Origin: an uncultured Lachnospiraceae bacterium
GTDB taxonomy: Bacteria > Bacillota > Clostridia > Lachnospirales > Lachnospiraceae
NCBI GenBank assembly: GCA_948473115.1
Contig: CAOKWI010000015.1
Location: 1 to 64,000, forward strand
Reading direction: 5' to 3'
Length of the DNA stretch: 64,000 bases
Positions 1 through 64,000 of the stretch are shown here, piece by piece; the stretch's first letter is position 1, and each line of letters starts with the position of its first letter. A model generated the notes under the pieces. It saw nothing but the letters and a program-made list of their open reading frames with translations, was not told the DNA's origin and searched no databases. The position numbers and the translations under genes were made by a program.

Positions 1-138
1 TTGGGCTTTGCCGTGCATAAGGCTCATCGGAACGCCTATCGAGCCGTCGCAGAAAGTACCCCTGTCTCCCCTGCGCCGTCCCTTCCTCCACAAACCCAAG
101 CCGCCTGGCACTATCGGGGCTGAACCGTTATGTTACCA
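1..138. repeat. Partial dispersed intergenic repeat at window edge
   Basis: This stretch has no gene of its own. Positions 19-60 resemble 15841-15880 (both contain a 'cgagccgtc.cagaaag' core). Positions 100-138 carry the 'ctatcggggctgaa' end also seen near 18107-18120, joined to an inverted GTAACAG-TTCAGCC-type end that recurs across the window. The stop codon of the aminopeptidase gene lies inside this repeat. Confidence 0.6.
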
Positions 139-2207
139 GCCCCAAACGCCTCATTCAGCACCTCGCAGCCCGGAAGCACGAATCTTCCCTTTTGGATCAC
201 GGGGATCCTGGTTCCGTCCGCCCTCACGGCCGCCAGTTCCTCCAGCTCGTCGTAGGGAATGGTGATATCTGTGTGACAGTCAAAATAAGCTTCCTGGGAT
301 TTCTGCTTTCTCAACAGGGATCTCTCGTTGTCCCTTGCCATGATCTCCTTCCCGTCGGGATTGTGCACAGGGATCTCCTCCGCATGGGCATAGCAGGTAT
401 CCCCCACCGCAAAATGGGGACCCATCTTCTCCGCGATCAGGATAGGAAGCTTATCCTCCACGCCCAGCCGCCTTGCGGCCACATAAGCCGTGGTGTTTGT
501 GCCGATGGCAAACTCGCCCATGGGAAGGGTGGAATGCCGATATAAAATATTTTCGCTGATAAACGCCCTGTTCTCCTCCCCAGAGGCAAAATTGTCACAG
601 GTGTAATCCCTGATCATGCCATCCTCAAAAGTGATGGCAAGGTTGCGGAATTCCAGTCCCCGCAGATAGACCCTGCTGACATGGAGCACCCCGTTTGTCC
701 CTTTCAGGACAGGGGAGGTAAAGACCTCTCCCACGGGAATGTTCACATCCGCCACACAGTTTTCAAAGATGGTTTCCTGATCGGGATCCTTCAGCTTGTA
801 CAAATTCACCCTCAGGTCCGTGCGGTTGCCGTTTCCGCCCCTGATCTCGCAATAGTCCGCCGTGTCCAGCACATCGATGATGTTCTGCTGTACCTTCCGG
901 TAGACCATATAATCCAGGGTATTGATGCGGATGGTCTCCTGGAACAGTTCCCGGAACACCGGGCCGATCTCAGGCACAGGAAAGGCAATGATCGTAAAGC
1001 TGCGCTCCTCCTCCAGGATATATTCCCTCTGGATCTCCCCCGCCCGGGCGCGGTATTCCACCCAGAGCCTGTTCTGCTCCTCACTCAGCTTCAGGGCTTC
1101 CTTCTTTGTCACTGGGTCAAAGGAGCCCTCCCCGAAGGTCTCCACCACCGCAGGCCCCGCATAATCCCGCGCCTGCCTCTTATATTCCTCATAAGTGGTA
1201 CGGTTCACCTCCAGCCTGCGGTTCACATAATTCTTATCCAGGAAAAGCGCCTTATCATCCTTATGGTCGTATTCATACTGCCTGTTGGGCAGGCTGCCAT
1301 AAAACCCTTTGGGAACCAGGGAAGGGTGGTCCAGCGCACTGGCCGCCCTTCTCCAGATCACCGGCTTTAACCCCATCCGGGCAAAATTCTCAATGGCACG
1401 TTTCATCATCCGCTCAAACCCGATCTGGTAATGCAGCGCCACGGTCCCCTTTTGGGACAGATCTATCCCGGCGACCTGAAACCCGATACGGTAACCCTCC
1501 GTGTAGGTGTCCGCCATGGCCGCAATGGTTTCCCGGGGCAGGCCGTTCATAAATTCCGCCATCTCCAGCACGCTGTCACTGACATACTCGCCATAGGCAT
1601 AGAGATACCGCAGATCCGTAAGGTCGCTGTCACAAATGATATGCGTCCCGAAGCAGCCCTCCGGACACAGCTGTTCCCCAATCCTTCTCTCCACCGCCAC
1701 ATCGGCATAATCGCTGGCAAACCAGTAAAGGATCTGCCGGATGTCCTCCCGGCCGGGAATCCTCCGGTTCTCCTCCCACTCATAGACCACCGCCGTATAG
1801 ATTTCCATGAGAAGCTCCATGCGGATCACCAGCTCTGCCAGCTTTCCCTCATAACAGAAGCCGATCATGCTGCGCAGCTCCACATACAGAAAAGAAAGCT
1901 CCGCCCCCAGCTCCTCTCCCAGCCGAGGTACCGCACAGGCGGGATCCGCGTAGCTGGAACCGTAATTTTCCGGCAGGATATCCCGGTACAGAGCCAGATT
2001 CCTTTCCTTCAGCTGCTCCAGCGAGGCATTGGCAACGCCGCCCCCTTCCTCCAGGAACCTTCTGTTTTCGTCGATCAATAACACAAATTCCGCCATGGCG
2101 GCAAAATAGGCCTCCAGGGCCGGAACACCGAAATGCTCTTTCGGAATCTCCCTGATCCTGTCCAATGCCAGTTCGTATCTTTCTTCATATATATCTGTCA
2201 TACACAT
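111..2207 (-). CDS. M29-family metal-dependent aminopeptidase with long N-terminal extension
   Basis: A 698-residue protein whose C-terminal half matches the M29 (AmpS/aminopeptidase T) family, cytoplasmic dinuclear-metal aminopeptidases that remove N-terminal residues. Metal-site motifs are in order: NIPVGEVF (Glu near 497), MGEFAIGTN (Glu near 565), EKMGPHFAVGDTCY (His near 598, Tyr near 606) and CHTDI (His near 645 with Asp). About 350 residues precede this domain, much longer than the roughly 410-residue family norm; that part is helical and charged and I cannot name it. It is the last gene of the pyrE operon; its start abuts the stop of the small membrane protein. The last residues (GNITVQPR) and the stop are encoded inside a dispersed repeat. 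Confidence 0.85.
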   Translation of the reverse strand: MCMTDIYEERYELALDRIREIPKEHFGVPALEAYFAAMAEFVLLIDENRRFLEEGGGVANASLEQLKERNLALYRDILPENYGSSYADPACAVPRLGEELGAELSFLYVELRSMIGFCYEGKLAELVIRMELLMEIYTAVVYEWEENRRIPGREDIRQILYWFASDYADVAVERRIGEQLCPEGCFGTHIICDSDLTDLRYLYAYGEYVSDSVLEMAEFMNGLPRETIAAMADTYTEGYRIGFQVAGIDLSQKGTVALHYQIGFERMMKRAIENFARMGLKPVIWRRAASALDHPSLVPKGFYGSLPNRQYEYDHKDDKALFLDKNYVNRRLEVNRTTYEEYKRQARDYAGPAVVETFGEGSFDPVTKKEALKLSEEQNRLWVEYRARAGEIQREYILEEERSFTIIAFPVPEIGPVFRELFQETIRINTLDYMVYRKVQQNIIDVLDTADYCEIRGGNGNRTDLRVNLYKLKDPDQETIFENCVADVNIPVGEVFTSPVLKGTNGVLHVSRVYLRGLEFRNLAITFEDGMIRDYTCDNFASGEENRAFISENILYRHSTLPMGEFAIGTNTTAYVAARRLGVEDKLPILIAEKMGPHFAVGDTCYAHAEEIPVHNPDGKEIMARDNERSLLRKQKSQEAYFDCHTDITIPYDELEELAAVRADGTRIPVIQKGRFVLPGCEVLNEAFGAGNITVQPR

Positions 2208-2545
2208 TACATATTCGCTCCCGCATACAAAATTAAGCTGATCCCGCCCAGAGCCGCCAGATTCAGCAGCGTTCCGAGGACAGGGAACAACCGGTAATAG
2301 TTTCTGTTCTGTACGGTCACAATCCCCAACCCCAGGCCGATCACGGAAAAGACCGCCGCAAGAAGGCCGGTAAAGCCAAATCCTGTCTCCGCCTCGCCTG
2401 CCCTCCTGTATGTCATAAACAGCACGATTCCCAGGGACACAAGGCTGATGACTCCCAGGATCGTCGCCATTATGGCACGGTTAGAATGCTTCTTGTTCGT
2501 AAAAATAAAGTTCTTTCTCATAAATTCTAAAAGGCACTTCCCCAC
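2207..2545 (-). CDS. Small three-helix membrane protein (DUF6142-like)
   Basis: A 112-residue protein with three predicted membrane helices (roughly residues 25-45, 58-78 and 88-108) after a short basic N-terminus. It resembles the uncharacterised DUF6142 proteins of Lachnospiraceae; this is recognition by general pattern only. An alternative start at residue 9 (MRKNFIF) would remove a hydrophilic lead. It sits between a 50-residue membrane peptide and the M29 peptidase and shares one base with the peptidase start, so it is co-transcribed with pyrE. Function unknown. Confidence 0.6.
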   Translation of the reverse strand: MGKCLLEFMRKNFIFTNKKHSNRAIMATILGVISLVSLGIVLFMTYRRAGEAETGFGFTGLLAAVFSVIGLGLGIVTVQNRNYYRLFPVLGTLLNLAALGGISLILYAGANM

Positions 2546-2592
2546 GGAAGTCTGTAACTCCCCTCAGGAAATGCCCGGTTTCACTCCTCATA

Positions 2593-2745
2593 TTAAAATA
2601 GAATCTTGGACTTTCCGGCGATCAGCTTCGCTCCTGCAATGATCATCAAGATACCGGATACAATCCCCACGATCAAAGAAATGACCCCCAGGGCAATATT
2701 GGTTGCCCCCGCACCCTTCATGATCTTGTAAACCTTTTCTTCCAT
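2593..2745 (-). CDS. 50-residue single-helix membrane peptide
   Basis: A short protein (MEEKVYKIMKG...) with one long hydrophobic stretch rich in Ile, Gly and Val (about residues 16-40). The internal ATG at 2745 is chosen because AAGGGAG lies 7 bases upstream; the longer frame to 2823 would overlap pyrE and has no ribosome site. It lies 49 bp after pyrE and before the DUF6142-like gene, so it belongs to the same operon. No known domain; conserved operon position is the best argument that it is real. Confidence 0.6.
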   Translation of the reverse strand: MEEKVYKIMKGAGATNIALGVISLIVGIVSGILMIIAGAKLIAGKSKILF

Positions 2746-2794
2746 TGTCCTGCTCCCTTCACGTTTTTCTCCTGCCAACAGGATATCCCTCTCA

Positions 2795-3469
2795 TCATGC
2801 ACCATACTTCTCATAATATTCATCCATCGCCGCCTTCATTTTATCATCAATGTATATCTGCCCTTTGTAAGGCCTGTCATACAAGTGTTCAATGACCTCC
2901 TGCATGGTCACAATGGCATGGGTGTCAAAGCCGTATTTCTCCCTGATCTCCTCCAGGGCGCTGACCTTGCCGCCGAGCCCTTTCTCCATGCGGTTCAGGG
3001 AAACCATCAGCCCTTTGATCTCCACCTTTCCCTGGGCCTGGATAATGGGAAAAGTCTCTTCAATGGATTTGCCGGAGGTAGTCACGTCCTCAATGATCAC
3101 CACCCTGTCGCCATCCCCCATGCCGCTGCCCAGGAGAATGCCCACATCCCCGTGATCCTTGATCTCCTTCCGGTTGGAACAATAACGGATATCCTTGCCG
3201 TAAAGCTCGCTGTAAGCCATGGTGGTGGCCACGCTCAAAGGGATCCCCTTGTACGCAGGTCCGAACAGCACGTCAAAATCCTCCCCGAAAGTGTCATGGA
3301 TCGCTTTCGCATAATACCCGCCCAGCCTGCGGAGCTGCGTACCGGTAAAATAGGCTCCCGCATTCATATAAAAGGGGGATTTCCTTCCGCTCTTTAAAGT
3401 AAACTCGCCGAATTTCAGCACCTGGCTGTCCACCATGAACTCAATGAATTCCTGCTTGTATGCCTCCAT
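2795..3469 (-). CDS. pyrE: Orotate phosphoribosyltransferase
   Basis: A 224-residue PyrE, which joins orotate to PRPP to give OMP in de novo pyrimidine synthesis. The PRPP-binding motif VVIIEDVTTSGKS (about residues 122-134), preceded by acidic and hydrophobic residues, is diagnostic; the family's FGPAYKGIPLS loop is also present. The start ATG has an upstream GAGGT and AGGAGGG. It is the first gene of a four-gene unit with two small membrane proteins and an M29 aminopeptidase, and a sigma-A promoter lies 50-80 bp upstream. No other pyr genes are nearby. Confidence 0.95.
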   Translation of the reverse strand: MEAYKQEFIEFMVDSQVLKFGEFTLKSGRKSPFYMNAGAYFTGTQLRRLGGYYAKAIHDTFGEDFDVLFGPAYKGIPLSVATTMAYSELYGKDIRYCSNRKEIKDHGDVGILLGSGMGDGDRVVIIEDVTTSGKSIEETFPIIQAQGKVEIKGLMVSLNRMEKGLGGKVSALEEIREKYGFDTHAIVTMQEVIEHLYDRPYKGQIYIDDKMKAAMDEYYEKYGA

Positions 3470-3520
3470 TGTACCTCAAACCCTCCTGTGTACCCGTTTC
3501 ATATTTCAAATGTCTATTTT

Positions 3521-3549
3521 ATCCTACCATAAAGCTTTCCATTTTTCAA
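3521..3549 (-). promoter_or_regulatory. Sigma-A promoter of the pyrE operon
   Basis: On the minus strand TTGAAA (3544-3549) is followed after 17 bp by TAGGAT (3521-3526), about 50 bp before the pyrE start. No pyrimidine attenuator or PyrR-binding loop was recognised in the short leader. Confidence 0.5.
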
Positions 3550-3637
3550 TCGGTTTTACCATTTATACTGCTTAACGATTTCACTTGCCGTGTAACCAGA
3601 CTGCATAACGCTGACTGGTTCCATCGCATGATTACAT

Positions 3638-3801
3638 TAGAGCGTGTTTGAAAATTGCTTTTTGTCAGCTGTGCGTCACAATTTGTGGTAGATTTGACCC
3701 GAATGAAGGAGACGTAGTGGGCTACGTTGACCGAATGAGGGGCAAAGATACCGCAAAGTGGGGCGTGCAGATGGCGGGAATGAATTTTCAAACACGCTCT
3801 A
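3638..3801. mobile_element. 164-bp MITE-like element with perfect terminal inverted repeats
   Basis: The ends are a perfect 19-bp inverted repeat (TAGAGCGTGTTTGAAAATT at 3638-3656 and its complement at 3783-3801). The terminal TA on each side could be a TA target duplication, as left by IS630/Tc1-mariner-type transposases. The interior has an ACGTAG...CTACGT hairpin and no plausible gene. A partial copy of the same end occurs at about 44186-44202. Confidence 0.7.
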
Positions 3802-3953
3802 GGCAATATTCAGCGTTATGCTCGTGCAAGCACGGCACTTGGCTCATTGCTCGCGGGAATAAAAGATGGGCCGCACAGCGGCGTCGGATGCGAAGCAGAC
3901 GCTGAGGGGGCTTGCCCACCTCGTCAGGAATGTGAAGGCTGAACTGTTACGAT
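3802..3953. repeat. Dispersed GC-rich repeat, family A (3' part)
   Basis: This directly abuts the MITE. It contains 'ggcgtcggatgcgaagcagacgctgagg', here split as ggcgtcggatgcg plus aagcagacgctgagg, a 'ggcttgcccacctcgt' block, and ends GGCTGAACTGTTACG. The same blocks recur at 45526-45798 and, reversed, at 55799-56090. No gene is seen in it. Confidence 0.65.
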
Positions 3954-4035
3954 AACTTGATGCACTTAACCAATGTAATGTAGAACTCCTGGTACAGGTC
4001 TTCGTCAAGCCTGCCGCCGTCAATCACCGCTTTTA

Positions 4036-6549
4036 TCAGCAGGGGCTTGTTTCCCCCTTCAGCCGCATGACCGTCACTGACCTTCCGGGGAATGACCTTC
4101 TAAACTCCTTTCTTTCCCCCACAAGCCCCGCAACATCATTGGACTGTTTTATCTCTGCCGTCTCCACCCCTGGAAACTCTGCACTTTCCACACAGTCCTC
4201 TTCCAACAGCACATAGGTATCACAGGCCAGTTTCTGCGTTTCTATACCAGGAAGCGAAACCAGCGTCTCAAAAGCCTCTCCCCGCAGGTTGACAGCTTTC
4301 AGAATAATCTCCCCTGTACCCTTGTCCCTGCTGGCCGTCAGATACAAGGGTTCAATCTCCAAAGGTTTCAACTCCGTCCACTGATACAGTTCACCGTCTA
4401 TCCATCCCTCTACCCGGTTTCCCTGCACACGCAGTTCCAATTCATAACCATGTCCAGAAACCACCGAAAACTGGCTCTGGGTAAGAAAACTGCTCTTTCC
4501 GTCCACTTCCTCCATCAGGGCCGCATCCTGGTTCTCCCATCCGCCCAGGATCCAGCCCATCCGGTTCCGCTCATCCTTCCATGCAAAATACACCCGGAAT
4601 CCCTTGAATCCCTCCAGTTCTTTCGCATGAAATTTCAAGGTGAAATTCCGTGGGGCAGATTCCGTGAGAAGCACAGGCAGCTTATCCGCTTTTACCTCCC
4701 GGTCTGCATACCGGATCTCTTCCCCCGTATCCCCATCCATCAGAACAATCTCCGAGAAAGCTACCCTTGCCTCATTTCCCCAGAAATAAACAGCACCTTC
4801 CTTCCGGGCATCCAGGTTCGCCAATACCTTTTTCTCCAAGCCGGTCTCTATCTCACATCTCAGCAGTTCGTCTCCCTGATGGTTCATAAACAGCTTCTGT
4901 ACCTGGTAGTTCACCGACCTGCAGACCTGCCCGTTATCAAACCAGATCATATCGGGCCGCCAGTTCACATAGTCCCTGTTGCACAAAAGCGGCGCATAAC
5001 ATGCCATCTTCACTGCATGACAGGCATTCTGCAGCCCAGTCATGAATGCAGCCTCTGCCAGTGCGCTTTTTCCTGTATTCGAGCAGCTGGCATATTCCCC
5101 TAAGAACACATGGGGCGTCGTCTCCCCAAAGGAATCATACCGGTGAATATTGGCAAGGAACCACTCCGGCGCCATATAGTAATGCTCATCCACAATGTCC
5201 GCACCGTTCTCCCTGGCGCATTTCCATCCCAGATCATACTCACTGCCAGCACAAAAAGGCCCGCTGCTGCCGATAATCTTGATATCAGGGTACTTTTCCC
5301 GTACTGCTTTTACAAAACATGGGAAACGCTCCCGGAATCCCTCTCCTACTTCCTCGTTGCCAATCCCCAGATACTCCAGTCCAAAAGGCTCCCTATGCCC
5401 CAGAGCTGCCCGGACCGCTCCCCACTGTGTGGTCTCATCTCCGTTCGCAAACTCAATCAGGTCCAGGGTTTCCTGAATCCACGGCCCCAGTTCCTCCAGG
5501 GGAGCCATTCTCTTATGATGGGGATCATAGGCGGCCGGCAGAATCGGCACCGGCTTAGTGCCAATATCCTCGCAAAACAGGAAATATTCATAATATCCCA
5601 GCCCCAACGTCTGGTTATACCTCCAGTTGCTCCTTCGGGCAGGCCTGTCCTCCAAAGCCCCCAGTGTATTTTTCCAACGGTACAGCGAATCCCTGGCATT
5701 CTCATCCAGACTGCCGTCATGGACCAGACAGCCGCCCGGAAAGCGCATGAACTTCGGCTTCAGTTCCGCCAGAGCCTCCGCCAGGTCAGGACGGAGACCA
5801 TTTCTCCTGCCCCGGTAGGTTTCTTCCGGAAAAAGGGACACAAAATCAAGCTCAACGCCGCTCCCCTCCAGAACGGTAACGGCAAGGCTTCCTCTTTCCG
5901 TAACCAGTTTTTCCGTTTCCACTGCCTGCCCTGTTTCCCCTGATCCTCCTGTTCCTTCCGGTATGCCCGATCCTCCTGTTCCCTCTGATCCCCCTGTTCC
6001 TTCCGGTATCCCTGATCCTCCTGCCCTGGAAGTTCCGCCCCTGTCTGCAATCTCCATAACAGCCGTATGTTTCCCCCACTGCCCTTTCACAGCCCATTTC
6101 CCCTCCGCAAGACAGACATCTTTCCCATCCCGCAGGGTGACCCGGATTGTACACTCCTCACTTCCCACACTTCTGGCATAACAGGAAAACAGGTACTTTT
6201 TCCCCTGCCGAAAACACATCCCCTTTCCAAAACCAAGGTTCCGGACGCCCACATCGGCTCCCGGTTTTTGAATATCCATATGGAGATAATGAGGATTCCT
6301 GGCGCTTACCGCATCCCCTTCCAAAACGGTAATCTCTGCCCTGCCGTCCCTCTCCACCTTCTCCCATGCAGTCAGCGGATGATAAGATGGATTATCTATC
6401 TCCCCAAACTCAAAGGAACGGTTCTGGATCATCTCCGCATACAGTCCACCGTCCGCAGCGTGGTTCAAATCCTCAAAAAAGATGCCAAACAGGTCTCCTA
6501 TGGGCCTGTCCTCTGTTTTCGTCTCAATTGTAATACGATTCTGTTCCAT
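4036..6549 (-). CDS. GH51 alpha-L-arabinofuranosidase
   Basis: An 837-residue cytoplasmic enzyme (no signal peptide) that releases terminal arabinofuranose from arabinan or arabinoxylan oligosaccharides. The catalytic barrel shows the GH51 acid/base motif LGIGNEE (Glu near 399) and the nucleophile motif FLGEYAS (Glu near 485), with FMRFPGGC upstream and a beta-rich C-terminal domain. ATG 6549 is preferred because AAGGAAAGGAA precedes it. Unusually, residues about 171-207 are a Gly/Pro/Glu/Thr tandem repeat (GGSGIPEGT units) between the N-terminal beta domain and the barrel. It lies 157 bp after gtrA; whether it belongs to that operon is unclear. Confidence 0.9.
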   Translation of the reverse strand: MEQNRITIETKTEDRPIGDLFGIFFEDLNHAADGGLYAEMIQNRSFEFGEIDNPSYHPLTAWEKVERDGRAEITVLEGDAVSARNPHYLHMDIQKPGADVGVRNLGFGKGMCFRQGKKYLFSCYARSVGSEECTIRVTLRDGKDVCLAEGKWAVKGQWGKHTAVMEIADRGGTSRAGGSGIPEGTGGSEGTGGSGIPEGTGGSGETGQAVETEKLVTERGSLAVTVLEGSGVELDFVSLFPEETYRGRRNGLRPDLAEALAELKPKFMRFPGGCLVHDGSLDENARDSLYRWKNTLGALEDRPARRSNWRYNQTLGLGYYEYFLFCEDIGTKPVPILPAAYDPHHKRMAPLEELGPWIQETLDLIEFANGDETTQWGAVRAALGHREPFGLEYLGIGNEEVGEGFRERFPCFVKAVREKYPDIKIIGSSGPFCAGSEYDLGWKCARENGADIVDEHYYMAPEWFLANIHRYDSFGETTPHVFLGEYASCSNTGKSALAEAAFMTGLQNACHAVKMACYAPLLCNRDYVNWRPDMIWFDNGQVCRSVNYQVQKLFMNHQGDELLRCEIETGLEKKVLANLDARKEGAVYFWGNEARVAFSEIVLMDGDTGEEIRYADREVKADKLPVLLTESAPRNFTLKFHAKELEGFKGFRVYFAWKDERNRMGWILGGWENQDAALMEEVDGKSSFLTQSQFSVVSGHGYELELRVQGNRVEGWIDGELYQWTELKPLEIEPLYLTASRDKGTGEIILKAVNLRGEAFETLVSLPGIETQKLACDTYVLLEEDCVESAEFPGVETAEIKQSNDVAGLVGERKEFRRSFPGRSVTVMRLKGETSPC

Positions 6550-6706
6550 TTCCTTTCCTTCCTGTCCTGGTCCCGCAAACGTCATCCCGAATGCCTGTAT
6601 CAGCGAACACTGTCACCACATGGCCTTCACAGGTACAATCAACCAATCCGCATCAAAAGCGATCCCTCCGATGCAAACCTCCCGATGCCATCCTTTCCCA
6701 TCAGGG

Positions 6707-7198
6707 TCAATCTTTCCGGGAAGATTTTACTCTGTATGCCCAGTATTTATTCACCAAAAAATTCATCGGCACAGTGACCAGCAGATTGAGGCCTGCTGCC
6801 AATACATTTCCCAGGAACTCCGCGTCAAACTGCGTCAGTCCATGTCCTGCAAGCATTTCCGCCCATCCACCCAGATACTGTGAAAGCCGTATCCAATCGA
6901 TCCAGAACACCAACAGCGCCGAGCTGACCAGAAATCCCCCTAAATATGCCACATATGTTTTCAGAAGCACCTTCCACCAGACACGCCCACCCTGTTCGGG
7001 AGCCGCCTTAAATACATACCTGCTGCTCCAGTAATAGGCATTCAGCACGCTCAGCATAAAACCAATAAAATACGCCAGCAGATAGGGCATCCTGAAATAA
7101 ACCAGGACACAATAGACTCCCTCACTGACCAGCGTATTGGAGATTCCGACGATTCCAAATTTAATAAACTGCCAGAAATTCCTCATACGCTCATTCAT
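6707..7198 (-). CDS. gtrA: GtrA-family membrane protein
   Basis: A 163-residue protein with four membrane helices and the GtrA signature (KFGIVGISNTLV near the start; MNFLVNKYWAYR at the end). GtrA proteins are thought to help flip or hold polyprenyl-linked sugars for glycan decoration. It follows the GT2 glycosyltransferase by 44 bp, the usual GtrB-GtrA pairing. A second ATG (MRNFWQF, 7186) is possible. The intercistronic gap is filled by a perfect 18-bp palindrome. Confidence 0.85.
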   Translation of the reverse strand: MNERMRNFWQFIKFGIVGISNTLVSEGVYCVLVYFRMPYLLAYFIGFMLSVLNAYYWSSRYVFKAAPEQGGRVWWKVLLKTYVAYLGGFLVSSALLVFWIDWIRLSQYLGGWAEMLAGHGLTQFDAEFLGNVLAAGLNLLVTVPMNFLVNKYWAYRVKSSRKD

Positions 7199-7214
7199 CC
7201 TGCTCCAGTATCTC

Positions 7215-7255
7215 GTACATCGAATAATAAGTACCAGACTTATTATTCGATGTAC
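7215..7255. repeat. Perfect 18-bp inverted repeat at the GT2-gtrA junction
   Basis: The arms 7215-7232 and 7238-7255 are perfect complements with a 5-base loop (accag). The right arm includes the last codons and stop of the GT2 gene, so the hairpin forms exactly at the gene end. There is no U-tract, so it may protect the 3' end or tune gtrA rather than terminate. Confidence 0.75.
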
Positions 7256-8163
7256 TCGTCAATAATAAATGGCGGGCGTTTCCTCGCCGCATCCAGGGCA
7301 CGCCAGACATACTCTCCCAGGATCCCCATCATCAGGAGGATCAGACCGGAAGAGCACAATACCACGCACATGAGGGACGCCCAGCCCACGATAGGCGTTC
7401 CCACCGTAAAATACTCCACAAGGACATTGACCAGCATGATCACGGCTAAAATATTAAAGCCAATACCCACGTAGGTCATCAGGCGAATCGGCATGTAGGA
7501 GAAGCTCATCATGGAATCCAATACCAGCTTGAACTTCTTGGCAAAGGTCCAGCGGGAGACGCCTTTTTCCCTGTCCTTCCTGTCAAAATATACCATATCC
7601 GTCCGGAATCCCGCCCACAGCACCTGCAGAGTCAGACTGGAATTTTTCTCATCCAGGCGCTCCAGCACCTCGATCACCTTCCGGTCAATCAGGTAGCAGT
7701 CACAACCGCCCGCCGGCATATTCTTATTGACAAATCTGCGCACCAGGGAATAGTACCTGTTGGCAAAAAACACCTTCACCTTCGACTCGTCCCTGGAGCT
7801 GCGCACTGCCAGGACCACCTTATTCCCCTGTTTCCAGCGCTCGTACATCTCAGGTATCAGCGCGGCGTCCTCCTGTAAATCCGCCTGCTTCGTCACCGCG
7901 CAGTCGCCGGTGCAGACCGAAAGTCCTGCGAGAAGCGCCGCATGCTCGCCGAAATTGCGGGAAAGCTTCACCAGCCGCACATTCCTGTCCAGCTTCCGGA
8001 TATCGTTCATGATCTGCCAGGAACGGTCCCCCGACCCATCGTCCACAAATATGATCTCGTAATCCCCCAGGCCTCCCAATATCTTTGTTTTCAGATCCTC
8101 ATACAGGTCCATCAGTGTATCTTCATTGTAATACACCGGAACTACTATTGATATCTTGCTCAT
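7243..8163 (-). CDS. GT2 polyprenyl-phosphate glycosyltransferase (GtrB/DPM1-like)
   Basis: A 306-residue family 2 glycosyltransferase that loads a sugar from a nucleotide donor onto polyprenyl phosphate at the inner membrane face. Residues 1-230 form the GT-A domain with FVDDGSGD (about 40-47) and KQADLQED (about 91-98); two membrane helices follow (about 230-252 and 265-288), typical of GtrB/ArnC relatives. It starts immediately after the ketoisomerase stop with AGGAG in the overlap, and gtrA follows, so the product is probably a lipid-linked sugar used by the membrane transferase encoded upstream. Confidence 0.9.
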   Translation of the reverse strand: MSKISIVVPVYYNEDTLMDLYEDLKTKILGGLGDYEIIFVDDGSGDRSWQIMNDIRKLDRNVRLVKLSRNFGEHAALLAGLSVCTGDCAVTKQADLQEDAALIPEMYERWKQGNKVVLAVRSSRDESKVKVFFANRYYSLVRRFVNKNMPAGGCDCYLIDRKVIEVLERLDEKNSSLTLQVLWAGFRTDMVYFDRKDREKGVSRWTFAKKFKLVLDSMMSFSYMPIRLMTYVGIGFNILAVIMLVNVLVEYFTVGTPIVGWASLMCVVLCSSGLILLMMGILGEYVWRALDAARKRPPFIIDEYIE

Positions 8164-8616
8164 TTACAAAACTCCTGTCCCATTGCCGCCTGCTGCCCGT
8201 TCTGCTTCCTCCAGCGCCTTCCGGTAAGCGTCATAGTCACGAATGTACTCCTTTTCATCATAGTGCCTGCTGGCCAGTACCAGAAGCACGGAATCCACGG
8301 AAAAATCATACATATCCTTCCACAACATGGCAGAAAGGTAAAGTCCCATACGCGGCCTGTCCAGACTGATGACGGCTGATTCCCTGCCGTTATCCACCTT
8401 CACCTTGCTTTTCCCGCTGACATTGACCAGCAGAAACTCTGTCTCCCTGTTGGCGTGCCGGCCGCGGACCACCTCGCCGTCAGAGCCATAGATATAGAAT
8501 ACGCGTTTGATGTCAAAGGGGATATCCCTTCCCTCGCCTTCGATGACCACCAGGTTTCCTCTCTCATCGCCCAGATCCGCAAATTCTATTAATTGATACT
8601 GCTCCTCTAATTTCAT
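8164..8616 (-). CDS. dTDP-sugar 3,4-ketoisomerase (FdtA/QdtA-like cupin)
   Basis: A 150-residue cupin of the FdtA/QdtA/WxcM family, which converts dTDP-4-keto-6-deoxyglucose to the 3-keto form. The family signature RVFYIYG followed by RGRHANRETEFLLVNVSGK (the conserved His region) is clear; the length matches. The upstream gene encodes a matching PLP aminotransferase, which would make dTDP-3-amino-3,6-dideoxyhexose (Fuc3N or Qui3N type). An acetyltransferase for the next step is not present here. Confidence 0.85.
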   Translation of the reverse strand: MKLEEQYQLIEFADLGDERGNLVVIEGEGRDIPFDIKRVFYIYGSDGEVVRGRHANRETEFLLVNVSGKSKVKVDNGRESAVISLDRPRMGLYLSAMLWKDMYDFSVDSVLLVLASRHYDEKEYIRDYDAYRKALEEAERAAGGNGTGVL

Positions 8617-8707
8617 TATTTTTCTCCTGTTCCATTGCCGTCTGCAGCGCCTGCCCCTGCATATCCCTGCGCATCCGCCGAAGACCCTGAGGAAGCGATG
8701 TCCTTCC

Positions 8708-9805
8708 TTAAAATTCGTTCAGGCATCGAATGACCCGCATCTGTTCCTCCCGGGTCATCCCATTGTACATGGGAAGCGATAACACCGTATCCGCATATTT
8801 CTCCGTTATCTCCAGGTCGCCCTTCCGATAGCCAAGATAACCATACGCCTCCGAAAGGTGAGGAGGCACAGGATAATGTATGATAGTACCGATCCCTCTC
8901 TCCTCCAGATAAGCGATCAGTTCCCGCCGGCAATCCGTGCGGATCACATACTGATGCCACACATGGGTCACACCCTCCCGGACAGCAGGCAGAATCAGTT
9001 TCCCATTGTGAAGCAGTTCCGTATAACGGGCCGCAATTTCCCGGCGCTCCGCCGTGATCTCCTCCATATGGGCCAGCCGCACCCTGAGCATGGCCGCCTG
9101 TAGTTCGTCCAGCCTGGAATTGGCGCCCACCACTTTATTATAATACCGCTTCTCGCTGCCGTAATTGCGATACATCCTCATGGCCCTTGCGTATTCCTCA
9201 TTATCGGTGACAATAGCCCCTGCATCCCCGAATGCACCCAGATTCTTTGAGGGATAAAAGGAAAAGCAGCCTATATCCCCAAAGGTCCCTGTGACCTTTC
9301 CTCCAGCCGCCGCGCCGTGGGACTGCGCACAATCCTCCACCAGCCGCAGGTCATACTTTCGGCAAAGGTTTACGATCTTGTCCATATTGGATGCCTGCCC
9401 ATACAGATGGACCACAAGGATCGCCTTGGTCTTTTCGGTAATCTTCTCTTCTATTTTATCCGCATCGATGTTGTAAAACTCATCCGGTTCCACAAGCACC
9501 GGCGTAGCCCCGTTGATGGTAATTCCCATCACACTGGCGATATAAGTGTTGCCCTGCACAATGACCTCGTCCCCGCTGCCGATCCCCAGCACGCGGAATG
9601 CCAGCCAAAGTGCATCCAGCCCGCTTGCAAGTCCGACGCAGTATCCGGAACCGGTATACCTCGCAAACGCTTCCTCAAAAGCCGACACCTCAGGTCCCAG
9701 CACATACCAGCCGGACCGCAGCACCCTCAGCGCCGCCGCCTCGATTTCCTCCTGATATTTTTCAAATCCCCTGTCCAGACGATTGGGCATTATTTCATCA
9801 AACAT
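8708..9805 (-). CDS. DegT/DnrJ/EryC1 PLP-dependent sugar aminotransferase
   Basis: A 365-residue aminotransferase, probably FdtB/QdtB-like, adding an amino group at C3 of a dTDP-keto sugar. The PLP lysine is in SFYPSKNLGAFGDAG (about residues 182-196), with VEDCAQSHGA and the ASGLDAL phosphate-binding motif before it. AAGGGAG lies 8 bases before the ATG. A 91-bp gap separates it from the ketoisomerase; the gap repeats the 'ggcaatgg.acaggag' ribosome-site context that also ends the ketoisomerase gene. Confidence 0.9.
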   Translation of the reverse strand: MFDEIMPNRLDRGFEKYQEEIEAAALRVLRSGWYVLGPEVSAFEEAFARYTGSGYCVGLASGLDALWLAFRVLGIGSGDEVIVQGNTYIASVMGITINGATPVLVEPDEFYNIDADKIEEKITEKTKAILVVHLYGQASNMDKIVNLCRKYDLRLVEDCAQSHGAAAGGKVTGTFGDIGCFSFYPSKNLGAFGDAGAIVTDNEEYARAMRMYRNYGSEKRYYNKVVGANSRLDELQAAMLRVRLAHMEEITAERREIAARYTELLHNGKLILPAVREGVTHVWHQYVIRTDCRRELIAYLEERGIGTIIHYPVPPHLSEAYGYLGYRKGDLEITEKYADTVLSLPMYNGMTREEQMRVIRCLNEF

Positions 9806-9883
9806 AGTTACTCCCTTTTTTCATATGATTCAGGCAATTTTGAAACCTTCATTTGACAAACAGACTTTGGGCAATCTCTCCTA

Positions 9884-11491
9884 TTATTGTATCACAGCCT
9901 GCGTCTCATACTGATAAACTGCTATCTGTCCATTTTCCGCAATCAGCCCGGCTCCTCTTTTCAACAGTTCCTCCTCTACCTGTCCGCCGGGCACTGCCGC
10001 AATATAGCGGGACTGTAAGGTATCCATATGTTCCAGTACATAATCCAGCGAACAAAGATTAACGCCAAAACCGCCTGGCAGCGCATACAGCTGTTGCCAG
10101 GGTTCTGCTGCCACCTCTCCGTCCACCATGTCATAGGAAAGCCAGATCACCGTGTTTTCCCAGCCAATACCAGGCGTATATTCCATCTTTTCCCGGAGGA
10201 TCTCCCCCATGGATTCAATGTCCTCTGCAAGTTCTTCCTGTCGCAAAGGCGGTAACCTGTCGTACTCAATTCCCGGCTTTACGAAAAAGAAAAGGCAGAG
10301 AACAAAGCCGATCACAATCTGGACAATTTTGTCCACAATTCTTGCAGAATACATACCTGTTACCAGGATGCCCACCAGCAAAAAAGTAAGCAGGTGACGT
10401 CCCCCGTCATTCATGACATACATAAAACATATCGCCGCCATCATAGCCGCATAAACAATTGCCGTCGATAATGCCAGTCTGAAAACGCTTCCTTTTTTCC
10501 TGTTCTTCCACTCTGCCGCTGCTATCACAAGAAGCATCACACCCATGGTTCCGTATATCGCGTACATACTGCCTGAAAAGTTTCCATATTGTAGTGCCAC
10601 GCGCAGGAAAACCTTTAAATCCAATACACTTTGGATGCATTTCTGCCATAGTTCCATCAGACCCGCTCCCAGTCCCTGGTCCACAAAAGCCCGCACAACA
10701 GAAGTTTCCACAACGTCAATCAGATAAGCCGCACTCAAAAACCTGCTGATCATCAGATAACCCACCAGGAAAAGCCCTCCGGTTCCTGCCATGGCCATAC
10801 ACTTTACCTTCCCATGCTTCCAGCCTGCCGCAGCAGGATACAGCAGAAACAGCAGAAAGTAAGGACGCATCAATGTGAGGATGCCGGCAATCACAATCAT
10901 TTGCCACAGATACCCTTCCTTTTTCTCCGATCCATAAGCAAACAGACACCCCATATACCATAACAGCAGGGCACAGCAGAAGATTTCCGGCATACAGGAC
11001 ATGATAAACCTGGTCAGCGGAGTAAACAGACTAAGCAACACCACAATTGTGGCCAGCTGCTTTTGAGTCGGCCTGGCCAGATATCCAAAAGTGAACATCC
11101 CGCCCATCAGGCAGACCAGGTTACACAGAAACGGGGCGAAGGTATTCCAGCCAAACACCTTCCCCCAGATCACCCATGGCGCCATCAATACCGGACTCCA
11201 TACGGCAAATGACAGCACCGGCGCCCTGCTTTCATTATATCCGAAGTAGCCGCCGGGCACGCCGCTTTTTAAAATACCCTCTACCTGCTTATAATATAAC
11301 AATTCGTCATTCCAGTAGGAATTGGGCACATAAACATCCCCTATTGTCCCTCCATATGCGGCACAGTATATCACGCATAAGACCAACGGAAGAATCCCCA
11401 GAATACCGGCTCTCACAATCCTCTTCTTCCATTCCGCGTCTTTCCATATTTTATTTTGTTTCCACATTTGTCTTTGTTTCCACGGCATCAT
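9884..11491 (-). CDS. Polytopic membrane glycosyltransferase (GT-C-like)
   Basis: A 535-residue protein with about 10-12 membrane helices and an extracytoplasmic C-terminal region (after about residue 400). An acidic motif NDELLYYKQ after the first helix resembles the catalytic loop of GT-C enzymes that use polyprenyl-linked sugars. It is the first gene of the aminosugar operon, so the likely role is transfer of the sugar to an outside acceptor (teichoic acid, polysaccharide or flagellin). The exact family is unsure. The strong AGGAGGAG lies an unusually long 16 bases before the first ATG. Confidence 0.6.
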   Translation of the reverse strand: MMPWKQRQMWKQNKIWKDAEWKKRIVRAGILGILPLVLCVIYCAAYGGTIGDVYVPNSYWNDELLYYKQVEGILKSGVPGGYFGYNESRAPVLSFAVWSPVLMAPWVIWGKVFGWNTFAPFLCNLVCLMGGMFTFGYLARPTQKQLATIVVLLSLFTPLTRFIMSCMPEIFCCALLLWYMGCLFAYGSEKKEGYLWQMIVIAGILTLMRPYFLLFLLYPAAAGWKHGKVKCMAMAGTGGLFLVGYLMISRFLSAAYLIDVVETSVVRAFVDQGLGAGLMELWQKCIQSVLDLKVFLRVALQYGNFSGSMYAIYGTMGVMLLVIAAAEWKNRKKGSVFRLALSTAIVYAAMMAAICFMYVMNDGGRHLLTFLLVGILVTGMYSARIVDKIVQIVIGFVLCLFFFVKPGIEYDRLPPLRQEELAEDIESMGEILREKMEYTPGIGWENTVIWLSYDMVDGEVAAEPWQQLYALPGGFGVNLCSLDYVLEHMDTLQSRYIAAVPGGQVEEELLKRGAGLIAENGQIAVYQYETQAVIQ

Positions 11492-11535
11492 TGTTTTTAT
11501 CAGCGACTCCTCCTGCCTGAAATTGGCATAGGTGT

Positions 11536-11564
11536 ATTATATCATATCACCTGCACTGTAGCAA
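11536..11564 (-). promoter_or_regulatory. Sigma-A promoter of the surface-sugar operon
   Basis: On the minus strand TTGCTA (11559-11564), 17 bp, then TATAAT (11536-11541), about 45 bp upstream of the GT-C gene. It could drive the whole run down to gtrA. Confidence 0.6.
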
Positions 11565-11593
11565 GGAACTCCTGATTAGTTTGATCCGTGGAT

Positions 11594-13486
11594 TCAATCT
11601 GCATAGTATTTCGCCTGTGCATTCCACATCTGGGCATATTGTCCCTGCCTGCCCAGCAGTTCCTCATGGCTGCCCCGCTCTATGATCCTGCCCTGGTCAA
11701 AGACTATGATATCGTCACAGAACCGGCAGCTGCTCATCCGGTGGGAAATATAGACGCTGGTCTTCTCCTTCACCATCTCGTCGAATCCCGCATAGACCTG
11801 TGCCTCACTGATGGGGTCAAGGGCTGCCGTGGGCTCATCCAGCACCACAAAGGGCGCGTCCTTATACAAGGCTCTTGCCAGCGCAAGCTTCTGTGCTTCG
11901 CCTCCGCTGATCTCCACACCCCCGTCCTTGGCCCGGTACAACAGAGTATCCACACCCTGGGGCAGTTCTCCCACAAATTCCGCCGCCCCGGCCCGCTCCA
12001 GGCAGTCGCGGAGTTTTCCGTCCTCCCTCTCATAGCCTGCCACAAGATTGCTCCACACAGGAAACGCAAACAGCTTGAAATCCTGGAACACCACGCTAAA
12101 CAGTTCCCTGTACTCCCCCTCCTTATATTTCCTGATATCCACGCCGTTTAATGTAATGCTCCCCTCCGTCGGCTCGTACAGACGGCACAGCAGCTTGATA
12201 AAGGTAGTCTTACCCGCGCCATTCCTGCCTACCAGGGCCATTTTATCCTTCGTGGTCAGTTTACAATTGACATGCTTCAAGACCAGCTCTTCACTGCCCG
12301 GATAATGAAAACTCACATCCTTAAACTCTATCTCATACTCCCCGTCCAGACGCTTTTCCACAGGGATACTGCCTGCCACATGACTGCTCTCCAAATGCAG
12401 GAAATTCAGGAAATCCTCCATATAGGTGCAGTTCCTCCGCAGCAGCACGTTACTTTCCACCAGGTCCCGAAATCCCCCCGCCATCTTTGTCAGGGCTCCC
12501 GCATACTGGGTGAAAGTACCTATGGTGATGGCGCCTGCCAGCGTCTTTACGGCCACAAACAGGTATGCACACACTATAAAGAACCCATTGACCGTATTCC
12601 GGAACAGCCCTGACTGCCTGTCCAGTATGCTCCACCGGTTGAAAAACGATGTGGATACCTCGTTGAATTGCCTGAAGTTTGCCATCAGCATTTCCTTCAT
12701 GTCATAAATGCGGATCACCTTTGCGGTCTTACTGTCCTTTAGGATATTGTTTGTCATGTAACCCAGTTTGATTTCCACATCTGTATGGCTGCTAAAAATG
12801 ACTTCATGTCTCCGGTTGAATCCCCGGTTCCCCTTCCCGTAAACCACAAATGCCACACAGGTAAAAACCAATACAATTGCCACGGAAACCGCAGGCCGCG
12901 CCGCCATGGCAAGGAGTCCGCCCCCGGCTGCCGGAGGGGCAAAACACAGGGCTGCCGTCAGTCCCACCGCCATCCCTATGGTCAACAGGCTTTCCAGCAT
13001 TTCCCTGTAAGCCCCCAGGATCCCGTTTAAACCGCCGTACATTGCGGCAGTACGTTCAGAACGGGCGATCCTGTCCACCACTTCTGGCTGCTCCATGGTT
13101 TCATAATCCAGTGAAAATGCCTTCTCCCGTATCAGCATATAGAGACCGGTGAAGAGCCGGTTCCAGGACTTTTCCTGGGCTCCCGCGACCAGCAGGCCGG
13201 CCATCTCCAGAAGCAGCGCCGTCAGGATCAGTGCCCCCGCACAGAAAAAAGCCCGGCGAAAGGCCGCCTCCAGCAGGCTGTCGATCAGACGCGCGGTAAA
13301 AAACAGCCCCAGATAGATATTCGCCACCTGAATGACCGCATCCATAAGCTGCAGGGGGATTGCAGAGGAATCTATCCTGTGGATGATCTTCAACAATTCC
13401 AGTCCCTTTCCGTGGATGCCTGCCGCATCCCTGATCTGCTCCATCCTATGCCGCTGCCGCTTTTGCCGCTTATTCTGTCTCTCCAT
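11594..13486 (-). CDS. ABC exporter half-transporter B (TMD-NBD)
   Basis: A 630-residue fusion of six membrane helices (about residues 30-330) and an ATPase domain. It shows Walker A GRNGAGKTTFIK, the signature ISGGEAQ, Walker B FVVLDEPT and a switch His in SVYISHRMSS. Its start overlaps the stop of the preceding exporter by one base (TAATG), so the two make a heterodimer. Substrate unknown: there is no peptidase C39 domain and no recognisable peptide or lantibiotic gene beside it. An AgrC/AgrA-like pair lies upstream. Confidence 0.88.
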   Translation of the reverse strand: MERQNKRQKRQRHRMEQIRDAAGIHGKGLELLKIIHRIDSSAIPLQLMDAVIQVANIYLGLFFTARLIDSLLEAAFRRAFFCAGALILTALLLEMAGLLVAGAQEKSWNRLFTGLYMLIREKAFSLDYETMEQPEVVDRIARSERTAAMYGGLNGILGAYREMLESLLTIGMAVGLTAALCFAPPAAGGGLLAMAARPAVSVAIVLVFTCVAFVVYGKGNRGFNRRHEVIFSSHTDVEIKLGYMTNNILKDSKTAKVIRIYDMKEMLMANFRQFNEVSTSFFNRWSILDRQSGLFRNTVNGFFIVCAYLFVAVKTLAGAITIGTFTQYAGALTKMAGGFRDLVESNVLLRRNCTYMEDFLNFLHLESSHVAGSIPVEKRLDGEYEIEFKDVSFHYPGSEELVLKHVNCKLTTKDKMALVGRNGAGKTTFIKLLCRLYEPTEGSITLNGVDIRKYKEGEYRELFSVVFQDFKLFAFPVWSNLVAGYEREDGKLRDCLERAGAAEFVGELPQGVDTLLYRAKDGGVEISGGEAQKLALARALYKDAPFVVLDEPTAALDPISEAQVYAGFDEMVKEKTSVYISHRMSSCRFCDDIIVFDQGRIIERGSHEELLGRQGQYAQMWNAQAKYYAD

Positions 13487-15543
13487 TACAGCGCCTCCTT
13501 CTTCGTCTGATAGTACCTGGCCTGGGTGTGGAACATGGCGGCGTATGCGCCCTGCCTCTCCAGCAATTCCTCATGTCCGCCTTCCTCCGTGATCCTGCCG
13601 TCTTCCATAAAGAGGATGCGGTCGCAGAATTTGGTGGAACTGAGCCTGTGGGAGATAAAGATGCTGGTCTTCTCCCTGGTCATCTCATAATATTTTTCAT
13701 AAAGCCTGCTCTCCGCAATGGGATCCAGGGCGGCGGTCGGCTCATCCAGGATCAGCACCGGGGCGTCCTTGTAAAGAGCCCGGGCCAGCATCAGCTTTTG
13801 CAGTTCCCCTCCCGACAGCCTGACTCCGGAAGCATCAATGTCATTGTTCATATAAGTCCGTTCCCTGTTCTCCAGGGTCTGCACCTTGTCCCACAATTCC
13901 GCCTTTTGCAGGCTTGCCCTTAAGCGCTCCCTGTCAGCGTCCGTCTCCACCGCACAGGTCACATTGTCCCCCAGGCGGAAGGAGAATGCAAATACATCCT
14001 GGAACACCACCGCAAATTCCCTGTAATAATCCTTTGCGTAAAAACATGAAATTTCCTTTCCATCCAGGAATATCCTGCCGGAGGTGGGGTGATAAAGCCC
14101 GCAGATCAATTTGATCAATGTGGATTTCCCGGCGCCGTTCATCCCCACCAGCGCCACCTTCTCCCCGGGCGCGATGGTCAGGGACAGATCATGAATGGTA
14201 TCCTCCTGATTGCCCTCATACCGGAAAGAGACATGCTCCAGGCGGATTTCATGGGTTCTGCCTGCCCCCGTGGCCGACTGGGAATCCACCTTTTGCCTCC
14301 TGCTTTCAACCGCTTCCCCGGCCTCCCCCTGGAGGCGGCTTTCGCTTTCGCCCCGCTTCCGCGATTCCTCCCGGGAAACGGCTGCCGCTTTGGCCCGCTT
14401 CCGCGATTCCTCCCGGGAAACGGCTGCCGCTTTTAACCGTTTTCCCGGTTTCGCCCTGGAAGCGGCTGCCGCTTCCTCTGCCCCCAGCTGCTCCCCCATG
14501 GTTCCATCCAGCCCTGCTTCCGCAAATTCCAGGAAAACGCGATAGTCATCCATATATCTGTTATTCTCCAGCATGGCAGCCAGGGCATCCATCAGCGGGT
14601 TCATCCAGCCGCCGAATCCTGCAGCCACCCCGACATAGACCAGGAATACACCAAGCTCCAGATTCCCCTGCATCATCTGACCGATCAGGTAACCATATAC
14701 CAGAAAATTCCTCACAAAGGCAAGGCAATTTTCCGCAATCCCCGCATACCCCCTGTTACATTTCCAATATCTGTACCCCCAGTAGACACCCTTCTCCTGC
14801 AGCCTGTGAAATTCCCCGGAAAACCAGTTCCACATATGATACAGGCGTATGTCCTTTCCATTGGCAGGGACAAGCACCTCCTTGCCTAATCCGGAGTATT
14901 CCTGCCATACCTTTTCAAATTCCTCGTCATACTTTACGGCACGCTTATGGGCATATCCATGGATACTGGCCGCCGCACCTGCTGTCAGCAGCGACAGCGC
15001 AAGAATTCCCAGGTTCTGCCTGCCAATCACGACAGAATAGAGGATCAGTCCCAGCAGATTGATCTGGAAATTACCCAGTGCCTTTAAAAAGGCCTCAATC
15101 CCCCTGTTGTTTCCGAAATAAAGATTCACCCCCGCCGCCCCCAGCATCTTCTGCCCTGCCTTGCTCTCCAGCGCCTGGTAATCCGCGTCCATGCTGGCAT
15201 CAAAATACTGGGTCCCCAAGTTCAGTCTCAACTGCATCTGCTTATTTTTACAATATTGCCCCAGGTATCCTACCGCCACGTGCATTCCCTGTAATACAAG
15301 CACATATCCCCCCAGGAGCAACAGGATCCACCCCGGCTCCCTGCCGCTCCCCAGCAGATACACCACCGCACCGGGCATCGCCATCGCCAGGAAAGGCTGC
15401 GCCACAGCCAGAATCACATACACGCCCTGCCAGAAAGGGTATCCTGCTCCCTCCATCTCCTTCATCCAGGAAAAAGCCACTCGATAATTGCTCCAGATTG
15501 AGTGGCAGGTTTTGTTTTTCTTTTCCAAACCGTTATCCTTCAT
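13486..15543 (-). CDS. ABC exporter half-transporter A (TMD-NBD) with repeat-bearing linker
   Basis: A 685-residue exporter: six membrane helices (to about residue 340), then an ATPase domain with Walker A GMNGAGKSTLIK, signature LSGGELQ and Walker B VLILDEPTAALD. ATG 15543 is chosen because AGGGAGG lies 5 bases before it; the longer frame runs into a hairpin repeat. The linker between membrane and ATPase domains carries an in-frame tandem repeat (KAAAVSREESRKR units) and is highly basic, an unusual expansion for this family. Hairpin structures in the 5' leader could control it. Confidence 0.88.
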   Translation of the reverse strand: MKDNGLEKKNKTCHSIWSNYRVAFSWMKEMEGAGYPFWQGVYVILAVAQPFLAMAMPGAVVYLLGSGREPGWILLLLGGYVLVLQGMHVAVGYLGQYCKNKQMQLRLNLGTQYFDASMDADYQALESKAGQKMLGAAGVNLYFGNNRGIEAFLKALGNFQINLLGLILYSVVIGRQNLGILALSLLTAGAAASIHGYAHKRAVKYDEEFEKVWQEYSGLGKEVLVPANGKDIRLYHMWNWFSGEFHRLQEKGVYWGYRYWKCNRGYAGIAENCLAFVRNFLVYGYLIGQMMQGNLELGVFLVYVGVAAGFGGWMNPLMDALAAMLENNRYMDDYRVFLEFAEAGLDGTMGEQLGAEEAAAASRAKPGKRLKAAAVSREESRKRAKAAAVSREESRKRGESESRLQGEAGEAVESRRQKVDSQSATGAGRTHEIRLEHVSFRYEGNQEDTIHDLSLTIAPGEKVALVGMNGAGKSTLIKLICGLYHPTSGRIFLDGKEISCFYAKDYYREFAVVFQDVFAFSFRLGDNVTCAVETDADRERLRASLQKAELWDKVQTLENRERTYMNNDIDASGVRLSGGELQKLMLARALYKDAPVLILDEPTAALDPIAESRLYEKYYEMTREKTSIFISHRLSSTKFCDRILFMEDGRITEEGGHEELLERQGAYAAMFHTQARYYQTKKEAL

Positions 15544-15553
15544 ACCATCCTCC

Positions 15554-15648
15554 CTATACCAAATTGCCTCTTCGAGGCAATTCAAAGAATGCTTCGCATT
15601 CTTCCCTCACTGTGACGGAATTTCCTGTAAGATACCAAATTGCCTCTG
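15554..15648 (-). promoter_or_regulatory. Hairpin leader module upstream of the ABC exporter
   Basis: Read on the minus strand: GAGGCAATTTGGTATC, then 'cttacaggaaattccgtc', a hairpin GAAGAATGCGAAGCATTCTT, then AATTGCCTC-gaa-GAGGCAATT ending just before the ribosome site. The first and last GAGGCAATT copies compete for the same AATTGCCTC, so two exclusive folds are possible. Similar modules occur at 35820-35905 and 44773-44855. Confidence 0.5.
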
Positions 15649-15678
15649 CAAAGCTTCCACTGTCATGGACTATAACGT

Positions 15679-15703
15679 AAAAATCCCCTTTCAGGGGATT
15701 TTT
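15679..15703 (-). terminator. Rho-independent terminator
   Basis: An 11-bp stem with a 3-base loop (AAAAATCCCCT-gaa-AGGGGATTTTT) and T-rich tail on both strands. It lies downstream of the histidine kinase gene and before the ABC exporter, so it probably separates the two transcripts. Confidence 0.7.
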
Positions 15704-15748
15704 CGCGTGAAATGTTCTTTTTTCCACCTCAAATGCACAGGATACAGG

Positions 15749-15895
15749 CGCGGGGCGGCAGGGTTCCTTTCTGTGGCGTGAGCGAGATGCGGAGAGGAGA
15801 CTCCGGCGATGCACGCCCACTGGCGGGCATTGCCGTGCCCGAGGCTCATCGAAGCGCTCATCGAGCCGTCACAGAAAGGAACCCTGCCGCCCCGT
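15749..15895. repeat. Inverted-repeat element with 25-bp perfect arms
   Basis: CGGGGCGGCAGGGTTCCTTT at about 15751 and its extension to 15775 are perfectly complemented at 15869-15893. The loop region shares 'gaggctcatcg..gcc.atcgagccgtc' with positions 20-55 of the window. No gene is inside. It lies immediately after the histidine kinase stop. Confidence 0.65.
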
Positions 15896-15910
15896 GCCGT
15901 CCCTGTTCCC

Positions 15911-17149
15911 TCACCTCCACAATGGCAGCGTCAGTTCCGCCGCAAAGATACCCGGCTCATTGGCCAGCGTCAGATAGCCTTCATACTTTTCCGTCAGCGC
16001 CTTCACCCGCTTTATACCCAGCCCATGGTTCCCGCGCTTCTGTGAAATATAATTCCTCTCGTTAAAATTCAGTTCCTCCTTGGCGGAATTTTGGACAGAG
16101 ATATATAGCTGGGATCTGTTCACCACCATATAGACACGCAAAAAGCGCTGTTCCTGTGGGATCACGTCACAGGCCTCCAGGGCATTGTCCAGCAGATTCC
16201 CCAGCAGCACACACAGATCCACATCCTCCACGGAAAGGATCTCCGGCAGGATCGCCTTACAGCTTACCCTGATCTTCCTCTGCTCCGCCAGGGTCAGCTT
16301 ACTGTTCAGAATGGCATCCGCCATCAGATTGCCCGATTTCACATACGTATCCACACTGTCCAGGCTCTGCTCCAGTTCATCCAGATACTGCCTCATTTCC
16401 TCCGCCTGCCCCGCGGCCATCTGGGCCTTCATGACTTGCAGATGATTATGGTAATCATGCCTCCAGCTGCGCATGTTCAGGTAGATTTCCCTGATTTCCT
16501 CGTATTGATGGCTCAAAATATCCCTCTGAAACCGTTCCGTCTGCGCTTCAAAACCGCGCTGGTAGGAAAACAGCGTTCCCTCCAGGGAAAAAAACAGCAG
16601 CAGTTCCAACGCCAGGATCCCTGCGAAAAGACCTGTTTCCATTCCCGCATCCCGCCCCTGGGCAGAACTGCCCGCACCGTAAACCATCCCCAGAAGCACA
16701 TAAACCGCCAGGTTCAGCAGACTGTTCCACACGCGCAGATGCCCCCGCTCATAACCAAGCATCAAAAGCAAGACTGCCAAAACCACACCGGTACACAACA
16801 CCAGCCCCTTCATTTCAGCGCTTATGGAGACAACTGCCCGATCCATTACCACAGAGGATGCCGCCATCAGCACACCCGGGACCAAAGCCTTCCACCACTG
16901 GTACTTGAAAGCCCTCCCGCCATAGAACAACACATATAAAAAGAGAATCCCTGTGATCACCAGCCAGCCCGCCGGATGAAGCCACGGGCTTCCCCACCCG
17001 GGGAGCGGCAGATACATGACCAAAAGGGTTCCGAATGTCAATGCCAGAACAATGAGCCGTTTGACGCGTCCTTTCTCCAGCTCACCGATCTGCTCGATAT
17101 AATAGTGATACAGCGCCAGCCATATCGCCTGAATCCCTGACTGTAACAT
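15911..17149 (-). CDS. AgrC-like sensor histidine kinase (GHKL)
   Basis: A 412-residue membrane kinase. Residues to about 190 hold about six membrane helices; then the H-box SWRHDYHNHLQVMKAQM and the ATPase N-box LLGNLLDNALEAC. This is the HPK10/AgrC type that senses peptides and pairs with LytTR regulators. ATG 17149 is chosen for AAGGAG 6 bases upstream; the longer frame overlaps the regulator gene. It follows the LytTR regulator by 41 bp, in one transcript, and a terminator separates it from the ABC exporter. No AgrB/AgrD peptide-processing genes are in the window. Confidence 0.88.
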   Translation of the reverse strand: MLQSGIQAIWLALYHYYIEQIGELEKGRVKRLIVLALTFGTLLVMYLPLPGWGSPWLHPAGWLVITGILFLYVLFYGGRAFKYQWWKALVPGVLMAASSVVMDRAVVSISAEMKGLVLCTGVVLAVLLLMLGYERGHLRVWNSLLNLAVYVLLGMVYGAGSSAQGRDAGMETGLFAGILALELLLFFSLEGTLFSYQRGFEAQTERFQRDILSHQYEEIREIYLNMRSWRHDYHNHLQVMKAQMAAGQAEEMRQYLDELEQSLDSVDTYVKSGNLMADAILNSKLTLAEQRKIRVSCKAILPEILSVEDVDLCVLLGNLLDNALEACDVIPQEQRFLRVYMVVNRSQLYISVQNSAKEELNFNERNYISQKRGNHGLGIKRVKALTEKYEGYLTLANEPGIFAAELTLPLWR

Positions 17150-17190
17150 GTCAACTCCTTTTATTCTATCCTGCTCCGGAAACGGACAGT

Positions 17191-17916
17191 TCAGCTGAAC
17201 TTTTTGCGGAAATATCGCATATACACCCGGCTCAGTTCCTCCCATTTTCCCCTTGCAATCGGTATCAGAATACCGTTTTCCATCTGCACGTCCTTTCTGG
17301 TGATCCTCTCCACAAATCCAAGGTTGATCAGATAAGACCTGTGGGGTCTGAAAAAGACGTCCTGCTTTCCGGCAAGTTCCTGTTCCAGCTGCCGAAGAGG
17401 CTCCCTGCAGATAATCCTTCTGCCGTCCCTCATGGAGAGCACGGTCTCATGATCCATGCTTTCCAGAAGGCAGAGATCCGACACGTACACCTTCTCCACC
17501 TCTCCCGCGGAAACAGACACCAGAAGAGCCTCCCTGCTGCCCGACAATCGCACTGCACGGTCCAGCGCCGCACGCAGACGGTCTCTTTTCACCGGCTTTA
17601 CAAGGTAGGAAACCGCCTCCAGGTCATACCCTTCCAGGGCAAAGTCCGGATTGCCTGTGACAAATATGATACTGATCCGTTCCCCTCTCTGCCGCAGCCT
17701 CTTCGCCAGTTCCATTCCGTCCATGCCGGGCATCTCAATATCCAGAAGCAATATGTCAATATCCCTTTTCTCTTCCCAGGAAAATAAAAAGGCATCCCCG
17801 GTGGTGAACAACTCCGCGGTATATGCCGGCTGCCCTTCCTTGGCCCAGAGCTCCACTTCACGTTCCAGCTCCTTCAACAGCACCTTATCGTCATCACATA
17901 TTGCCACATGCAGCAT
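17191..17916 (-). CDS. LytTR-type response regulator (AgrA-like)
   Basis: A 241-residue regulator: receiver domain with phospho-acceptor in LLLDIEMPGMDG (about residue 55), an SYLVKPV switch lysine, and a C-terminal LytTR DNA-binding domain (about 135-238) with the FFRPHRSYLINL motif. Start 17916 has GGGAGG 8 bases upstream; the frame continues to 17979 without a good ribosome site. It is co-transcribed with the AgrC-like kinase. Target genes are unknown; the adjacent exporter is an obvious candidate but no LytTR direct-repeat site was identified. Confidence 0.9.
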   Translation of the reverse strand: MLHVAICDDDKVLLKELEREVELWAKEGQPAYTAELFTTGDAFLFSWEEKRDIDILLLDIEMPGMDGMELAKRLRQRGERISIIFVTGNPDFALEGYDLEAVSYLVKPVKRDRLRAALDRAVRLSGSREALLVSVSAGEVEKVYVSDLCLLESMDHETVLSMRDGRRIICREPLRQLEQELAGKQDVFFRPHRSYLINLGFVERITRKDVQMENGILIPIARGKWEELSRVYMRYFRKKFS

Positions 17917-18027
17917 AATGCATGCCTCCCGCTCCTTTTTTGCCAGTTCATTGTACCTTTCTCCGCTGTTCCTTGTCAATAGCCTGTTCGGCCTTGCTCC
18001 GTTTCCCTGCAGCTATCCAGACCCGAT

Positions 18028-18120
18028 CGTGCCTGGTGGCCTGCTTTTTGGGGATCTTGGCTAAGGGGACAGCATGGCGCCGCCGTCCCTTTAGCAAGCC
18101 ACCAGGCGCTATCGGGGCTG
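18028..18120. repeat. Inverted repeat of the CCACCAGGC family
   Basis: GCCTGGTGGC near 18030 pairs with GCCACCAGGC near 18097, enclosing a GC-rich spacer with its own hairpin (aaggga/tcccttt). The right end 'ctatcggggctgaa' matches the end of the repeat at the left edge of the window. It sits between the regulator gene and a divergent small gene. Confidence 0.5.
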
Positions 18121-18160
18121 AATAGTGGCATTTCTTTCCTGAATAGCAGTCATATTCATA

Positions 18161-18189
18161 TTGACTGTTTATCACACAAACGTTACAAT
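18161..18189 (+). promoter_or_regulatory. Strong sigma-A promoter of the 45-residue protein gene
   Basis: TTGACT (18161-18166), 17 bp, TACAAT (18184-18189), 48 bp before the ATG at 18238. Its quality supports the small gene being real. Confidence 0.65.
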
Positions 18190-18237
18190 AAAACCAGAAA
18201 CCATTAATGCAATGATTCACAGAAAGGTTGTGGTAAA

Positions 18238-18375
18238 ATGAATATGACTGAAGTTGCAAGATTACTGTTAGGCTTACGGGCTGCCGGATGGACAGAAAAG
18301 GAAATCAATGATTTTGTACTTTATATCGAATCAGGAGAAGAACAGTACAAACCCAGACCCCGGGAAGAAAAGTAA
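18238..18375 (+). CDS. 45-residue hypothetical protein
   Basis: A short charged, probably helical protein (MNMTEVARLLLGLRAAGW...) with a GWTEKEINDF motif that looks like a helix-turn-helix or UBA-type small domain. Evidence that it is real: a near-consensus promoter 48 bp upstream, AGAAAGG before the start, and a perfect terminator (18411-18446) 35 bp after the stop, making a monocistronic unit. A second ATG is two codons in. No double-glycine leader and no signal peptide, so it is unlikely to be a cargo of the nearby exporter. Function unknown. Confidence 0.6.
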   Translation: MNMTEVARLLLGLRAAGWTEKEINDFVLYIESGEEQYKPRPREEK

Positions 18376-18410
18376 TTTCAATCTCATACCGGGAACTACA
18401 CAGTCAACAT

Positions 18411-18446
18411 AAGCGGCGCCCCCGTATTACCACGGGAGCGCCGCTT
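18411..18446 (+). terminator. Terminator after the 45-residue protein gene
   Basis: AAGCGGCGC-CCCCGT / ACGGGAGCGCCGCTT with a 6-base loop (one bulge) and a following TTAT. It may also serve the MCP gene from the other side. Confidence 0.65.
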
Positions 18447-18567
18447 TATCATGGCATATTCACTTTCAAGGCCAGCTTCGCTGACATGACCCTCGCGGCA
18501 TTCGCCAAATGAATGCTTTCGCATCCGCTTGGCTCATTGCCCGCAGAAGTCAACAGCCCCGCGGAAA

Positions 18568-20163
18568 TCAATACTTATCAAATCCGTCGCCTAGGGAAAT
18601 GATCTGCTCATTGCTCGCACTGGAACCTGCGGCACTGTCTTTGTAAGAAGAACCCTTCTTGCCGCCCAGATTGTAGACGGAGAGCAGTTCGCGCATACGG
18701 GTCGCCTGGTTGGACAGCTCTTCACTTGCAGCGGCACACTGCTCGCTGGTAGCGGAATTGGTCTGGACGACCTGGGATACCTGTGAAATTGCCTGCTCGA
18801 TCTGTGCAATGGCGGTTGCCTGATAGTTGGAAGACTGGGCAATGTTATTGATGATAACCTCACTCTGCTGTACCACATCGGAAATCACATTGAATGCCTT
18901 CGCTGTCTCATCCGCGATCTTGGAGCCTGCACCCACCTTACCGATGGAATCCTCAATGAGATCCGCCGTCTCTGCTGCCGCTTCGGCACTCTTGGCAGCA
19001 AGGCTCCTCACCTCTTCCGCCACTACCGCGAAGCCCTTGCCTGCCTCACCGGCCCTTGCAGCCTCCACAGCCGCGTTCAGGGCAAGAATATTGGTCTGGA
19101 ACGCAATATTGTCAATGGTCTTAATAATGTTGGAAATGCTCTCGGAAGCCTTGTTGATATCTTCCATTGCGGACATCATATCACGCATCTGTGCGTTACC
19201 CTGCTGTACATCCTGAATTGCCTTGCCCACCAGTTCTGCCGCGGAATTTGCCTGCTCCGCATTTTCTCTTGTCTTCTCAGCGATCTCATCGATGGAAGCT
19301 GTGATCTGCTCAACCGCGCTTGCCTGCTCTGTGGAACCCTGTGCCAGGGACTGGCTCGCATCCGCCACCTGGGAAGAGCCGATGGTTACCTGGTATGCAG
19401 CGTCATTGATATTGCTTAATGCATGATGGTTGTCGTCAACCAGCTTCTTCAGGGATACGCCCATGACGTCTTCCGCACATTTAGGAGCAACCTCCACGGT
19501 CAGGTTACCATTGGAGACCTCCTCCGCAATGCCTGCCTGATACTTGATATTGTCAATCACAGTAACATACTCATCCACCAGTTCGCCAAACTCATCATTC
19601 GCCTGCTTGGTCAGGTGAAGGTTATTCACACGACCCATGGCAATCTCTTTCGCCGCATCGGACAACTGCCTTACGGACTGTGCAATGATCTTGATCAAAG
19701 CAGTGCTGATCACAAGGGTGATCACAACAGATACCACCAGCAGGACAATGCTGATAATATTGGACAGGTTCATGGTTTCCTTCAATGTTGCAATTCTGTT
19801 ATCCTTGCCAGTGTTTACAAATTCCTTTAACTGCTCGCCGTACTCCTGCAGGGTAGAAATCCTGTTATCCTTGCCGGAATTCACGAACTCCATCAGCGCC
19901 GCGCGCTCATTTTCATCAACGCCGTCCACTTTGGACAGTTCCTCCTTGATCCCTGTGGCGCCGTCTTCATTCAACTGGCTGATCTCAGTAACCAGCCGGT
20001 CCAGTCCTTCGGCAATCTGATCCGCGCCCGCCTGGTTCATCGCACTTATGGTGGAAACCGCATAATTCGTAACGAATACCCCCACAAGCACATTGACGAT
20101 CGTCAAGATCACAGGGATGGCAAATCCCAGGATCAGCTTTGTTCTTACCTTCATGTTTTTCAT
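18568..20163 (-). CDS. Methyl-accepting chemotaxis protein
   Basis: A 531-residue receptor: helix 1 (about 8-34), short periplasm-side helical sensor (35-132), helix 2 (about 133-158), HAMP, then the cytoplasmic signalling domain with the conserved tip [20 protein letters not shown] and [18 protein letters not shown]. It passes ligand signals to CheA through CheW. The sensor has a duplicated 14-residue block ([14 protein letters not shown] at 92-105 and [14 protein letters not shown] at 114-127), a recent internal duplication at 22-residue period. It is the last gene of the che operon, 3 bp after cheW. No C-terminal pentapeptide tether. Confidence 0.93.
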
Positions 20164-20166
20164 AAT

Positions 20167-20700
20167 TTATACCTCTCTTTCATCCTCATCAACCGTGTCA
20201 CCGGACTGCTCCGCAGCAGACAGGTCATTATCATTCAACAGTTTGTCGGGATCAATCAACAGCTTCACGGTATCCCCTACCCGTCCGATCCCATAGACAT
20301 ATTTGTTTTGAACCTTATCACCCCGCATGATCGTTGGAGGCGGCAGTATATTCTCGTCGCCGATCTCCACGACATCTGCAATCTCCTCCACCACCAGTCC
20401 GACCATCGTTTCCTTGACTATGATAACGATAATACAAGTCCTGTCATTGTATTCAAAGGAGGGCTGGCTGAACCTGAGACGCACATCGATCACAGGAAGG
20501 ATTTTACCCCTGAGATTGATCAGACCCTTGATGTAATCCTCGGTCTCGGGAATAGCTGTTATCTCCTGAAAAGGTATGATTTCACTTACATACTGTATCT
20601 TCAAGGCATAATGCTCATTACCGGACTTGAAAGTCATGTATTTATCTTTCTGCTCTTCATGCTCACGGGTGTTTTCAATCGTTTCAGTCGTTTCACTCAT
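20167..20700 (-). CDS. cheW: Chemotaxis coupling protein CheW
   Basis: A 177-residue CheW that links receptors to CheA. The SH3-like fold is indicated by IPFQEITAIPETEDYIKGLINLRG followed by ILPVIDVRLRF, split here for reference as PFQEITAIPET and INLRGKILPVIDV. The hydrophilic N- and C-terminal tails make it slightly longer than the usual 150-160 residues. It lies between cheA (26 bp) and the MCP gene (3 bp). Confidence 0.93.
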   Translation of the reverse strand: MSETTETIENTREHEEQKDKYMTFKSGNEHYALKIQYVSEIIPFQEITAIPETEDYIKGLINLRGKILPVIDVRLRFSQPSFEYNDRTCIIVIIVKETMVGLVVEEIADVVEIGDENILPPPTIMRGDKVQNKYVYGIGRVGDTVKLLIDPDKLLNDNDLSAAEQSGDTVDEDEREV

Positions 20701-20726
20701 TTACGGCACCATTCCTTTCTTCCAGT

Positions 20727-22898
20727 TTAATCTATTAATCCTGCCGGATCCAGTATCAAGGCAATGCTGCCGTCTCCCAGCTGGGTACATCCGGAAATTC
20801 CCTTCACTTTTTTGATGTAGGAAGGAATGGGCTTCACTACGATCTCCTGCTTTCCGATCAATTTGTCCACAAACAGACAAATGGTTTTACCCTCAACCTC
20901 AAACAGCAGCATCATTCCCTCTTCCACGTCAGAGCGGTAATCTTCCAGGCCGTACCAGTCGCCGATCCGGAGCACAGGATAGCATTCATCCCTGATCATG
21001 ACGTACTCTTCGCCGGTAGGCTCATGGATCATCATATCCTTTGTCACGCGGACAAACTGCTTAATGAATCCTGTCTCCACCACAAAGGAAGTGGTTCCTG
21101 TCTCCATTACAATGCCGTCAATGATCGCCAGGGTCAGCGGAATCTTCAGGATCATGCTGCTGCCCTCGCCGGGAGTGCTCTCAATTTCCAGGGTTCCGCC
21201 GATGGATTGGATATTCTGTACCACAACGTCCATCCCAACGCCCCTGCCGGAGTACTCCGTCACCTGCTCATTGGTGGAGAAACCGGGAAGCGTGATAAAC
21301 TGGTACACTTCCTTATCCTCATAGGAGGCATCCGACCTGTCCGGATCCAGGAGCCCCTGCTTCCTTGCCTTTGCCAGGATCTTCTCACGGTTCAGCCCCG
21401 TTCCATTGTCCGTCACGGTGATCCACACCTTGCCGGCTTCCGTCTTGGCAGACAGGGTTACCTTTCCCTTTTCCTTTTTACCGGCCGCTGCACGTTCCTC
21501 ATTGGGCTCTATGCCATGGTCAACGGAGTTCCTCACCAGGTGCATCAGGGGATCCGAAATCTTCTCGCTGATATTCTTATCCACCTCTGTATGCTCGCCG
21601 ACCATCTCAAACTCTACATCCTTGCCCAGCTTTCTGGATACGTCAAACACAAGACGGTTCATCTTCTGGAAGATATTCGTCAGGGGAACCATTCTCATGG
21701 ACATGATAACATTCTGCAGATCCGTGGCGATCTTCGCCATCTGCGACGCTGCCTTGTTGAAATTCGCCAGATTCAGCCCCGGCACCTTCAAGTCAGGATT
21801 CTGCAATACCACGGACTCGGAGATTACCAGTTCCCCGATCAGATCCATCAGCTGATCCATCTTCTGGACATTTACGCTGATGAAGGCCGCTTTCTCACCC
21901 TTCGGTTTATCCTTTGCCAGCTTCTTCGGCTTACCGGGGGATTTGGACTGGATGACGAAATCACCGGGCGCCATCTTGGGCTTCTCCGGCTTATCAGCAC
22001 TCTCGGCCGCCTTCTGCTCCCCGCCCTCCTGCGCCGCCTGAACCTTTGCCTCTATTTCCTCCGCGCTGGATTCCAGGTCGATCTGCTGGGCAGGCTGGTC
22101 TCCGAAGTCGAAGCCCTGAAGGAATTCCTCCGCCTTACATTCATAGATATCTACTTTTTCAATATCATATCCCGTCTTGATCACATTCCTGATGTCCGCC
22201 TCGGTGCACTGCGCCTGGAGCAGGATATGGAATCCATCCTCCATCAGCGTGCTGATGCTGCTGTCATCGGAAATCAGATCCTCCGGCTCATACAGCAGAT
22301 CCTCCGCAAACTCTTTCAGGGCGTACACCGTTTTGTACGCATGAACATTGGCCATTTCCGTATCCTGATAAAAAGTTATGTATATCTTATAGAAGTGGCT
22401 GGCACTGTTTGCTACAGGTGCGATATAGAAATGCTTGGGTTCTTCACTCACATTTGCCTTCGGCAGTTCCTTGCCTTCCTTTACCGCGCCATTTTTAATT
22501 TCATTCAGGAAATTATCCAACTCGGCAATGATGGCAGACGGATCCCCATCCGCCGGACTTCCGTCCTGTATTTTATCCATTTCACCAGTAATGAAGTCCA
22601 CTACCTGTAATACATGCTCCACCAACGTCTCATGGACAATATTCTGGGGATGGGACTCTCTGATGTAATAAAATACATCCTCCAGCTTGTGTGAGATGGC
22701 TGTTACATTGTCAAACATCATAATACCGGAAGATCCCTTGATGGTATGCATCGTCCTGAAGATCTCATTGATGGTATCTTCGTCGAAGCTGTCTGCATCC
22801 TTCTGTTCCAGAACCGTTTCCTGCAGCTGTTCCAGCAGTTGGCCGTTCTCGAACAGATACATATCAAGCATCCCTTCCACGTTAAATTCTTCAGCCAT
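20727..22898 (-). CDS. cheA: Chemotaxis histidine kinase CheA
   Basis: A 723-residue CheA. P1 Hpt domain with MHTIKGSS (phospho-His 51), a P2-like region (about 165-270), a charged linker rich in Ala/Glu/Lys (about 275-335), P3 dimerisation, P4 ATPase (LVRNSVDHGIE N-box; GRGVGMDVV G-box) and a C-terminal CheW-like P5. It phosphorylates CheY and CheB in response to receptors. GAAGGAG-type site (AAAGGAGAAGTAC) precedes the ATG. It follows cheY by 32 bp. Confidence 0.96.
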   Translation of the reverse strand: MAEEFNVEGMLDMYLFENGQLLEQLQETVLEQKDADSFDEDTINEIFRTMHTIKGSSGIMMFDNVTAISHKLEDVFYYIRESHPQNIVHETLVEHVLQVVDFITGEMDKIQDGSPADGDPSAIIAELDNFLNEIKNGAVKEGKELPKANVSEEPKHFYIAPVANSASHFYKIYITFYQDTEMANVHAYKTVYALKEFAEDLLYEPEDLISDDSSISTLMEDGFHILLQAQCTEADIRNVIKTGYDIEKVDIYECKAEEFLQGFDFGDQPAQQIDLESSAEEIEAKVQAAQEGGEQKAAESADKPEKPKMAPGDFVIQSKSPGKPKKLAKDKPKGEKAAFISVNVQKMDQLMDLIGELVISESVVLQNPDLKVPGLNLANFNKAASQMAKIATDLQNVIMSMRMVPLTNIFQKMNRLVFDVSRKLGKDVEFEMVGEHTEVDKNISEKISDPLMHLVRNSVDHGIEPNEERAAAGKKEKGKVTLSAKTEAGKVWITVTDNGTGLNREKILAKARKQGLLDPDRSDASYEDKEVYQFITLPGFSTNEQVTEYSGRGVGMDVVVQNIQSIGGTLEIESTPGEGSSMILKIPLTLAIIDGIVMETGTTSFVVETGFIKQFVRVTKDMMIHEPTGEEYVMIRDECYPVLRIGDWYGLEDYRSDVEEGMMLLFEVEGKTICLFVDKLIGKQEIVVKPIPSYIKKVKGISGCTQLGDGSIALILDPAGLID

Positions 22899-22930
22899 GT
22901 ACTTCTCCTTTCCCTTTTATTCTCTTATTT

Positions 22931-23323
22931 TCAAATCAGATTGAGTTTTTTCATAGCCTGCTCGAATCTGGTCTGATCGATAGGTTTTCCGGAATAAATG
23001 GTACATCCCAGATCAAATGCCATTTTGACATTCTGCTCATCGTTCAGGGCGGTGGTCATGATCACCTTGACCTCCTGCTCCTTCGGAATGTTCTTCTGCT
23101 TCTCCAGGTTACGGATTCCCATCAGCGCCTGATACCCGTCCATGACCGGCATCATGACATCCAGGCACACCAGGTCATAGGGTTCCTCGTCTTCCAGTGC
23201 CATCAGAAACGCATCCACAGCCTCCATGCCGTCCACGGTCACGTCACACTCACCGTATTTGGACAGGAAACCCGACATGAATTTTCTGGTTGCATAATCA
23301 TCTTCAGCCAATAAAATCTTCAT
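22931..23323 (-). CDS. cheY: CheY-like response regulator
   Basis: A 130-residue single receiver domain. Acidic pair EDD at 7-9, phospho-acceptor Asp55 in CLDVMMPVMDG, Thr in MTTA, and Lys in YSGKP. Its place between cheA and cheB supports a CheY role (binding the flagellar switch), although it lacks the TP.K context of classical CheY and might be a CheV- or CheY2-like phosphate sink. AAAGGAG lies upstream of the ATG. Confidence 0.85.
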   Translation of the reverse strand: MKILLAEDDYATRKFMSGFLSKYGECDVTVDGMEAVDAFLMALEDEEPYDLVCLDVMMPVMDGYQALMGIRNLEKQKNIPKEQEVKVIMTTALNDEQNVKMAFDLGCTIYSGKPIDQTRFEQAMKKLNLI

Positions 23324-23335
23324 ACTCCCTCTCCT

Positions 23336-24364
23336 TTACATTGTGTTCAACACATAATATGTTTTCTTTGCAATATTTGACAGTTTCTCCTGAAACTCTA
23401 CTGCACCCAGATCATACGCCACCTTGGGCATACCGTATACCACACAGGTGGATTCATCCTGCCCGATGGTCCTGGCCCCTGCTTTCCGCATGGCCAGAAG
23501 CCCCTTGGCCCCGTCTCCGCCCATTCCGGTCAATATGATTCCCAACGCATTGGGACCCGCCACTTTGGCGACAGACTCGAACAATACATCCACCGACGGG
23601 CAATGACCGTTTACCTTCGGCCCGGCCTTGACTTCCACCTGGTACATTCCGTTCACCTTTACCAGGTGCATATGTTTATCGCCTCCCGGCGCAATCAGCA
23701 CCGTACCCGGCAATACCCGGTCACCTGTACGCGCTTCCTTCACCCGTACCCGGCACTGGTTATCCAGTCTTTTCGCATACATTTCCGTAAAGCCGGGGGG
23801 CATATGCTGTACCACCACGATTCCCGGCAGGTCAGCGCCGTAATCCTTCATGACGGCGAAGATGGCCTCGGTCCCCCCTGTGGAGGCCCCGATAGCGATC
23901 ACCAGATTCTTTTCATGGGCTGTGAATTTCTCCGGCTCCTGAGCCATCACCTGCTGCTTGATCCTGCTGATCTTGGCTGTGGAGGCAATCTTGATCTTCA
24001 CCAGCAGTTCGTTCCGGATGAAGCTTTCCAGCTGTCTGCGCTCCGATACCGCAGGCTTTGCCACAAAGTCCACCGCGCCTGCATTCATGGCGTCAAAGAC
24101 CTTGTCGGACAGGGAACTGATGACCACCACCGGAAGAGGGTATTGCGGTATCAGCTTTCTCAGGAAGTCAATGCCATTCATCCGAGGAAGTTCCACGTCA
24201 AGAGTCATTACATCGGGATGGTATTTCAATATGGCATCCCGCGCCTCAAAGGGATCCTTTGCCACGCCCACGACCTGGATACTGGGATCTTGGCTGAGTC
24301 CCTGTACCAGAAGTTCTCTAAACACCAGGGAATCTTCCACAACTAAAACTTTAATCGGGTTCAT
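23336..24364 (-). CDS. cheB: Chemotaxis methylesterase CheB
   Basis: A 342-residue CheB that demethylates and deamidates receptor glutamates. Receiver domain (1-125) with Asp56 in TLDVELPRMNG and linker; methylesterase domain (about 150-340) with the catalytic Ser in IGASTGG, His in VVQHMP and the GMGGDGA motif with the catalytic Asp. It starts 36 bp after cheR and ends 12 bp before cheY. Confidence 0.96.
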   Translation of the reverse strand: MNPIKVLVVEDSLVFRELLVQGLSQDPSIQVVGVAKDPFEARDAILKYHPDVMTLDVELPRMNGIDFLRKLIPQYPLPVVVISSLSDKVFDAMNAGAVDFVAKPAVSERRQLESFIRNELLVKIKIASTAKISRIKQQVMAQEPEKFTAHEKNLVIAIGASTGGTEAIFAVMKDYGADLPGIVVVQHMPPGFTEMYAKRLDNQCRVRVKEARTGDRVLPGTVLIAPGGDKHMHLVKVNGMYQVEVKAGPKVNGHCPSVDVLFESVAKVAGPNALGIILTGMGGDGAKGLLAMRKAGARTIGQDESTCVVYGMPKVAYDLGAVEFQEKLSNIAKKTYYVLNTM

Positions 24365-24400
24365 AATTTAAATCCTTCCTCTGATTTTCTATCATCAAAC

Positions 24401-25204
24401 CTATTTTCTGAATATGGAGGGCTGTATGATCTGAAACGGTGTACTGTCCCTGTCGATGGTTTCCGTCATTCCAATAAACAGATAGCCTCCCGGCTCCAGG
24501 GCGTCATACACCTTCTGCACCACCTGCCGTTTCGTGGGTTCATCGAAATAAATCATCACATTCCGCAAAAAGATAGTGTGCATCTTCTTCTTGAACGGGA
24601 ACGGATCCATCAGGTTGAACTTTCTGAAAATGACCTGCTGCTTTATCTCATCCACAACCTCATAGCCACCGTTTTTCGTTTTATGGAAAAAGTGGCGTCT
24701 CCAGTTTTCCGGTATTTTTGCCATACGATCTTCGTCATAGACCCCCCTGATGGCCTGACTCAGCGCCTGGGTGGAAATGTCCGTGGCCAGGATCCTGGCA
24801 TCCCAATGTTCACAGTCCAGCCCAAGGAAATCCCTCACGGTCATGGCGATCATATAAGGCTCTTCGCCGCTGGAGGCCGCACCGCACCAGATCCGCAGAT
24901 CCTTTGTACCCATGGCTTTCTTCTGCGCCCAGGGCAGTACTTCCTTTTTAAAGAACTCAAAGTGCCCAAATTCCCGCATGAAATAAGTATGGTTCGTGGT
25001 CAGGTAATTGACCAGCGCCCTCTCCAGGTCTCCGGACTTATCCTTCTCCACATCGTTCATAAATGCGCCGAAGCTGCTCCATCCGCCCCTCCTGAGGTAA
25101 TTCTCCAGTCTTCCATTAATGATAGTCTTTTTCCCATGTAAGTCAATACCGTATTTTTTTTTCACAAAAGATACAATTCTTATAAATTCCTCATCCGAAA
25201 TCAT
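24401..25204 (-). CDS. cheR: Chemotaxis methyltransferase CheR
   Basis: A 267-residue SAM-dependent methyltransferase that methylates receptor glutamates. The N-terminal helical domain (1-80) is followed by the SAM site RIWCGAASSGEEPYMIA and the NVMIYFDE motif. Partner of CheB immediately downstream. Confidence 0.96.
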   Translation of the reverse strand: MISDEEFIRIVSFVKKKYGIDLHGKKTIINGRLENYLRRGGWSSFGAFMNDVEKDKSGDLERALVNYLTTNHTYFMREFGHFEFFKKEVLPWAQKKAMGTKDLRIWCGAASSGEEPYMIAMTVRDFLGLDCEHWDARILATDISTQALSQAIRGVYDEDRMAKIPENWRRHFFHKTKNGGYEVVDEIKQQVIFRKFNLMDPFPFKKKMHTIFLRNVMIYFDEPTKRQVVQKVYDALEPGGYLFIGMTETIDRDSTPFQIIQPSIFRK

Positions 25205-25238
25205 AATACCACTTTCCTGCCCCTTTTACAAAAAAATA

Positions 25239-26312
25239 TCAGCACAGCTGCCTGGCTATCTTGGAAAAGATCCGGAAGATCTCCGGCTGGAATTTTTTTC
25301 CGGATTCCTCCTGCATGATCTGCAATGCCTCCTCCTTGCTGAACGCATCACGGTAACTCCGCTTCTCCGTGAGCGCACAGTAGACATCCGCCACAGCCAC
25401 GATCCTCGCCGCCAGGGGAATCCCCTCCCCCTTCAGCCCCGCCGGATAGCCGCTGCCGTCCCAGTTTTCATGGTGATAGTTCACCACATCCACGGAGATC
25501 CGGATAAAGTCATTGAAATCACTGGTCGCATGCAGGTCCTTAAGCAGCTTGGCGCCCACTTCCGCATGGCTCTGTACCAGCTTCCTCTCCTCCTCATCCA
25601 ATGCCGCAGGCTTCTGCAATACATACTGTGGAACAGCTATGTTTCCGATATCACAGAGGGCGGCCGCCGCTTCAATGGTATCGATAAAGGTATCGGAAAT
25701 ATGCTCTGCAAACAATGGCGAAAACTGCATGCTCTGTGCCAGCATCCGGCAGTTTTGCTGTAATCTTTCCCTGTATGCAGGCGTGTAAAAGGCTTTCTCT
25801 GCCGCCATATTTGCCAGCGCGTACAGCACATTTTTCCGCTCCTGCTCTATCTGCAGCACCTGCTCCTGTACCGATTTCTGGAGCCGCCTGTTGTTCTCAC
25901 TGATCTTCAGCGTGGCGGCATGCAGGGAAAGGTGGAGCTTCACCCTCGCCTGCACTACTTCCGGGATAAAGGGTTTGACGATATAATCATTGCCCCCCAG
26001 GGCAAACCCCTTTACCACATCCTCCGACTCCCCAAAGGCGGAGATAAAGATTACCGGTACATCCCTTGTCTGGGGCTTCGCCTTTAAGATCCGGCAAAGC
26101 TCGTGACCGTCCATCTCCGGCATGGAGACATCTGTCAACACCAGGTCAGGATTACAGCGCTTAAATTCCTCCAGGGCCTGCACACCGTTTTCCGCCAGCA
26201 CGGCACGGTATCCCATATCCTTTATGATTTCCTCCAGGATCGCCCTGTTCATTTCCACATCGTCAACGATCAGGATCACCGAATCGCGGGTTTCATTCTT
26301 TTCATAATCCAT
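25239..26312 (-). CDS. Response regulator with degenerate HD-GYP domain
   Basis: A 357-residue protein: receiver (about 10-130; Asp in VLTDVSMPEMDG), coiled-coil linker, then an HD-GYP-type domain, which normally hydrolyses cyclic-di-GMP. The GYP part is intact (HHENWDGSGYP) but the metal-binding HD motif reads ALCDIG, His replaced by Cys, so activity is doubtful. ATG 26312 has AAGGGG 9 bases upstream; a first ATG at 26321 touches that site. Its start overlaps the PAS kinase gene, suggesting translational coupling and a kinase-regulator pair. Confidence 0.85.
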   Translation of the reverse strand: MDYEKNETRDSVILIVDDVEMNRAILEEIIKDMGYRAVLAENGVQALEEFKRCNPDLVLTDVSMPEMDGHELCRILKAKPQTRDVPVIFISAFGESEDVVKGFALGGNDYIVKPFIPEVVQARVKLHLSLHAATLKISENNRRLQKSVQEQVLQIEQERKNVLYALANMAAEKAFYTPAYRERLQQNCRMLAQSMQFSPLFAEHISDTFIDTIEAAAALCDIGNIAVPQYVLQKPAALDEEERKLVQSHAEVGAKLLKDLHATSDFNDFIRISVDVVNYHHENWDGSGYPAGLKGEGIPLAARIVAVADVYCALTEKRSYRDAFSKEEALQIMQEESGKKFQPEIFRIFSKIARQLC

Positions 26313-27774
26313 CTGCCGCATCCCCTTCTTCCGGTTTCTGTTCCATGGCCGTTTTCAGTTCCTCCAGGCTCGTCATAGCCCTGTCGTAATTTTCCTTCTG
26401 GACAGCCATCTTCAGGCGGAGCACGCATCTGGCGGCATCATGGGGAGCTCCCTCCGTCAGCTGCCGCACGGTCTCCATAAAGTCCTCTGCCTTCTCCCAG
26501 TTCTCCATTTCAATGCAAAGCACCATTTTCGACAGAGTCTTATCCAACAGCTTCCTGTTTTCAGGCGTTCCGAAGGTGCGCATCGCGTCCGCATCCTCTG
26601 TCTCCTGCGTTTCCGGGGCTGTGATGTACAGTCCCGCATTGTCCCTGCGGGCCGCGGCATCCGGCATGGTGAAATCCTCGGCGCCGGAATCGCCGTCCCC
26701 CACCCATATGGAAAAGGCAAAGGTGGTTCCCTTATTTTTCTGGCTTTCCACGCTGATGCTTCCGCCCATCATTTCCACAAACTGCTTTGTAATGTTCAGA
26801 CCCAGCCCCGTCCCCCCGTATTTCCGGGAAATGGAGGCATCCACCTGGGTAAAAGCCTTAAATAATTTGTCCTGATCTTCCTTTTCAACACCGATTCCCG
26901 TGTCCATCACAAGGAAATAGAGTTCAACGGTGTCCTGAACCTGCGCCGTCTTGAGGATCTCCAGGGAAATTCTTCCCACATGGGTAAACTTCTGCGCGTT
27001 GGACAGCAGGTTGTTCAGGATCTGCACGATCTTTAATTCATCTCCCACAATATACTCCGGCACCTCGGGAGACACTGTGACGAAGAAATCCAATCCCTTT
27101 TCTGTAATTTTATTCTGATGGTTGCCCCTCACATAGTCAACCATATTGCGAAAATGAAACCTGCGCGTTTCCAGTACAAACTTCCCGGCTTCAAGTTTAG
27201 AGAAATCAAGAATATTATTGATCAGCCTGTTCATATCCCCGCAGCAGCGCTCGATCAGCTGCAGGGTCTTTTTCTTCTGCTCATCATCCTCTTTCTCTGC
27301 CAGTTCCATAATGTTGCCCAGAATGCCGTTCACAGGTGTCCTCAGTTCATGAGTCACATTGGCGACAAATTCGGACCTTACCTGAAGGGCCTGCGCCGCC
27401 TCCTGTTTGACGCGTTCCATTTCCTGATTCAGATGCTCTCTCTCCAGTATATCGTTTGCCATACACAGATATCCGGCGCACTCCTCCTGCCAGGCTATCC
27501 TCGCCTCCACGGGGAAACAGGTGAGATTTTTCCGGTAAGCCGTCAGATTCCTCGTCTGGATGCCGAAAGGATATTCCGTGCCAAACCCTGTTTCAGTTCT
27601 TTTAAATTCATTCGGGAAAATATCGCTGATGTGGTTTCCGCACATCCCATCCCCATACTCCAACCTGTCTCTTGCAGCAGCATTCGCGTAAAAAATAATT
27701 CCGTCCGTATCAAAGAGGAAGAACATTTCCAAGCTGTTCTCAACAGGCAGCAATTCTGTCCCATCCCGTTTCAT
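26302..27774 (-). CDS. PAS-domain sensor histidine kinase
   Basis: A 490-residue soluble kinase (no membrane helix). PAS domain (about 10-115), H-box EFVANVTHELRTPVNG (about 146-160), ATPase motifs N (QILNNLLSNAQKF), G1 (DTGIGVEKED) and G2 (GGTGLGLNI), and a C-terminal helical domain of about 110 residues with repeat-like helices that I cannot name. ATG 27774 has AAGGGG 7 bases upstream; the frame extends to 27927 without support. It heads the chemotaxis gene cluster and overlaps the HD-GYP regulator gene. Confidence 0.88.
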   Translation of the reverse strand: MKRDGTELLPVENSLEMFFLFDTDGIIFYANAAARDRLEYGDGMCGNHISDIFPNEFKRTETGFGTEYPFGIQTRNLTAYRKNLTCFPVEARIAWQEECAGYLCMANDILEREHLNQEMERVKQEAAQALQVRSEFVANVTHELRTPVNGILGNIMELAEKEDDEQKKKTLQLIERCCGDMNRLINNILDFSKLEAGKFVLETRRFHFRNMVDYVRGNHQNKITEKGLDFFVTVSPEVPEYIVGDELKIVQILNNLLSNAQKFTHVGRISLEILKTAQVQDTVELYFLVMDTGIGVEKEDQDKLFKAFTQVDASISRKYGGTGLGLNITKQFVEMMGGSISVESQKNKGTTFAFSIWVGDGDSGAEDFTMPDAAARRDNAGLYITAPETQETEDADAMRTFGTPENRKLLDKTLSKMVLCIEMENWEKAEDFMETVRQLTEGAPHDAARCVLRLKMAVQKENYDRAMTSLEELKTAMEQKPEEGDAADGL

Positions 27775-27974
27775 AACCATACCCCTTGCCCGCTTTTTCA
27801 CACTTCCCGTCATGCCGTCAAGAGGAGGAAACCCAGCTTCCTGCGGGGCTTTTCCCGTCTCTTTATGGGAGACCCGCACGCCTCTTTGTGGATCCTGGCC
27901 ACCTCCTTGGACGGTATGAGCATACACAAGCAGACAGGCAGCGAGATATCCTGTGATCCCGCTGTCTGTTTTAT

Positions 27975-28010
27975 TATACTGGCGGTCAAAAAGACTGACC
28001 GCTCAGTATA
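27975..28010. promoter_or_regulatory. Inverted repeat, possible operator, upstream of the PAS kinase
   Basis: TATACTGGCGGTCA (27975-27988) is nearly complementary to TGACCGCTCAGTATA (27996-28010), 7 bases apart. A TATAAT lies at its kinase-side edge on the minus strand. It could be an operator for an unlinked repressor or a stable hairpin. Confidence 0.4.
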
Positions 28011-28031
28011 AAATGATGTGCACAAGCCACA

Positions 28032-28064
28032 ATGTGGGAAATCCTATATGATAATTTCCCACAT
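28032..28064. repeat. Hairpin between HD-GYP and PAS kinase genes
   Basis: ATGTGGGAAAT (28032-28042) is perfectly complementary to ATTTCCCACAT (28054-28064). No U-tract follows on either strand. Confidence 0.5.
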
Positions 28065-28101
28065 GGGAAATATGCCGCTTCGCGGCTGCGGCTGGCACAA
28101 T

Positions 28102-28130
28102 ACTCACGGTAAATTTCATTGACCGTGAGT
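28102..28130 (-). terminator. Hairpin after the HD-GYP regulator gene
   Basis: ACTCACGGT (28102-28110) pairs with ACCGTGAGT (28122-28130) just beyond the stop at 28136 of the gene read on the minus strand. The T-tract is weak, so termination is likely but not certain. Confidence 0.5.
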
Positions 28131-28135
28131 GTATA

Positions 28136-29218
28136 TTAGACAAAACTGAATATCTTGTTTACTTCCACCATGTCATAAAAGTCCTGCTTCGCCAGCTGGA
28201 AGCATTCCATCACATCCGGCGAAAACTGTCCGCACTCGCCGTTCTGGATCATCTCGTAAGCCTCGGCATGGGAATAAGCCCCCTTATATACCCTTACGCT
28301 GATCAATGCATCATAGACATCCGCAATGGACACGATCTGGGCGCTGATAGGAATCTCATCCCCTTTCAGGTGATCCGGATACCCCTTGCCGTCCCATCTC
28401 TCGTGATGATGCCGGCATATCTCATAGCAATATTTGTAAAATTCGCTCTCCACACCCTTCTTGAAGGTTTCCAGCATATCACAGCCTATGGTCGTATGGG
28501 TCTTCATGACCTCAAACTCTTCCGCCGTCAGCTTGCCCGGCTTCATCAGAATAGCGTCGGGAATTCCGATCTTACCGATATCATGGAGAGTTGACGCCTT
28601 TGTGATCTCTTCGATCTGTGTGGGCGTGATCCCATACTCAGGGAAATACTTCGACAGGTATTTCAAAAGCACCCTGGTGAAATACTTGATCCGGCGCACA
28701 TGGTCTCCCGACTCGGAGCTCCGGAATTCGACCACGGAACTGAGCGCCTCGATCATGAACTCATTGTTCTCGCGGATCTTCTTCTGCTGCGCCAGAATGG
28801 CCTCTTCCTGTTCCTTCAGGCGCCTCTCCATATTCGCCTTGTTCTGATACAGTTCGATCAGGTTCTTTGACCTTCTCTTGACGATATCGGGATAGAAAGG
28901 TTTATGTATGACATCGGCTATACCGTACTGATATGCTTTGTCCTCGCTGTCCCTGACCGTTTCGCTGGTGATCAGGATGACCGGTATCCGGTCGATCAGA
29001 TCCTTCTGCTTCATGTATTCCAATACGGCAAACCCGTCCATGACCGGCATGATAATATCCAGGAGAACCAGCACAAAATCAGGGTTCTTCTCCAGCTGGT
29101 CGACTGCATCCTGGCCGTTCTCCCCCTGAACCACCTCATACTTCTCCCCGAACATTACCTCCAGTATTGTTCTGTTGACTTCTTCATCATCTACGATCAA
29201 TATTCTCTCTTTATCCAT
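28136..29218 (-). CDS. Response regulator with intact HD-GYP domain
   Basis: A 360-residue regulator: receiver (Asp in LVLLDIIMPVMDG, about residue 57; switch Lys in VIHKPF), coiled coil (about 120-160), HD-GYP domain with STLHDIGKIG, CRHHHERWDGKGYP and metal-site residues all present, so it should degrade cyclic-di-GMP when phosphorylated. GGAGAGG precedes the ATG. It is separate from the che operon by two hairpins. The degenerate homologue at 25.2-26.3 kb is a paralogue. Confidence 0.9.
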   Translation of the reverse strand: MDKERILIVDDEEVNRTILEVMFGEKYEVVQGENGQDAVDQLEKNPDFVLVLLDIIMPVMDGFAVLEYMKQKDLIDRIPVILITSETVRDSEDKAYQYGIADVIHKPFYPDIVKRRSKNLIELYQNKANMERRLKEQEEAILAQQKKIRENNEFMIEALSSVVEFRSSESGDHVRRIKYFTRVLLKYLSKYFPEYGITPTQIEEITKASTLHDIGKIGIPDAILMKPGKLTAEEFEVMKTHTTIGCDMLETFKKGVESEFYKYCYEICRHHHERWDGKGYPDHLKGDEIPISAQIVSIADVYDALISVRVYKGAYSHAEAYEMIQNGECGQFSPDVMECFQLAKQDFYDMVEVNKIFSFV

Positions 29219-29403
29219 ATCCTCTCCTGTATGCCGCTCCTTGTTTTTACTTGTTTTTTATAACAAAATATCATTTATAGGATATTATTTATTTCCCAAA
29301 TTGTCAATATGAATCGCCTTTTTTTTCACATGAAAAATGTAACAATTCAGCCCCCGCATTCCTGACGGGGCGGGCAAGTCCCCTCCCCGGCGGCAAAATA
29401 TAT

Positions 29404-29432
29404 TAGACAAGCCCCATGAAATGGAATATAAT
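29404..29432 (+). promoter_or_regulatory. Sigma-A promoter of the Hpt gene
   Basis: TAGACA (29404-29409), 17 bp, TATAAT (29427-29432), 61 bp before the ATG. Just upstream, 29338-29395 is a partial family A repeat (GTAACAATTCAGCC). Confidence 0.55.
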
Positions 29433-29493
29433 AGGCTGGTAATCCTTATATATAAAATTAGATCCACAGCATATCGTATACAGGAGGGTAAAA

Positions 29494-29868
29494 ATGGACG
29501 CAAATTTTAAAACAGCACTTGAAGAAATGGGGATGGACGTTGACAATACTGTCAAACGCTTCATGGGAAACGAGACACTATATCTCAAATTCCTGAACAA
29601 GTTTCAGGCAGATCAGAGCGTTGCCAATATCCGGCAGTACATAGCAGAGCAGAACGCGGAGGAGATCTTCAAAAGTGCACACACGCTGAAGGGAGTGGCC
29701 GCAAACCTGGGGCTGGATCCCATCGCCCAGTACGCTTCCGACATCACGGAGCTTCTCCGCGGCAAGACAGCGTTCTCAGAGGTCGATACTGACAGGCTCG
29801 ACACGCTGAACGTGGAATTAAAAGAAAAATATGACGCACTGATCAGGCTTCTGGCTGAGCAGCAATAA
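29494..29868 (+). CDS. Stand-alone Hpt phosphotransfer protein
   Basis: A 124-residue helical-bundle protein with the phospho-His in SAHTLKGVAANLG (His near residue 63). Hpt proteins relay phosphate between hybrid kinases and receivers. It is on the opposite strand to the neighbouring HD-GYP regulators and PAS kinase and is a plausible relay partner for them. AGGAGGG lies 6 bases before the ATG. A bidirectional terminator follows. Confidence 0.9.
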   Translation: MDANFKTALEEMGMDVDNTVKRFMGNETLYLKFLNKFQADQSVANIRQYIAEQNAEEIFKSAHTLKGVAANLGLDPIAQYASDITELLRGKTAFSEVDTDRLDTLNVELKEKYDALIRLLAEQQ

Positions 29869-29884
29869 AAAAGTGCCGCAAAAA

Positions 29885-29928
29885 AACAGTGTGGGTGACG
29901 GAATCCCCGAAACCATCCCCACACTGTT
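29885..29928. terminator. Bidirectional terminator between Hpt and ABC ATPase genes
   Basis: AACAGTGTGGG (29885-29895) pairs with CCCACACTGTT (29918-29928), flanked by A-tract and T-tract. The same AACAGTGTG stem forms the terminator at 36175-36196, at the other end of the ABC operon. Confidence 0.8.
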
Positions 29929-29967
29929 TTATTTTTCTGCCCTGAAAGCGTTTTTACCGGCGTTTCC

Positions 29968-30720
29968 CTAAATCGAATAATCGTAATCGCGGTTAACCCG
30001 GTGCAGGAATTGGGAAGTCCTCTCCTCCCTGGGAGACTGGAATATCTGCCTGGGAGTGCCTTCCTCCACCACAACGCCGCCTTCCATAAACACTACCCTG
30101 TTTGCCACGTCATGAGCAAAGCTCATCTCATGGGTCACCACCACCATAGTGACGCCTTCCCTTGCCAACTCCTTCATGACGCACAATACCTCGCCTATCA
30201 ATTCGGGATCCAGGGCGGAAGTGGGCTCGTCAAACAGGATCACCTCCGGTCTGACCGCCACGGCCCTGGCAATTCCCACCCGTTGCTGCTGGCCGCCGGA
30301 AAGCTGTGAGGGATAGTAACCATATCGGTCAGCAAGCCCCACCTTGTCGAGCGCCTCCTTCGCGATCACCTCCGCCTCTTCCCGGGGAACCTTCCTGGCC
30401 ACAGTCAATCCCTCCATAACATTTTGGAGCGCCGTCTTGTTCTGGAACAGATTATAATTCTGAAACACAAAGGCCGTCTTCTTCCTGATCTTATTGACAG
30501 TCCTCCGTGACGCATTCTTTAACTCCGTATGAATCTCATCAAAGTCGAGACTGCCCTCGTCGGCCCTCTCCAGGAAATTAATGCACCTGAGCAGCGTCGT
30601 CTTACCGGAGCCGCTGGGACCCAGGATCACCACCACATCACCCTTTTCCACCTTGATATTTACTCCCTTTAATACCTGATTGCCGCCAAATGTCTTATGT
30701 ATGTTCCTGATCTCCAACAT
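29968..30720 (-). CDS. Polar amino acid ABC transporter ATPase
   Basis: A 250-residue GlnQ/HisP-type ATPase: Walker [14 protein letters not shown]-loop FQNYNLF, signature LSGGQQQR, Walker [14 protein letters not shown] and His switch VVTHEM. ATG 30720 has AGGGAGG upstream. Last gene of the operon that also encodes two permeases and a binding lipoprotein. The enzymes in the operon point to a sulfur-containing amino acid as cargo, by inference only. Confidence 0.9.
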
Positions 30721-30764
30721 TTCGTTTTCCTCCCTGATCCTGCATAACACTGTTTCGAAACACC

Positions 30765-31478
30765 CTATCCGGCCAGTCTCTGCTTGTACACGGATATCCT
30801 CTTTTCAATTCCCTTGAAAATGAGCTGCACCACTGTGCACAACACCAGATACACAAAGAAGACATCCAGGTATGCTTCAATATAATCATAGCCATAAGCC
30901 GCCGCCGTCCTGGCAATGGATGTAATCTCTTTCACGCCCATCATATATGCCAGCGAAGTGCTCTTGAGCAGACCGATGGTACTGTTGCAGAGATTGGGCA
31001 TCGCCGCCACCATGGCCTGGGGAATAATGATACGAAGATAAGTCTGTCTCTTTGTCATACCCACCGCCAGCCCTGCTTCCAGCTGTCCCTGGTTCACCGT
31101 TTGCAGCGCAGACCGGAACACCTCCGTCAATACGGCCAGGTTATTGATAATGAACACAACATAGGCGTAAATGACAGGATTCCAGTTAAAAATGTTGTAA
31201 TCCAGCTGAAGCACATTCCTGATCAGGTGGTTCAGCAGGCTGGGAAGCAGGCTGTATAAAAACAGAATCTGTAGGATCACCGGCGTTCCTCTGATGAAGG
31301 ACACGTATCCGGCGATCAGCCTGCCCGCCACCTTTCTGTTCTCCGCTCTGGCCACAGCAAACAGAAATGCCAGCGGCCCGGCTGTCAGCAGGGTAAAAAA
31401 CGTGATTTCCAGTGTGGTGGGAATGCCGGTCAGAATTTTGACAAGCGTTTCCCCCATGAATTTGATATTGAGCTCCAT
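30765..31478 (-). CDS. Amino acid ABC transporter permease 1
   Basis: A 237-residue HisM/GlnP-type permease with about five membrane helices, and the EAA-like loop [22 protein letters not shown] that contacts the ATPase (given as [19 protein letters not shown]). ATG 31478 is preferred over an upstream TTG at 31508. It is separated from the second permease by a 90-bp inverted-repeat element. Confidence 0.9.
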
Positions 31479-31511
31479 ATGGACACCATGCCTTTCCGTG
31501 GTCTGCAATTA

Positions 31512-31601
31512 AGGAACTGTTAAGAATTAACTTTATATTTTGACGCAGCATTTGCGAGCTCAGAAAAGTCAAATGCGAAGATTAATTCTTTGACAGTTCC
31601 T
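31512..31601. repeat. 90-bp imperfect inverted repeat between permease genes
   Basis: The ends (AGGAACTGTTAAGAATTAA and its near-complement at 31582-31601) fold with a loop rich in G/C near 'gcagcatttgcgagctc'. It sits inside the operon, between two co-directional permease genes, and could modulate stability of the downstream message. Confidence 0.55.
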
Positions 31602-31607
31602 AACTGC

Positions 31608-32315
31608 TTATGCCGCCGTTGTCAGTTTTTTCTTTCCTCTTGACAGCTTCTTCTCGACCGCTCCAAAAAACTTCTGGATCATAATGGTCATGATCCAGTA
31701 AAGGGCAGCGAGTGCCAGATAGACCTCCAGCGTGTAGGAGCCCTGGTATCTGCCTATGATCCTGTTGCCCTGTCCCACAATGTCTATCAACCCGATGGTA
31801 TACGCCAAGGCGCCTTCCTTCATCAGGTTGATCAGGGAATTGGTAAAATTGGGGATCGCCACCACTATGCTCTGGGGCAGGACGATCCTGAGGAACGCCT
31901 GCGCCTCTGTGAGGCCAACGCTTACCGCTGCCTCCCTCTGTCCCTTGTCTATGGCCAGGTATGCCGATCTGAAGACCTCTGATATGTTGGCCGCATATAA
32001 TATGGAAAAGGTCACGATCACAAAGAATCCGTTGTCAACCCCATTCATATTGATGCCCACGGAAAGGAGCAGTTCCGGCAATCCGTAAAACACCACAAAC
32101 AGCATTACCACAGAGGGGACGCAGCGCGTCACATAGGTATAAATCTCTGCCAGTGCCTTCGTGACAGGGCGCCTCCGCACCTTTGCAAGGGCCAGGAAGA
32201 ATCCCCACATCCCGCCAAACAGAACGGTTCCCAGGACCATTCCCAGGGTAACCGGCAGGTAAGTGACCAGTTCCGGTATAATTTCTAATATAAATAACGG
32301 GTGAAAGGGACGCAT
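31608..32315 (-). CDS. Amino acid ABC transporter permease 2
   Basis: A 235-residue HisQ-type permease with about five membrane helices and the loop AAVSVGLTEAQAFLRIVLPQ. ATG 32315 follows AGGAGG by 8 bases; the frame also opens at GTG 32324. Basic C-terminus (KKLSRGKKKL). It would form the heterodimeric channel with permease 1. Confidence 0.9.
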   Translation of the reverse strand: MRPFHPLFILEIIPELVTYLPVTLGMVLGTVLFGGMWGFFLALAKVRRRPVTKALAEIYTYVTRCVPSVVMLFVVFYGLPELLLSVGINMNGVDNGFFVIVTFSILYAANISEVFRSAYLAIDKGQREAAVSVGLTEAQAFLRIVLPQSIVVAIPNFTNSLINLMKEGALAYTIGLIDIVGQGNRIIGRYQGSYTLEVYLALAALYWIMTIMIQKFFGAVEKKLSRGKKKLTTAA

Positions 32316-32405
32316 GTCTGCCACCTCCTGTACATTTTATCTTCAAATTTCTGAGAGAATCATCGCTTACCCAGCGGCGCAGGGAACCATTTCATCAGCG
32401 TTTCC

Positions 32406-33575
32406 TTATCCCTGTCCTGCAGCGGCCCGAAACGCCTGCTCCAGATCCTCTGTCAGATCCCTTATATTCTCAATTCCCACGGAAAGTCTCAGAAGGGTAT
32501 CATCCACGCCCAGCCGCCTCCTCAGTTCCTCCGGAACCTCCGCGTGTGTCTGTCTGTAGGGATAGGTCAGCAGGCTTTCCACTCCGCCAAGGCTCTCCGC
32601 AAAGCGGATCAGTTTCACTTCCTTCAGCAGCCTCTCCGCCGTTGCAGGAGAATCCACCCGGAAAGACAGCATACCGCCATAACCGCTGCACTGGCTGTCA
32701 ATAACTGTCTTATCCGGCCTGTCAGGAAGACCGATGTAATACACCTCCGACACCCTGGAATGATTCCGCAGCCACAATGCCAGTTCCAGCGCATTCTCCT
32801 GATGCCGTTCCATGCGCAGGGCCAACGTCTTGATGCCCCGAAGGGTTAAGAAACTGTCCATGGGAGACAGACATGCTCCTGTGGTCTTGTAAATCAGCTT
32901 TAGCTTCTCCGACAATTCCCTGTCCTTTACCACTGTAAAGCCTGCCAGCACATCATTGTGCCCGCCCAGATATTTCGTACCGCTATGGATTACAATATCT
33001 GCCCCCAGGGCCAGCGGCTGCTGGAAATAAGGGGAAAGAAAGGTATTGTCCACGATCAGCAGACACCCATGCCTCCCTGATATCTCCGCAGCCCCCCTGA
33101 TATCCGTCACCTTCATGGTGGGATTGGATGGCGTTTCCAGGAAAACAGCCCGGGTCTCAGATGTGATTGCTTCCTCCAGTTTCCTTAAATCCGTGGTATC
33201 CACACTGCTGACCCGCAGTCCGAGTCGTCTCCCCAGATGTTCCCACAGACGTACACTTCCGCCGTATACATCGTCTGTAGCCACAATGTGAGCCCCTGTG
33301 CCAAACAGTTCAAACACTGCCGTGACAGCCGCCATCCCAGTGGAAAAAGCCAGCGCTTCCGTTCCTTTTTCCAACGCCGCCACCGTCTTCTGCAGTTCAT
33401 CACGGGTGGGGTTGTTCACCCGTGAATATGCGTACCCGGTGGTCTCTCCCAGCGCCGGATGGGCGTATGTCGCCGAGAAATATACCGGGACGCTGACCGC
33501 ACCATATTGGTCGTCCCTGTCCCCGCTTCCCTGTACACAGATTGTTTCCGGCCTGATTCCATTTGCGTAAGCCAT
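32406..33575 (-). CDS. Transsulfuration PLP enzyme (cystathionine gamma-synthase/lyase or methionine gamma-lyase type)
   Basis: A 389-residue Cys/Met-metabolism PLP enzyme (fold type I). The PLP lysine is Lys201 in IHSGTKYLGGH; other signatures are YSRVNNPTR (phosphate-binding Tyr/Arg), FSTGMAAV and ETPSNPT. ATG 33575 has AAGGAGG 8 bases upstream. The exact reaction (gamma-synthase, gamma- or beta-lyase) cannot be told by eye. It lies between a zinc methyltransferase gene and the ABC permeases, so it probably acts on the imported compound, releasing or fixing a thiol. Confidence 0.88.
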   Translation of the reverse strand: MAYANGIRPETICVQGSGDRDDQYGAVSVPVYFSATYAHPALGETTGYAYSRVNNPTRDELQKTVAALEKGTEALAFSTGMAAVTAVFELFGTGAHIVATDDVYGGSVRLWEHLGRRLGLRVSSVDTTDLRKLEEAITSETRAVFLETPSNPTMKVTDIRGAAEISGRHGCLLIVDNTFLSPYFQQPLALGADIVIHSGTKYLGGHNDVLAGFTVVKDRELSEKLKLIYKTTGACLSPMDSFLTLRGIKTLALRMERHQENALELALWLRNHSRVSEVYYIGLPDRPDKTVIDSQCSGYGGMLSFRVDSPATAERLLKEVKLIRFAESLGGVESLLTYPYRQTHAEVPEELRRRLGVDDTLLRLSVGIENIRDLTEDLEQAFRAAAGQG

Positions 33576-33607
33576 TATCTCCGCCTCCTTCCTCTCTCCA
33601 TGGCTTT

Positions 33608-34606
33608 TTAAAGCGTATCCGCCTTTTCCTTGATCCATGCCACTTTCTCGGGGCTCAGGTACTCGGGGATCAGGGAGCAGTCGGCTCCCACGACCAGACG
33701 ATCCCTGCCGGCCTCGGACACCAGCCTCTCCGTCTCCGCCTGAAGCTGTTCCCTGTTTCCACTGTAAATAATGGAATCCGGCTTTGTGCTGAAGCCGCCG
33801 ATGATCACCTTGTCAGGAAAACGCCTCTTCGCCTCCGCCAGGGAAAACTTCTCGTTGCTGACCGCATAATTCAATGCCTTGTACGGATAATTTGCATAGA
33901 GGGAAAAATCATTGGGTACCCCGATACTGCCGCACACATGGAGAATGGTGTAATCCTTTACCGCCGCAATCTCATCCGCGATCAGCCTTTCCGCGGGGGT
34001 AAATACATTCAGGTAATCCACCTTTCCAATGGTCTTAAAATTATGTACCGCATAGAAAATCCCGTCTGCCTTTGCCTCCGCCAGCAGCCTTCTGCTCAGG
34101 GCAATCAGATCCTGCGCGACCACATCCACGGCATGCTTCAACGCTTCCGGATGCTCTTTCACCGCCTTAGCCAGTTCCGCCTCCGTATTCGCCTTCCCCT
34201 TGGTGCGAAGCTGGGAAAACAACAGATAATAATAAGGAGAAAATACTGTGGGAAATACTGCCGTGTCATTGCCCAGCTCATCTGTAAGCTGCCGGATCAG
34301 CCTGACCTGGTTCTCATAAAAGGGATCATAAGCCCCCACAGGCCTGACAGCCAGCAGCTGCCCTGCATCGGTAATGTCCACGCCATCCAGGTTCGGCAGC
34401 ACGAAGTATACATCCGGCATTACCTTGAGCAGGTCAAGCCTTGCCTCCTTCGCATAATCCCTATGCCCCTCAAAGGCTCTCTGAAAGACTTGCTCATTGG
34501 TTCCCGCTCCCCACTCCGAGGAATCCGTGAAATGCCACCATAATCCCACGGGCACCCTGTCTACCTTTTTCTGATCAAAAAGATCCAAAATAATCTGCTT
34601 TGCCAT
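33608..34606 (-). CDS. MtaA/CmuA-type zinc methyltransferase (UroD superfamily)
   Basis: A 332-residue member of the uroporphyrinogen decarboxylase superfamily. It shows the zinc site of the thiol-alkylating branch: His223-x-Cys225 in ILHVCGS and Cys310 in GADCSLIPE, as in methylcobalamin:coenzyme M methyltransferases, rather than the Arg/Asp residues of true UroD. Such enzymes move a methyl group to or from a thiol. No corrinoid-binding protein is encoded nearby. ATG 34606 follows AAGGAG. Operon partners (transsulfuration enzyme, amino acid transporter) suggest a methylated sulfur compound as substrate; this is inference. Confidence 0.75.
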   Translation of the reverse strand: MAKQIILDLFDQKKVDRVPVGLWWHFTDSSEWGAGTNEQVFQRAFEGHRDYAKEARLDLLKVMPDVYFVLPNLDGVDITDAGQLLAVRPVGAYDPFYENQVRLIRQLTDELGNDTAVFPTVFSPYYYLLFSQLRTKGKANTEAELAKAVKEHPEALKHAVDVVAQDLIALSRRLLAEAKADGIFYAVHNFKTIGKVDYLNVFTPAERLIADEIAAVKDYTILHVCGSIGVPNDFSLYANYPYKALNYAVSNEKFSLAEAKRRFPDKVIIGGFSTKPDSIIYSGNREQLQAETERLVSEAGRDRLVVGADCSLIPEYLSPEKVAWIKEKADTL

Positions 34607-34684
34607 AACTTTACTCTCCTTTTCTTTCCACTTCCAGACATGCCGACGCAGTCGGCACAAACAGTCAATCAGAAGGACGCTGCA

Positions 34685-35668
34685 CTACAGTTCGTCGCCC
34701 TTCTGATAGCCCTCAGGCACATAATCAAACAGGCTGTAACCAAAATACTTCTGTGCCAGTTCCTCGAAAACACCCTGCTCATAGAGCTGTTCCCATGCCT
34801 CGTCAAAGGCATCCGCAACCTCCTGGTTGTTCTTATTGAAGAAAGCCCATGTGGGAATTGCTTCATATGGCACATAGGACAGCTGATCCGCATACTGATG
34901 GTACTCCCCGTCCTCCGCCGCAACCCTGGCATCATACATGGAACGGATATCCACATAAGCGTCATACCTTCCCTCCAATACCCATTGATAAGCGTCATTA
35001 GAACCAAAATTATCAAGTTCCGTCAGCTGGACCTGTGTATCAGGATGGGTCTCATTATAATGCTGGATAATATTGTACTGAGCATTCTGGGGTGAAATGG
35101 GAACCAGGTTGCCGCTGAACCTTGCAAAGGATTCCAGGTCCGTGACCTGATCCGCATCCTCCGTGCGGAAGGTGATCCCTATCATGCTGGTGCCAATGTA
35201 ATGTTCGGGGAAAATATAATTTTCCTCCCTCGCTGCCGTCCACCACGCACCCTTTGTCCCTATGTCATACTTCCCCGATTCCAGGCCAATCAGCAGATCC
35301 TCGTCGGAGGTGGGCACGAATTCCAATTCATACTGGGGAAGCAGATCAAATACTGCTTTTACCGCGGCAAATTCATAACCGTCCGGATTGCCCTCCTCAT
35401 CAATATAGGAGTTTGCCCCTGTGGTGGTAAATGCATAATAAAGGGTTCGAACCCCATCCTCCGGCACTGTGCCGGAAGCCTGTGTCCCACCGGAGGCCGG
35501 CTCTGCGGATGGCCCCTGCGCCGCATTTGTACCGGATGCCGAAGCAGAGCCGCATGCAGTAATGCCTAATGCCACAATGGCTGCCAAACCAAGTGCTGTT
35601 ATTTCTGTAATCTTTCGTTTTGCATTTTTTCTTCTTGCATTTTTTCTTTTTGCATTTTTTCTTTTCAT
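34685..35668 (-). CDS. Amino acid ABC transporter substrate-binding lipoprotein
   Basis: A 327-residue family 3 solute-binding protein. Signal peptide with an extraordinarily long basic n-region made of a tandem repeat (KRKNA/ARRKN units, residues 2-19), hydrophobic core 23-37 and lipobox ending at Cys39 (GITAC); a Ser/Gly/Ala linker follows. The mature part has the usual GYEFAAVKAVFDLLP and Asp-rich binding motifs. First structural gene of the operon, downstream of a cysteine-rich leader ORF and two terminators. Confidence 0.88.
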   Translation of the reverse strand: MKRKNAKRKNARRKNAKRKITEITALGLAAIVALGITACGSASASGTNAAQGPSAEPASGGTQASGTVPEDGVRTLYYAFTTTGANSYIDEEGNPDGYEFAAVKAVFDLLPQYELEFVPTSDEDLLIGLESGKYDIGTKGAWWTAAREENYIFPEHYIGTSMIGITFRTEDADQVTDLESFARFSGNLVPISPQNAQYNIIQHYNETHPDTQVQLTELDNFGSNDAYQWVLEGRYDAYVDIRSMYDARVAAEDGEYHQYADQLSYVPYEAIPTWAFFNKNNQEVADAFDEAWEQLYEQGVFEELAQKYFGYSLFDYVPEGYQKGDEL

Positions 35669-35775
35669 ATTTTTCCTTACCTTTCTGAATCCCATATCCA
35701 TGACTTCTCATTTTCTTCAACTATGTTCACAAAAGCATTTTGCAGAAACAACTCCGGACAGCTATAAATGAGCAC

Positions 35776-35795
35776 AAAAAAAGGGGATCTCCCCT
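35776..35795 (-). terminator. Second leader terminator of the sulfur operon
   Basis: On the minus strand AGGGG-AGAT-CCCCT followed by eight T residues, 110 bp before the lipoprotein start. Because it lies between promoter and first gene, read-through must be regulated or partial. Confidence 0.7.
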
Positions 35796-35817
35796 CACCA
35801 GACAACCTGACTGTCCA

Positions 35818-35843
35818 TAAAAAAGCGTCCCTTCGTGACGCTT
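35818..35843 (-). terminator. First leader terminator of the sulfur operon
   Basis: On the minus strand AAGCGTC-acgaagg-GACGCTT then TTTTAT. Its 5' arm (35837-35843) could instead pair with GACGC at 35875-35879, which in turn could pair with GCGTC at 35884-35888; a strong hairpin (35845-35865) sits between. This is the geometry of an attenuator. Confidence 0.7.
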
Positions 35844-35928
35844 GCAAGTTCGCACAGCGAACTTGTGAACGCATGCGTCTGACGACGCAGTTTCCTATAA
35901 GGTGAAGAAAGTTTCTGACAAGACATAT

Positions 35929-36030
35929 TTATCTACAACAACAGTGTGTGCTGCAACACATTTCCTGACAGCACATTGCCTTCACACACATTTCCCGGAT
36001 TTCTACAATCATGACATTCCTCTTTTCCAT
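35929..36030 (-). CDS. Cysteine-rich 33-residue leader peptide (candidate)
   Basis: A short ORF with 8 cysteines in 33 residues, all in the last 19, ending MCCQEMCCSTHCCCR. AGGAGGGAG lies 9 bases before the ATG and a consensus promoter 54 bp further up, so it should be translated. It is followed by stacked hairpins, two terminators and then an operon for sulfur amino acid transport and metabolism. By analogy with cysteine-responsive leader peptides known in mycobacteria, ribosome pausing at the Cys codons may sense cysteine supply. A metal- or redox-binding microprotein is the alternative. Confidence 0.6.
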   Translation of the reverse strand: MEKRNVMIVEIREMCVKAMCCQEMCCSTHCCCR

Positions 36031-36090
36031 AAGTTGCTCCCTCCTAATTCATATATTTCCTATCAATTTAATATGAATTATTATACGAGT

Positions 36091-36119
36091 ATGATACTCC
36101 AGCTAATTTCTTTTGTCAA
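36091..36119 (-). promoter_or_regulatory. Sigma-A promoter of the leader peptide and sulfur operon
   Basis: On the minus strand TTGACA (36114-36119), 17 bp, TATCAT (36091-36096). A TATAAT at 36080-36085 is too far from this -35 and may be a second start. Confidence 0.7.
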
Positions 36120-36174
36120 TACCTTATTTCAAAAAATTTCCAAAACTGAACTGTTACCAGATTTCTCCAAAAAA

Positions 36175-36196
36175 AACAGTGTGAACCCACACTGTT
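36175..36196. terminator. Bidirectional terminator after the DUF6033-like gene
   Basis: AACAGTGTG-aacc-CACACTGTT with A- and T-tracts. Its stem matches the terminator at 29885-29928. Confidence 0.8.
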
Positions 36197-36234
36197 TTTT
36201 GTAATGCTTTGGTATGCTGCATTCTGTCGCTTGC

Positions 36235-37011
36235 TTACAGCCTAAAGTCTATATTCTGTCCCCACTGTCTCTCTTCAGCAGTCCGTACCTGGTCGCTCCA
36301 TGCGGCATACAGGACATTGTCCACCTTTTTCTGTAGTTCATCTATGGAAGACGCGGTGACAGTCACATAATCCCCGTCAGGCTTACCGGTTTTACCGGAA
36401 TTACGCCTTTCCTCCAACGCTTCAGCCTGTTTTTCCTTCTCGGCCTTCTTTGCATCCTTTTTCGCATTCTCCTTCTTTTCCGCAGACTTCCTCGCAATAC
36501 GCTCTTTCTGCGCGGCCAGGGACTTATCCACCACTGCAAAGAAGGATGCGGTTCCGTTATCATTTACCTGCATACCGAAGCCCTTGACGCTGCTGTTGGA
36601 GCCAACACTCTTCTTCAGCTGATTCAGCTGCGTTGAAGCGCTACGGATAATCCCTTCATACTGCGCGCGGAAAGACTCATCCTCCGCCATCTTCTCCAGC
36701 TTCTCCTCATCGATCAGCACCACGGTCTTTACCGGATTCGCATAGCTTCCCGCCTGGGCCTTCGCCGTCTCCTTCTGATCCGCACTGACCAGGATAAAAT
36801 CCATGTTGGAGAATTTCTTCTTCAACTCCTCATAATACTTTGCCGCCTTGTCGCTAAGTTTGGGCTGACCGATCATCTTGCCGTAATTGCCTGCCTTTCT
36901 GGTATCGGCTGCTTTCCCGGTATCAGCGGCTTTTCTGGCATCTGCCGCCTTTTCCAGTTCTGTCCCATAGCTTCTGGCAACATTTTCCTCTACGCCTGCT
37001 ACACTGCTCAT
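36235..37011 (-). CDS. DUF6033-like protein with flagellin-type leader hairpin
   Basis: A 258-residue soluble protein of unknown function. An N-terminal tandem repeat (KAADARKAADTGKAADTRK, about residues 21-39), an alpha/beta region with NMDFILVSADQKE, and a Lys/Glu/Ala-rich helix (about 175-215). It resembles the uncharacterised DUF6033 family often encoded near flagellar genes in Lachnospiraceae (recognition only). ATG 37011 has AAGGAGGG 6 bases upstream. Its 5' leader carries the same CGGA-loop hairpin as the flagellin genes, tying it to flagellar regulation. Confidence 0.6.
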   Translation of the reverse strand: MSSVAGVEENVARSYGTELEKAADARKAADTGKAADTRKAGNYGKMIGQPKLSDKAAKYYEELKKKFSNMDFILVSADQKETAKAQAGSYANPVKTVVLIDEEKLEKMAEDESFRAQYEGIIRSASTQLNQLKKSVGSNSSVKGFGMQVNDNGTASFFAVVDKSLAAQKERIARKSAEKKENAKKDAKKAEKEKQAEALEERRNSGKTGKPDGDYVTVTASSIDELQKKVDNVLYAAWSDQVRTAEERQWGQNIDFRL

Positions 37012-37039
37012 AAAAATCCCTCCTTGGTTTTGTGTCACC

Positions 37040-37059
37040 TGTGGAAATCCGTTTCCACA
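37040..37059 (-). promoter_or_regulatory. CGGA-tetraloop hairpin before the DUF6033-like gene (putative CsrA site)
   Basis: On the minus strand TGTGGAAA-CGGA-TTTCCACA, an 8-bp stem, about 14 bases before AAGGAGGG. The loop holds the ANGGA core bound by CsrA-family proteins. The stem differs from the flagellin copies (GGTGCAAA) but pairing is kept. Confidence 0.65.
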
Positions 37060-37164
37060 CGGTTCAGTCTACTGTCAGCATAGTTTCCTATGTATTATAT
37101 CGGCAAAGGAATCCTGATTGTTAAGTCCGCCACAAATTTTTCAAAACAGTTTCAACCAATGCAT

Positions 37165-38262
37165 TCATTTCCAGTAAAGTTTCATGCTTTTCCCGATCTC
37201 TCCATCCTCCATACAGAACTTCTCTTTCACTTTGGCCACCGTTTTATCAAAAGAGACGTCAAATTCCCTGCAAGTGGATATCAGCGCCTTAATCCCCTCC
37301 TGTATCCCCTCTTTTAGGCCTTCCTGCTTTCCTTTCTGTATTCCCTCCTCAATACCTTCCTGTTTCCCGATCTCTATTCCTTCCTCAATACCTTCCTGCT
37401 TCCCGATCTCTATTCCTTCCTCAATGCCTTCCTGTTTCCCGATCTCTATTCCCTTATTCACCATTTCATCCAATAAATCACACACGACCGACCCTCCTTC
37501 TTCCTTCATAATCGTTATATTTTCCAGATATCTTGTATCGCCGGACAATGCATGGAGCATCCGCATTACCTCCTCTGGATTCCTCAGCTTCTGACGGCGC
37601 CTGATCAGGCTCTCCCTGTCAGAAAGGTAATCCAGGATCACCCTCATGTCCCCTTCAAACAGACTCCTCTCCTCCCTATCCAGAAACCGCATGTCGAACA
37701 CATGCATCCGATTCCTATACAGATAATCCTCCGCACCCCTGTGTACCGGATAATCCAGCAGATCCGGAATCGTAGTTGCCGCCGTCCAGCGCTTCTCCCC
37801 CCAGTTGAGCACCAAGCTGATGACCGGATAGATCCCTTCCTCTTCCGCAGGGTCACATTCTTCCGGAGACTGCTCGATCGAAATCTCTCCTTTTTGAATC
37901 TGCCCTTCTGAAGGCTGCCCGGTCAAGGAATATCCTTCCTCCTTCCCCTTCCTATACTGCCTCCGGTAGGCAACGCCTTCATACCCCGCATGGCGAAGAA
38001 CCATCCAGCGATCCACACGACTTTGGTTCTCCACTGTATACAACGCATGAACTTCTCCCTGTACCACTTCATACATGCTGTAATCCTGAAACTGGCTGGC
38101 CAGTTCTGCAGTTTTTCGTGGGTAAACGCTTTCCGTCGGTCCCGGATACATCCTTTCCTCCGCCAGCACCTTCTCCCCCTGGTACACCAATACATTGACA
38201 AGTTCCGCAAACACGTCCCTGCATGCCATAAACAATTTCCCGGGTCTGTCCTGATCCTCCAT
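37165..38262 (-). CDS. Rpn-family recombination-promoting nuclease/putative transposase
   Basis: A 365-residue PD-(D/E)XK nuclease of the Rpn (transposase_31-like) family. The nuclease core includes GEVHALYTVENQSRVDRWMVLR-type residues (E..N.S...D....R, about 70-95) and a following Tyr/Arg strand. The C-terminal third has an in-frame 12-residue tandem repeat (GIEIGKQEGIEE, at least three copies at about 276-320) that is typical of this family and probably a coiled coil. ATG 38262 has CAGGAGGA upstream. Rpn proteins have been linked to phage defence and RecA-independent recombination; role here unknown. Confidence 0.75.
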   Translation of the reverse strand: MEDQDRPGKLFMACRDVFAELVNVLVYQGEKVLAEERMYPGPTESVYPRKTAELASQFQDYSMYEVVQGEVHALYTVENQSRVDRWMVLRHAGYEGVAYRRQYRKGKEEGYSLTGQPSEGQIQKGEISIEQSPEECDPAEEEGIYPVISLVLNWGEKRWTAATTIPDLLDYPVHRGAEDYLYRNRMHVFDMRFLDREERSLFEGDMRVILDYLSDRESLIRRRQKLRNPEEVMRMLHALSGDTRYLENITIMKEEGGSVVCDLLDEMVNKGIEIGKQEGIEEGIEIGKQEGIEEGIEIGKQEGIEEGIQKGKQEGLKEGIQEGIKALISTCREFDVSFDKTVAKVKEKFCMEDGEIGKSMKLYWK

Positions 38263-38629
38263 ATGTTCCTCCTGATTTCCGGCAGATGCTTCCAGGGATT
38301 CCATACAGATGTACGCTGCTCCCGAAAACATGCCTGTATGTCAGGGTCAGGACGCTTACCGAAAGACTGGGAAGACAAAGTATTCCTTGACTTTCACATC
38401 CCACGGTGCCCCGCCCTGCTATATTAAAAGTTGAATCTGCGGCGAAACGCCCGAAAAGCACTTAAAAACACAGAACCCTGCAAAGTGCGATGTGATTCGT
38501 CTTTCTCTGTTACAAATTAAAAATACCACCAATATGCCCATGTGTCAAGCATTTTATAAAAATTGTATTATCGGTTTATCGTTTTCCATGACATCCGGTA
38601 TTTACAGGCACCTGGCCACGTTTCCTGTC

Positions 38630-38995
38630 CTAAATGCTCCTGAAATCCCAAGTGTCAATATCACTCATCCAGTAATGGTCCTTGCAGAGAGTGTAAATAT
38701 TTTTGTGTCTTTAGATTTTCTCCTTGGCAGATTTTCACCAACTGTAATCAACCAGAAACCCAGCATTTATAAGGGCTTGTGGGCTCTGCCCACACCCGGC
38801 CTCTGGAATAAGGTGGAAGGGCAAAGACACAAAATTAAAAACACTACCTCCTTGTGAAAAGATTGTTATATTTCCATCTGAAAATTTGTATACAATGCGG
38901 TTCTCTTCTTCAATATGGCGACTCCACCAACTGGATAAATTTCTCGACAGAGACCCCGGATGCCCCATACCCTCAAAAGGATTCCACTGTATTCC
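38630..38995 (-). pseudogene. YoeB/Txe toxin fragment interrupted by a 140-bp inverted-repeat insertion
   Basis: On the minus strand 38855-38995 encodes the middle of a YoeB-type mRNA interferase (NPFEGMGHPGSLSRNLSSWW, then SRHIEEENRIVYKF). The N-terminal 30-40 residues are missing (an in-frame TAA at 38996-38998). The expected C-terminus (LCKDHYW...) reappears at 38630-38700 after an inserted element, so the gene is doubly broken. No YefM antitoxin was recognised upstream. Confidence 0.65.
38701..38834. mobile_element. Inverted-repeat insertion inside the YoeB remnant
   Basis: 12-bp perfect ends TTTTGTGTCTTT (38701-38712) and AAAGACACAAAA (38823-38834), with an inner GTGGGC-agag-GCCCAC-type hairpin (gtgggctctgcccac at about 38770-38784). 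No coding capacity. Likely a MITE-like element. Confidence 0.55.
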
Positions 38996-39250
38996 TTAAC
39001 AAGGCGATTTGTACTCGTGAACGCATTTAATTGCCGCCTTCATCTCTGGATTACCGATGAGTTCACTCGTTATACTGTGCAGACGGCAGTTAATTACGTT
39101 TGTGGGTATAAATTGTTATTCCACATTTTTCCCAGTACGGTAACATACTGCCAATACAGCATTGACTTCAAAGACACGGAAGAAGCTTTTGCCCCTCCCG
39201 TGTATCTGTTTCCTATAAAACTATCTTTCCACCCTGAGGTTATCTTCCTA

Positions 39251-40729
39251 TCAGCCCAGCAGGGACAGAACACCCTGGTTCGCCTGGTTTGCCTGTGCCA
39301 GCATTGCCTGGCCAGCCTGTGCAAGGATATTGTTGTTGGCATACTTAACCATCTCGGTAGCCATGTCGGTATCGCGGATAGCAGACTCTGCGGACTGCGT
39401 ATTCTCAACGATATTGTCAAGGTTGTTGATGGTGTGCTCCAGACGGTTCTGCACCGCACCCAGGTCGGAACGCTGCTGGGAAACTTTTTTTATGGCTCCC
39501 TTGAGGGTCTCGATGGTAGCGGTAGCATCTTTCTCCGTGCTGACGCCGCCACCTACGCCACCCTTTGACCGCAGTCCATCGATTCCAATGCCTTTCGCAC
39601 TCATGGCCTCGATCACTACCTCAATCTTATTGTCGGTATTTCCCTCTGCGCCCACATGAAGATTGAATTTCAGATCGCCAGTCACGGTCTTGTTCTCTTC
39701 GCCTGCAGCTTTTGCCTCTACCTTGGGAGTAACCTTCACAAATGTTCCAATCTGCTCAGCGCCGACTTCCGTCCAGGTACCGTTATTGTCCTTATAAAAC
39801 AGTCCTCCCTTGTAGGTACCGTCATCCTCAAACTGAGCTGCCAATGTTGTATCTGTTGCAAGCGTACCGTCATTGGCTGTCGCAAGCTTGGTACTGCCGG
39901 CCTCAAACAAACCTGCCACATCATCTTCCCCCACCAACTGATCCGCCAGCTGTGCACCGTACTGATTCGTTGTGTCGGCCTGAGCAGAATAGAAAGAATA
40001 ACCGTCCTTTGCCTTAACGTTTCCATCCTCATCCAGTTCAAAATAGTCCTTCAGGTCTGCCTCGGTCTTTGCCCCTGCTTTTACTTCTTTAAAGGTCCCG
40101 TCCTCCTGAAGCTGAACCACATACAGACCATTGTTGGTAACAGCAGTGCCGCCGCCATCTGATATTTTCTTCAATTCCGTCAAAAACTTTGCATCCGTAT
40201 TGGCTGCCGCTTTTGCCACAACGCCACTGTCTGTGCCATAGCCTGTCTGGTATTCCACTTTCTTTTCCTGCGCCTCAACAGCAACAGTGGAAACCTTTAT
40301 TTCCTTGTTACCCTCTCCCTTCAACAGATAGATCTCGTTGAACTTTGTTGTTTCTGCGACACGGTCTATCTCGTCGATCAACGCGTCAACCTCGCTCTGG
40401 ATGTAGTCGCGCTCTTCCTGGGAGTTGGTTCCGTTTGCGGACTTGGTTGCCAGCTCATTCATCCTCTGGAGCATGTCGTGCACTTCTGTCAACGCGCCCT
40501 CTGCAGTCTGCACTGCGCTGATGCCGTCCTGTGCGTTCGCGGAAGCCTGGGTCAGGCCTCTCACCTGGCGTCTCATCTTCTCGGAGATCGCCAGACCTGC
40601 CGCGTCGTCAGCCGTCCGGTTGATCTTGTAGCCGGATGATAACTTCTCGGTGGACTTCGCCTGCGCCTTGGTTGTCAGGCCAAGCATCCTGTTGGAATTC
40701 ATTGCTGTTAAATTGTGCTGTACTACCAT
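39251..40729 (-). CDS. fliC: Flagellin 1
   Basis: A 492-residue flagellin. The N-terminal D0/D1 region (1-140; MVVQHNLTAMNSNRMLG start, LQRMNELATKSANGTN with the TLR5-type core) and the C-terminal D1/D0 region (about 400-492, ending NQGVLSLLG) are nearly identical to flagellin 2. The central exposed domain (about 145-395) is different and rich in Thr, Ala, Gly and Asp. AAGGAGG lies 6 bases before the ATG and a CGGA hairpin just before that. No export signal, as expected for type III export. A remnant of a recombinase gene faces away upstream. Confidence 0.96.
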   Translation of the reverse strand: MVVQHNLTAMNSNRMLGLTTKAQAKSTEKLSSGYKINRTADDAAGLAISEKMRRQVRGLTQASANAQDGISAVQTAEGALTEVHDMLQRMNELATKSANGTNSQEERDYIQSEVDALIDEIDRVAETTKFNEIYLLKGEGNKEIKVSTVAVEAQEKKVEYQTGYGTDSGVVAKAAANTDAKFLTELKKISDGGGTAVTNNGLYVVQLQEDGTFKEVKAGAKTEADLKDYFELDEDGNVKAKDGYSFYSAQADTTNQYGAQLADQLVGEDDVAGLFEAGSTKLATANDGTLATDTTLAAQFEDDGTYKGGLFYKDNNGTWTEVGAEQIGTFVKVTPKVEAKAAGEENKTVTGDLKFNLHVGAEGNTDNKIEVVIEAMSAKGIGIDGLRSKGGVGGGVSTEKDATATIETLKGAIKKVSQQRSDLGAVQNRLEHTINNLDNIVENTQSAESAIRDTDMATEMVKYANNNILAQAGQAMLAQANQANQGVLSLLG

Positions 40730-40735
40730 AATTTA

Positions 40736-40772
40736 CCTCCTTGGTTTTGCCTGGTGCAAATCCGTTTGCACC
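40736..40772 (-). promoter_or_regulatory. Flagellin 1 leader: CGGA hairpin plus Shine-Dalgarno (putative CsrA operator)
   Basis: GGTGCAAA-CGGA-TTTGCACC (40753-40772, minus strand) lies 10 bases before AAGGAGG (40736-40742). Two GGA motifs at this spacing, one in a hairpin loop and one in the ribosome site, match how CsrA represses hag in Bacillus. Confidence 0.7.
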
Positions 40773-40988
40773 GATGTTGATTATTAATAGTTCCTACATT
40801 TTGCTGCTTTCGCGTCCCCTTATATCCCGCATCCGAATGTGTCCGGCATTTCAGATGGCCTGCGTCCAAATGTGCCTGGCATATTCCAGACACGGCCCAC
40901 ATCCAACCGCCTTCCATTGATGTATTGGAACATATTTCCTATGGTGACGCTTCTATAATGACCGGATAGTCCTACCCCGCTGCCGGGC

Positions 40989-41063
40989 TACCAGGTCACC
41001 CGGCATTATCTCGGAATTGACCAGGATGACAGGGACAATGTCTTTTTGAATATGTCCCTGTAG
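40989..41063 (+). pseudogene. C-terminal fragment of a tyrosine recombinase
   Basis: 25 codons (YQVTRHYLGIDQDDRDNVF... ending with a stop) match residues 171-194 of the intact recombinase at 44880-45464, including the catalytic Tyr. The preceding 34 bp are also shared with the upstream region of flagellin 2 (ataatgaccggat.gtcctacccc). It is a remnant of a second copy, probably duplicated or recombined with the flagellin locus. Confidence 0.8.
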
Positions 41064-41168
41064 TAATCCCTGTCCATTTCCGGGAAGGGGAGAATTCACA
41101 CACGGTTATCTCAGGCTTCCACACAGAGACGCGCGAAAACACCTTGTAGCGGCGTGTATGCAAAAGCA

Positions 41169-41197
41169 TTGACCATTGTGTAATCAATGTGTATAAT
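41169..41197 (+). promoter_or_regulatory. hicAB promoter with internal operator-like palindrome
   Basis: TTGACC (41169-41174), 17 bp, TATAAT (41192-41197). The spacer contains CATTG-tgtaat-CAATG, a palindrome well placed for autoregulation by HicB. Confidence 0.65.
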
Positions 41198-41219
41198 GTA
41201 AGGAAAGGGAGAAACACTA

Positions 41220-41399
41220 ATGAAACAGAGGGATTTAATTAAAAAACTGGAAGCGGGAGGCTTTGTATTTGATCATCATGGAAGCAACCATGATATTTAC
41301 AGGCGAGGAGAAGATGAATTTGAAACGGTTGAAAGACACAAGGAAATACCGGAAAGATTAGCACAGGCAATTTTAAAAAGACGCGGATTAAATAAATAG
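41220..41399 (+). CDS. hicA: HicA mRNA-interferase toxin
   Basis: A 59-residue HicA with a double-stranded-RNA-binding-like fold. The key motif GFVFDHHGSNHDIY carries the catalytic His in the G-S-x-H context, and HKEIPERLAQAILK follows, as in the family. Too short for many gene finders. AAAGGGAG precedes the ATG; hicB starts 11 bp after its stop, the usual toxin-first order. It cuts mRNA when free of HicB. Confidence 0.88.
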   Translation: MKQRDLIKKLEAGGFVFDHHGSNHDIYRRGEDEFETVERHKEIPERLAQAILKRRGLNK

Positions 41400-41410
41400 G
41401 AGGGAATATT

Positions 41411-41824
41411 ATGCAGGCAGTATATCCAGTTTTGTTTACAAAAACGGAAGATTGTATTTTGGTCGAAGTTCCTGATCTGGAGGTTTTAACCGAAGGAAAA
41501 GACATGAAGAATGCCATTGATATGGCAAGGGACGCTATAGAATTGACGTGTGTTACCCTGGAAGATCACAAAAAAGAAATTCCGGCGCCATCTGATACAT
41601 TAGATATTACAAAGGGGACTTTTTCAGGGGATGGAGAAACTATTTTGTCTTTTGTTGATATAGATTCCGGGGAATATAGAAGGAAAATAGATACAAAAAC
41701 TGTGAGGAGAAATGTGGCGCTTCCGAGTTGGCTCGATTACGAAGCCGAACATGCCGGAATAAATGTTTCAAGAGTGCTGCAGGAAGCTTTGATGAATGTG
41801 TTAAACGTAAGGAGAAATATATAG
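41411..41824 (+). CDS. hicB: HicB antitoxin
   Basis: A 137-residue antitoxin: an N-terminal HicB fold (about 1-75; YPVLFTKTEDCILVEVPDL) that blocks HicA, and a C-terminal DNA-binding segment (LPSWLDYEAEHAGINVSRVL, about 103-125) resembling a ribbon-helix-helix. GGAGGGA lies upstream. The pair sits between the two flagellin genes and may stabilise this region. Confidence 0.88.
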   Translation: MQAVYPVLFTKTEDCILVEVPDLEVLTEGKDMKNAIDMARDAIELTCVTLEDHKKEIPAPSDTLDITKGTFSGDGETILSFVDIDSGEYRRKIDTKTVRRNVALPSWLDYEAEHAGINVSRVLQEALMNVLNVRRNI

Positions 41825-41895
41825 TGTATACAGGTTTTTTAACCATGGTTTGAGATTGTGTAAATATATTTTTTTGAAAACTTTTGATTTGACCC

Positions 41896-41978
41896 TAAAG
41901 TATTACAGAGATTCACCGATGTACACAGTGTAAGGCAGGGACGCAACACTTTCCTAAGAAATGTTGCATTCCTGTTTA
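41896..41978 (+). promoter_or_regulatory. Sigma-28-like promoter followed by a GCAACA hairpin
   Basis: TAAAGTAT (41896-41903), 11 bp, ACCGATGT (41915-41922) resembles the FliA consensus (TAAAGTTT-N11-GCCGATAA). It is followed by a hairpin (GCAACACTT...AAATGTTGC, 41943-41967). No ORF follows, so a small RNA or an antisense transcript to the flagellin 2 3' end is possible. A better-matching pair of the same parts is at 45879-45957. Confidence 0.45.
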
Positions 41979-42136
41979 TTATTTGCTTTCTGTCCGATTT
42001 TATTCCGCATTTTCAGTATTTACAATAAAAAACTGTTTCTGCCTGTATTTCAACCTCTCGCACTGGTTTGCAGCTGACTCTGTGCGCAACTCTGACAGAA
42101 AAATGATTTCTGTAAATTATTTGCCTTAAGAACTGC

Positions 42137-42161
42137 GGGAAGGGCTTTCGCCCCTCCCGCG
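42137..42161 (-). terminator. Hairpin after flagellin 2
   Basis: On the minus strand GCGGGAGGGGC-gaaa-GCCCTTCCCGC, a very stable stem about 75 bp after the flagellin 2 stop. The T-tract is weak. Confidence 0.55.
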
Positions 42162-42236
42162 CTTTTGTGACCTGAAAAACTGACTTTCCTTCCTAAGGAA
42201 ACCTTCAATCAACGTTTCCCTAACATTATCCGGTTA

Positions 42237-43967
42237 TCAGCCCAGCAGGGACAGAACACCCTGGTTCGCCTGGTTCGCCTGTGCCAGCATTGCCTGGCCA
42301 GCCTGTGCAAGGATATTGTTGTTGGCATACTTAACCATCTCGGTAGCCATGTCGGTATCGCGGATAGCAGACTCTGCGGACTGCGTATTCTCAACGATAT
42401 TGTCAAGGTTGTTGATGGTGTGCTCCAGACGGTTCTGCACCGCACCCAGGTCGGAACGCTGCTGTGAAACCTTCTTGATGGCAGCCTTAATGGTCTCGAT
42501 GCTGGCTGTAGCGTCTGCCTCAGTCCTGACGCCGCCGCCTGTGTTCTTACCGTCATCCCCTGTCTGACTCCTCAGCCCGTCAATCCCAATACCTGCCGCA
42601 CTCATGGCTTCAATCTTAACAGTGATTTTGTTGGAGATAGCCTTCTCGTCAGTCATTGCGCCGCCCTCAGCGCCCACATGAAGGCTGAATTCCAGGGCCG
42701 AACCTGCTGCGGATGCACCGTTTTCTCCTTCCGCAGGGGTAAAAGTGAAGTATTTGTCAACCTGCTCCGCACCAATCTCCTTCATAGCCCCATTGGTGTC
42801 TTCCAGATAAAGACCTCCCAGATAAACACCATACTCATCAAAGTAGGTAGACATATCCGCATCTTCTGCCAGAGCAGCAGAAGTAGTCGTATTTCCTGTG
42901 CGGATCGGAGTTCCTTTTGCCTCAAAATAAGTGCCCAGATCAGTTTCCGCAATCTGGTTTGCAGTGTCGTGGACAACCTGATCGCCATGTTCGCCGTCCT
43001 TATCGGCAGGAACCTTATACAGCATAGCGCCGTCCTTATACTTTAAGTTACCATCCTCATCTAATTCCACGTACTTGTCAAGAGTGCCAGGGGTCGCATC
43101 TGCTGCATCTTTTTTGGGAGTGCCAGTTACTAACGTTGTACCATCCGCTACTGCAGTACCTGCACCACCATTAATACCGGCTTGGTTTACTGTGTCAGCT
43201 GCAGTTTTGAATGCCGTATTTGCCTTTGCTGTTACAGTTCCATCATCAGCTACATCGAAATAAGTGGCAAGATCAGCCTCAGCAGCTATTTCATTATAAG
43301 TAGTGCCACCATCTGTACTGCCCCAAAACTTATTACCCGCTCCAAGAGCAGTTGTATTTATTGCCATCTTTGCCGCTTCTGCTGCCGTAGCACCAGTATC
43401 CGCCGTAACCGCATCTATCTCGCCCACGCCATACGCACTCTGACCAGCCTTGACCGTAATCTGCATTTCCATCAATTTCTTTGCTGCATCATTCATGGCG
43501 ACTGTCTGTTTTACAGCCGGTGTCTCCACAGGTGTTCCATTGGAATCCTGTGCACCCTTCAGCAGATAGATCTCGTTGAACTTCGTGGTCTCGGACACGC
43601 GGTCAATCTCATCGATCAAAGCGTCAACCTCGCTCTGGATGTAGTCGCGCTCTTCCTGGGAATTGGTTCCGTTCGCGGATTTGGTTGCCAGTTCGTTCAT
43701 TCTCTGGAGCATGTCATGGACTTCTGTCAATGCGCCCTCTGCGGTCTGCACTGCGCTGATGCCGTCCTGTGCGTTTGCGGAAGCCTGGGTCAGACCTCTC
43801 ACCTGGCGTCTCATCTTCTCGGAGATCGCCAGACCTGCCGCGTCGTCAGCCGCCCGATTGATCTTGTAGCCGGATGACAACTTCTCGGTGGACTTCGCCT
43901 GCGCCTTGGTTGTCAGGCCGAGCATCCTGTTAGAGTTCATTGCTGTTAAATTGTGCTGTACTACCAT
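42237..43967 (-). CDS. fliC: Flagellin 2
   Basis: A 576-residue flagellin with nearly the same D0/D1 ends as flagellin 1 but a longer central domain (about 145-480). The nucleotide sequence of both ends is almost identical to flagellin 1, so gene conversion or recombination between the two is likely. The leader has the same CGGA hairpin and AAGGAGG. The extended CsrA-like gene lies 265 bp upstream on the same strand. Confidence 0.96.
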   Translation of the reverse strand: MVVQHNLTAMNSNRMLGLTTKAQAKSTEKLSSGYKINRAADDAAGLAISEKMRRQVRGLTQASANAQDGISAVQTAEGALTEVHDMLQRMNELATKSANGTNSQEERDYIQSEVDALIDEIDRVSETTKFNEIYLLKGAQDSNGTPVETPAVKQTVAMNDAAKKLMEMQITVKAGQSAYGVGEIDAVTADTGATAAEAAKMAINTTALGAGNKFWGSTDGGTTYNEIAAEADLATYFDVADDGTVTAKANTAFKTAADTVNQAGINGGAGTAVADGTTLVTGTPKKDAADATPGTLDKYVELDEDGNLKYKDGAMLYKVPADKDGEHGDQVVHDTANQIAETDLGTYFEAKGTPIRTGNTTTSAALAEDADMSTYFDEYGVYLGGLYLEDTNGAMKEIGAEQVDKYFTFTPAEGENGASAAGSALEFSLHVGAEGGAMTDEKAISNKITVKIEAMSAAGIGIDGLRSQTGDDGKNTGGGVRTEADATASIETIKAAIKKVSQQRSDLGAVQNRLEHTINNLDNIVENTQSAESAIRDTDMATEMVKYANNNILAQAGQAMLAQANQANQGVLSLLG

Positions 43968-43973
43968 ATTTTA

Positions 43974-44009
43974 CCTCCTTGGTTTACCTGGTGCAAATCC
44001 GTTTGCACC
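43974..44009 (-). promoter_or_regulatory. Flagellin 2 leader: CGGA hairpin plus Shine-Dalgarno (putative CsrA operator)
   Basis: GGTGCAAA-CGGA-TTTGCACC at 43990-44009 (minus strand), 9 bases before AAGGAGG at 43974-43980. Confidence 0.7.
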
Positions 44010-44232
44010 GGTGTGAATTGTTACTGGTTCCTATACTTTTTGATTTTGCGTCCCCTGGATGCATTTCCCAGAATGACGCTTCTATAATGACCGGATGGTC
44101 CTACCCCGCTGCCGGGCCCCTGACTGTGGAGGCGGGCCGTCCGGTTATTACCCTGATTGTTTCCTGGCTGTTTTGCCTAGTACATGTTTGAAAATTGCTC
44201 TGGGACACTTTAAGCCGATCCCATGAGAAGCC

Positions 44233-44589
44233 TTATCTGTTCCCACCCCTTACGTTTCCCCGGGCGATGATGATCCTGGGCTTCTTTGCCACTTCTGTAT
44301 TCTCCGCTTTTGGAGTGCTTCCTTTTTCCGCTGCACCTGCATTTTTCCCCGGATTCTCTTTCTTCACATATTTCTCCGGGTGCTCCTCCTGGGCGTAATA
44401 CCTGGGAAGCTTCGCCCTTTCCTCCGGATCCGTGATGCTCCTTTCCAGGACGGTGCTCCTGACGATGTTCTTGTCCTTGGGGGCATCCACCATGATCCTT
44501 AAGTGCTTTCCCGTCCCGCCCAGGAACACCAGCTTAATGTCCTCACCGATCATCAGGTACTCTTCCGTGCTTACCGTAAGTCTTAACAT
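44233..44589 (-). CDS. csrA: CsrA-like RNA-binding regulator with C-terminal extension
   Basis: A 118-residue protein whose first 47 residues align with CsrA without gaps: Leu4, LMIG at 12-15, G24, G27, RI at 31-32, APK at 36-38 and the RNA-contact Arg44 are all in register. The usual Arg6 is Val. The family is normally 60-75 residues; here a Lys/Glu/Pro/Ala-rich tail of about 65 residues is added, ending basic (IIIARGNVRGGNR). CsrA binds ANGGA hairpins and blocks translation of flagellin in Bacillus. AAGGAGG precedes the ATG. Its position just upstream of flagellin 2 supports a flagellar role. No fliW is visible. Confidence 0.8.
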   Translation of the reverse strand: MLRLTVSTEEYLMIGEDIKLVFLGGTGKHLRIMVDAPKDKNIVRSTVLERSITDPEERAKLPRYYAQEEHPEKYVKKENPGKNAGAAEKGSTPKAENTEVAKKPRIIIARGNVRGGNR

Positions 44590-44663
44590 ACTAACCTCCT
44601 TGATTTCGCAGTCAACAAGTCAGCTTAGAGAAGATGCTTGTCGCCCTCAGCGATCCCTGCCTG

Positions 44664-44698
44664 TTTTGAATACAACACTTTGTTAACAAGTGTTGCAT
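44664..44698. repeat. GCAACACTT hairpin upstream of the CsrA-like gene
   Basis: CAACACTT-tgttaac-AAGTGTTG, with 'ATGCAACACTTGTTAACAAA' on the minus strand identical to the hairpin at 45923-45950. It lies about 75 bp before the csrA-like start. Confidence 0.6.
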
Positions 44699-44772
44699 TA
44701 TAATGGAAGCGGCGGCCATACCGGCCGCCTGTTTCACAGGAAAGTCCGGCAGAAAACGGCACTTTTCATCCG

Positions 44773-44855
44773 CTGCAAAAAGTGCCTCCGCGAGGCACTT
44801 CGAAGAATGCTTCGCATTCTTCCCCAGCCAGGACGAAATTTCCTATAAGATAAAA
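44773..44855 (-). promoter_or_regulatory. Hairpin module (third copy) between csrA-like and recombinase genes
   Basis: On the minus strand 'cttataggaaatttcgtc', then GAAGAATGCGAAGCATTCTTC, then AAGTGCCTC-gcg-GAGGCACTTTTT, which looks like a terminator. Same order of parts as at 15554-15648 and 35820-35905. Confidence 0.5.
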
Positions 44856-44879
44856 AAGCCGGAACAGGAAGGAGAAAAA

Positions 44880-45464
44880 ATGAGCACGACACAGCCGATC
44901 AGGGACCCGAAACTACTCCATGAATTCAAGGATTTTTACCTGGAAAAAGAAAGAAATATCCGCAACTACACCTTATGCATATTAGGCCTGAACACCGCCC
45001 TGCGGATCACGGATGTCCTGGAATTAAGATGGGGAGATCTGTATGATTTTAATAAGAATCACTTTCTGGAGCACCTGACAATCACAGAGAAGAAAACCGG
45101 AAAGACAAATACAATCGCCCTGAATCAATCCATCGTGGACACCCTTACCGCTTACAGGGCGCAGTTTCCTTCCGCTCTCACTGCAGACACCTGCCTGTTC
45201 CCCAGCCGTAAAGGTATAAACCGGCCCATCAGCCGCAGCCAGGCCTTCCGGATCATTAAGAAGGCCGCCCTTGCCGTGGGGCTGTGCCAGAATGTGAGCT
45301 GCCACTCCCTGCGGAAGACCTTTGGGTACCACGCCTGGCAGCAGGGGACACCGCCTGCCCTGCTGATGAATATTTACAATCACTCTTCCTATCAGGTCAC
45401 AAAGCACTATCTGGGAATCGAACAGGATGACAGGGACAATGTCTTTAAAAGTATTGCCCTGTAA
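44880..45464 (+). CDS. Minimal tyrosine recombinase/integrase
   Basis: A 194-residue phage-type integrase consisting almost only of the catalytic domain. Catalytic residues are in order: Arg42 (ALRITD), a beta-hairpin Lys near 75, His142-x-x-Arg145 (CHSLRKT), His168 (NHSS) and nucleophile Tyr177 (KHYLGI). The N-terminal core-binding domain of typical integrases (about 90 residues) is absent. ATG 44880 has AGGAAGGAG upstream; the frame continues back to 44703 through a hairpin repeat and is not credible there. Such short recombinases can act as DNA invertases. A fragment of a paralogue lies by flagellin 1. Confidence 0.85.
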   Translation: MSTTQPIRDPKLLHEFKDFYLEKERNIRNYTLCILGLNTALRITDVLELRWGDLYDFNKNHFLEHLTITEKKTGKTNTIALNQSIVDTLTAYRAQFPSALTADTCLFPSRKGINRPISRSQAFRIIKKAALAVGLCQNVSCHSLRKTFGYHAWQQGTPPALLMNIYNHSSYQVTKHYLGIEQDDRDNVFKSIAL

Positions 45465-45525
45465 AATGTAGGTATATAGCTTCGATGCCACTGTCAAGGT
45501 AAATATTTACAATGATTTGCTGATC

Positions 45526-45798
45526 CGTAACAGTTCAGCCATGCAACAATTTGCGAATTGCGCGTGGGTGCTTGCACACAAAGCGCGATTTGCAAATTGC
45601 TGCATGAGCGGAGCGCCCTCACATGAAGCCAAAAGGCGGCTCCCGCGGCATTCGCCAACTGTCCGTGCAAGCACGGCCGCTTGGCTCATTGCACGCGGAA
45701 ATAAAAGATGAGCCGCGCAGCGGCGTCGGATGCGAAGCAGACGCTGAGGAGGGGGCTTGCCCACCTCGTTATGAATGAGAGGGCTGGACTGTTACGCT
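45526..45798. repeat. Dispersed repeat family A, longest forward copy
   Basis: About 270 bp with inverted ends CGTAACAGTTCAGCC (45526-45540) and GGCTGGACTGTTACG (45783-45797). It contains 'ggagcgccctcacatgaag', 'ccgcttggctcattgc' and 'ggcgtcggatgcgaagcag' blocks shared with 3802-3953 and 55799-56090. No coding capacity is evident. Confidence 0.7.
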
Positions 45799-45844
45799 GA
45801 TCCATTTCTCTGACATTGCAGATTTCCTGAAGATCTGACATTTG

Positions 45845-45874
45845 AGAGACAAAAAATTAAAATTTTTTGTCTCT
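45845..45874. terminator. Bidirectional A/T-rich terminator
   Basis: AGAGACAAAAAATT-aa-AATTTTTTGTCTCT, a 14-bp perfect stem with A/T-tracts on both strands. It isolates the repeat from the promoter that follows. Confidence 0.65.
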
Positions 45875-45878
45875 GCCC

Positions 45879-45905
45879 TAAAGTATTTCCGATCTGATCC
45901 GATAA
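45879..45905 (+). promoter_or_regulatory. Near-consensus sigma-28 (FliA) promoter upstream of argG
   Basis: TAAAGTAT (45879-45886), 11 bp, TCCGATAA (45898-45905); consensus is TAAAGTTT-N11-GCCGATAA. The next downstream object is a 22-bp perfect stem-loop, then argG. It points at a flagellar-regulon small transcript. Confidence 0.55.
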
Positions 45906-45911
45906 ATAGAA

Positions 45912-45962
45912 TAACAGGCACGAATGCAACACTTGTTAACAAAGTGTTGCATTCGTGCCTGT
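45912..45962 (+). ncRNA. Perfect 22-bp stem-loop, candidate small RNA or terminator
   Basis: The arms AACAGGCACGAATGCAACAC(TT) and complement enclose loop gttaaca. It starts about 7 bases after the sigma-28-like -10, so a transcript from that promoter would begin with this hairpin. It shares its inner half with hairpins at 41943-41967 and 44664-44698. No strong U-tract follows. Confidence 0.4.
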
Positions 45963-46003
45963 TATGTATTGTAACCGTTCCGCCATACATTATCCCATTT
46001 TTC

Positions 46004-46032
46004 TTGCAATTATGGCGTTTCTGTTGTATAGT
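46004..46032 (+). promoter_or_regulatory. Sigma-A promoter of argG
   Basis: TTGCAA (46004-46009), 17 bp, TATAGT (46027-46032), 45 bp before the argG ATG. No arginine-repressor box was recognised. Confidence 0.5.
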
Positions 46033-46076
46033 TGTTTCGAGTTGAATCATACAAATATTGATTGGAGGATATCATA

Positions 46077-47300
46077 ATGAAAGAAAAAGTTGTTCTGGCT
46101 TATTCCGGCGGTCTGGACACTACCGCCATCATTCCCTGGTTAAAGGAGAATTTCGACTATGAGGTGATCTGCGTCTGTGTGGACTGCGGACAGGCCGAGG
46201 AACTGGACGGCCTGGAGGAAAGGGCAAAGTCCTGCGGCGCTTCCAAGCTCTACATAGAGAACGTGATCGACGAGTTCTGTGACGAGTACATTGTTCCCTG
46301 TGTGCAGGCAAATGCCATTTACGAGAATAAATATCTGCTGGGCACTTCCATGGCAAGACCCCTCATCGCCAAGAAGCTGGTGGAGATCGCAAGGAAAGAA
46401 GGGGCTACCGCCATCTGCCATGGCGCAACCGGAAAGGGCAACGACCAGATCCGTTTCGAACTGGGCATCAAGGCGCTTGCTCCTGATATCAAGATCATTG
46501 CGGCATGGAGGAACGATAAGTGGACCATGGATTCCCGTGAGTCCGAGATCGCATACTGCCAGGCCCATGGCATCCATCTTCCCTTCTCCGCTGATTCCTC
46601 TTACAGCCGCGACCGCAATATCTGGCACATCAGCCATGAGGGACTGGAACTGGAGGATCCCGCAAACGAGCCTAACTTTGAGCATCTGCTGGTGCTGGGC
46701 ACCACGCCTGAAAAGGCTCCCGAGGAGGGCGAATATGTGACCATGACCTTTGAAAAGGGCATTCCCACCTCCGTAAACGGCAAAAAGATGAAAGTATCCG
46801 AGATCATCAGCACCCTGAACGAGATGGGCGGAAAGCACGGTATCGGCATCATTGACATTGTGGAAAACCGTGTGGTGGGCATGAAATCCCGCGGCGTCTA
46901 TGAGACCCCCGGCGGTACCATCCTGATGGAGGCCCATCAGCAGCTTGAGGAACTGATCCTGGATCGCGACACCTACGCAATGAAGAAGGAGATTGGAAGC
47001 CGCTTCGCAAGCCTTGTATACGAAGGAAAATGGTTTACACCCCTGCGTCAGGCAGAGCAGGCATTTATTGAGGAGACCCAGAAATATGTTACCGGCGAAG
47101 TGAAGTTCAAGCTTTACAAGGGCAATATCATCAAGGCTGGCACCACTTCCCCTTATACTCTTTACAACGAAAGCATCGCTTCCTTTACCACCGGCGACCT
47201 GTACGATCACCACGATGCAGAAGGCTTTATCAATCTGTTCGGGCTCTCCTGCAAGGTACGCGCCATGAAGATGCAGGAGCAGGGTGAGGAAATGTTCTAA
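46077..47300 (+). CDS. argG: Argininosuccinate synthase
   Basis: A 407-residue ArgG, which joins citrulline and aspartate with ATP in arginine synthesis. The ATP pyrophosphatase P-loop AYSGGLDTT is at residues 8-16; GATGKGNDQ and the [13 protein letters not shown] (DSRESEIAY) motif are also present. ATG 46077 has GGAGG 8 bases upstream (the frame opens at TTG 46062). argH is not adjacent. A DUF1294 gene follows. Confidence 0.96.
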
Positions 47301-47418
47301 AGAAACGCTTCCTAAGCGTTTCCCTGAAGCCAACACCCCCGCTGCAAGCACGGGACATCAAGCTTGCAGCGCTACAGGCAACGGGGCTTTGACCCTCGCT
47401 GGAAGAAGGAAGGATGGA

Positions 47419-47703
47419 ATGACCTCAGTTACGATTTTAGGAGGATACCTCCTTTTGATTAATTTCATCGGCTATGTTATCATGGGTGTGGACAAAAAAA
47501 GAGCCATCCGGGGTGCCTGGCGCATCTCGGAGGCTTCTTTATTTACGGTCGCCCTGCTGGGCGGTGCGCTGGGATGCACTCTTGGCATGAACCATTTCCG
47601 TCACAAGACAAAGCACTGGTATTTTAAGTACGGGATGCCTGCCATTTTCCTATTACAGGTCTGTCTGCTGGTATTTCTCAGCAGGGCACTGTTCCCGACA
47701 TGA
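47419..47703 (+). CDS. DUF1294 small membrane protein
   Basis: A 94-residue protein with three membrane helices and the DUF1294 motifs DKKRAIRGAWRISE and HKTKHWYF. Function unknown in the family. ATG 47419 follows AAGGAAGG; an upstream in-frame stretch to 47284 overlaps argG and reads through low-quality sequence. About 120 bp after argG, likely co-transcribed. Confidence 0.8.
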   Translation: MTSVTILGGYLLLINFIGYVIMGVDKKRAIRGAWRISEASLFTVALLGGALGCTLGMNHFRHKTKHWYFKYGMPAIFLLQVCLLVFLSRALFPT

Positions 47704-47787
47704 TGAGTCATTCGCTCAAATCCTATGCCGAACCTAATGCATCATTGCATTAATTTCTGAGTAATCAGCACTCGCTGTTCACGTTAT

Positions 47788-47859
47788 TGCTGCGTTGTTG
47801 TCGGTCAACAATTGCTTTAGCAATTTGATACCGCATCGTTGGCCGACAACAACGCAGCA
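47788..47859. repeat. Palindromic element with 22-bp arms
   Basis: TGCTGCGTTGTTGTCGGTCAAC-type left arm (47788-47809, here given as TGCTGCGTTGTTGTCGG plus TCAAC) pairs with 47838-47859, one mismatch; the loop holds another hairpin (aattgctttagcaatt). The 47704-48099 interval otherwise has only repeat sequence. Confidence 0.65.
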
Positions 47860-47926
47860 GATGGAAATTTAGGCAAGTCATTAGTCAAATTATGAACGTG
47901 TCAGTGCACTAGATATTTTCCGTAAC

Positions 47927-48020
47927 AGTTCAACTATACGGCACCGCGAAGTCCAAATTGCTTTCTTGTGCAATTTTGCGAGACTTTCCTCATTACTTGC
48001 GGGAATAAAGATTGCACTCC
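47927..48020. repeat. Dispersed repeat family C copy
   Basis: Begins CGTAACAGTTCAACTATACGGC and contains 'caccgcgaagtc', 'gtgcaattttgcgagact'. The same blocks are at 59569-59652. Confidence 0.6.
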
Positions 48021-48099
48021 TTCAAAATATCTTTTATAATATAATTATCTACAAACGGTTTTATTTATTTGAAAGAAGGTGGCAAAGGTGGTGAATACA

Positions 48100-48237
48100 A
48101 TGACCAATCAGGAATTATGCATTTTGCTTGAATCGCTGCTCGCATTACTTGAAACAAATAACAACGAAAAAGCGAAAACAGTGATTGAAAATGCTATCAG
48201 GCGAATTGATAAAGGACAAAAAGAAGAGAACAGGTAA
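48100..48237 (+). CDS. Second 45-residue hypothetical protein
   Basis: A charged, probably helical-hairpin protein (MTNQELCILLESLLALLET...). ATG 48100 has AAAGGTGG upstream; an in-frame GTG at 48091 also has a site. A clear terminator 35 bp after the stop makes a monocistronic unit. It has the same length and genetic layout as the small gene at 18238 but only vague sequence likeness. Function unknown. Confidence 0.5.
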   Translation: MTNQELCILLESLLALLETNNNEKAKTVIENAIRRIDKGQKEENR

Positions 48238-48271
48238 CCCAAGGAAAAAGAATTGTCACGAATACATGGGA

Positions 48272-48296
48272 AAAGAGCGCAGTTCTTGCGCTCTTT
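48272..48296 (+). terminator. Terminator after the 45-residue protein gene
   Basis: AAAGAGCGC-agttctt-GCGCTCTTT followed by T-rich sequence; also suitable for the convergent DegV gene. Confidence 0.75.
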
Positions 48297-48310
48297 CTCC
48301 TTATTTGCAG

Positions 48311-49147
48311 TCAGGTAGTCACGATCACCCCGCCGTCATTGGCGTACATACTGCTGATGCCTCTCATATCCATCACAATACACTCTTTGAATTTCCGTTT
48401 TGCAAGAATAATTTCCTTCACCATCTCCGCCCTGGAGAGTTCGTTGCAATGAGTGATGATCAGGCGGCGTTCCTCTGACTGATCCACTTCTGCCACTGCA
48501 AATTCCGCCATCTTCACCAACGCCTTCCTGATACCGATGGACTGGCTTTTCTGCTCGATCTTTCCCTTGACGCCTATCATCACCGGTTTTATGTTCAGAC
48601 TGGACACAGCCAATGCCTTGATACCTGAAATTCTTCCATTCTTAATAAAGGTGTCCAGATTATCCAGCACAAAATAAGTATGCACACTGTCACGGTAACT
48701 CTCGATCTGCTTTACAATCTCCTCGAAGGAGAATCCTGCCTCCTCCAGCTCGACCAGCTTCAATGCCAGCTGTGTCTCTCCGCCGCTGGCAGATTCAGAA
48801 TCCACCACATGGATCTGTTTGTCTCCGTATTTCTCCCGGTACAGGTCCATTCCCAGTTTTGCGCTGTTATAGCTGCCGCTCAGGTGGGAAGACAAGGTTA
48901 CGGCATACACATGGTCGGCATCCCCTCTGTAAGCCTCCATGAAAAGCTCCGGCGAGGGACAGGAAGACCTGGGACACTGGGGACAATCCGCCACCTTTTT
49001 CAAAAACACCTTCTGGTCAAAGTCATCATCATCCTGAATCCGATAATCCCCTACCTCAATTCCAAGGGGCACCCGTACAAAACGGGGATCCTGAAGCAAC
49101 TCATCAGGAAGCTCACAACAACTGTCCACTACTATCTTGTAACTCAT
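48311..49147 (-). CDS. DegV/FakB-type fatty-acid-binding protein
   Basis: A 278-residue DegV-family protein, which binds a fatty acid and presents it to a kinase (FakA) for phosphorylation. The motifs VVDSCCELP near the start, TLSSHLSGSYNSA and VVDSESASGGE are characteristic. ATG 49147 has AGGAA upstream but close; other starts are possible. No fakA is nearby. It is transcribed toward the small gene's terminator. Confidence 0.88.
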   Translation of the reverse strand: MSYKIVVDSCCELPDELLQDPRFVRVPLGIEVGDYRIQDDDDFDQKVFLKKVADCPQCPRSSCPSPELFMEAYRGDADHVYAVTLSSHLSGSYNSAKLGMDLYREKYGDKQIHVVDSESASGGETQLALKLVELEEAGFSFEEIVKQIESYRDSVHTYFVLDNLDTFIKNGRISGIKALAVSSLNIKPVMIGVKGKIEQKSQSIGIRKALVKMAEFAVAEVDQSEERRLIITHCNELSRAEMVKEIILAKRKFKECIVMDMRGISSMYANDGGVIVTT

Positions 49148-49330
49148 AATTCCTCGCATTCTGCCGCATTGATACAACAGCTGTCAAGCTGTGCCGGCGG
49201 CCTGTTAATTATCTGGAACCCTTTATCTGTATCTGCATCGGTATGCTGTTATGCTTTTCATCCGGCAAATGTTTCCAGTCATGAGCATAAAAGGCGATGC
49301 AGATCATATTTCCGGGAACGTGACCAAAAA

Positions 49331-49369
49331 TGCTATCACATATGGTTTTCATTACCATATATGATAGCA
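49331..49369. repeat. Palindrome between DegV and opp genes
   Basis: TGCTATCACATATGGT (49331-49346) pairs with ACCATATATGATAGCA (49354-49369), one mismatch. It may be an operator for degV or a 3' hairpin of the opp operon. The rest of 49178-49469 is A/T-rich with no gene seen. Confidence 0.55.
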
Positions 49370-49469
49370 TCCTAAATGCAGTATGTAAAGCATATTATTG
49401 CCATATCACATATTTTTTACAACTTTATGCTTATTTTATGTTTTACACAATTTTATATTTTCACCGATC

Positions 49470-50402
49470 CTATATTTTCCCGAACCCTTCCGTCATCTCC
49501 CTGTCATTTGCCAGGATCATATGTCCCGGGCGGATTTCCCGCCACCTGGGGGGATTCCTGTCGTAATCATGGATGGACGGGTCATAGACTGTCAGCTTCT
49601 TTTCCCTCTCCCTGACGGGATCCGGCATGGGAATCGCAGACAGCAGCGCCCTCGTATAAGGATGGGCTGCATGGGTAATCAGCTCCTCGGTCTCCGCCAG
49701 CTCCACAATGCGCCCCTTGTACACCACGGCGATCCTGTCGGAGAAATAGCGCATGACTGACAGATCGTGGGCGATAAAGATATAAGTGATCCCACGTGAC
49801 TTCTGCAAAGAAGCCAGCAGATTCAGCACCTGGGCCCGTATGGACACATCCAGGGCGGAAATCGGCTCATCCGCAATGATGCATTCCGGCTCCATGATCA
49901 ATGCCCTGGCAATGCCTATCCTCTGTCTCTGGCCTCCGGAAAACTCATGGGGAAAACGGCTGGCAAACTCCGGAAGCAGTCCCACCTCCGCCAATGCCTG
50001 CTGCACCTTTTGCATCCGCTCTTCCTTACTTATCTTACGATTCAGATTCAAAAGCCCCTCACTGACAATATAATCCACCTTGGCGCGCTCATTCAGGGAC
50101 GCCATGGGATCCTGGAAGATCATCTGTATCTCCTGGATGATCTGCCTGTCCAGCTGCCGGCTGATCCTGCCGTTGATCCGGTTGCCTTTATAGAGTATCT
50201 CTCCCGCCGAAGTGGGGTGAATCCGCATGATGGCGCGTCCGATGGTGGTCTTTCCGGAGCCGGACTCTCCCACGATGCCGAAGGTCTCTCCCCGGTATAC
50301 CTGAAAGCTCACTCCCCGGACCGCCTCAAAGGCCTTCTTGCCGTTCCCAAAGGTGACATGCAGATCCTTTACATCCAACAGTACTTCTCTATCCGTACTC
50401 AT
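49470..50402 (-). CDS. oppF: Oligopeptide ABC transporter ATPase OppF
   Basis: A 310-residue ATPase: Walker [13 protein letters not shown], signature FSGGQRQR, Walker [12 protein letters not shown], and the C-terminal oligopeptide-transporter extension ([14 protein letters not shown]). Its ATG overlaps the oppD stop by 4 bp. Last gene of the operon. Confidence 0.93.
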
Positions 50403-51457
50403 CCCAGCACCTCCAGATTCCTCAGATTCCGAATCCCCTCAGGGGGCTCCAGCTTCGGCGCCCTGGGATCCAAAAGCCAGGTCTTGGCCTTATGGGTGGC
50501 ACTGATTTCGAAGCAGGGCGGCGCCATCAGGAAGTCGATCTTCAGCGCTTTGGGGTTTCTGGGCGCGAAGGCATCCCCCTCTATGGTCTTATACAGGCTG
50601 GGAGGCGTTCCCTTGATGGTGAACAGTTCTTCCCCCTTCTGCCCCAGCTGGGGAAGGGAGGATAGCAGCGCCCATGTATAGGGATGCCTTGGATCGTAGA
50701 ACACGTCCTCCGCCGTCCCGATCTCCACAAAGTCCCCCGCATACATGACAGCCACCCTGTCCGCGATATTGGCCACCACCCCAAGGTCATGCGTGATAAA
50801 AATAATGGTCAGGTCATACTTTGCCTTCAATTCCTTCAGCAGCCCCATGATCTGGGCCTGAATGGTCACATCCAGCGCCGTGGTGGGCTCGTCGCAGATC
50901 AGTATCTCAGGGCTGCAGGCAAGGGCTATGGCAATCACCACACGCTGCCGCATACCGCCCGAGAATTCATGTGGATATTGTTTATAACGTCTTTCCGGAT
51001 CCCGGATACCCACATCCTGTAAATAAGAGTAAACCTTATTCCTCACGGCCTCCCTGCCCTTGATGTCAGGCTGATGGAGACGCACCGCTTCCGCGATCTG
51101 CTCCCCGATGGTCTTCAACGGATTTAAGCTTGTCATTGGATCCTGCATGATCATGGCGATCTCACTGCCGCGGATCCCCTGCCATTCCTTCTCCGTCTTA
51201 AATTTCGCAAGATCCTTCCCGTTATAAAGGATCTCACCCGAGGAGATAAAGCCGTTACCGTCCAGCAGCCCCATAAAGGACTTGGTCAGCACCGATTTGC
51301 CGGAGCCGGATTCTCCCACCACCGCGATACTCTCGCCTTTATATACATCCAGGGACACATTCCTGACCGCATGGAGCACCTGCCCCCGCAGCGTAAATTT
51401 AATGTTCAGGTCCCTGACCGATAATATAACCTTGGAAAAATTGTCGTTCTCTTTCAT
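50399..51457 (-). CDS. oppD: Oligopeptide ABC transporter ATPase OppD
   Basis: A 352-residue ATPase with Walker [13 protein letters not shown], signature FSGGMRQR, Walker [12 protein letters not shown] and the C-terminal oligo_HPY domain ([22 protein letters not shown]) with Cys. It pairs with OppF to drive OppBC. Confidence 0.93.
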
Positions 51458-51472
51458 TAAACCCTCCTTGGC

Positions 51473-52495
51473 CTACCTATGGTTTTTGGGATCCGCAGCG
51501 TCGGAAAAGGCATTTCCCACAATGTAAAAGGAAATCGTCACAATGGACAGGATCACCGTGGGATAGATCAGCTGATATCTCTGGGACACGTTCATCATCA
51601 CAGCCCGCCCCGCGTCGATCAGGTTTCCCAGGCTGGGAGTCGATGTGGGAAGCCCCAGACCTATGTATGTGACAAACACCTCATTGCCTATGGCTCCGGG
51701 AATGGACAGCGCCATACGCAGCATAATCACGGATACCAGATAGGGCAGCAGATTCTTCAGCACAAGCCTCCTGGTAGGCGTTCCCAGACATCTGGACGCA
51801 AGGTTATAATCCCTGTCACGGATGATCAGGATCTGGTTGCGGATAAACCGCGCCATACCGATCCAGCCCGTCAGGGACATGGCAAAGATCAGCGTTTTCA
51901 CGCTGGGGGAAAGGATATACGCCACCAGGATCAGAATGATGGTCTGTGGAATATTGTCCAGCACATTGTACAATTCCGTGAAGAAGAAATCCAGCTTCCG
52001 CAGATATCCCCACAGGACACCCATGGTAATCCCCACCACCGCCTCTATCATGGCCACCGCAAACCCGATCAGGATGGAAGTCCTTGTTCCTGCCCAGATA
52101 CGCGCCCAGAGATCCTGGCCGATATTGTTGGTGCCAAAAAGGAAAGTATCATTGGGAGGCACGTTCCGCAGAGCCATGGAGGTATTGGGATCGTTATTCA
52201 CAGTGTTGGGGTCGAACTGTCCCGGCAGATAGGGCTGGATAAAAGTAAACAGCAGGATCCCGAGCATCAGCAGCATGACCGCCACGGCGCCCTTATTCTT
52301 AAAGAACATCCGCACGGTACTGCCCCAGTAGGAATAATTGCTGTAGCCCGTCTTCTCCGCCTCTTTCTCATCATATTGGGCATAGGAAAAGAGTTCCCGG
52401 TCACTGATGCCGGCTGTTTTGTCCACTCCCACCCTAATCTGCGCTTCTGCGGCTTCCTCCAGGTTTCTGGAAAGCTTATCCTTCAAAGAAAACAT
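51473..52495 (-). CDS. oppC: Oligopeptide ABC transporter permease OppC
   Basis: A 340-residue permease with a long hydrophilic N-terminus (1-70) and six membrane helices; the coupling loop LGTPTRRLVLKNLLPYL is visible. Its start shares a base with the oppB stop. Confidence 0.93.
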   Translation of the reverse strand: MFSLKDKLSRNLEEAAEAQIRVGVDKTAGISDRELFSYAQYDEKEAEKTGYSNYSYWGSTVRMFFKNKGAVAVMLLMLGILLFTFIQPYLPGQFDPNTVNNDPNTSMALRNVPPNDTFLFGTNNIGQDLWARIWAGTRTSILIGFAVAMIEAVVGITMGVLWGYLRKLDFFFTELYNVLDNIPQTIILILVAYILSPSVKTLIFAMSLTGWIGMARFIRNQILIIRDRDYNLASRCLGTPTRRLVLKNLLPYLVSVIMLRMALSIPGAIGNEVFVTYIGLGLPTSTPSLGNLIDAGRAVMMNVSQRYQLIYPTVILSIVTISFYIVGNAFSDAADPKNHR

Positions 52496-53436
52496 CAGCG
52501 TCCGCCCTCCTTCCTGCCCAGACTGATCCTGGGATCCAGAACCGTCATCATGATATCCCCAAGCAGCAGGCCAATGACGCCCACCGTGGCATACAGTAAA
52601 ACAATGGCCTGGACCATGTTGTTGTCGTTATCCTTGATGACCGTCACCAGCAGACCGCCCATACCGGGAATGCTGTACAGGGATTCCACGTAAATGGAAC
52701 CGATCACTGTATTTAAAAAGGAAGAGGGCAGATATTGTACCATGGGGACAAAGGCATTCCGGAAAATATGCCGGAACATGATCCTGCCGCCCGAAGCGCC
52801 CTTCGCTTTAGCAAGGCTCACATAGTCCTTATTGCTCTCGTCCACCATATACCGCCGCAGCCACATACCGTAGTAGGCGATATTGCCCAGGGACATGGAA
52901 ATCACCGGCAGGACCCAGCTCCGCCAGTTATTCGGATTAAAGAGCAGCGGGATATTCAGCAGAGTGGTACCGTACATCTGAATGAACAGGAAGTAGACTG
53001 CTGCGGGCACCGCCTGGATAAAGACGATAAAGAGCGTTCCGAATTTGTCAAAAAATCTGCCCTTGTACCGTGCCATCAGCGTTCCCAGCGGAATACCGAG
53101 ACACATTGCCACAAGGATGGACAGGCAGCCCAGCCTGATCGATACCGGCAGCTTATCCTTCAATATTTCCGTGACAGGGACATTGACACGGTAGCTGTGG
53201 GACACCCCGAAATCCCCCTGAAACATATTCTGGAAGAAATGCACCAGCTGTACCGGCAGGGGATCCAGCAGCCCCTGCTCCTTTAGGCCCGCCTGAATCT
53301 GCGCGTCCGTCAGTTTGTCAAAATTCTGAAAGTACCCTTCGATGGGCATCTGACGCATCAGGATAAAGACGATGCATATGATCAGCGCCAGCGTCAAAAG
53401 GGATCTCCCGACTCTCTTTACCAAGTATTTCGCCAT
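52495..53436 (-). CDS. oppB: Oligopeptide ABC transporter permease OppB
   Basis: A 313-residue permease with six membrane helices and the loop AKGASGGRIMFRHIFRNAF. ATG 53436 has TTGGAGAT upstream; the frame runs back to 53523 through the oppA-oppB hairpin. Forms the channel with OppC. Confidence 0.93.
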   Translation of the reverse strand: MAKYLVKRVGRSLLTLALIICIVFILMRQMPIEGYFQNFDKLTDAQIQAGLKEQGLLDPLPVQLVHFFQNMFQGDFGVSHSYRVNVPVTEILKDKLPVSIRLGCLSILVAMCLGIPLGTLMARYKGRFFDKFGTLFIVFIQAVPAAVYFLFIQMYGTTLLNIPLLFNPNNWRSWVLPVISMSLGNIAYYGMWLRRYMVDESNKDYVSLAKAKGASGGRIMFRHIFRNAFVPMVQYLPSSFLNTVIGSIYVESLYSIPGMGGLLVTVIKDNDNNMVQAIVLLYATVGVIGLLLGDIMMTVLDPRISLGRKEGGR

Positions 53437-53535
53437 AATGATCTCCAATATTGTTTCTGTAATTATACATGTATACCGGTATGCCTGCAACAGACCCACC
53501 CTCCGCGGGAGCTCCGCTGCCATGAATAGAAAACA

Positions 53536-53565
53536 GGCAGGTACAGGAACCCTCCCATACCTGCC
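53536..53565 (-). terminator. Partial terminator between oppA and oppB
   Basis: GGCAGGTA (with complement TACCTGCC) encloses a 14-base loop, followed on the minus strand by TGTTTTCT. Such a hairpin after the binding-protein gene usually lets oppA mRNA exceed that of the channel genes. Confidence 0.6.
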
Positions 53566-53652
53566 CTATACTATCTTATTCCAACGTATTCCATGTGTCA
53601 AGTTTTTCCATTACCGCCGCCCGGCACTTTTATTGGTTTTTATATTCTTCCT

Positions 53653-55587
53653 TTACTTGTGCTCTGCCGCAGACTTTTCAAACTCTTCCATGGAAATCGG
53701 CTGGTCGTACAGCTTCTGTCCCTTGTAGCGGAGATTGGATACGCCGAATGCGGCATACTGTCCCTCCCAGGGATTCAGCCTGGAAACCACGAAGTCGCTG
53801 ACCGTCACACCGTAAGGCACTGCAAGGGCATGCTCGATCAGGTAGCTCTCCGCCTCGGCAAACGCCGCATAACGCGCCGTGGTGTCATCCGTAATTGCCT
53901 TTGCAGCCTCCACCAGCTCGAAGTATTCTTTCACGGTTTCGGCGGAAGCAGTATTGTCTTCAATAGCATATGCCATGTAAGCGTATCTCATGCCGCGGTT
54001 ATAAGTGCCGTCTCCGTTTGCCGACTGATAGAAGGGATCCGTCCATGTCTCGGGATCGGCGTAATCCGCACCCCAGTTACACAGAAGCAGCATGTAATCG
54101 CTGGAACGGCGCACATCCGTAAGGAAGCTGTCCGAAGGTCCCGCCTCCACGATGACGTCAATATAATCGGCGCCCAGGACGCTCTCCAGCTGCTGCTCCA
54201 GCACCACGCACTCTTCCTCCCAGTTGGTAGTGGTGGGATTATAGCGGACCAGCGTCTTTACCGGGAAGGTAACTCCCTGGGAAGCAAGCTCAGCCATAGC
54301 CGCCTCCTTATAGGCCACTGCCGCATCGGGATCATAGAAATCCTTCGCCGTAATATCAGCAAATGCCTCCTGCTCCGTGTAATCCTTTCCTGTGGACTCG
54401 TCTACCGAGAAGCCCGCGGGAGTAATGGTATTCTGGATATAATTGGCGGGATCCGCATAGTCGCCCGTGCTGATATAAACAGTGCTGGTACGGTTGATTG
54501 CATGCATGATGGACTGGCGGAAATTCTCGTTGTTCACGGCGATCTCCCAGTTGGCCGGCTCATACTTCTCGTCGATGCTGTAGCCGGTCATTCCGTCCCT
54601 GTAAAAGTCTTCATTCAGCTTATGTACATTAAAATTAAAGCAGTAAAAGTAATCAAAATCAATCTTAGGTCTCTGCATGCTGACCATATTGCTGGTAGCG
54701 GAATCGCTCATCCACGCGTCCACAATGTCGGAACCCAGGGTAGTCTGATCGATCTCGCCTCTCTTTGCCATCTCCGCGCCGATGGTGTCCGCCTCGGCAT
54801 TGTAGGTTCTCTGGATGGCATCGATGTAAACATGCTCCGCATCCCAGTTGCTGGGATTCTTGGTCAGTACCATCTGTACCTGTGGCTCGTAGGATGAAAT
54901 ATAGTACGCGCCGCAATAGTACATCTTATCGGCAGCCGTGGCGAAATCCACACCCTGCTCTGCCAGCTGGGGACCGTATGCAGGCATGAAGCACACATAG
55001 GTAAGCATGGACAGGAAATAAGGGCACTCCGACGCCAGGGTGTACTGCAGGGTGGTCGCATCCACAGCCTTTACGCCTACCTCGGAAAAGTCGATCTTGG
55101 CCGCGCCTTCCTCTCCTGCAAGGCCATTGTAATACTCCTCCGCATTCTTGATGGTGCCGAACAGGTTGCCGGCCGTAGCGCTGTTGTTGGCAGGGTCAAG
55201 CACATACGCCATGGCGTCCACAAAATCCTGGGCAGTCACATCGGCAACTGCCGTGCCGGTATGGTCCACCCACTTCTGCCCCTCGCGCAGGGTAAAGGTC
55301 CAGGTCATGGATGCCTCGTCATAGCTCCACTCCGTCGCCAGACCGGGCTGCAGATTCGCGAAATTGTCATATTCCACCAGGGTGTCAATCACATTTGCGC
55401 CGATCTGGTATTCATTCGTAGTGGCGGTAGTCAGGTAATTCAGCGTGGAAACCTCGCTGGAATACAGAACGCGGTACATGCTGCTGCCGTTTCCGGAAGC
55501 GCTTGCCGACTGACCGTCGCCGCAGCCTGTCAGCATGGCGGCAGCCATTGCCGCCGACAGAGCCATTGAAAGCAGTTTCTTCTTCAT
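53653..55587 (-). CDS. oppA: Oligopeptide-binding lipoprotein OppA
   Basis: A 644-residue family 5 solute-binding protein. Lipoprotein signal peptide with lipobox LTGC (Cys22) and a Ser/Gly-rich tether; mature part shows the family motifs AEPTT-like ASTLNYLTT region, TFTLREGQKWVDHTG and YYGAYYI (read as MYYCGAYYISSYEP). Captures peptides for OppBCDF. First gene of the operon. Confidence 0.93.
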   Translation of the reverse strand: MKKKLLSMALSAAMAAAMLTGCGDGQSASASGNGSSMYRVLYSSEVSTLNYLTTATTNEYQIGANVIDTLVEYDNFANLQPGLATEWSYDEASMTWTFTLREGQKWVDHTGTAVADVTAQDFVDAMAYVLDPANNSATAGNLFGTIKNAEEYYNGLAGEEGAAKIDFSEVGVKAVDATTLQYTLASECPYFLSMLTYVCFMPAYGPQLAEQGVDFATAADKMYYCGAYYISSYEPQVQMVLTKNPSNWDAEHVYIDAIQRTYNAEADTIGAEMAKRGEIDQTTLGSDIVDAWMSDSATSNMVSMQRPKIDFDYFYCFNFNVHKLNEDFYRDGMTGYSIDEKYEPANWEIAVNNENFRQSIMHAINRTSTVYISTGDYADPANYIQNTITPAGFSVDESTGKDYTEQEAFADITAKDFYDPDAAVAYKEAAMAELASQGVTFPVKTLVRYNPTTTNWEEECVVLEQQLESVLGADYIDVIVEAGPSDSFLTDVRRSSDYMLLLCNWGADYADPETWTDPFYQSANGDGTYNRGMRYAYMAYAIEDNTASAETVKEYFELVEAAKAITDDTTARYAAFAEAESYLIEHALAVPYGVTVSDFVVSRLNPWEGQYAAFGVSNLRYKGQKLYDQPISMEEFEKSAAEHK

Positions 55588-55741
55588 AACATTCTCCTCC
55601 TATCCTATTTTGCGCATTCCCCGCCGTTTATGCCAAAGAGCCTGCGGATTCCGGAAATACGCTTTCTTACTGGCAAAACAGAAAAATGGAGCAGCATTCA
55701 CTGGAAAGCTACTCCATCGTAACCACTCGCCAATTATTATT

Positions 55742-55769
55742 AGTATACTGTATTCTGCGGGAAAATCAA
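55742..55769 (-). promoter_or_regulatory. Sigma-A promoter of the opp operon
   Basis: On the minus strand TTGATT (55764-55769), 16 bp, TATACT (55742-55747), about 155 bp before the oppA ATG. The long leader was not resolved into a known riboregulator. Confidence 0.45.
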
Positions 55770-55798
55770 GTTTTTTCATGAAAGAATCATTCATATTG

Positions 55799-56090
55799 TA
55801 TTGTAACAGTTCAGCCCTCGCATTCCCAATGAGGCGGGCAAGCCCTCTGCACCCAGCTTGCCCGGCTTGATATATCGGACAATATCCTCGCATTCCCAAC
55901 GAGCCGGGCATGCCCCTCCTCAGCGTCTGCTTCGCATCCGACGCCGTTTTCGCGGCTCACCTTCTATTTCCGCGTGTAAGCTAACGAGCAACTGCGCTGC
56001 GAGTATAATAAGTCAAGTGGACATGCTTGCATGTACATTTGACGAATACCGTGAGAGCCGCCTTTTGGCTTCCTGTGAGGGCGCTCCGCC
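55799..56090. repeat. Dispersed repeat family A, reverse copy
   Basis: Starts GTAACAGTTCAGCC and contains, in reverse order, the 'ctcagcgtctgcttcgcatcc' block (given in two parts in the other copies) and 'gagagccgccttttggcttc' found at 45610-45640. It fills most of the space between oppA and the zinc-ribbon gene. Confidence 0.65.
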
Positions 56091-56138
56091 TTTTTACCAT
56101 ATCCCTGATTCTGATTTCTTACATCTATCATTTCCCCG

Positions 56139-56711
56139 TCATTGCTGCTTTGCCCCACAGTATCTGCAGTATCTGGAATCCGCCTCCACCTGTCTGCCAC
56201 AGGATGTACAGTACAGCATTGACGGCTGCTGCGGCTGCTCTGCTTTCGTATTCTGCTGCGGTTGTTCTGCCTTCGTATTCTGCTGCGACTGCTCTGCCTT
56301 TGTATTCTGCTGCGGTTGTTCTGCCTTCGTAGTCTCCTGCGTCTGCTCTGCACTATGCCCGGGGGAATTTCCCGCCTTGTCCCAGCCGCAGCTGCAAGTG
56401 CCCACATAGCTGGCATTAATCGCTCCACAATGTGAGCATCTCCATTCTCCTTTCGCACGATCTGCCTTTCTTTCCGAGCCAAAGCCTCTGCCCACAATGG
56501 AGCTGGTGTCTCCAAAATAGGAACCGCCGTCATACGATGCTCTCGGCGCATCCGGTTTGGTCAATGCGACAATCAATGCAATCAGTCCAAAGAAAAATCC
56601 CCACCAGAACCAGTTTTCCTGGTAACCCTTATTTTCAACAACCTTGTTGACCGCCCAGCCCCATACGGCGCCTTGAATACAATAGATACCTAAAAGAATA
56701 AAAAGTTCCAT
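56139..56711 (-). CDS. Membrane-anchored double zinc-ribbon protein
   Basis: A 190-residue protein: two N-terminal membrane helices (about 3-22 and 33-50), a first zinc ribbon (CSHCGAINASYVGTCSCG, about 91-108), a Gln/Glu/Thr/Lys tandem repeat (four nine-residue TKAEQPQQN-type units, about 128-163) and a second ribbon (CTSCGRQVEADSRYCRYCG) at the C-terminus. Function unknown; likely protein-protein or nucleic acid contacts at the membrane. The repeat is a probable hypervariable linker. Confidence 0.6.
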   Translation of the reverse strand: MELFILLGIYCIQGAVWGWAVNKVVENKGYQENWFWWGFFFGLIALIVALTKPDAPRASYDGGSYFGDTSSIVGRGFGSERKADRAKGEWRCSHCGAINASYVGTCSCGWDKAGNSPGHSAEQTQETTKAEQPQQNTKAEQSQQNTKAEQPQQNTKAEQPQQPSMLYCTSCGRQVEADSRYCRYCGAKQQ

Positions 56712-56783
56712 ATCATGCCATCCTCCTCATCATCCGTTTTCATCTGTCAGAATTACCGTGTCATTACAAATATACTTTATCGT

Positions 56784-58160
56784 TCATGATGTATACTCCA
56801 GGATCTCCGCCTTCCAGGTCATATCCCCAAACCCCAGTCCCCCGTCCTCATACTCTGCCTCACCTCTCTGGTTGTCATACGGGTCGGCCCGCAGGAAATC
56901 CTTTTTCACATCAAATTCCTGCTGGAACCGGGAGTTGGCCACCATGCGGAAGGGATCCAGATTGCCAAAGTAGAACCGTCTCCGCTCCTCATCCCCTTCC
57001 CGGTAAGCGCTTCCCCCAAAGGAACAGTCCACATACCTCCAGCCATAAGGAGCAATATATACCTGTGCCCAGTCATGGCATCCGGCGGAAAAGGGCGTTG
57101 TATACAGGCCGGACTGCCACCTGGCCGGAACACCTGCGATCCGGCACAGGGTAATGAACATCAGAGCCTGGATCCCGCAGTCGCCCCTGCCGCCCACAGC
57201 CGCATATTCCGCCAGATTCTCAATGGTAAAATAGCTTCTCACAAAGGAATATTCCACATGGGCGGTAATATAATCGTAAATACACTTTGCCCTGTCCAGG
57301 GGATTTCCCAAACCCTCCGTCAATTCCTGCGCCAACGCACGCATATAAGGTGTAAAACGGATATGGGGCAGCTGCTCCGCAAGATCTTCCGCATAATCCG
57401 CCGGATCCAGGGGCCGTACCTCCGATGGCTTCATCTCCACATAGTCCACCCTGTTCAGATAGGAATACTCCACCCAGAATTCATGGTTTTCCCGCATGTC
57501 TTCCCGGAAGCAGACTGCCCTCTGGGGACTGTCGGAGGGCGCCAGTTCATACTGTTCCGGATATGCAGTCAGGATCCGGATGTCTTCCAGCTGCCCGCAT
57601 GCCGCGGGAACGGGAATATGTACCTTGACACGGCCTTTCCGAAAGCTCTCTTCCTTGATGCGCAGGGATGCCCTGATATGGAAACGGCATTCCGCAGATC
57701 CATGTTCCTTTATCTGCCGGATTACGTCAAGCAGAGCCTGCTTCTCCCTGTTTTTTTCATCCAGGGATGCCCTTTCCACAGGTTCCGAAAGAGAAGGGGT
57801 GACCTTTAACAGTGTTTCCACAAACCGGTTAAAAAACCGCTCCTCCCCGTCCACATAAATCCAGTCTATCCTGCCCTGATCCTGCAGCCTGCGAAATTCC
57901 TCTTCCGTCAGATCCGGCGCCTTTTCCCGCAGTCTCGCAAACGCCTCCCCGTAACGATACGGGTACTCCACGGGAAGCCGCTTTATGATTTCCCGTTCCA
58001 GGATCAGCTTTTTCCTGAGTCCGGCGGGAATATCCTTTTCCAGCCACAGGCTGATCAATCTGTCCGCCCCCTGAAAATCCCCGTGCCATTTTCGCTTTAA
58101 GATATCTTCCGGAAGATCCACAGACAAATACCCCATCTCTTCAAACCTGAAATTGTCCAT
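56784..58160 (-). CDS. Transglutaminase-like cysteine peptidase-fold protein
   Basis: A 458-residue cytoplasmic protein. The catalytic triad context is visible: Cys in GGRGDCGIQ (about 345), His in CHDWAQVYI (about 382) and Asp in WRYVDCSFG (about 397). The N-terminal 250 residues have an all-beta region of unknown kind. ATG 58160 has AAAGGAA upstream; the frame continues back into an inverted-repeat element and is not used. Substrate unknown. Confidence 0.75.
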   Translation of the reverse strand: MDNFRFEEMGYLSVDLPEDILKRKWHGDFQGADRLISLWLEKDIPAGLRKKLILEREIIKRLPVEYPYRYGEAFARLREKAPDLTEEEFRRLQDQGRIDWIYVDGEERFFNRFVETLLKVTPSLSEPVERASLDEKNREKQALLDVIRQIKEHGSAECRFHIRASLRIKEESFRKGRVKVHIPVPAACGQLEDIRILTAYPEQYELAPSDSPQRAVCFREDMRENHEFWVEYSYLNRVDYVEMKPSEVRPLDPADYAEDLAEQLPHIRFTPYMRALAQELTEGLGNPLDRAKCIYDYITAHVEYSFVRSYFTIENLAEYAAVGGRGDCGIQALMFITLCRIAGVPARWQSGLYTTPFSAGCHDWAQVYIAPYGWRYVDCSFGGSAYREGDEERRRFYFGNLDPFRMVANSRFQQEFDVKKDFLRADPYDNQRGEAEYEDGGLGFGDMTWKAEILEYTS

Positions 58161-58194
58161 ATGTATTCCTTTCCCGGCGCTTTTCGCGCCCACG

Positions 58195-58539
58195 CCACCG
58201 CAAGGCATTTTCACGCGCTTTTTTGCGTGGCCAATCACCCTTTCCTTTACCGCAGGGTATAACAAACAGCGCAGTGGCTTGACTATCTTCTTTCCAAACA
58301 GTATACTACAAGCAAAGACCACACTGCAAGCAACGGTGTATCAAGTTTGCCCGCGGGAATCATGATTGTCACTGCTCACTCCGTGACCAGTAACAGGCCT
58401 TCTCACGGAGGCTTTATGCAAGGAGTTCATTGAACTCCTTGAAACCGCCAAACAGCGGTTTCACGCAAAGCTGTCTAAGCAATTATTCTAATCGCTTTGG
58501 TTTTCCACGCAAAGGACGCGTGAAAACGCCTCGCGGTGG
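58195..58539. repeat. 345-bp element bounded by ~35-bp imperfect inverted repeats
   Basis: Left arm 58195-58230 (ccaccgcaaggcattttcac...) pairs with right arm 58505-58539 (...gtgaaaacgcctcgcggtgg). Inside are perfect hairpins CAAGGAGTTCA-TTGAACTCCTTG-type (58430-58452) and GAAACCGC-caaaca-GCGGTTTC. No gene seen. It separates divergent genes. Confidence 0.6.
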
Positions 58540-58588
58540 TGCAGGTGTGAAAAGTAACTAATGATATCACAAAGATACGGAGAATAAT

Positions 58589-59092
58589 ATGATCGCATTA
58601 CAGATTACATCCATGAAACAATTTATGAACCAGCTACTGGCCGCGGACACCTTCGATATCTTCCTGCTGGAGGAGGCGGTGATCAGTACCGCCTGCACCT
58701 TTACCATAGACGGACATATCAATCGGGAATTCTTCAGCAGCGACGACAGAGAGCCTGTGGAACTGCCCTATGACTTCCGTCCCTGGAGCGAAGTAAAAGG
58801 GCTGTGCTTTGACCTGATCAAAGGAAAGCGCACCCCTTTGTTTTTCCGTTTTGTCCTGCATCTCATGCCTGAAAAGGCTGCGGCGCTGCTGGCAAAGGAA
58901 GGCAGCGATGTGGATCCCTCCCTGGTGAAGGCGCTGGTCCTGAACATCCGCTATGACGGATCCAGGGCGGTTCTGACCACGGGCACCGCCTACCAGACGT
59001 TCCTGCCCTCCAGGGAGCCGGATGCCATCTGGGACAAAGCGTTGATGAAGTATCTGGAAGGAAAAGGCATCCCTACTTCATTTTTGACTTAA
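58589..59092 (+). CDS. DUF5721-like protein
   Basis: A 167-residue cytoplasmic protein similar in length and character to the uncharacterised DUF5721 family of Lachnospiraceae (recognition by pattern; moderate certainty). Contains FTIDGHINREFF and a GTAYQTFLP segment. Its 3' end overlaps the convergent spoVAE gene by 20 bp. Confidence 0.55.
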   Translation: MIALQITSMKQFMNQLLAADTFDIFLLEEAVISTACTFTIDGHINREFFSSDDREPVELPYDFRPWSEVKGLCFDLIKGKRTPLFFRFVLHLMPEKAAALLAKEGSDVDPSLVKALVLNIRYDGSRAVLTTGTAYQTFLPSREPDAIWDKALMKYLEGKGIPTSFLT

Positions 59093-59429
59093 ACACCAGA
59101 CTTGCCAGATACCCGAAGATCAAAGCCGACGCGGTGCCCACCGCGCCTGCCTTGAATCCGCCCGCAAAGACGCCCAGCAGCCCCTGCTCGTCCACGGCTT
59201 CCCTGACCCCTTTCATGAGAACATTGCCAAAGCCCAGAAGGGGCACGCTGGCTCCCGCTCCCGCATATTCCTGAAAGGGCTCGTACCAGCCCAGGAAGCT
59301 GATCACCGCTCCCGACACAACCAGCAGCACCATGATCCTTCCCGGCATCATCTTGGTCTTTTCCATCAGAATTTGAACCAGCGCACAAATTAGTCCGCCC
59401 ACCCAGAACGCATTTACATAATCCATCAT
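59073..59429 (-). CDS. spoVAE: Stage V sporulation protein AE (SpoVAE)
   Basis: A 118-residue membrane protein with four helices and the SpoVAEb pattern (FWVGGLICALVQILME; GFGNVLMKGVREA; FAGGFKAGAVGTASALIFGY). SpoVA proteins move dipicolinic acid into the forespore and out during germination. It marks the organism as a spore former. spoVAD lies 1.1 kb upstream, separated by ridA and a small gene, and spoVAC is not between them. Confidence 0.88.
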   Translation of the reverse strand: MMDYVNAFWVGGLICALVQILMEKTKMMPGRIMVLLVVSGAVISFLGWYEPFQEYAGAGASVPLLGFGNVLMKGVREAVDEQGLLGVFAGGFKAGAVGTASALIFGYLASLVFKSKMK

Positions 59430-59568
59430 TGCAGCCTACTCCTTTAACTGTCCCGGATCTTCCTGATACACGGGACTTTCTCAGAGATAGTATCTGCAGG
59501 GATTTCTGTTTTATTCACAGCAGCAAAAAGCCAGGCAATATGAAAAGCCTTTTTTAATTGGCCGCTTG

Positions 59569-59652
59569 TAACAGTTCAGCCATACGGCACCGCGAAGTCA
59601 ATAATTGCAGTGTGTCCCATGGGGACACACTCCTGTGCAATTTTGCGAGACT
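59569..59652. repeat. Dispersed repeat family C, second copy
   Basis: GTAACAGTTCAGCCATACGG, 'caccgcgaagtc', a perfect GTGTGTCCC-at-GGGGACACAC-type hairpin, and 'gtgcaattttgcgagact'. Same order as 47927-48020. Confidence 0.6.
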
Positions 59653-59656
59653 TGCT

Positions 59657-60031
59657 TTACAGTGTAGCAATAACTTCCACTTCGCACAGCACATTTTTAG
59701 GAAGTGTCTTGACCGCCACGCAGCTTCTCGCCGGTTTCTCTGTAAAGTACTTTGCGTACACTTCGTTGAAAGCGGCAAAATCCCCCATATCCGCCAGAAA
59801 ACAGCTGGTCTTTACCACATTTGCATAATCGGTTCCTGCGGCCTTTAAAATTTCGCCCACATTCTTACATGCCTGCTCCGCCTGGGCGGTAATATCCGTT
59901 CCCTCAATCTCGCCGGTGGCGGGATTAATGGGGATCTGCCCTGATGCAAACAGCATATGGTTCGCAATGATACCCTGTGAATAAGGCCCGATTGCCGCGG
60001 GCGCTTTGTCCGTAGATACTTTCTGTAACAT
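59657..60031 (-). CDS. ridA: RidA enamine/imine deaminase
   Basis: A 124-residue RidA (YjgF/YER057c) that hydrolyses reactive enamines made by PLP enzymes. Motifs GPYSQGI, FASGQIPINPATGE, the Cys in KTSCFLADM and CVAVKTLPKNVLCEVEVIA with the conserved Arg (ARSCVAV) are present. ATG 60031 has AGAGGAT upstream. It lies within the split spoVA cluster. Confidence 0.95.
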   Translation of the reverse strand: MLQKVSTDKAPAAIGPYSQGIIANHMLFASGQIPINPATGEIEGTDITAQAEQACKNVGEILKAAGTDYANVVKTSCFLADMGDFAAFNEVYAKYFTEKPARSCVAVKTLPKNVLCEVEVIATL

Positions 60032-60061
60032 AATCTTATCCTCTTTTCTTGATATATAGTG

Positions 60062-60116
60062 CATGCTATCGTAACAGTCCAATGACCTGTCTGAACCGTT
60101 ACATGCTATCAGGCTC
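60062..60116. repeat. Small inverted repeat in the ridA leader
   Basis: GCATGCTATCGTAACAGTCC and a complementary GAACCGTTAC with a repeated 'catgctatc' flank it. It is a short member of the GTAACAG repeat family. Confidence 0.45.
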
Positions 60117-60153
60117 TTGGCGTACCAGCCTGCAACATCCATCTCTTTGTATT

Positions 60154-60405
60154 TTATTTACCCGCATCCACTTCCGGCTCATCGAACTCCGCCATCACAT
60201 AGAAACCCCTTGCATTTTCCACCACATCTGTGACCACGCCTTCCCTGCTCCTCAGCCGGCAGCGAAACGGGATGTTGGCGGACATGGCAAGAGCCGGATC
60301 AATGGTATAAAAATAATTACTCGGCAGCACGCCTTCTGTCACTGTAATCTTCTGCCCCGCCGCCAGCAATCCGGGACGTTCCATCTTAAACTCCATTTTC
60401 CGCAT
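60154..60405 (-). CDS. 83-residue hypothetical protein
   Basis: A small mixed alpha/beta protein (MEFKMERPGLLAAGQKITVTE near the start; last part VVTDVVENARGFYVMAEFDE). It is not a family I recognise; the beta-rich pattern with a conserved RCRLRSREG could be a PilZ-like or small barrel fold, a guess only. An ATG at 60396 (MEFKM) is an alternative. It lies between spoVAD and ridA in the same direction. Confidence 0.5.
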   Translation of the reverse strand: MRKMEFKMERPGLLAAGQKITVTEGVLPSNYFYTIDPALAMSANIPFRCRLRSREGVVTDVVENARGFYVMAEFDEPEVDAGK

Positions 60406-60549
60406 ACCGCACAGTGCCCCCTTTCCCTTCTATTATTATAAGATGCATCTGCTGATTTTACAAGGTGTTTTCACCATGGATGTATCCTGTAACATTCAGC
60501 CCCTGCCTCTTTTCTGTCGGCTCCTGTCCGGAAAGAGACGTTTCCTTCC

Positions 60550-61581
60550 TTAAGTCTCCAGCACCAGCGCGTGGGCAATTCCGGGGACACTCTTACCCTC
60601 ATTAAAGCTGGTCTTGGAGAGAAGCGCACCCGTGGGCATGAAAAGCACTTTCTTCCAGTTTCCCTCCTCCAGCTGCTTCAGGATATACGCGGACAAGGTC
60701 ACCGCACTACAGCCGCAGCCGCTCCCCCCTGCATGGGTGTCCTGAACTTCCCCGTCATAAATCTCAATGCCGCAGTCCATATGTTGTTCGGAAATATCAT
60801 ATCCCTTCTCCTTCATCAGGTCGATCAGTACCTTCTGACCCACTTTCCCCAGATCTCCGGTGATAATCTTATCATAGTCCTCCGGTTGACTTCCAAAGTC
60901 AACAAAATGCTGTTCCAGGGTGGAGGCCGCCGCAGGAGCCATACAGGCTCCCATATTCATGGAATCTTTTAACCCGTAATCCACAATCTTCCCCACGGTC
61001 ATTCCCATGATCCTGGCCCTGGGCTTCTCCCCATAAGCCGACAGCGCTTCCTCATTTCCCAGCACAAAGGCTCCGCCCCCTGTCACCGTCCATGTCGCCG
61101 ACAAAGGACGCTGGTTCCCATACTCCAGGGGAAAGCGAAATTCCTTTTCCGCACTGGCGAAATGGCTGGAAGTGACACAGACAACCCTGTCCGCAAATCC
61201 GCCGGCTATTGTCATGACCCCGACAGTCAGCGACTCTCCACAGGTAGAACACGCCCCATATACACCCAGTAGTGGTATCTGATATGTTGATATACCAAAT
61301 GATGTGGCTATGGATTGACCGAGCAGGTCACCCGCAAAGATAAATTTTACATCCTCCGCCTTTACCTTTGCTTTTTCCAGAGCCAGCTGGACCGCGCTTT
61401 TCTGCAGGCTGCTCTCCGCCTCTTCCCAGCTCTCACAGCCAAACATATCGTCACTCCCGACCATATCGAACAACAGTCCCAGGGGACCCTGTCCCTCCTT
61501 GGTTCCCACAATGCTGCCGCTGTTCAAAATATAGACCGGCCGCTGCAGCTTTACACTTGCCTTACCCAAATTCTGATTCAT
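60550..61581 (-). CDS. spoVAD: Stage V sporulation protein AD (SpoVAD)
   Basis: A 343-residue thiolase-fold protein that binds dipicolinic acid for uptake into the spore. Family motifs include AGDLLGQSIATSFGIS, GVYGACSTCGESL (the Cys region) and GAGACMAPAA-like MGACMAPAAAS, and GGSGCGCSA near the end. GGAGGG lies upstream of the ATG within a hairpin (61603-61637). The linked spoVAE is downstream. Confidence 0.93.
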   Translation of the reverse strand: MNQNLGKASVKLQRPVYILNSGSIVGTKEGQGPLGLLFDMVGSDDMFGCESWEEAESSLQKSAVQLALEKAKVKAEDVKFIFAGDLLGQSIATSFGISTYQIPLLGVYGACSTCGESLTVGVMTIAGGFADRVVCVTSSHFASAEKEFRFPLEYGNQRPLSATWTVTGGGAFVLGNEEALSAYGEKPRARIMGMTVGKIVDYGLKDSMNMGACMAPAAASTLEQHFVDFGSQPEDYDKIITGDLGKVGQKVLIDLMKEKGYDISEQHMDCGIEIYDGEVQDTHAGGSGCGCSAVTLSAYILKQLEEGNWKKVLFMPTGALLSKTSFNEGKSVPGIAHALVLET

Positions 61582-61653
61582 AAAAAATTCCCTCCGGATA
61601 GAATAATGTTTTTGTCATTATCCCCTGTCCGGAGGAAATTCATTCATCAGACG

Positions 61654-62928
61654 CTACTCCACTGTATACATATAGCTGCTCACAACATATAAAATTTCAC
61701 CGTTATATTCCACCCTTGACCATCCCGCATCGGGGCTATAGCCTGTCCTGTGCACCACTTCCCCATTACTGATCTGGCAGCGGACAGTGGTTTCCCCCTC
61801 GGATGTGCTGGGTTCCGTCCGCAGGTTGACATATTCCTTTGGCGTGATGTTGTCATCACAATCTGTAAAGAGGATGATTCTCCCGTCCATGGTATTTACC
61901 CTGTTGGGATTAGATGCCTGTACTGGCGTCTTATAGGACAGATCCGTAGTCAGATACTGGGAAACCGCATACAGAGTCTCACCGTTATGATCTATCCGCG
62001 ACCAGCCGGTAGCCTCGTTCACCCCCGTCCGGTTCAGGATTTCGCCATTCTGCGCCTGCGCCACAATGTTATCCGCATTCAGGGTACTTGGCTCCGAGCG
62101 GAGATTGATCACATCCTTCGGCGTCATCTCATCCTCAAGCTGTGTAAATTCCATTGCCGTTGTACCGGATACCGGTTCCTGCACGGCCGTGGAAGCCTGT
62201 GCCCCGGGTGAAATCGTCGTCTGCGGAGCCGCCGGGACGGACGTTGCCGAGGGCACAGGCGTTACGGTCGGCAAAGGCGTCGGGGATGCCGCTTCCGGCA
62301 AAGGCGTGGTTTCCGGCATGGAAGGCTGTGATGATGCTGCGTCCCCCGGCAGGGAACTGTTCTCCGGTTCCTTTCCGGAAAGCTCCTCCGACGCCACCGT
62401 ACTCAACAGCGCCTCATCCTCTTCCTTGTCCAGATGGGTAACATGCCACAGAACCGCGCATATGATCGCCGCAAGGACAATGAGTCCTGCCATGATTGCC
62501 GCCACCACCCAGGGTTTCATCGGGGCAGCCTCATCGTCCTCCCAGTCGTCCTCCGGAAAGTCACCCTCCCGAAAATTGTCCTCAGTCCTATTCCCCTCCG
62601 GGAAATCATCCTCTGGCATATCTCTTTCCGGAATGTCATCCCCTGGCATATCCCTTTCCGGAATGTCATCCCCTGGCATATCCCTTTCCGGAATGTCATT
62701 CCCTGGCATATCCCTTTCCGGAATATTCTTCTGTTGACGCTGTCTCCGGCTTCCGCTTTTGGGATCCTTTCTTTCATGGGGATCCCTCCACGTTTCCTCC
62801 GGAACCCATTCCTCCCGGGAATCCTCCAGGTCGATCTCCTCCAGCCCATCCGGCTCTTCTTTTCGGGAAAGCCTTGATTCCAGGGCTTCTGCCCGTTCCT
62901 CCACACTTTCTTCTTTCTCATCTCTCAT
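61654..62928 (-). CDS. Membrane-anchored protein with two bacterial SH3 domains
   Basis: A 424-residue protein: acidic cytoplasmic N-terminus with a ten-residue tandem repeat (DIPERDMPGD, four units, about 68-105), one membrane helix (about 139-162), a Ser/Thr/Pro-rich linker (about 185-265), and two SH3b domains (about 275-340 and 350-424), each with NLR.EPS and GWSR motifs. SH3b domains bind cell-wall peptides, so it is probably an envelope or spore-wall associated protein. It directly precedes spoVAD. Confidence 0.7.
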   Translation of the reverse strand: MRDEKEESVEERAEALESRLSRKEEPDGLEEIDLEDSREEWVPEETWRDPHERKDPKSGSRRQRQQKNIPERDMPGNDIPERDMPGDDIPERDMPGDDIPERDMPEDDFPEGNRTEDNFREGDFPEDDWEDDEAAPMKPWVVAAIMAGLIVLAAIICAVLWHVTHLDKEEDEALLSTVASEELSGKEPENSSLPGDAASSQPSMPETTPLPEAASPTPLPTVTPVPSATSVPAAPQTTISPGAQASTAVQEPVSGTTAMEFTQLEDEMTPKDVINLRSEPSTLNADNIVAQAQNGEILNRTGVNEATGWSRIDHNGETLYAVSQYLTTDLSYKTPVQASNPNRVNTMDGRIILFTDCDDNITPKEYVNLRTEPSTSEGETTVRCQISNGEVVHRTGYSPDAGWSRVEYNGEILYVVSSYMYTVE

Positions 62929-63006
62929 ACTGATAGCCTTGCCTTTCCGCTGTCCCGCAGTCGCCCGATACAGTTACCTGTAAAGTAAAACGCTGATGCG
63001 ACACAG

Positions 63007-64000
63007 TCAAGCCTCGTACCTGTACATCTCGCTCTGCGCCCGGATCAGTTCCTGATCGTCAAAATAATTGATCCTCATTGCACTCTTTACCTCTGAAAGC
63101 GTCCTGGCCGCCGTCTCCCTTGCGGCATCGCTTCCCTTTTTCAGTATATCGTAGATAGCAGGAATATCCTTCTCCAGTTCCTTTCTGCGGTTACGGATGG
63201 GTTCCAGGGTCTCCTGCATAATATTGTTCAGGAATTTCTTTACCTTCACATCCCCAAGTCCTCCACGGACATAATGGGCTTTCAGTTCTTCCAGGTCAGG
63301 ATATTCCGGCAGATACCTCTCAAAATGCTCCGGTTTACAGAAAGCGTCCAGATAGGTAAACACAGTGTTCCCTTCCAAATGCCCGGGATCACTGACCTGC
63401 AGATGCTGGGGATCCGTGTACATGCTCATCACCTTGGTGCGCACCTCATCCGCACTGTCGGCCAGATAAATGCAGTTTCCAAGGGATTTGCTCATCTTTG
63501 CCTTCCCGTCAATGCCGGGCAGCCTCTTACACGCCTCATTTTCCGGAAGCAGCGCCGCAGGCTCCACCAAGACGGGCGCATATACCGTATTAAATTTATG
63601 CACGATCTCCCTTGTCTGCTCGATCATAGGCAGCTGGTCATCGCCTACCGGCACGGTCGTTGCCTTGAATGCCGTAATATCAGCCGCCTGGCTGATGGGA
63701 TAAGTGAAAAAGCCCACCGGGATGCTGGCCTCAAAATTACGCATCTGTATCTCACTCTTTACGGTAGGATTCCTCTGCAGCCTGGCCACAGTGACAAGAT
63801 CCATATAATAAAAAGTCAGTTCGCATAACTCAGAGATCTGGGACTGAATGAACAGGATGGACTTTGCCGGATCCAGTCCACAGGACATATAATCCAATGC
63901 CACCTCTATAATATTCTGCCGCACCTTTTCCGGGTTTTCAATATTGTCCGTCAACGCCTGCGCATCCGCGATCATAATATATGTCTTCTTATATTCTCCG
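63007..64000 (-). CDS. trpS: Tryptophanyl-tRNA synthetase (5' end beyond the window)
   Basis: At least 330 residues of TrpRS, a class I synthetase charging tRNA-Trp. The KMSKS loop ([10 protein letters not shown], about residue 187 of the visible part) and [11 protein letters not shown] are diagnostic. The frame is open to the right edge without a stop, and the family's HIGH-like motif and first 30-40 residues are missing, so the true start lies outside. The ATG at 63975 is internal. Confidence 0.93.

Follow-up and report, generated by a model that had tools for sequence, protein, structure and literature searches.

A cysteine-rich leader ORF as a candidate ribosome-mediated attenuator of sulfur amino acid operons in Firmicutes

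Introduction

CymR-type repressors and Cys T-boxes are the devices credited with sensing cysteine in Firmicutes, and a T-box binds tRNA directly, with no need for leader translation. From mycobacteria, polycysteine leaderless short ORFs have reportedly been described by Canestrari et al. 2020; unlike these leaderless ORFs, the Firmicute ORFs considered here are Shine–Dalgarno (SD)-led and have intrinsic terminators behind them.

Cysteine attenuation of the ribosome-mediated kind has precedents in Actinobacteria and Rhodobacterales. Cys leader peptides have been predicted in Mycobacterium, Propionibacterium acnes and Bifidobacterium longum (PMC1262725), where, like the Firmicute leaders, they place runs of Cys codons ahead of operons, in their case cys and cbs operons. 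No conserved terminator hairpins were found there and the Cys run lies near the stop codon, whereas the Firmicute leaders have a terminator behind them and their ORF often extends beyond the Cys cluster. The uORFC-8-2 motif, which precedes cysS in Rhodobacterales, combines a uORF carrying tandem Cys codons with an intrinsic terminator (PMC8632094), and shares both elements with the Firmicute leaders. It belongs to Alphaproteobacteria, has two conserved Cys codons and is tied to cysS, in contrast to the 3–9 Cys, accompanied by Met, and the transporter and sulfur enzyme operons of the Firmicute leaders. Within Firmicutes, a parallel is offered by Bacillus, where His leader peptides precede hisS/hisZ (PMC2965389): these are ribosome-type leader peptides that replace a T-box, but they differ in reading histidine and in preceding synthetase genes. 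A literature search of incomplete coverage returned no report of a Firmicute Cys leader, which is not proof of novelty.

Here, we describe a tiny Cys-rich ORF followed by a terminator which, most likely, switches sulfur amino acid genes on at cysteine shortage. If true, a translated Cys-codon sensor would act at sulfur amino acid operons besides CymR/T-box control, and overlooked short ORFs that precede operons for amino acid uptake in bacteria of the gut would gain a likely role.

Results

Leader ORF and operon in the window

The window, the 64,000-nucleotide stretch of DNA from an uncultured Lachnospiraceae bacterium analysed here, carries a six-gene operon on the minus strand. Its first gene encodes an amino acid ABC transporter substrate-binding protein (SBP_bac_3, PF00497; 34685..35701), followed by a URO-D/MtaA-like methyltransferase (PF01208; 33608..34660) and a Cys_Met_Meta_PP PLP enzyme of the cystathionine lyase/synthase type (PF01053; 32406..33638), both with an uncertain start codon. 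Two ABC permeases (31608..32324, best family cystine-type, and 30765..31508) and an ABC ATPase whose best family is L-cystine TcyN (29968..30750) complete the operon. These family matches bear out the first-pass annotation of the sequence, which had read the operon as a transporter, a transsulfuration enzyme and a methyltransferase.

Upstream of the operon, and likewise on the minus strand, lies a sigma-70-type promoter (TTGACA-17-TATCAT, 36091..36119) that matches 11 of 12 consensus positions, in line with the consensus promoter claimed at first pass. An inverted-repeat scan located a perfect 10-bp inverted repeat surrounding the presumed start site (36045..36080, no strand assigned). This repeat is a candidate operator, presumably for an Rrf2/CymR-like repressor, and palindromes resembling it by eye occur in promoters of relatives. 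The sequence AGGAGG (36040..36045, minus strand), which follows the −10 element of the predicted promoter at a distance of ~45 nt, provides the ribosome binding site of a 33-codon leader ORF rich in Cys and Met (35929..36030 with its stop codon, minus strand). The coding span runs from 36030 to 35932 and the stop codon occupies 35931–35929; the encoded peptide, MEKRNVMIVEIREMCVKAMCCQEMCCSTHCCCR, contains 8 Cys, the last of them at codon 35937–35935. The ORF, its Cys count and its strong ribosome site had all been proposed at first pass, and each stands. With its own ribosome site, the window ORF falls outside the mycobacterial class of polycysteine ORFs, which are leaderless and have none. An Rfam scan of the whole window at gathering score, T-box model included, gave no match. 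On sequence grounds, we regard the leader ORF as real and conserved.

Farther upstream, a perfect 13-bp inverted repeat at 36171–36200 lies between poly-A and poly-T and is likely the terminator of the upstream DUF6033 gene.

Terminators and a dispersed repeat

The annotation had placed two terminators between the leader ORF and the first gene, and both positions hold a terminator-like stem followed by a U tract: stem 1 at 35843–35823, identified by terminator scan and repeat alignment, and terminator 2 (T2) at 35796–35781, identified by terminator scan, with its U tract from 35780 (both on the minus strand). Scanning 701 bases on both strands gave four terminator-like rows, among them two variants of stem 2 and one on the opposite strand, against 0.3 in shuffles.

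Stem 1 and the surrounding stem array belong to an inserted dispersed repeat of ~85 bp with an ACC start (35820..35903, minus strand). A sequence search with its 81-bp form recovered 32 copies across the genome, of which 20 were aligned to define the boundaries; some copies are arranged in tandem at ~85-bp spacing and several lie immediately 3′ of a T run. In the alignment of the window with L003 and L015, the repeat is missing from L015, whose binding protein is 80% identical and whose leader has one terminator. The two-terminator layout thus arises because the repeat was inserted in the leader, and the design of a double terminator plus stem array put forward at first pass falls away. The stems of that array (GCGTC/GACGC/AAGCGTC/GACGCTT) do exist; as part of the dispersed repeat, they are ruled out as the switch. 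The same annotation reported the repeat module at two other sites as well; this is not confirmed for the window, which holds one central-hairpin copy, with one repeat copy on the contig. It had also cautioned that the Cys codons end about 40 bases before the first stem; the distance measures ~47 nt, and the worry is resolved because the repeat stems are not the antiterminator partner. We consider T2 the counterpart of the single terminator in L015 and L019, and take it to be the putative ancestral attenuator, conserved among these leaders.

Antiterminator pairing and the proposed switch

As in trp/his-type attenuators, an ORF rich in codons for one amino acid precedes uptake and synthesis genes, with an intrinsic terminator in between. 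We consider it probable, with good confidence, that the locus works as a cysteine-responsive, ribosome-mediated transcription attenuator, and the window leader is very likely a member of a group of cysteine-codon attenuators in Firmicutes. The steps from translation of the leader through stalling and antitermination to a response to cysteine are inferred, and would run as follows. The leader ORF would be translated during its transcription. With ample Cys-tRNA, the ribosome would pass the Cys codons to the stop codon and block pairing of the antiterminator strand, so that T2 would form as an intrinsic terminator and the operon would be off. With scarce Cys-tRNA, the ribosome would stall on the clustered Cys codons, the strand immediately in front of the ribosome would pair with the terminator 5′ arm, and RNA polymerase would continue into the genes for the transporter and the sulfur enzymes.

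A duplex search proposed both antiterminator strands in the window (minus strand), the 5′ strand CUUUCUUCACC at 35901..35911 and the 3′ strand GGUGAGGGGAG at 35789..35799, the latter overlapping the T2 5′ arm. Their pairing (35911–35901 with 35799–35789) has an energy of −16.3 kcal/mol (p 0.007 against shuffles), among the best found. The 5′ strand starts 23 nt past the last Cys codon. Counted from the first stop-codon base, it starts 20 nt downstream, outside the footprint assumed for a ribosome at the stop, which speaks against the switch in the window. The search covered 20 leaders, 13 of them treated as non-redundant, and compared the stretch after the Cys cluster with the terminator 5′ arm, both as defined by us. 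Across the 13 leaders, duplexes with the own arm averaged −11.9 kcal/mol against −9.2 kcal/mol for swapped arms; the combined p for complementarity was 8e-5, or 7e-4 without the window, and single values fell below 0.05 in three (the window, L031 and L046).

A natural sequence difference points to the same pairing. The leaders of L043 and L046 are 80% identical over their alignment. At one position they differ in three elements at once: the antiterminator strand (GGTTCCCA or GGTTCTCA, respectively; C to T), the terminator 5′ arm (TGGGAAC or TGAGAAC; G to A) and the terminator 3′ arm (GGTTCCT or GGTTCTT; C to T). This constitutes a three-way compensatory change, in which the base of the shared arm varies together with both of its alternative partners.

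Folding in the presence of a ribosome was modelled for 24 leaders, near-copies included, pairing being allowed for RNA at least 14 nt beyond the first A-site base. A ribosome stalled in the main cluster lowered the modelled terminator probability from 1.00 to 0.01–0.17 in L026, from 0.96 to 0.07–0.65 in L048 and from 0.99 to 0.00 in L221. These three were the clear switches among the 24; three others (L008, L020 and L049) were mixed, the trend was reversed in L022 and partly in L031, and the remaining leaders, the window included, changed slightly or not at all. For the window, modelled T2 stood at 0.13 with the ribosome at the stop codon and at 0.16–0.35 when stalled. Equilibrium folding disregards co-transcriptional order, so these values neither prove nor refute a switch.

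The repeat sits between the two proposed antiterminator strands of the window, and may have disturbed the modelled switch of that leader. On these grounds one could argue that the attenuator has decayed in this species, with the repeat uncoupling leader translation from T2 and the promoter operator, of Rrf2/CymR-like type, governing alone. The window copy shows no modelled switch, its terminator 1 stands at 0.38–0.99 in all states, and leaderless relatives with an operator-like palindrome exist. Such decay is nonetheless unlikely: the sister genome (L003/L018) retains the leader, the ribosome site, the antiterminator strand and T2, and the strand complementarity of the window itself ranks among the best.

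Distribution of the leader

Searching 138 genomes of the genus with the binding protein (E ≤ 1e-50) yielded 11 loci in 10 genomes. Six of them have a Cys-rich leader ORF: L002 (the window), L003, L015 (peptide MKRSIDFEEKKMCMDRMCCKNMCCRSMYCCYK), L004, L016 and L008. The binding protein is kept without a leader in the other five (L005, L006, L007, L009 and L017), four of which have a promoter and a palindromic operator-like sequence directly before the gene. The L005 binding protein gene is located behind cysK, at the same locus as L027 (TIGR01139), and in L017 the binding protein gene is immediately preceded by a gene for an Rrf2 regulator (PF02082). Retention of the operon with loss of the ORF had been named at first pass as grounds for rejecting the idea of a Cys-sensing leader; the outcome is mixed, the leader being present in six of the 11 genus loci and absent from five.

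A broader scan of named genomes, which overlaps the genus loci, used the binding protein alignment and considered the best 80 of 222 relatives. Twenty-two of these 80 carry a Cys-rich leader ORF and a terminator before the first gene, a count in which the terminator is part of the criterion and which includes near-copies of each other or of genus loci (L018, L019, L020, L021, L022, L025, L026, L031, L039, L041, L043, L045, L046, L048, L049, L068, L069, L071, L076, L077, L085 and L090). At least five of the 58 operons not counted as leader-bearing are short of upstream sequence. The leaders occur in Lachnospiraceae, Clostridiaceae (Youngiibacter), Acidaminococcaceae (Succiniclasticum, Phascolarctobacterium) and Enterococcus, and precede the binding protein gene, or the URO-D methyltransferase gene where the latter is first. 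The two Enterococcus leaders have just 3 Cys each, and L081 has an Enterococcus-type leader in a 2-Cys version. In a phylogeny built from 75 binding proteins, the leader label needs 10 changes, at least eight of them forced by well-supported branches; the leader has therefore often been gained, lost or moved.

To relate such ORFs to their context, the 80 loci (920 kb, both strands) were scanned for SD-led ORFs with at least 5 Cys and at least 12% Cys. Among the 25 Cys-rich ORFs found, 16 are followed by a terminator at most 260 nt away, and every one of these stands at the head of an operon; the other nine comprise the operon leader of L039, whose stem is weak (−5.9 kcal/mol), and eight scattered ORFs. 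As a rival to the intrinsic terminator, cysteine might be sensed by way of Rho-dependent termination, of RNA decay or of an effect of the nascent chain. A Rho route has been proposed for the terminator-less Actinobacterial Cys leaders (PMC1262725), and Cys-bearing short ORFs with no detected terminator, uncounted above, occupy the same place in L029, L050, L051, L054 and L094. We nevertheless find this route quite unlikely. A terminator lies behind every operon-head leader with at least 5 Cys (weak in L039), an argument tempered by the 22 leaders having been counted on possessing one, and the L043/L046 change links the leader tail to the terminator.

The Treponema ORF in L094, MVSYFEKLVRENFRNGVMCRCCC, is found 267 nt before the start of the scanned ORF and has a strong ribosome site; no terminator was found behind it, and the gene that follows presumably encodes a short-chain dehydrogenase. 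L051, L050 and L054 are Clostridiaceae/Paenibacillus loci whose mini-ORFs carry their Cys codons in last place or close to it (MKKTNPNYCC, then stop, is one), with no terminator detected upstream of the first gene. The record of L041, titled Myxococcales bacterium UBA1238, is almost identical at this locus to the Lachnospiraceae locus L045 and is probably mislabelled or contaminated.

Leaders at other genes

Cys-rich leaders also precede other cysteine genes. Genome G389, a family-mate, has two (L148 and L149). One, MFNIATKTIECCMCCRMFNSRAAIRLGRCHADNHAS, is followed by cysK (TIGR01139) and the gene of a family-3 binding protein; the other, MFNLRNNKFNMCMCCCMLNSRASGMAGVCSCQHMHI, is followed by a Cys_Met_Meta_PP gene, downstream of which lies a permease-like gene. 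In its congener G842 (L221), a leader stands before an OAH/OAS sulfhydrylase gene (TIGR01326), itself upstream of cysK. All three leaders have CTCCCGGGC directly after the Cys cluster, and all three terminators have a 5′ arm with GCCCGG, its complement.

A cysK match was present in 188 of 200 family genomes. Scanning 30 upstream regions gave two matches, both rejected on reading, and with 0 of 30 regions bearing a leader, cysK was rejected as a general leader target. The N-terminal motif MKxQRM, common to two leaders, was likewise discarded as a family marker after giving five matches in 397 family genomes, none of them a Cys leader.

The pattern CMCC matched 48 of 392 genomes of the order, and 30 loci plus four further stretches were scanned, 18 loci having the motif in frame. 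Two convincing leaders emerged from the scanned loci, both from G389. Two further short Cys-rich ORFs lacked a terminator (L119 and L132), and the one in L119 was rejected as an alternative frame of a longer ORF. In 12 of the 18, the motif lies at the N-terminus of a long protein. These 12, among loci L118–L134, start with MGEALTGLKRSCMCC or similar, and we take them to be aspartyl-tRNA synthetases, in which an N-terminal CMCC is to our knowledge unfamiliar.

In 11 leader-bearing genomes, the pattern ATGTGYTGY was in frame at 10 of the 30 loci examined, four of them known leaders and the other six without a convincing one; this pattern is insensitive, missing seven of the 11 known leaders. The genus of L046 has the binding protein (E ≤ 1e-80) in six of 17 genomes. 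The two already known have a leader; L217–L220 have none directly before the gene, and L222, the sole one of these cases followed further upstream, has none there either.

T-box replacement

The Succiniclasticum locus L063 carries a T-box before the same binding protein gene (RF00230, 95.8 bits, L063:5229-5512). The bases aligned to its specifier position, which we place by T-box anatomy, are UGC, presumably read as the Cys codon. In the binding-protein tree, the sisters of L063 are L068, L069 and L071, all leader-bearing, and the path between them measures ~0.10 changes per column. L068 has no T-box at gathering score, and Rfam searches of 14 further leader loci returned tRNA genes only, with no T-box or other leader family. 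T-box and leader would be alike as sensors of tRNA charging that control termination, the T-box of L063 holding the place of the leader, and they differ in RNA structure. The T-box supports cysteine as the signal because both elements would read the charging of tRNA-Cys, and their alternation in close relatives provides a natural experiment on the choice between tRNA-charging sensors. Taken with leaders in 22 of 80 operons and at other cysteine genes, the UGC T-box strongly supports the idea of a Firmicute Cys-codon leader advanced at first pass, shorn of its double terminator and stem array.

Composition of the leader peptides

In 17 non-redundant leaders, Cys accounts for 106 of the 614 residues after the start (17.3%, against a background of 1.0% in ORFs of at least 230 residues on both strands of 11 loci; 16.9-fold). 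Met was unexpectedly enriched as well (12.9% against 1.9%, 6.7-fold), and no other residue exceeded 1.6-fold. Cys and Met codons are interleaved in patterns such as MCxxMCC and CMCCC, and there are 31 MC pairs where composition alone predicts 13.6. Across seven related leader pairs, Cys columns were conserved in 35 of 41 cells, five with a synonymous codon change, and Met columns, counting the start codons, in 35 of 44, compared with 99 of 177 for the remaining residues.

Cys/Met-rich composition resembles that of soft-metal-binding peptides, and the Met enrichment and the excess of MC pairs would suit a peptide that is itself the product, a small metal- or thiol-binding protein. We judge this very unlikely, given that an alignment of 15 leaders left only M1, C25 and C26 invariant, with wide divergence outside the Cys cluster, that seven leaders found no match in Pfam/NCBIfam, and that terminators lie behind the leaders and a UGC T-box substitutes for one in L063. 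When a leader of 47 residues was searched against a protein database, the matches were that leader and one shorter relative.

Short ORFs are common, and eight scattered Cys-rich ones turned up in the 80-locus scan, yet a chance reading frame can be dismissed as exceedingly improbable, given the context control, the presence of leaders in several families and the shuffle control on intergenic regions of at least 150 nt, where SD-led ORFs with at least 4 Cys occurred in 11 of 26 homologous regions (some of them near-copies) against 8 of 520 shuffles, and those with at least 5 Cys in 9 of 26 against 2 of 520.

The Met enrichment raises the testable question of whether one leader senses two sulfur amino acids. 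We tentatively suggest, as a possibility we would not yet favor, that these are Firmicutes-wide attenuators reading both Cys-tRNA and Met-tRNA and repeatedly exchanged for Cys T-boxes or repressor-only control at the same operon.

In three Lachnospiraceae loci (L033:409-453, L036 ~2050-2091 and L037 ~5975-5998), a mini-ORF ending in GGLIRC replaces the Cys leader and adjoins the binding protein gene. The peptides are MRITFISAGGLIRC, MKISFISAGGLIRC and MGGLIRCS, each followed by a stop codon; the motif occurs in three of 181 loci, and the mini-ORF may be a second, single-Cys sensing peptide.
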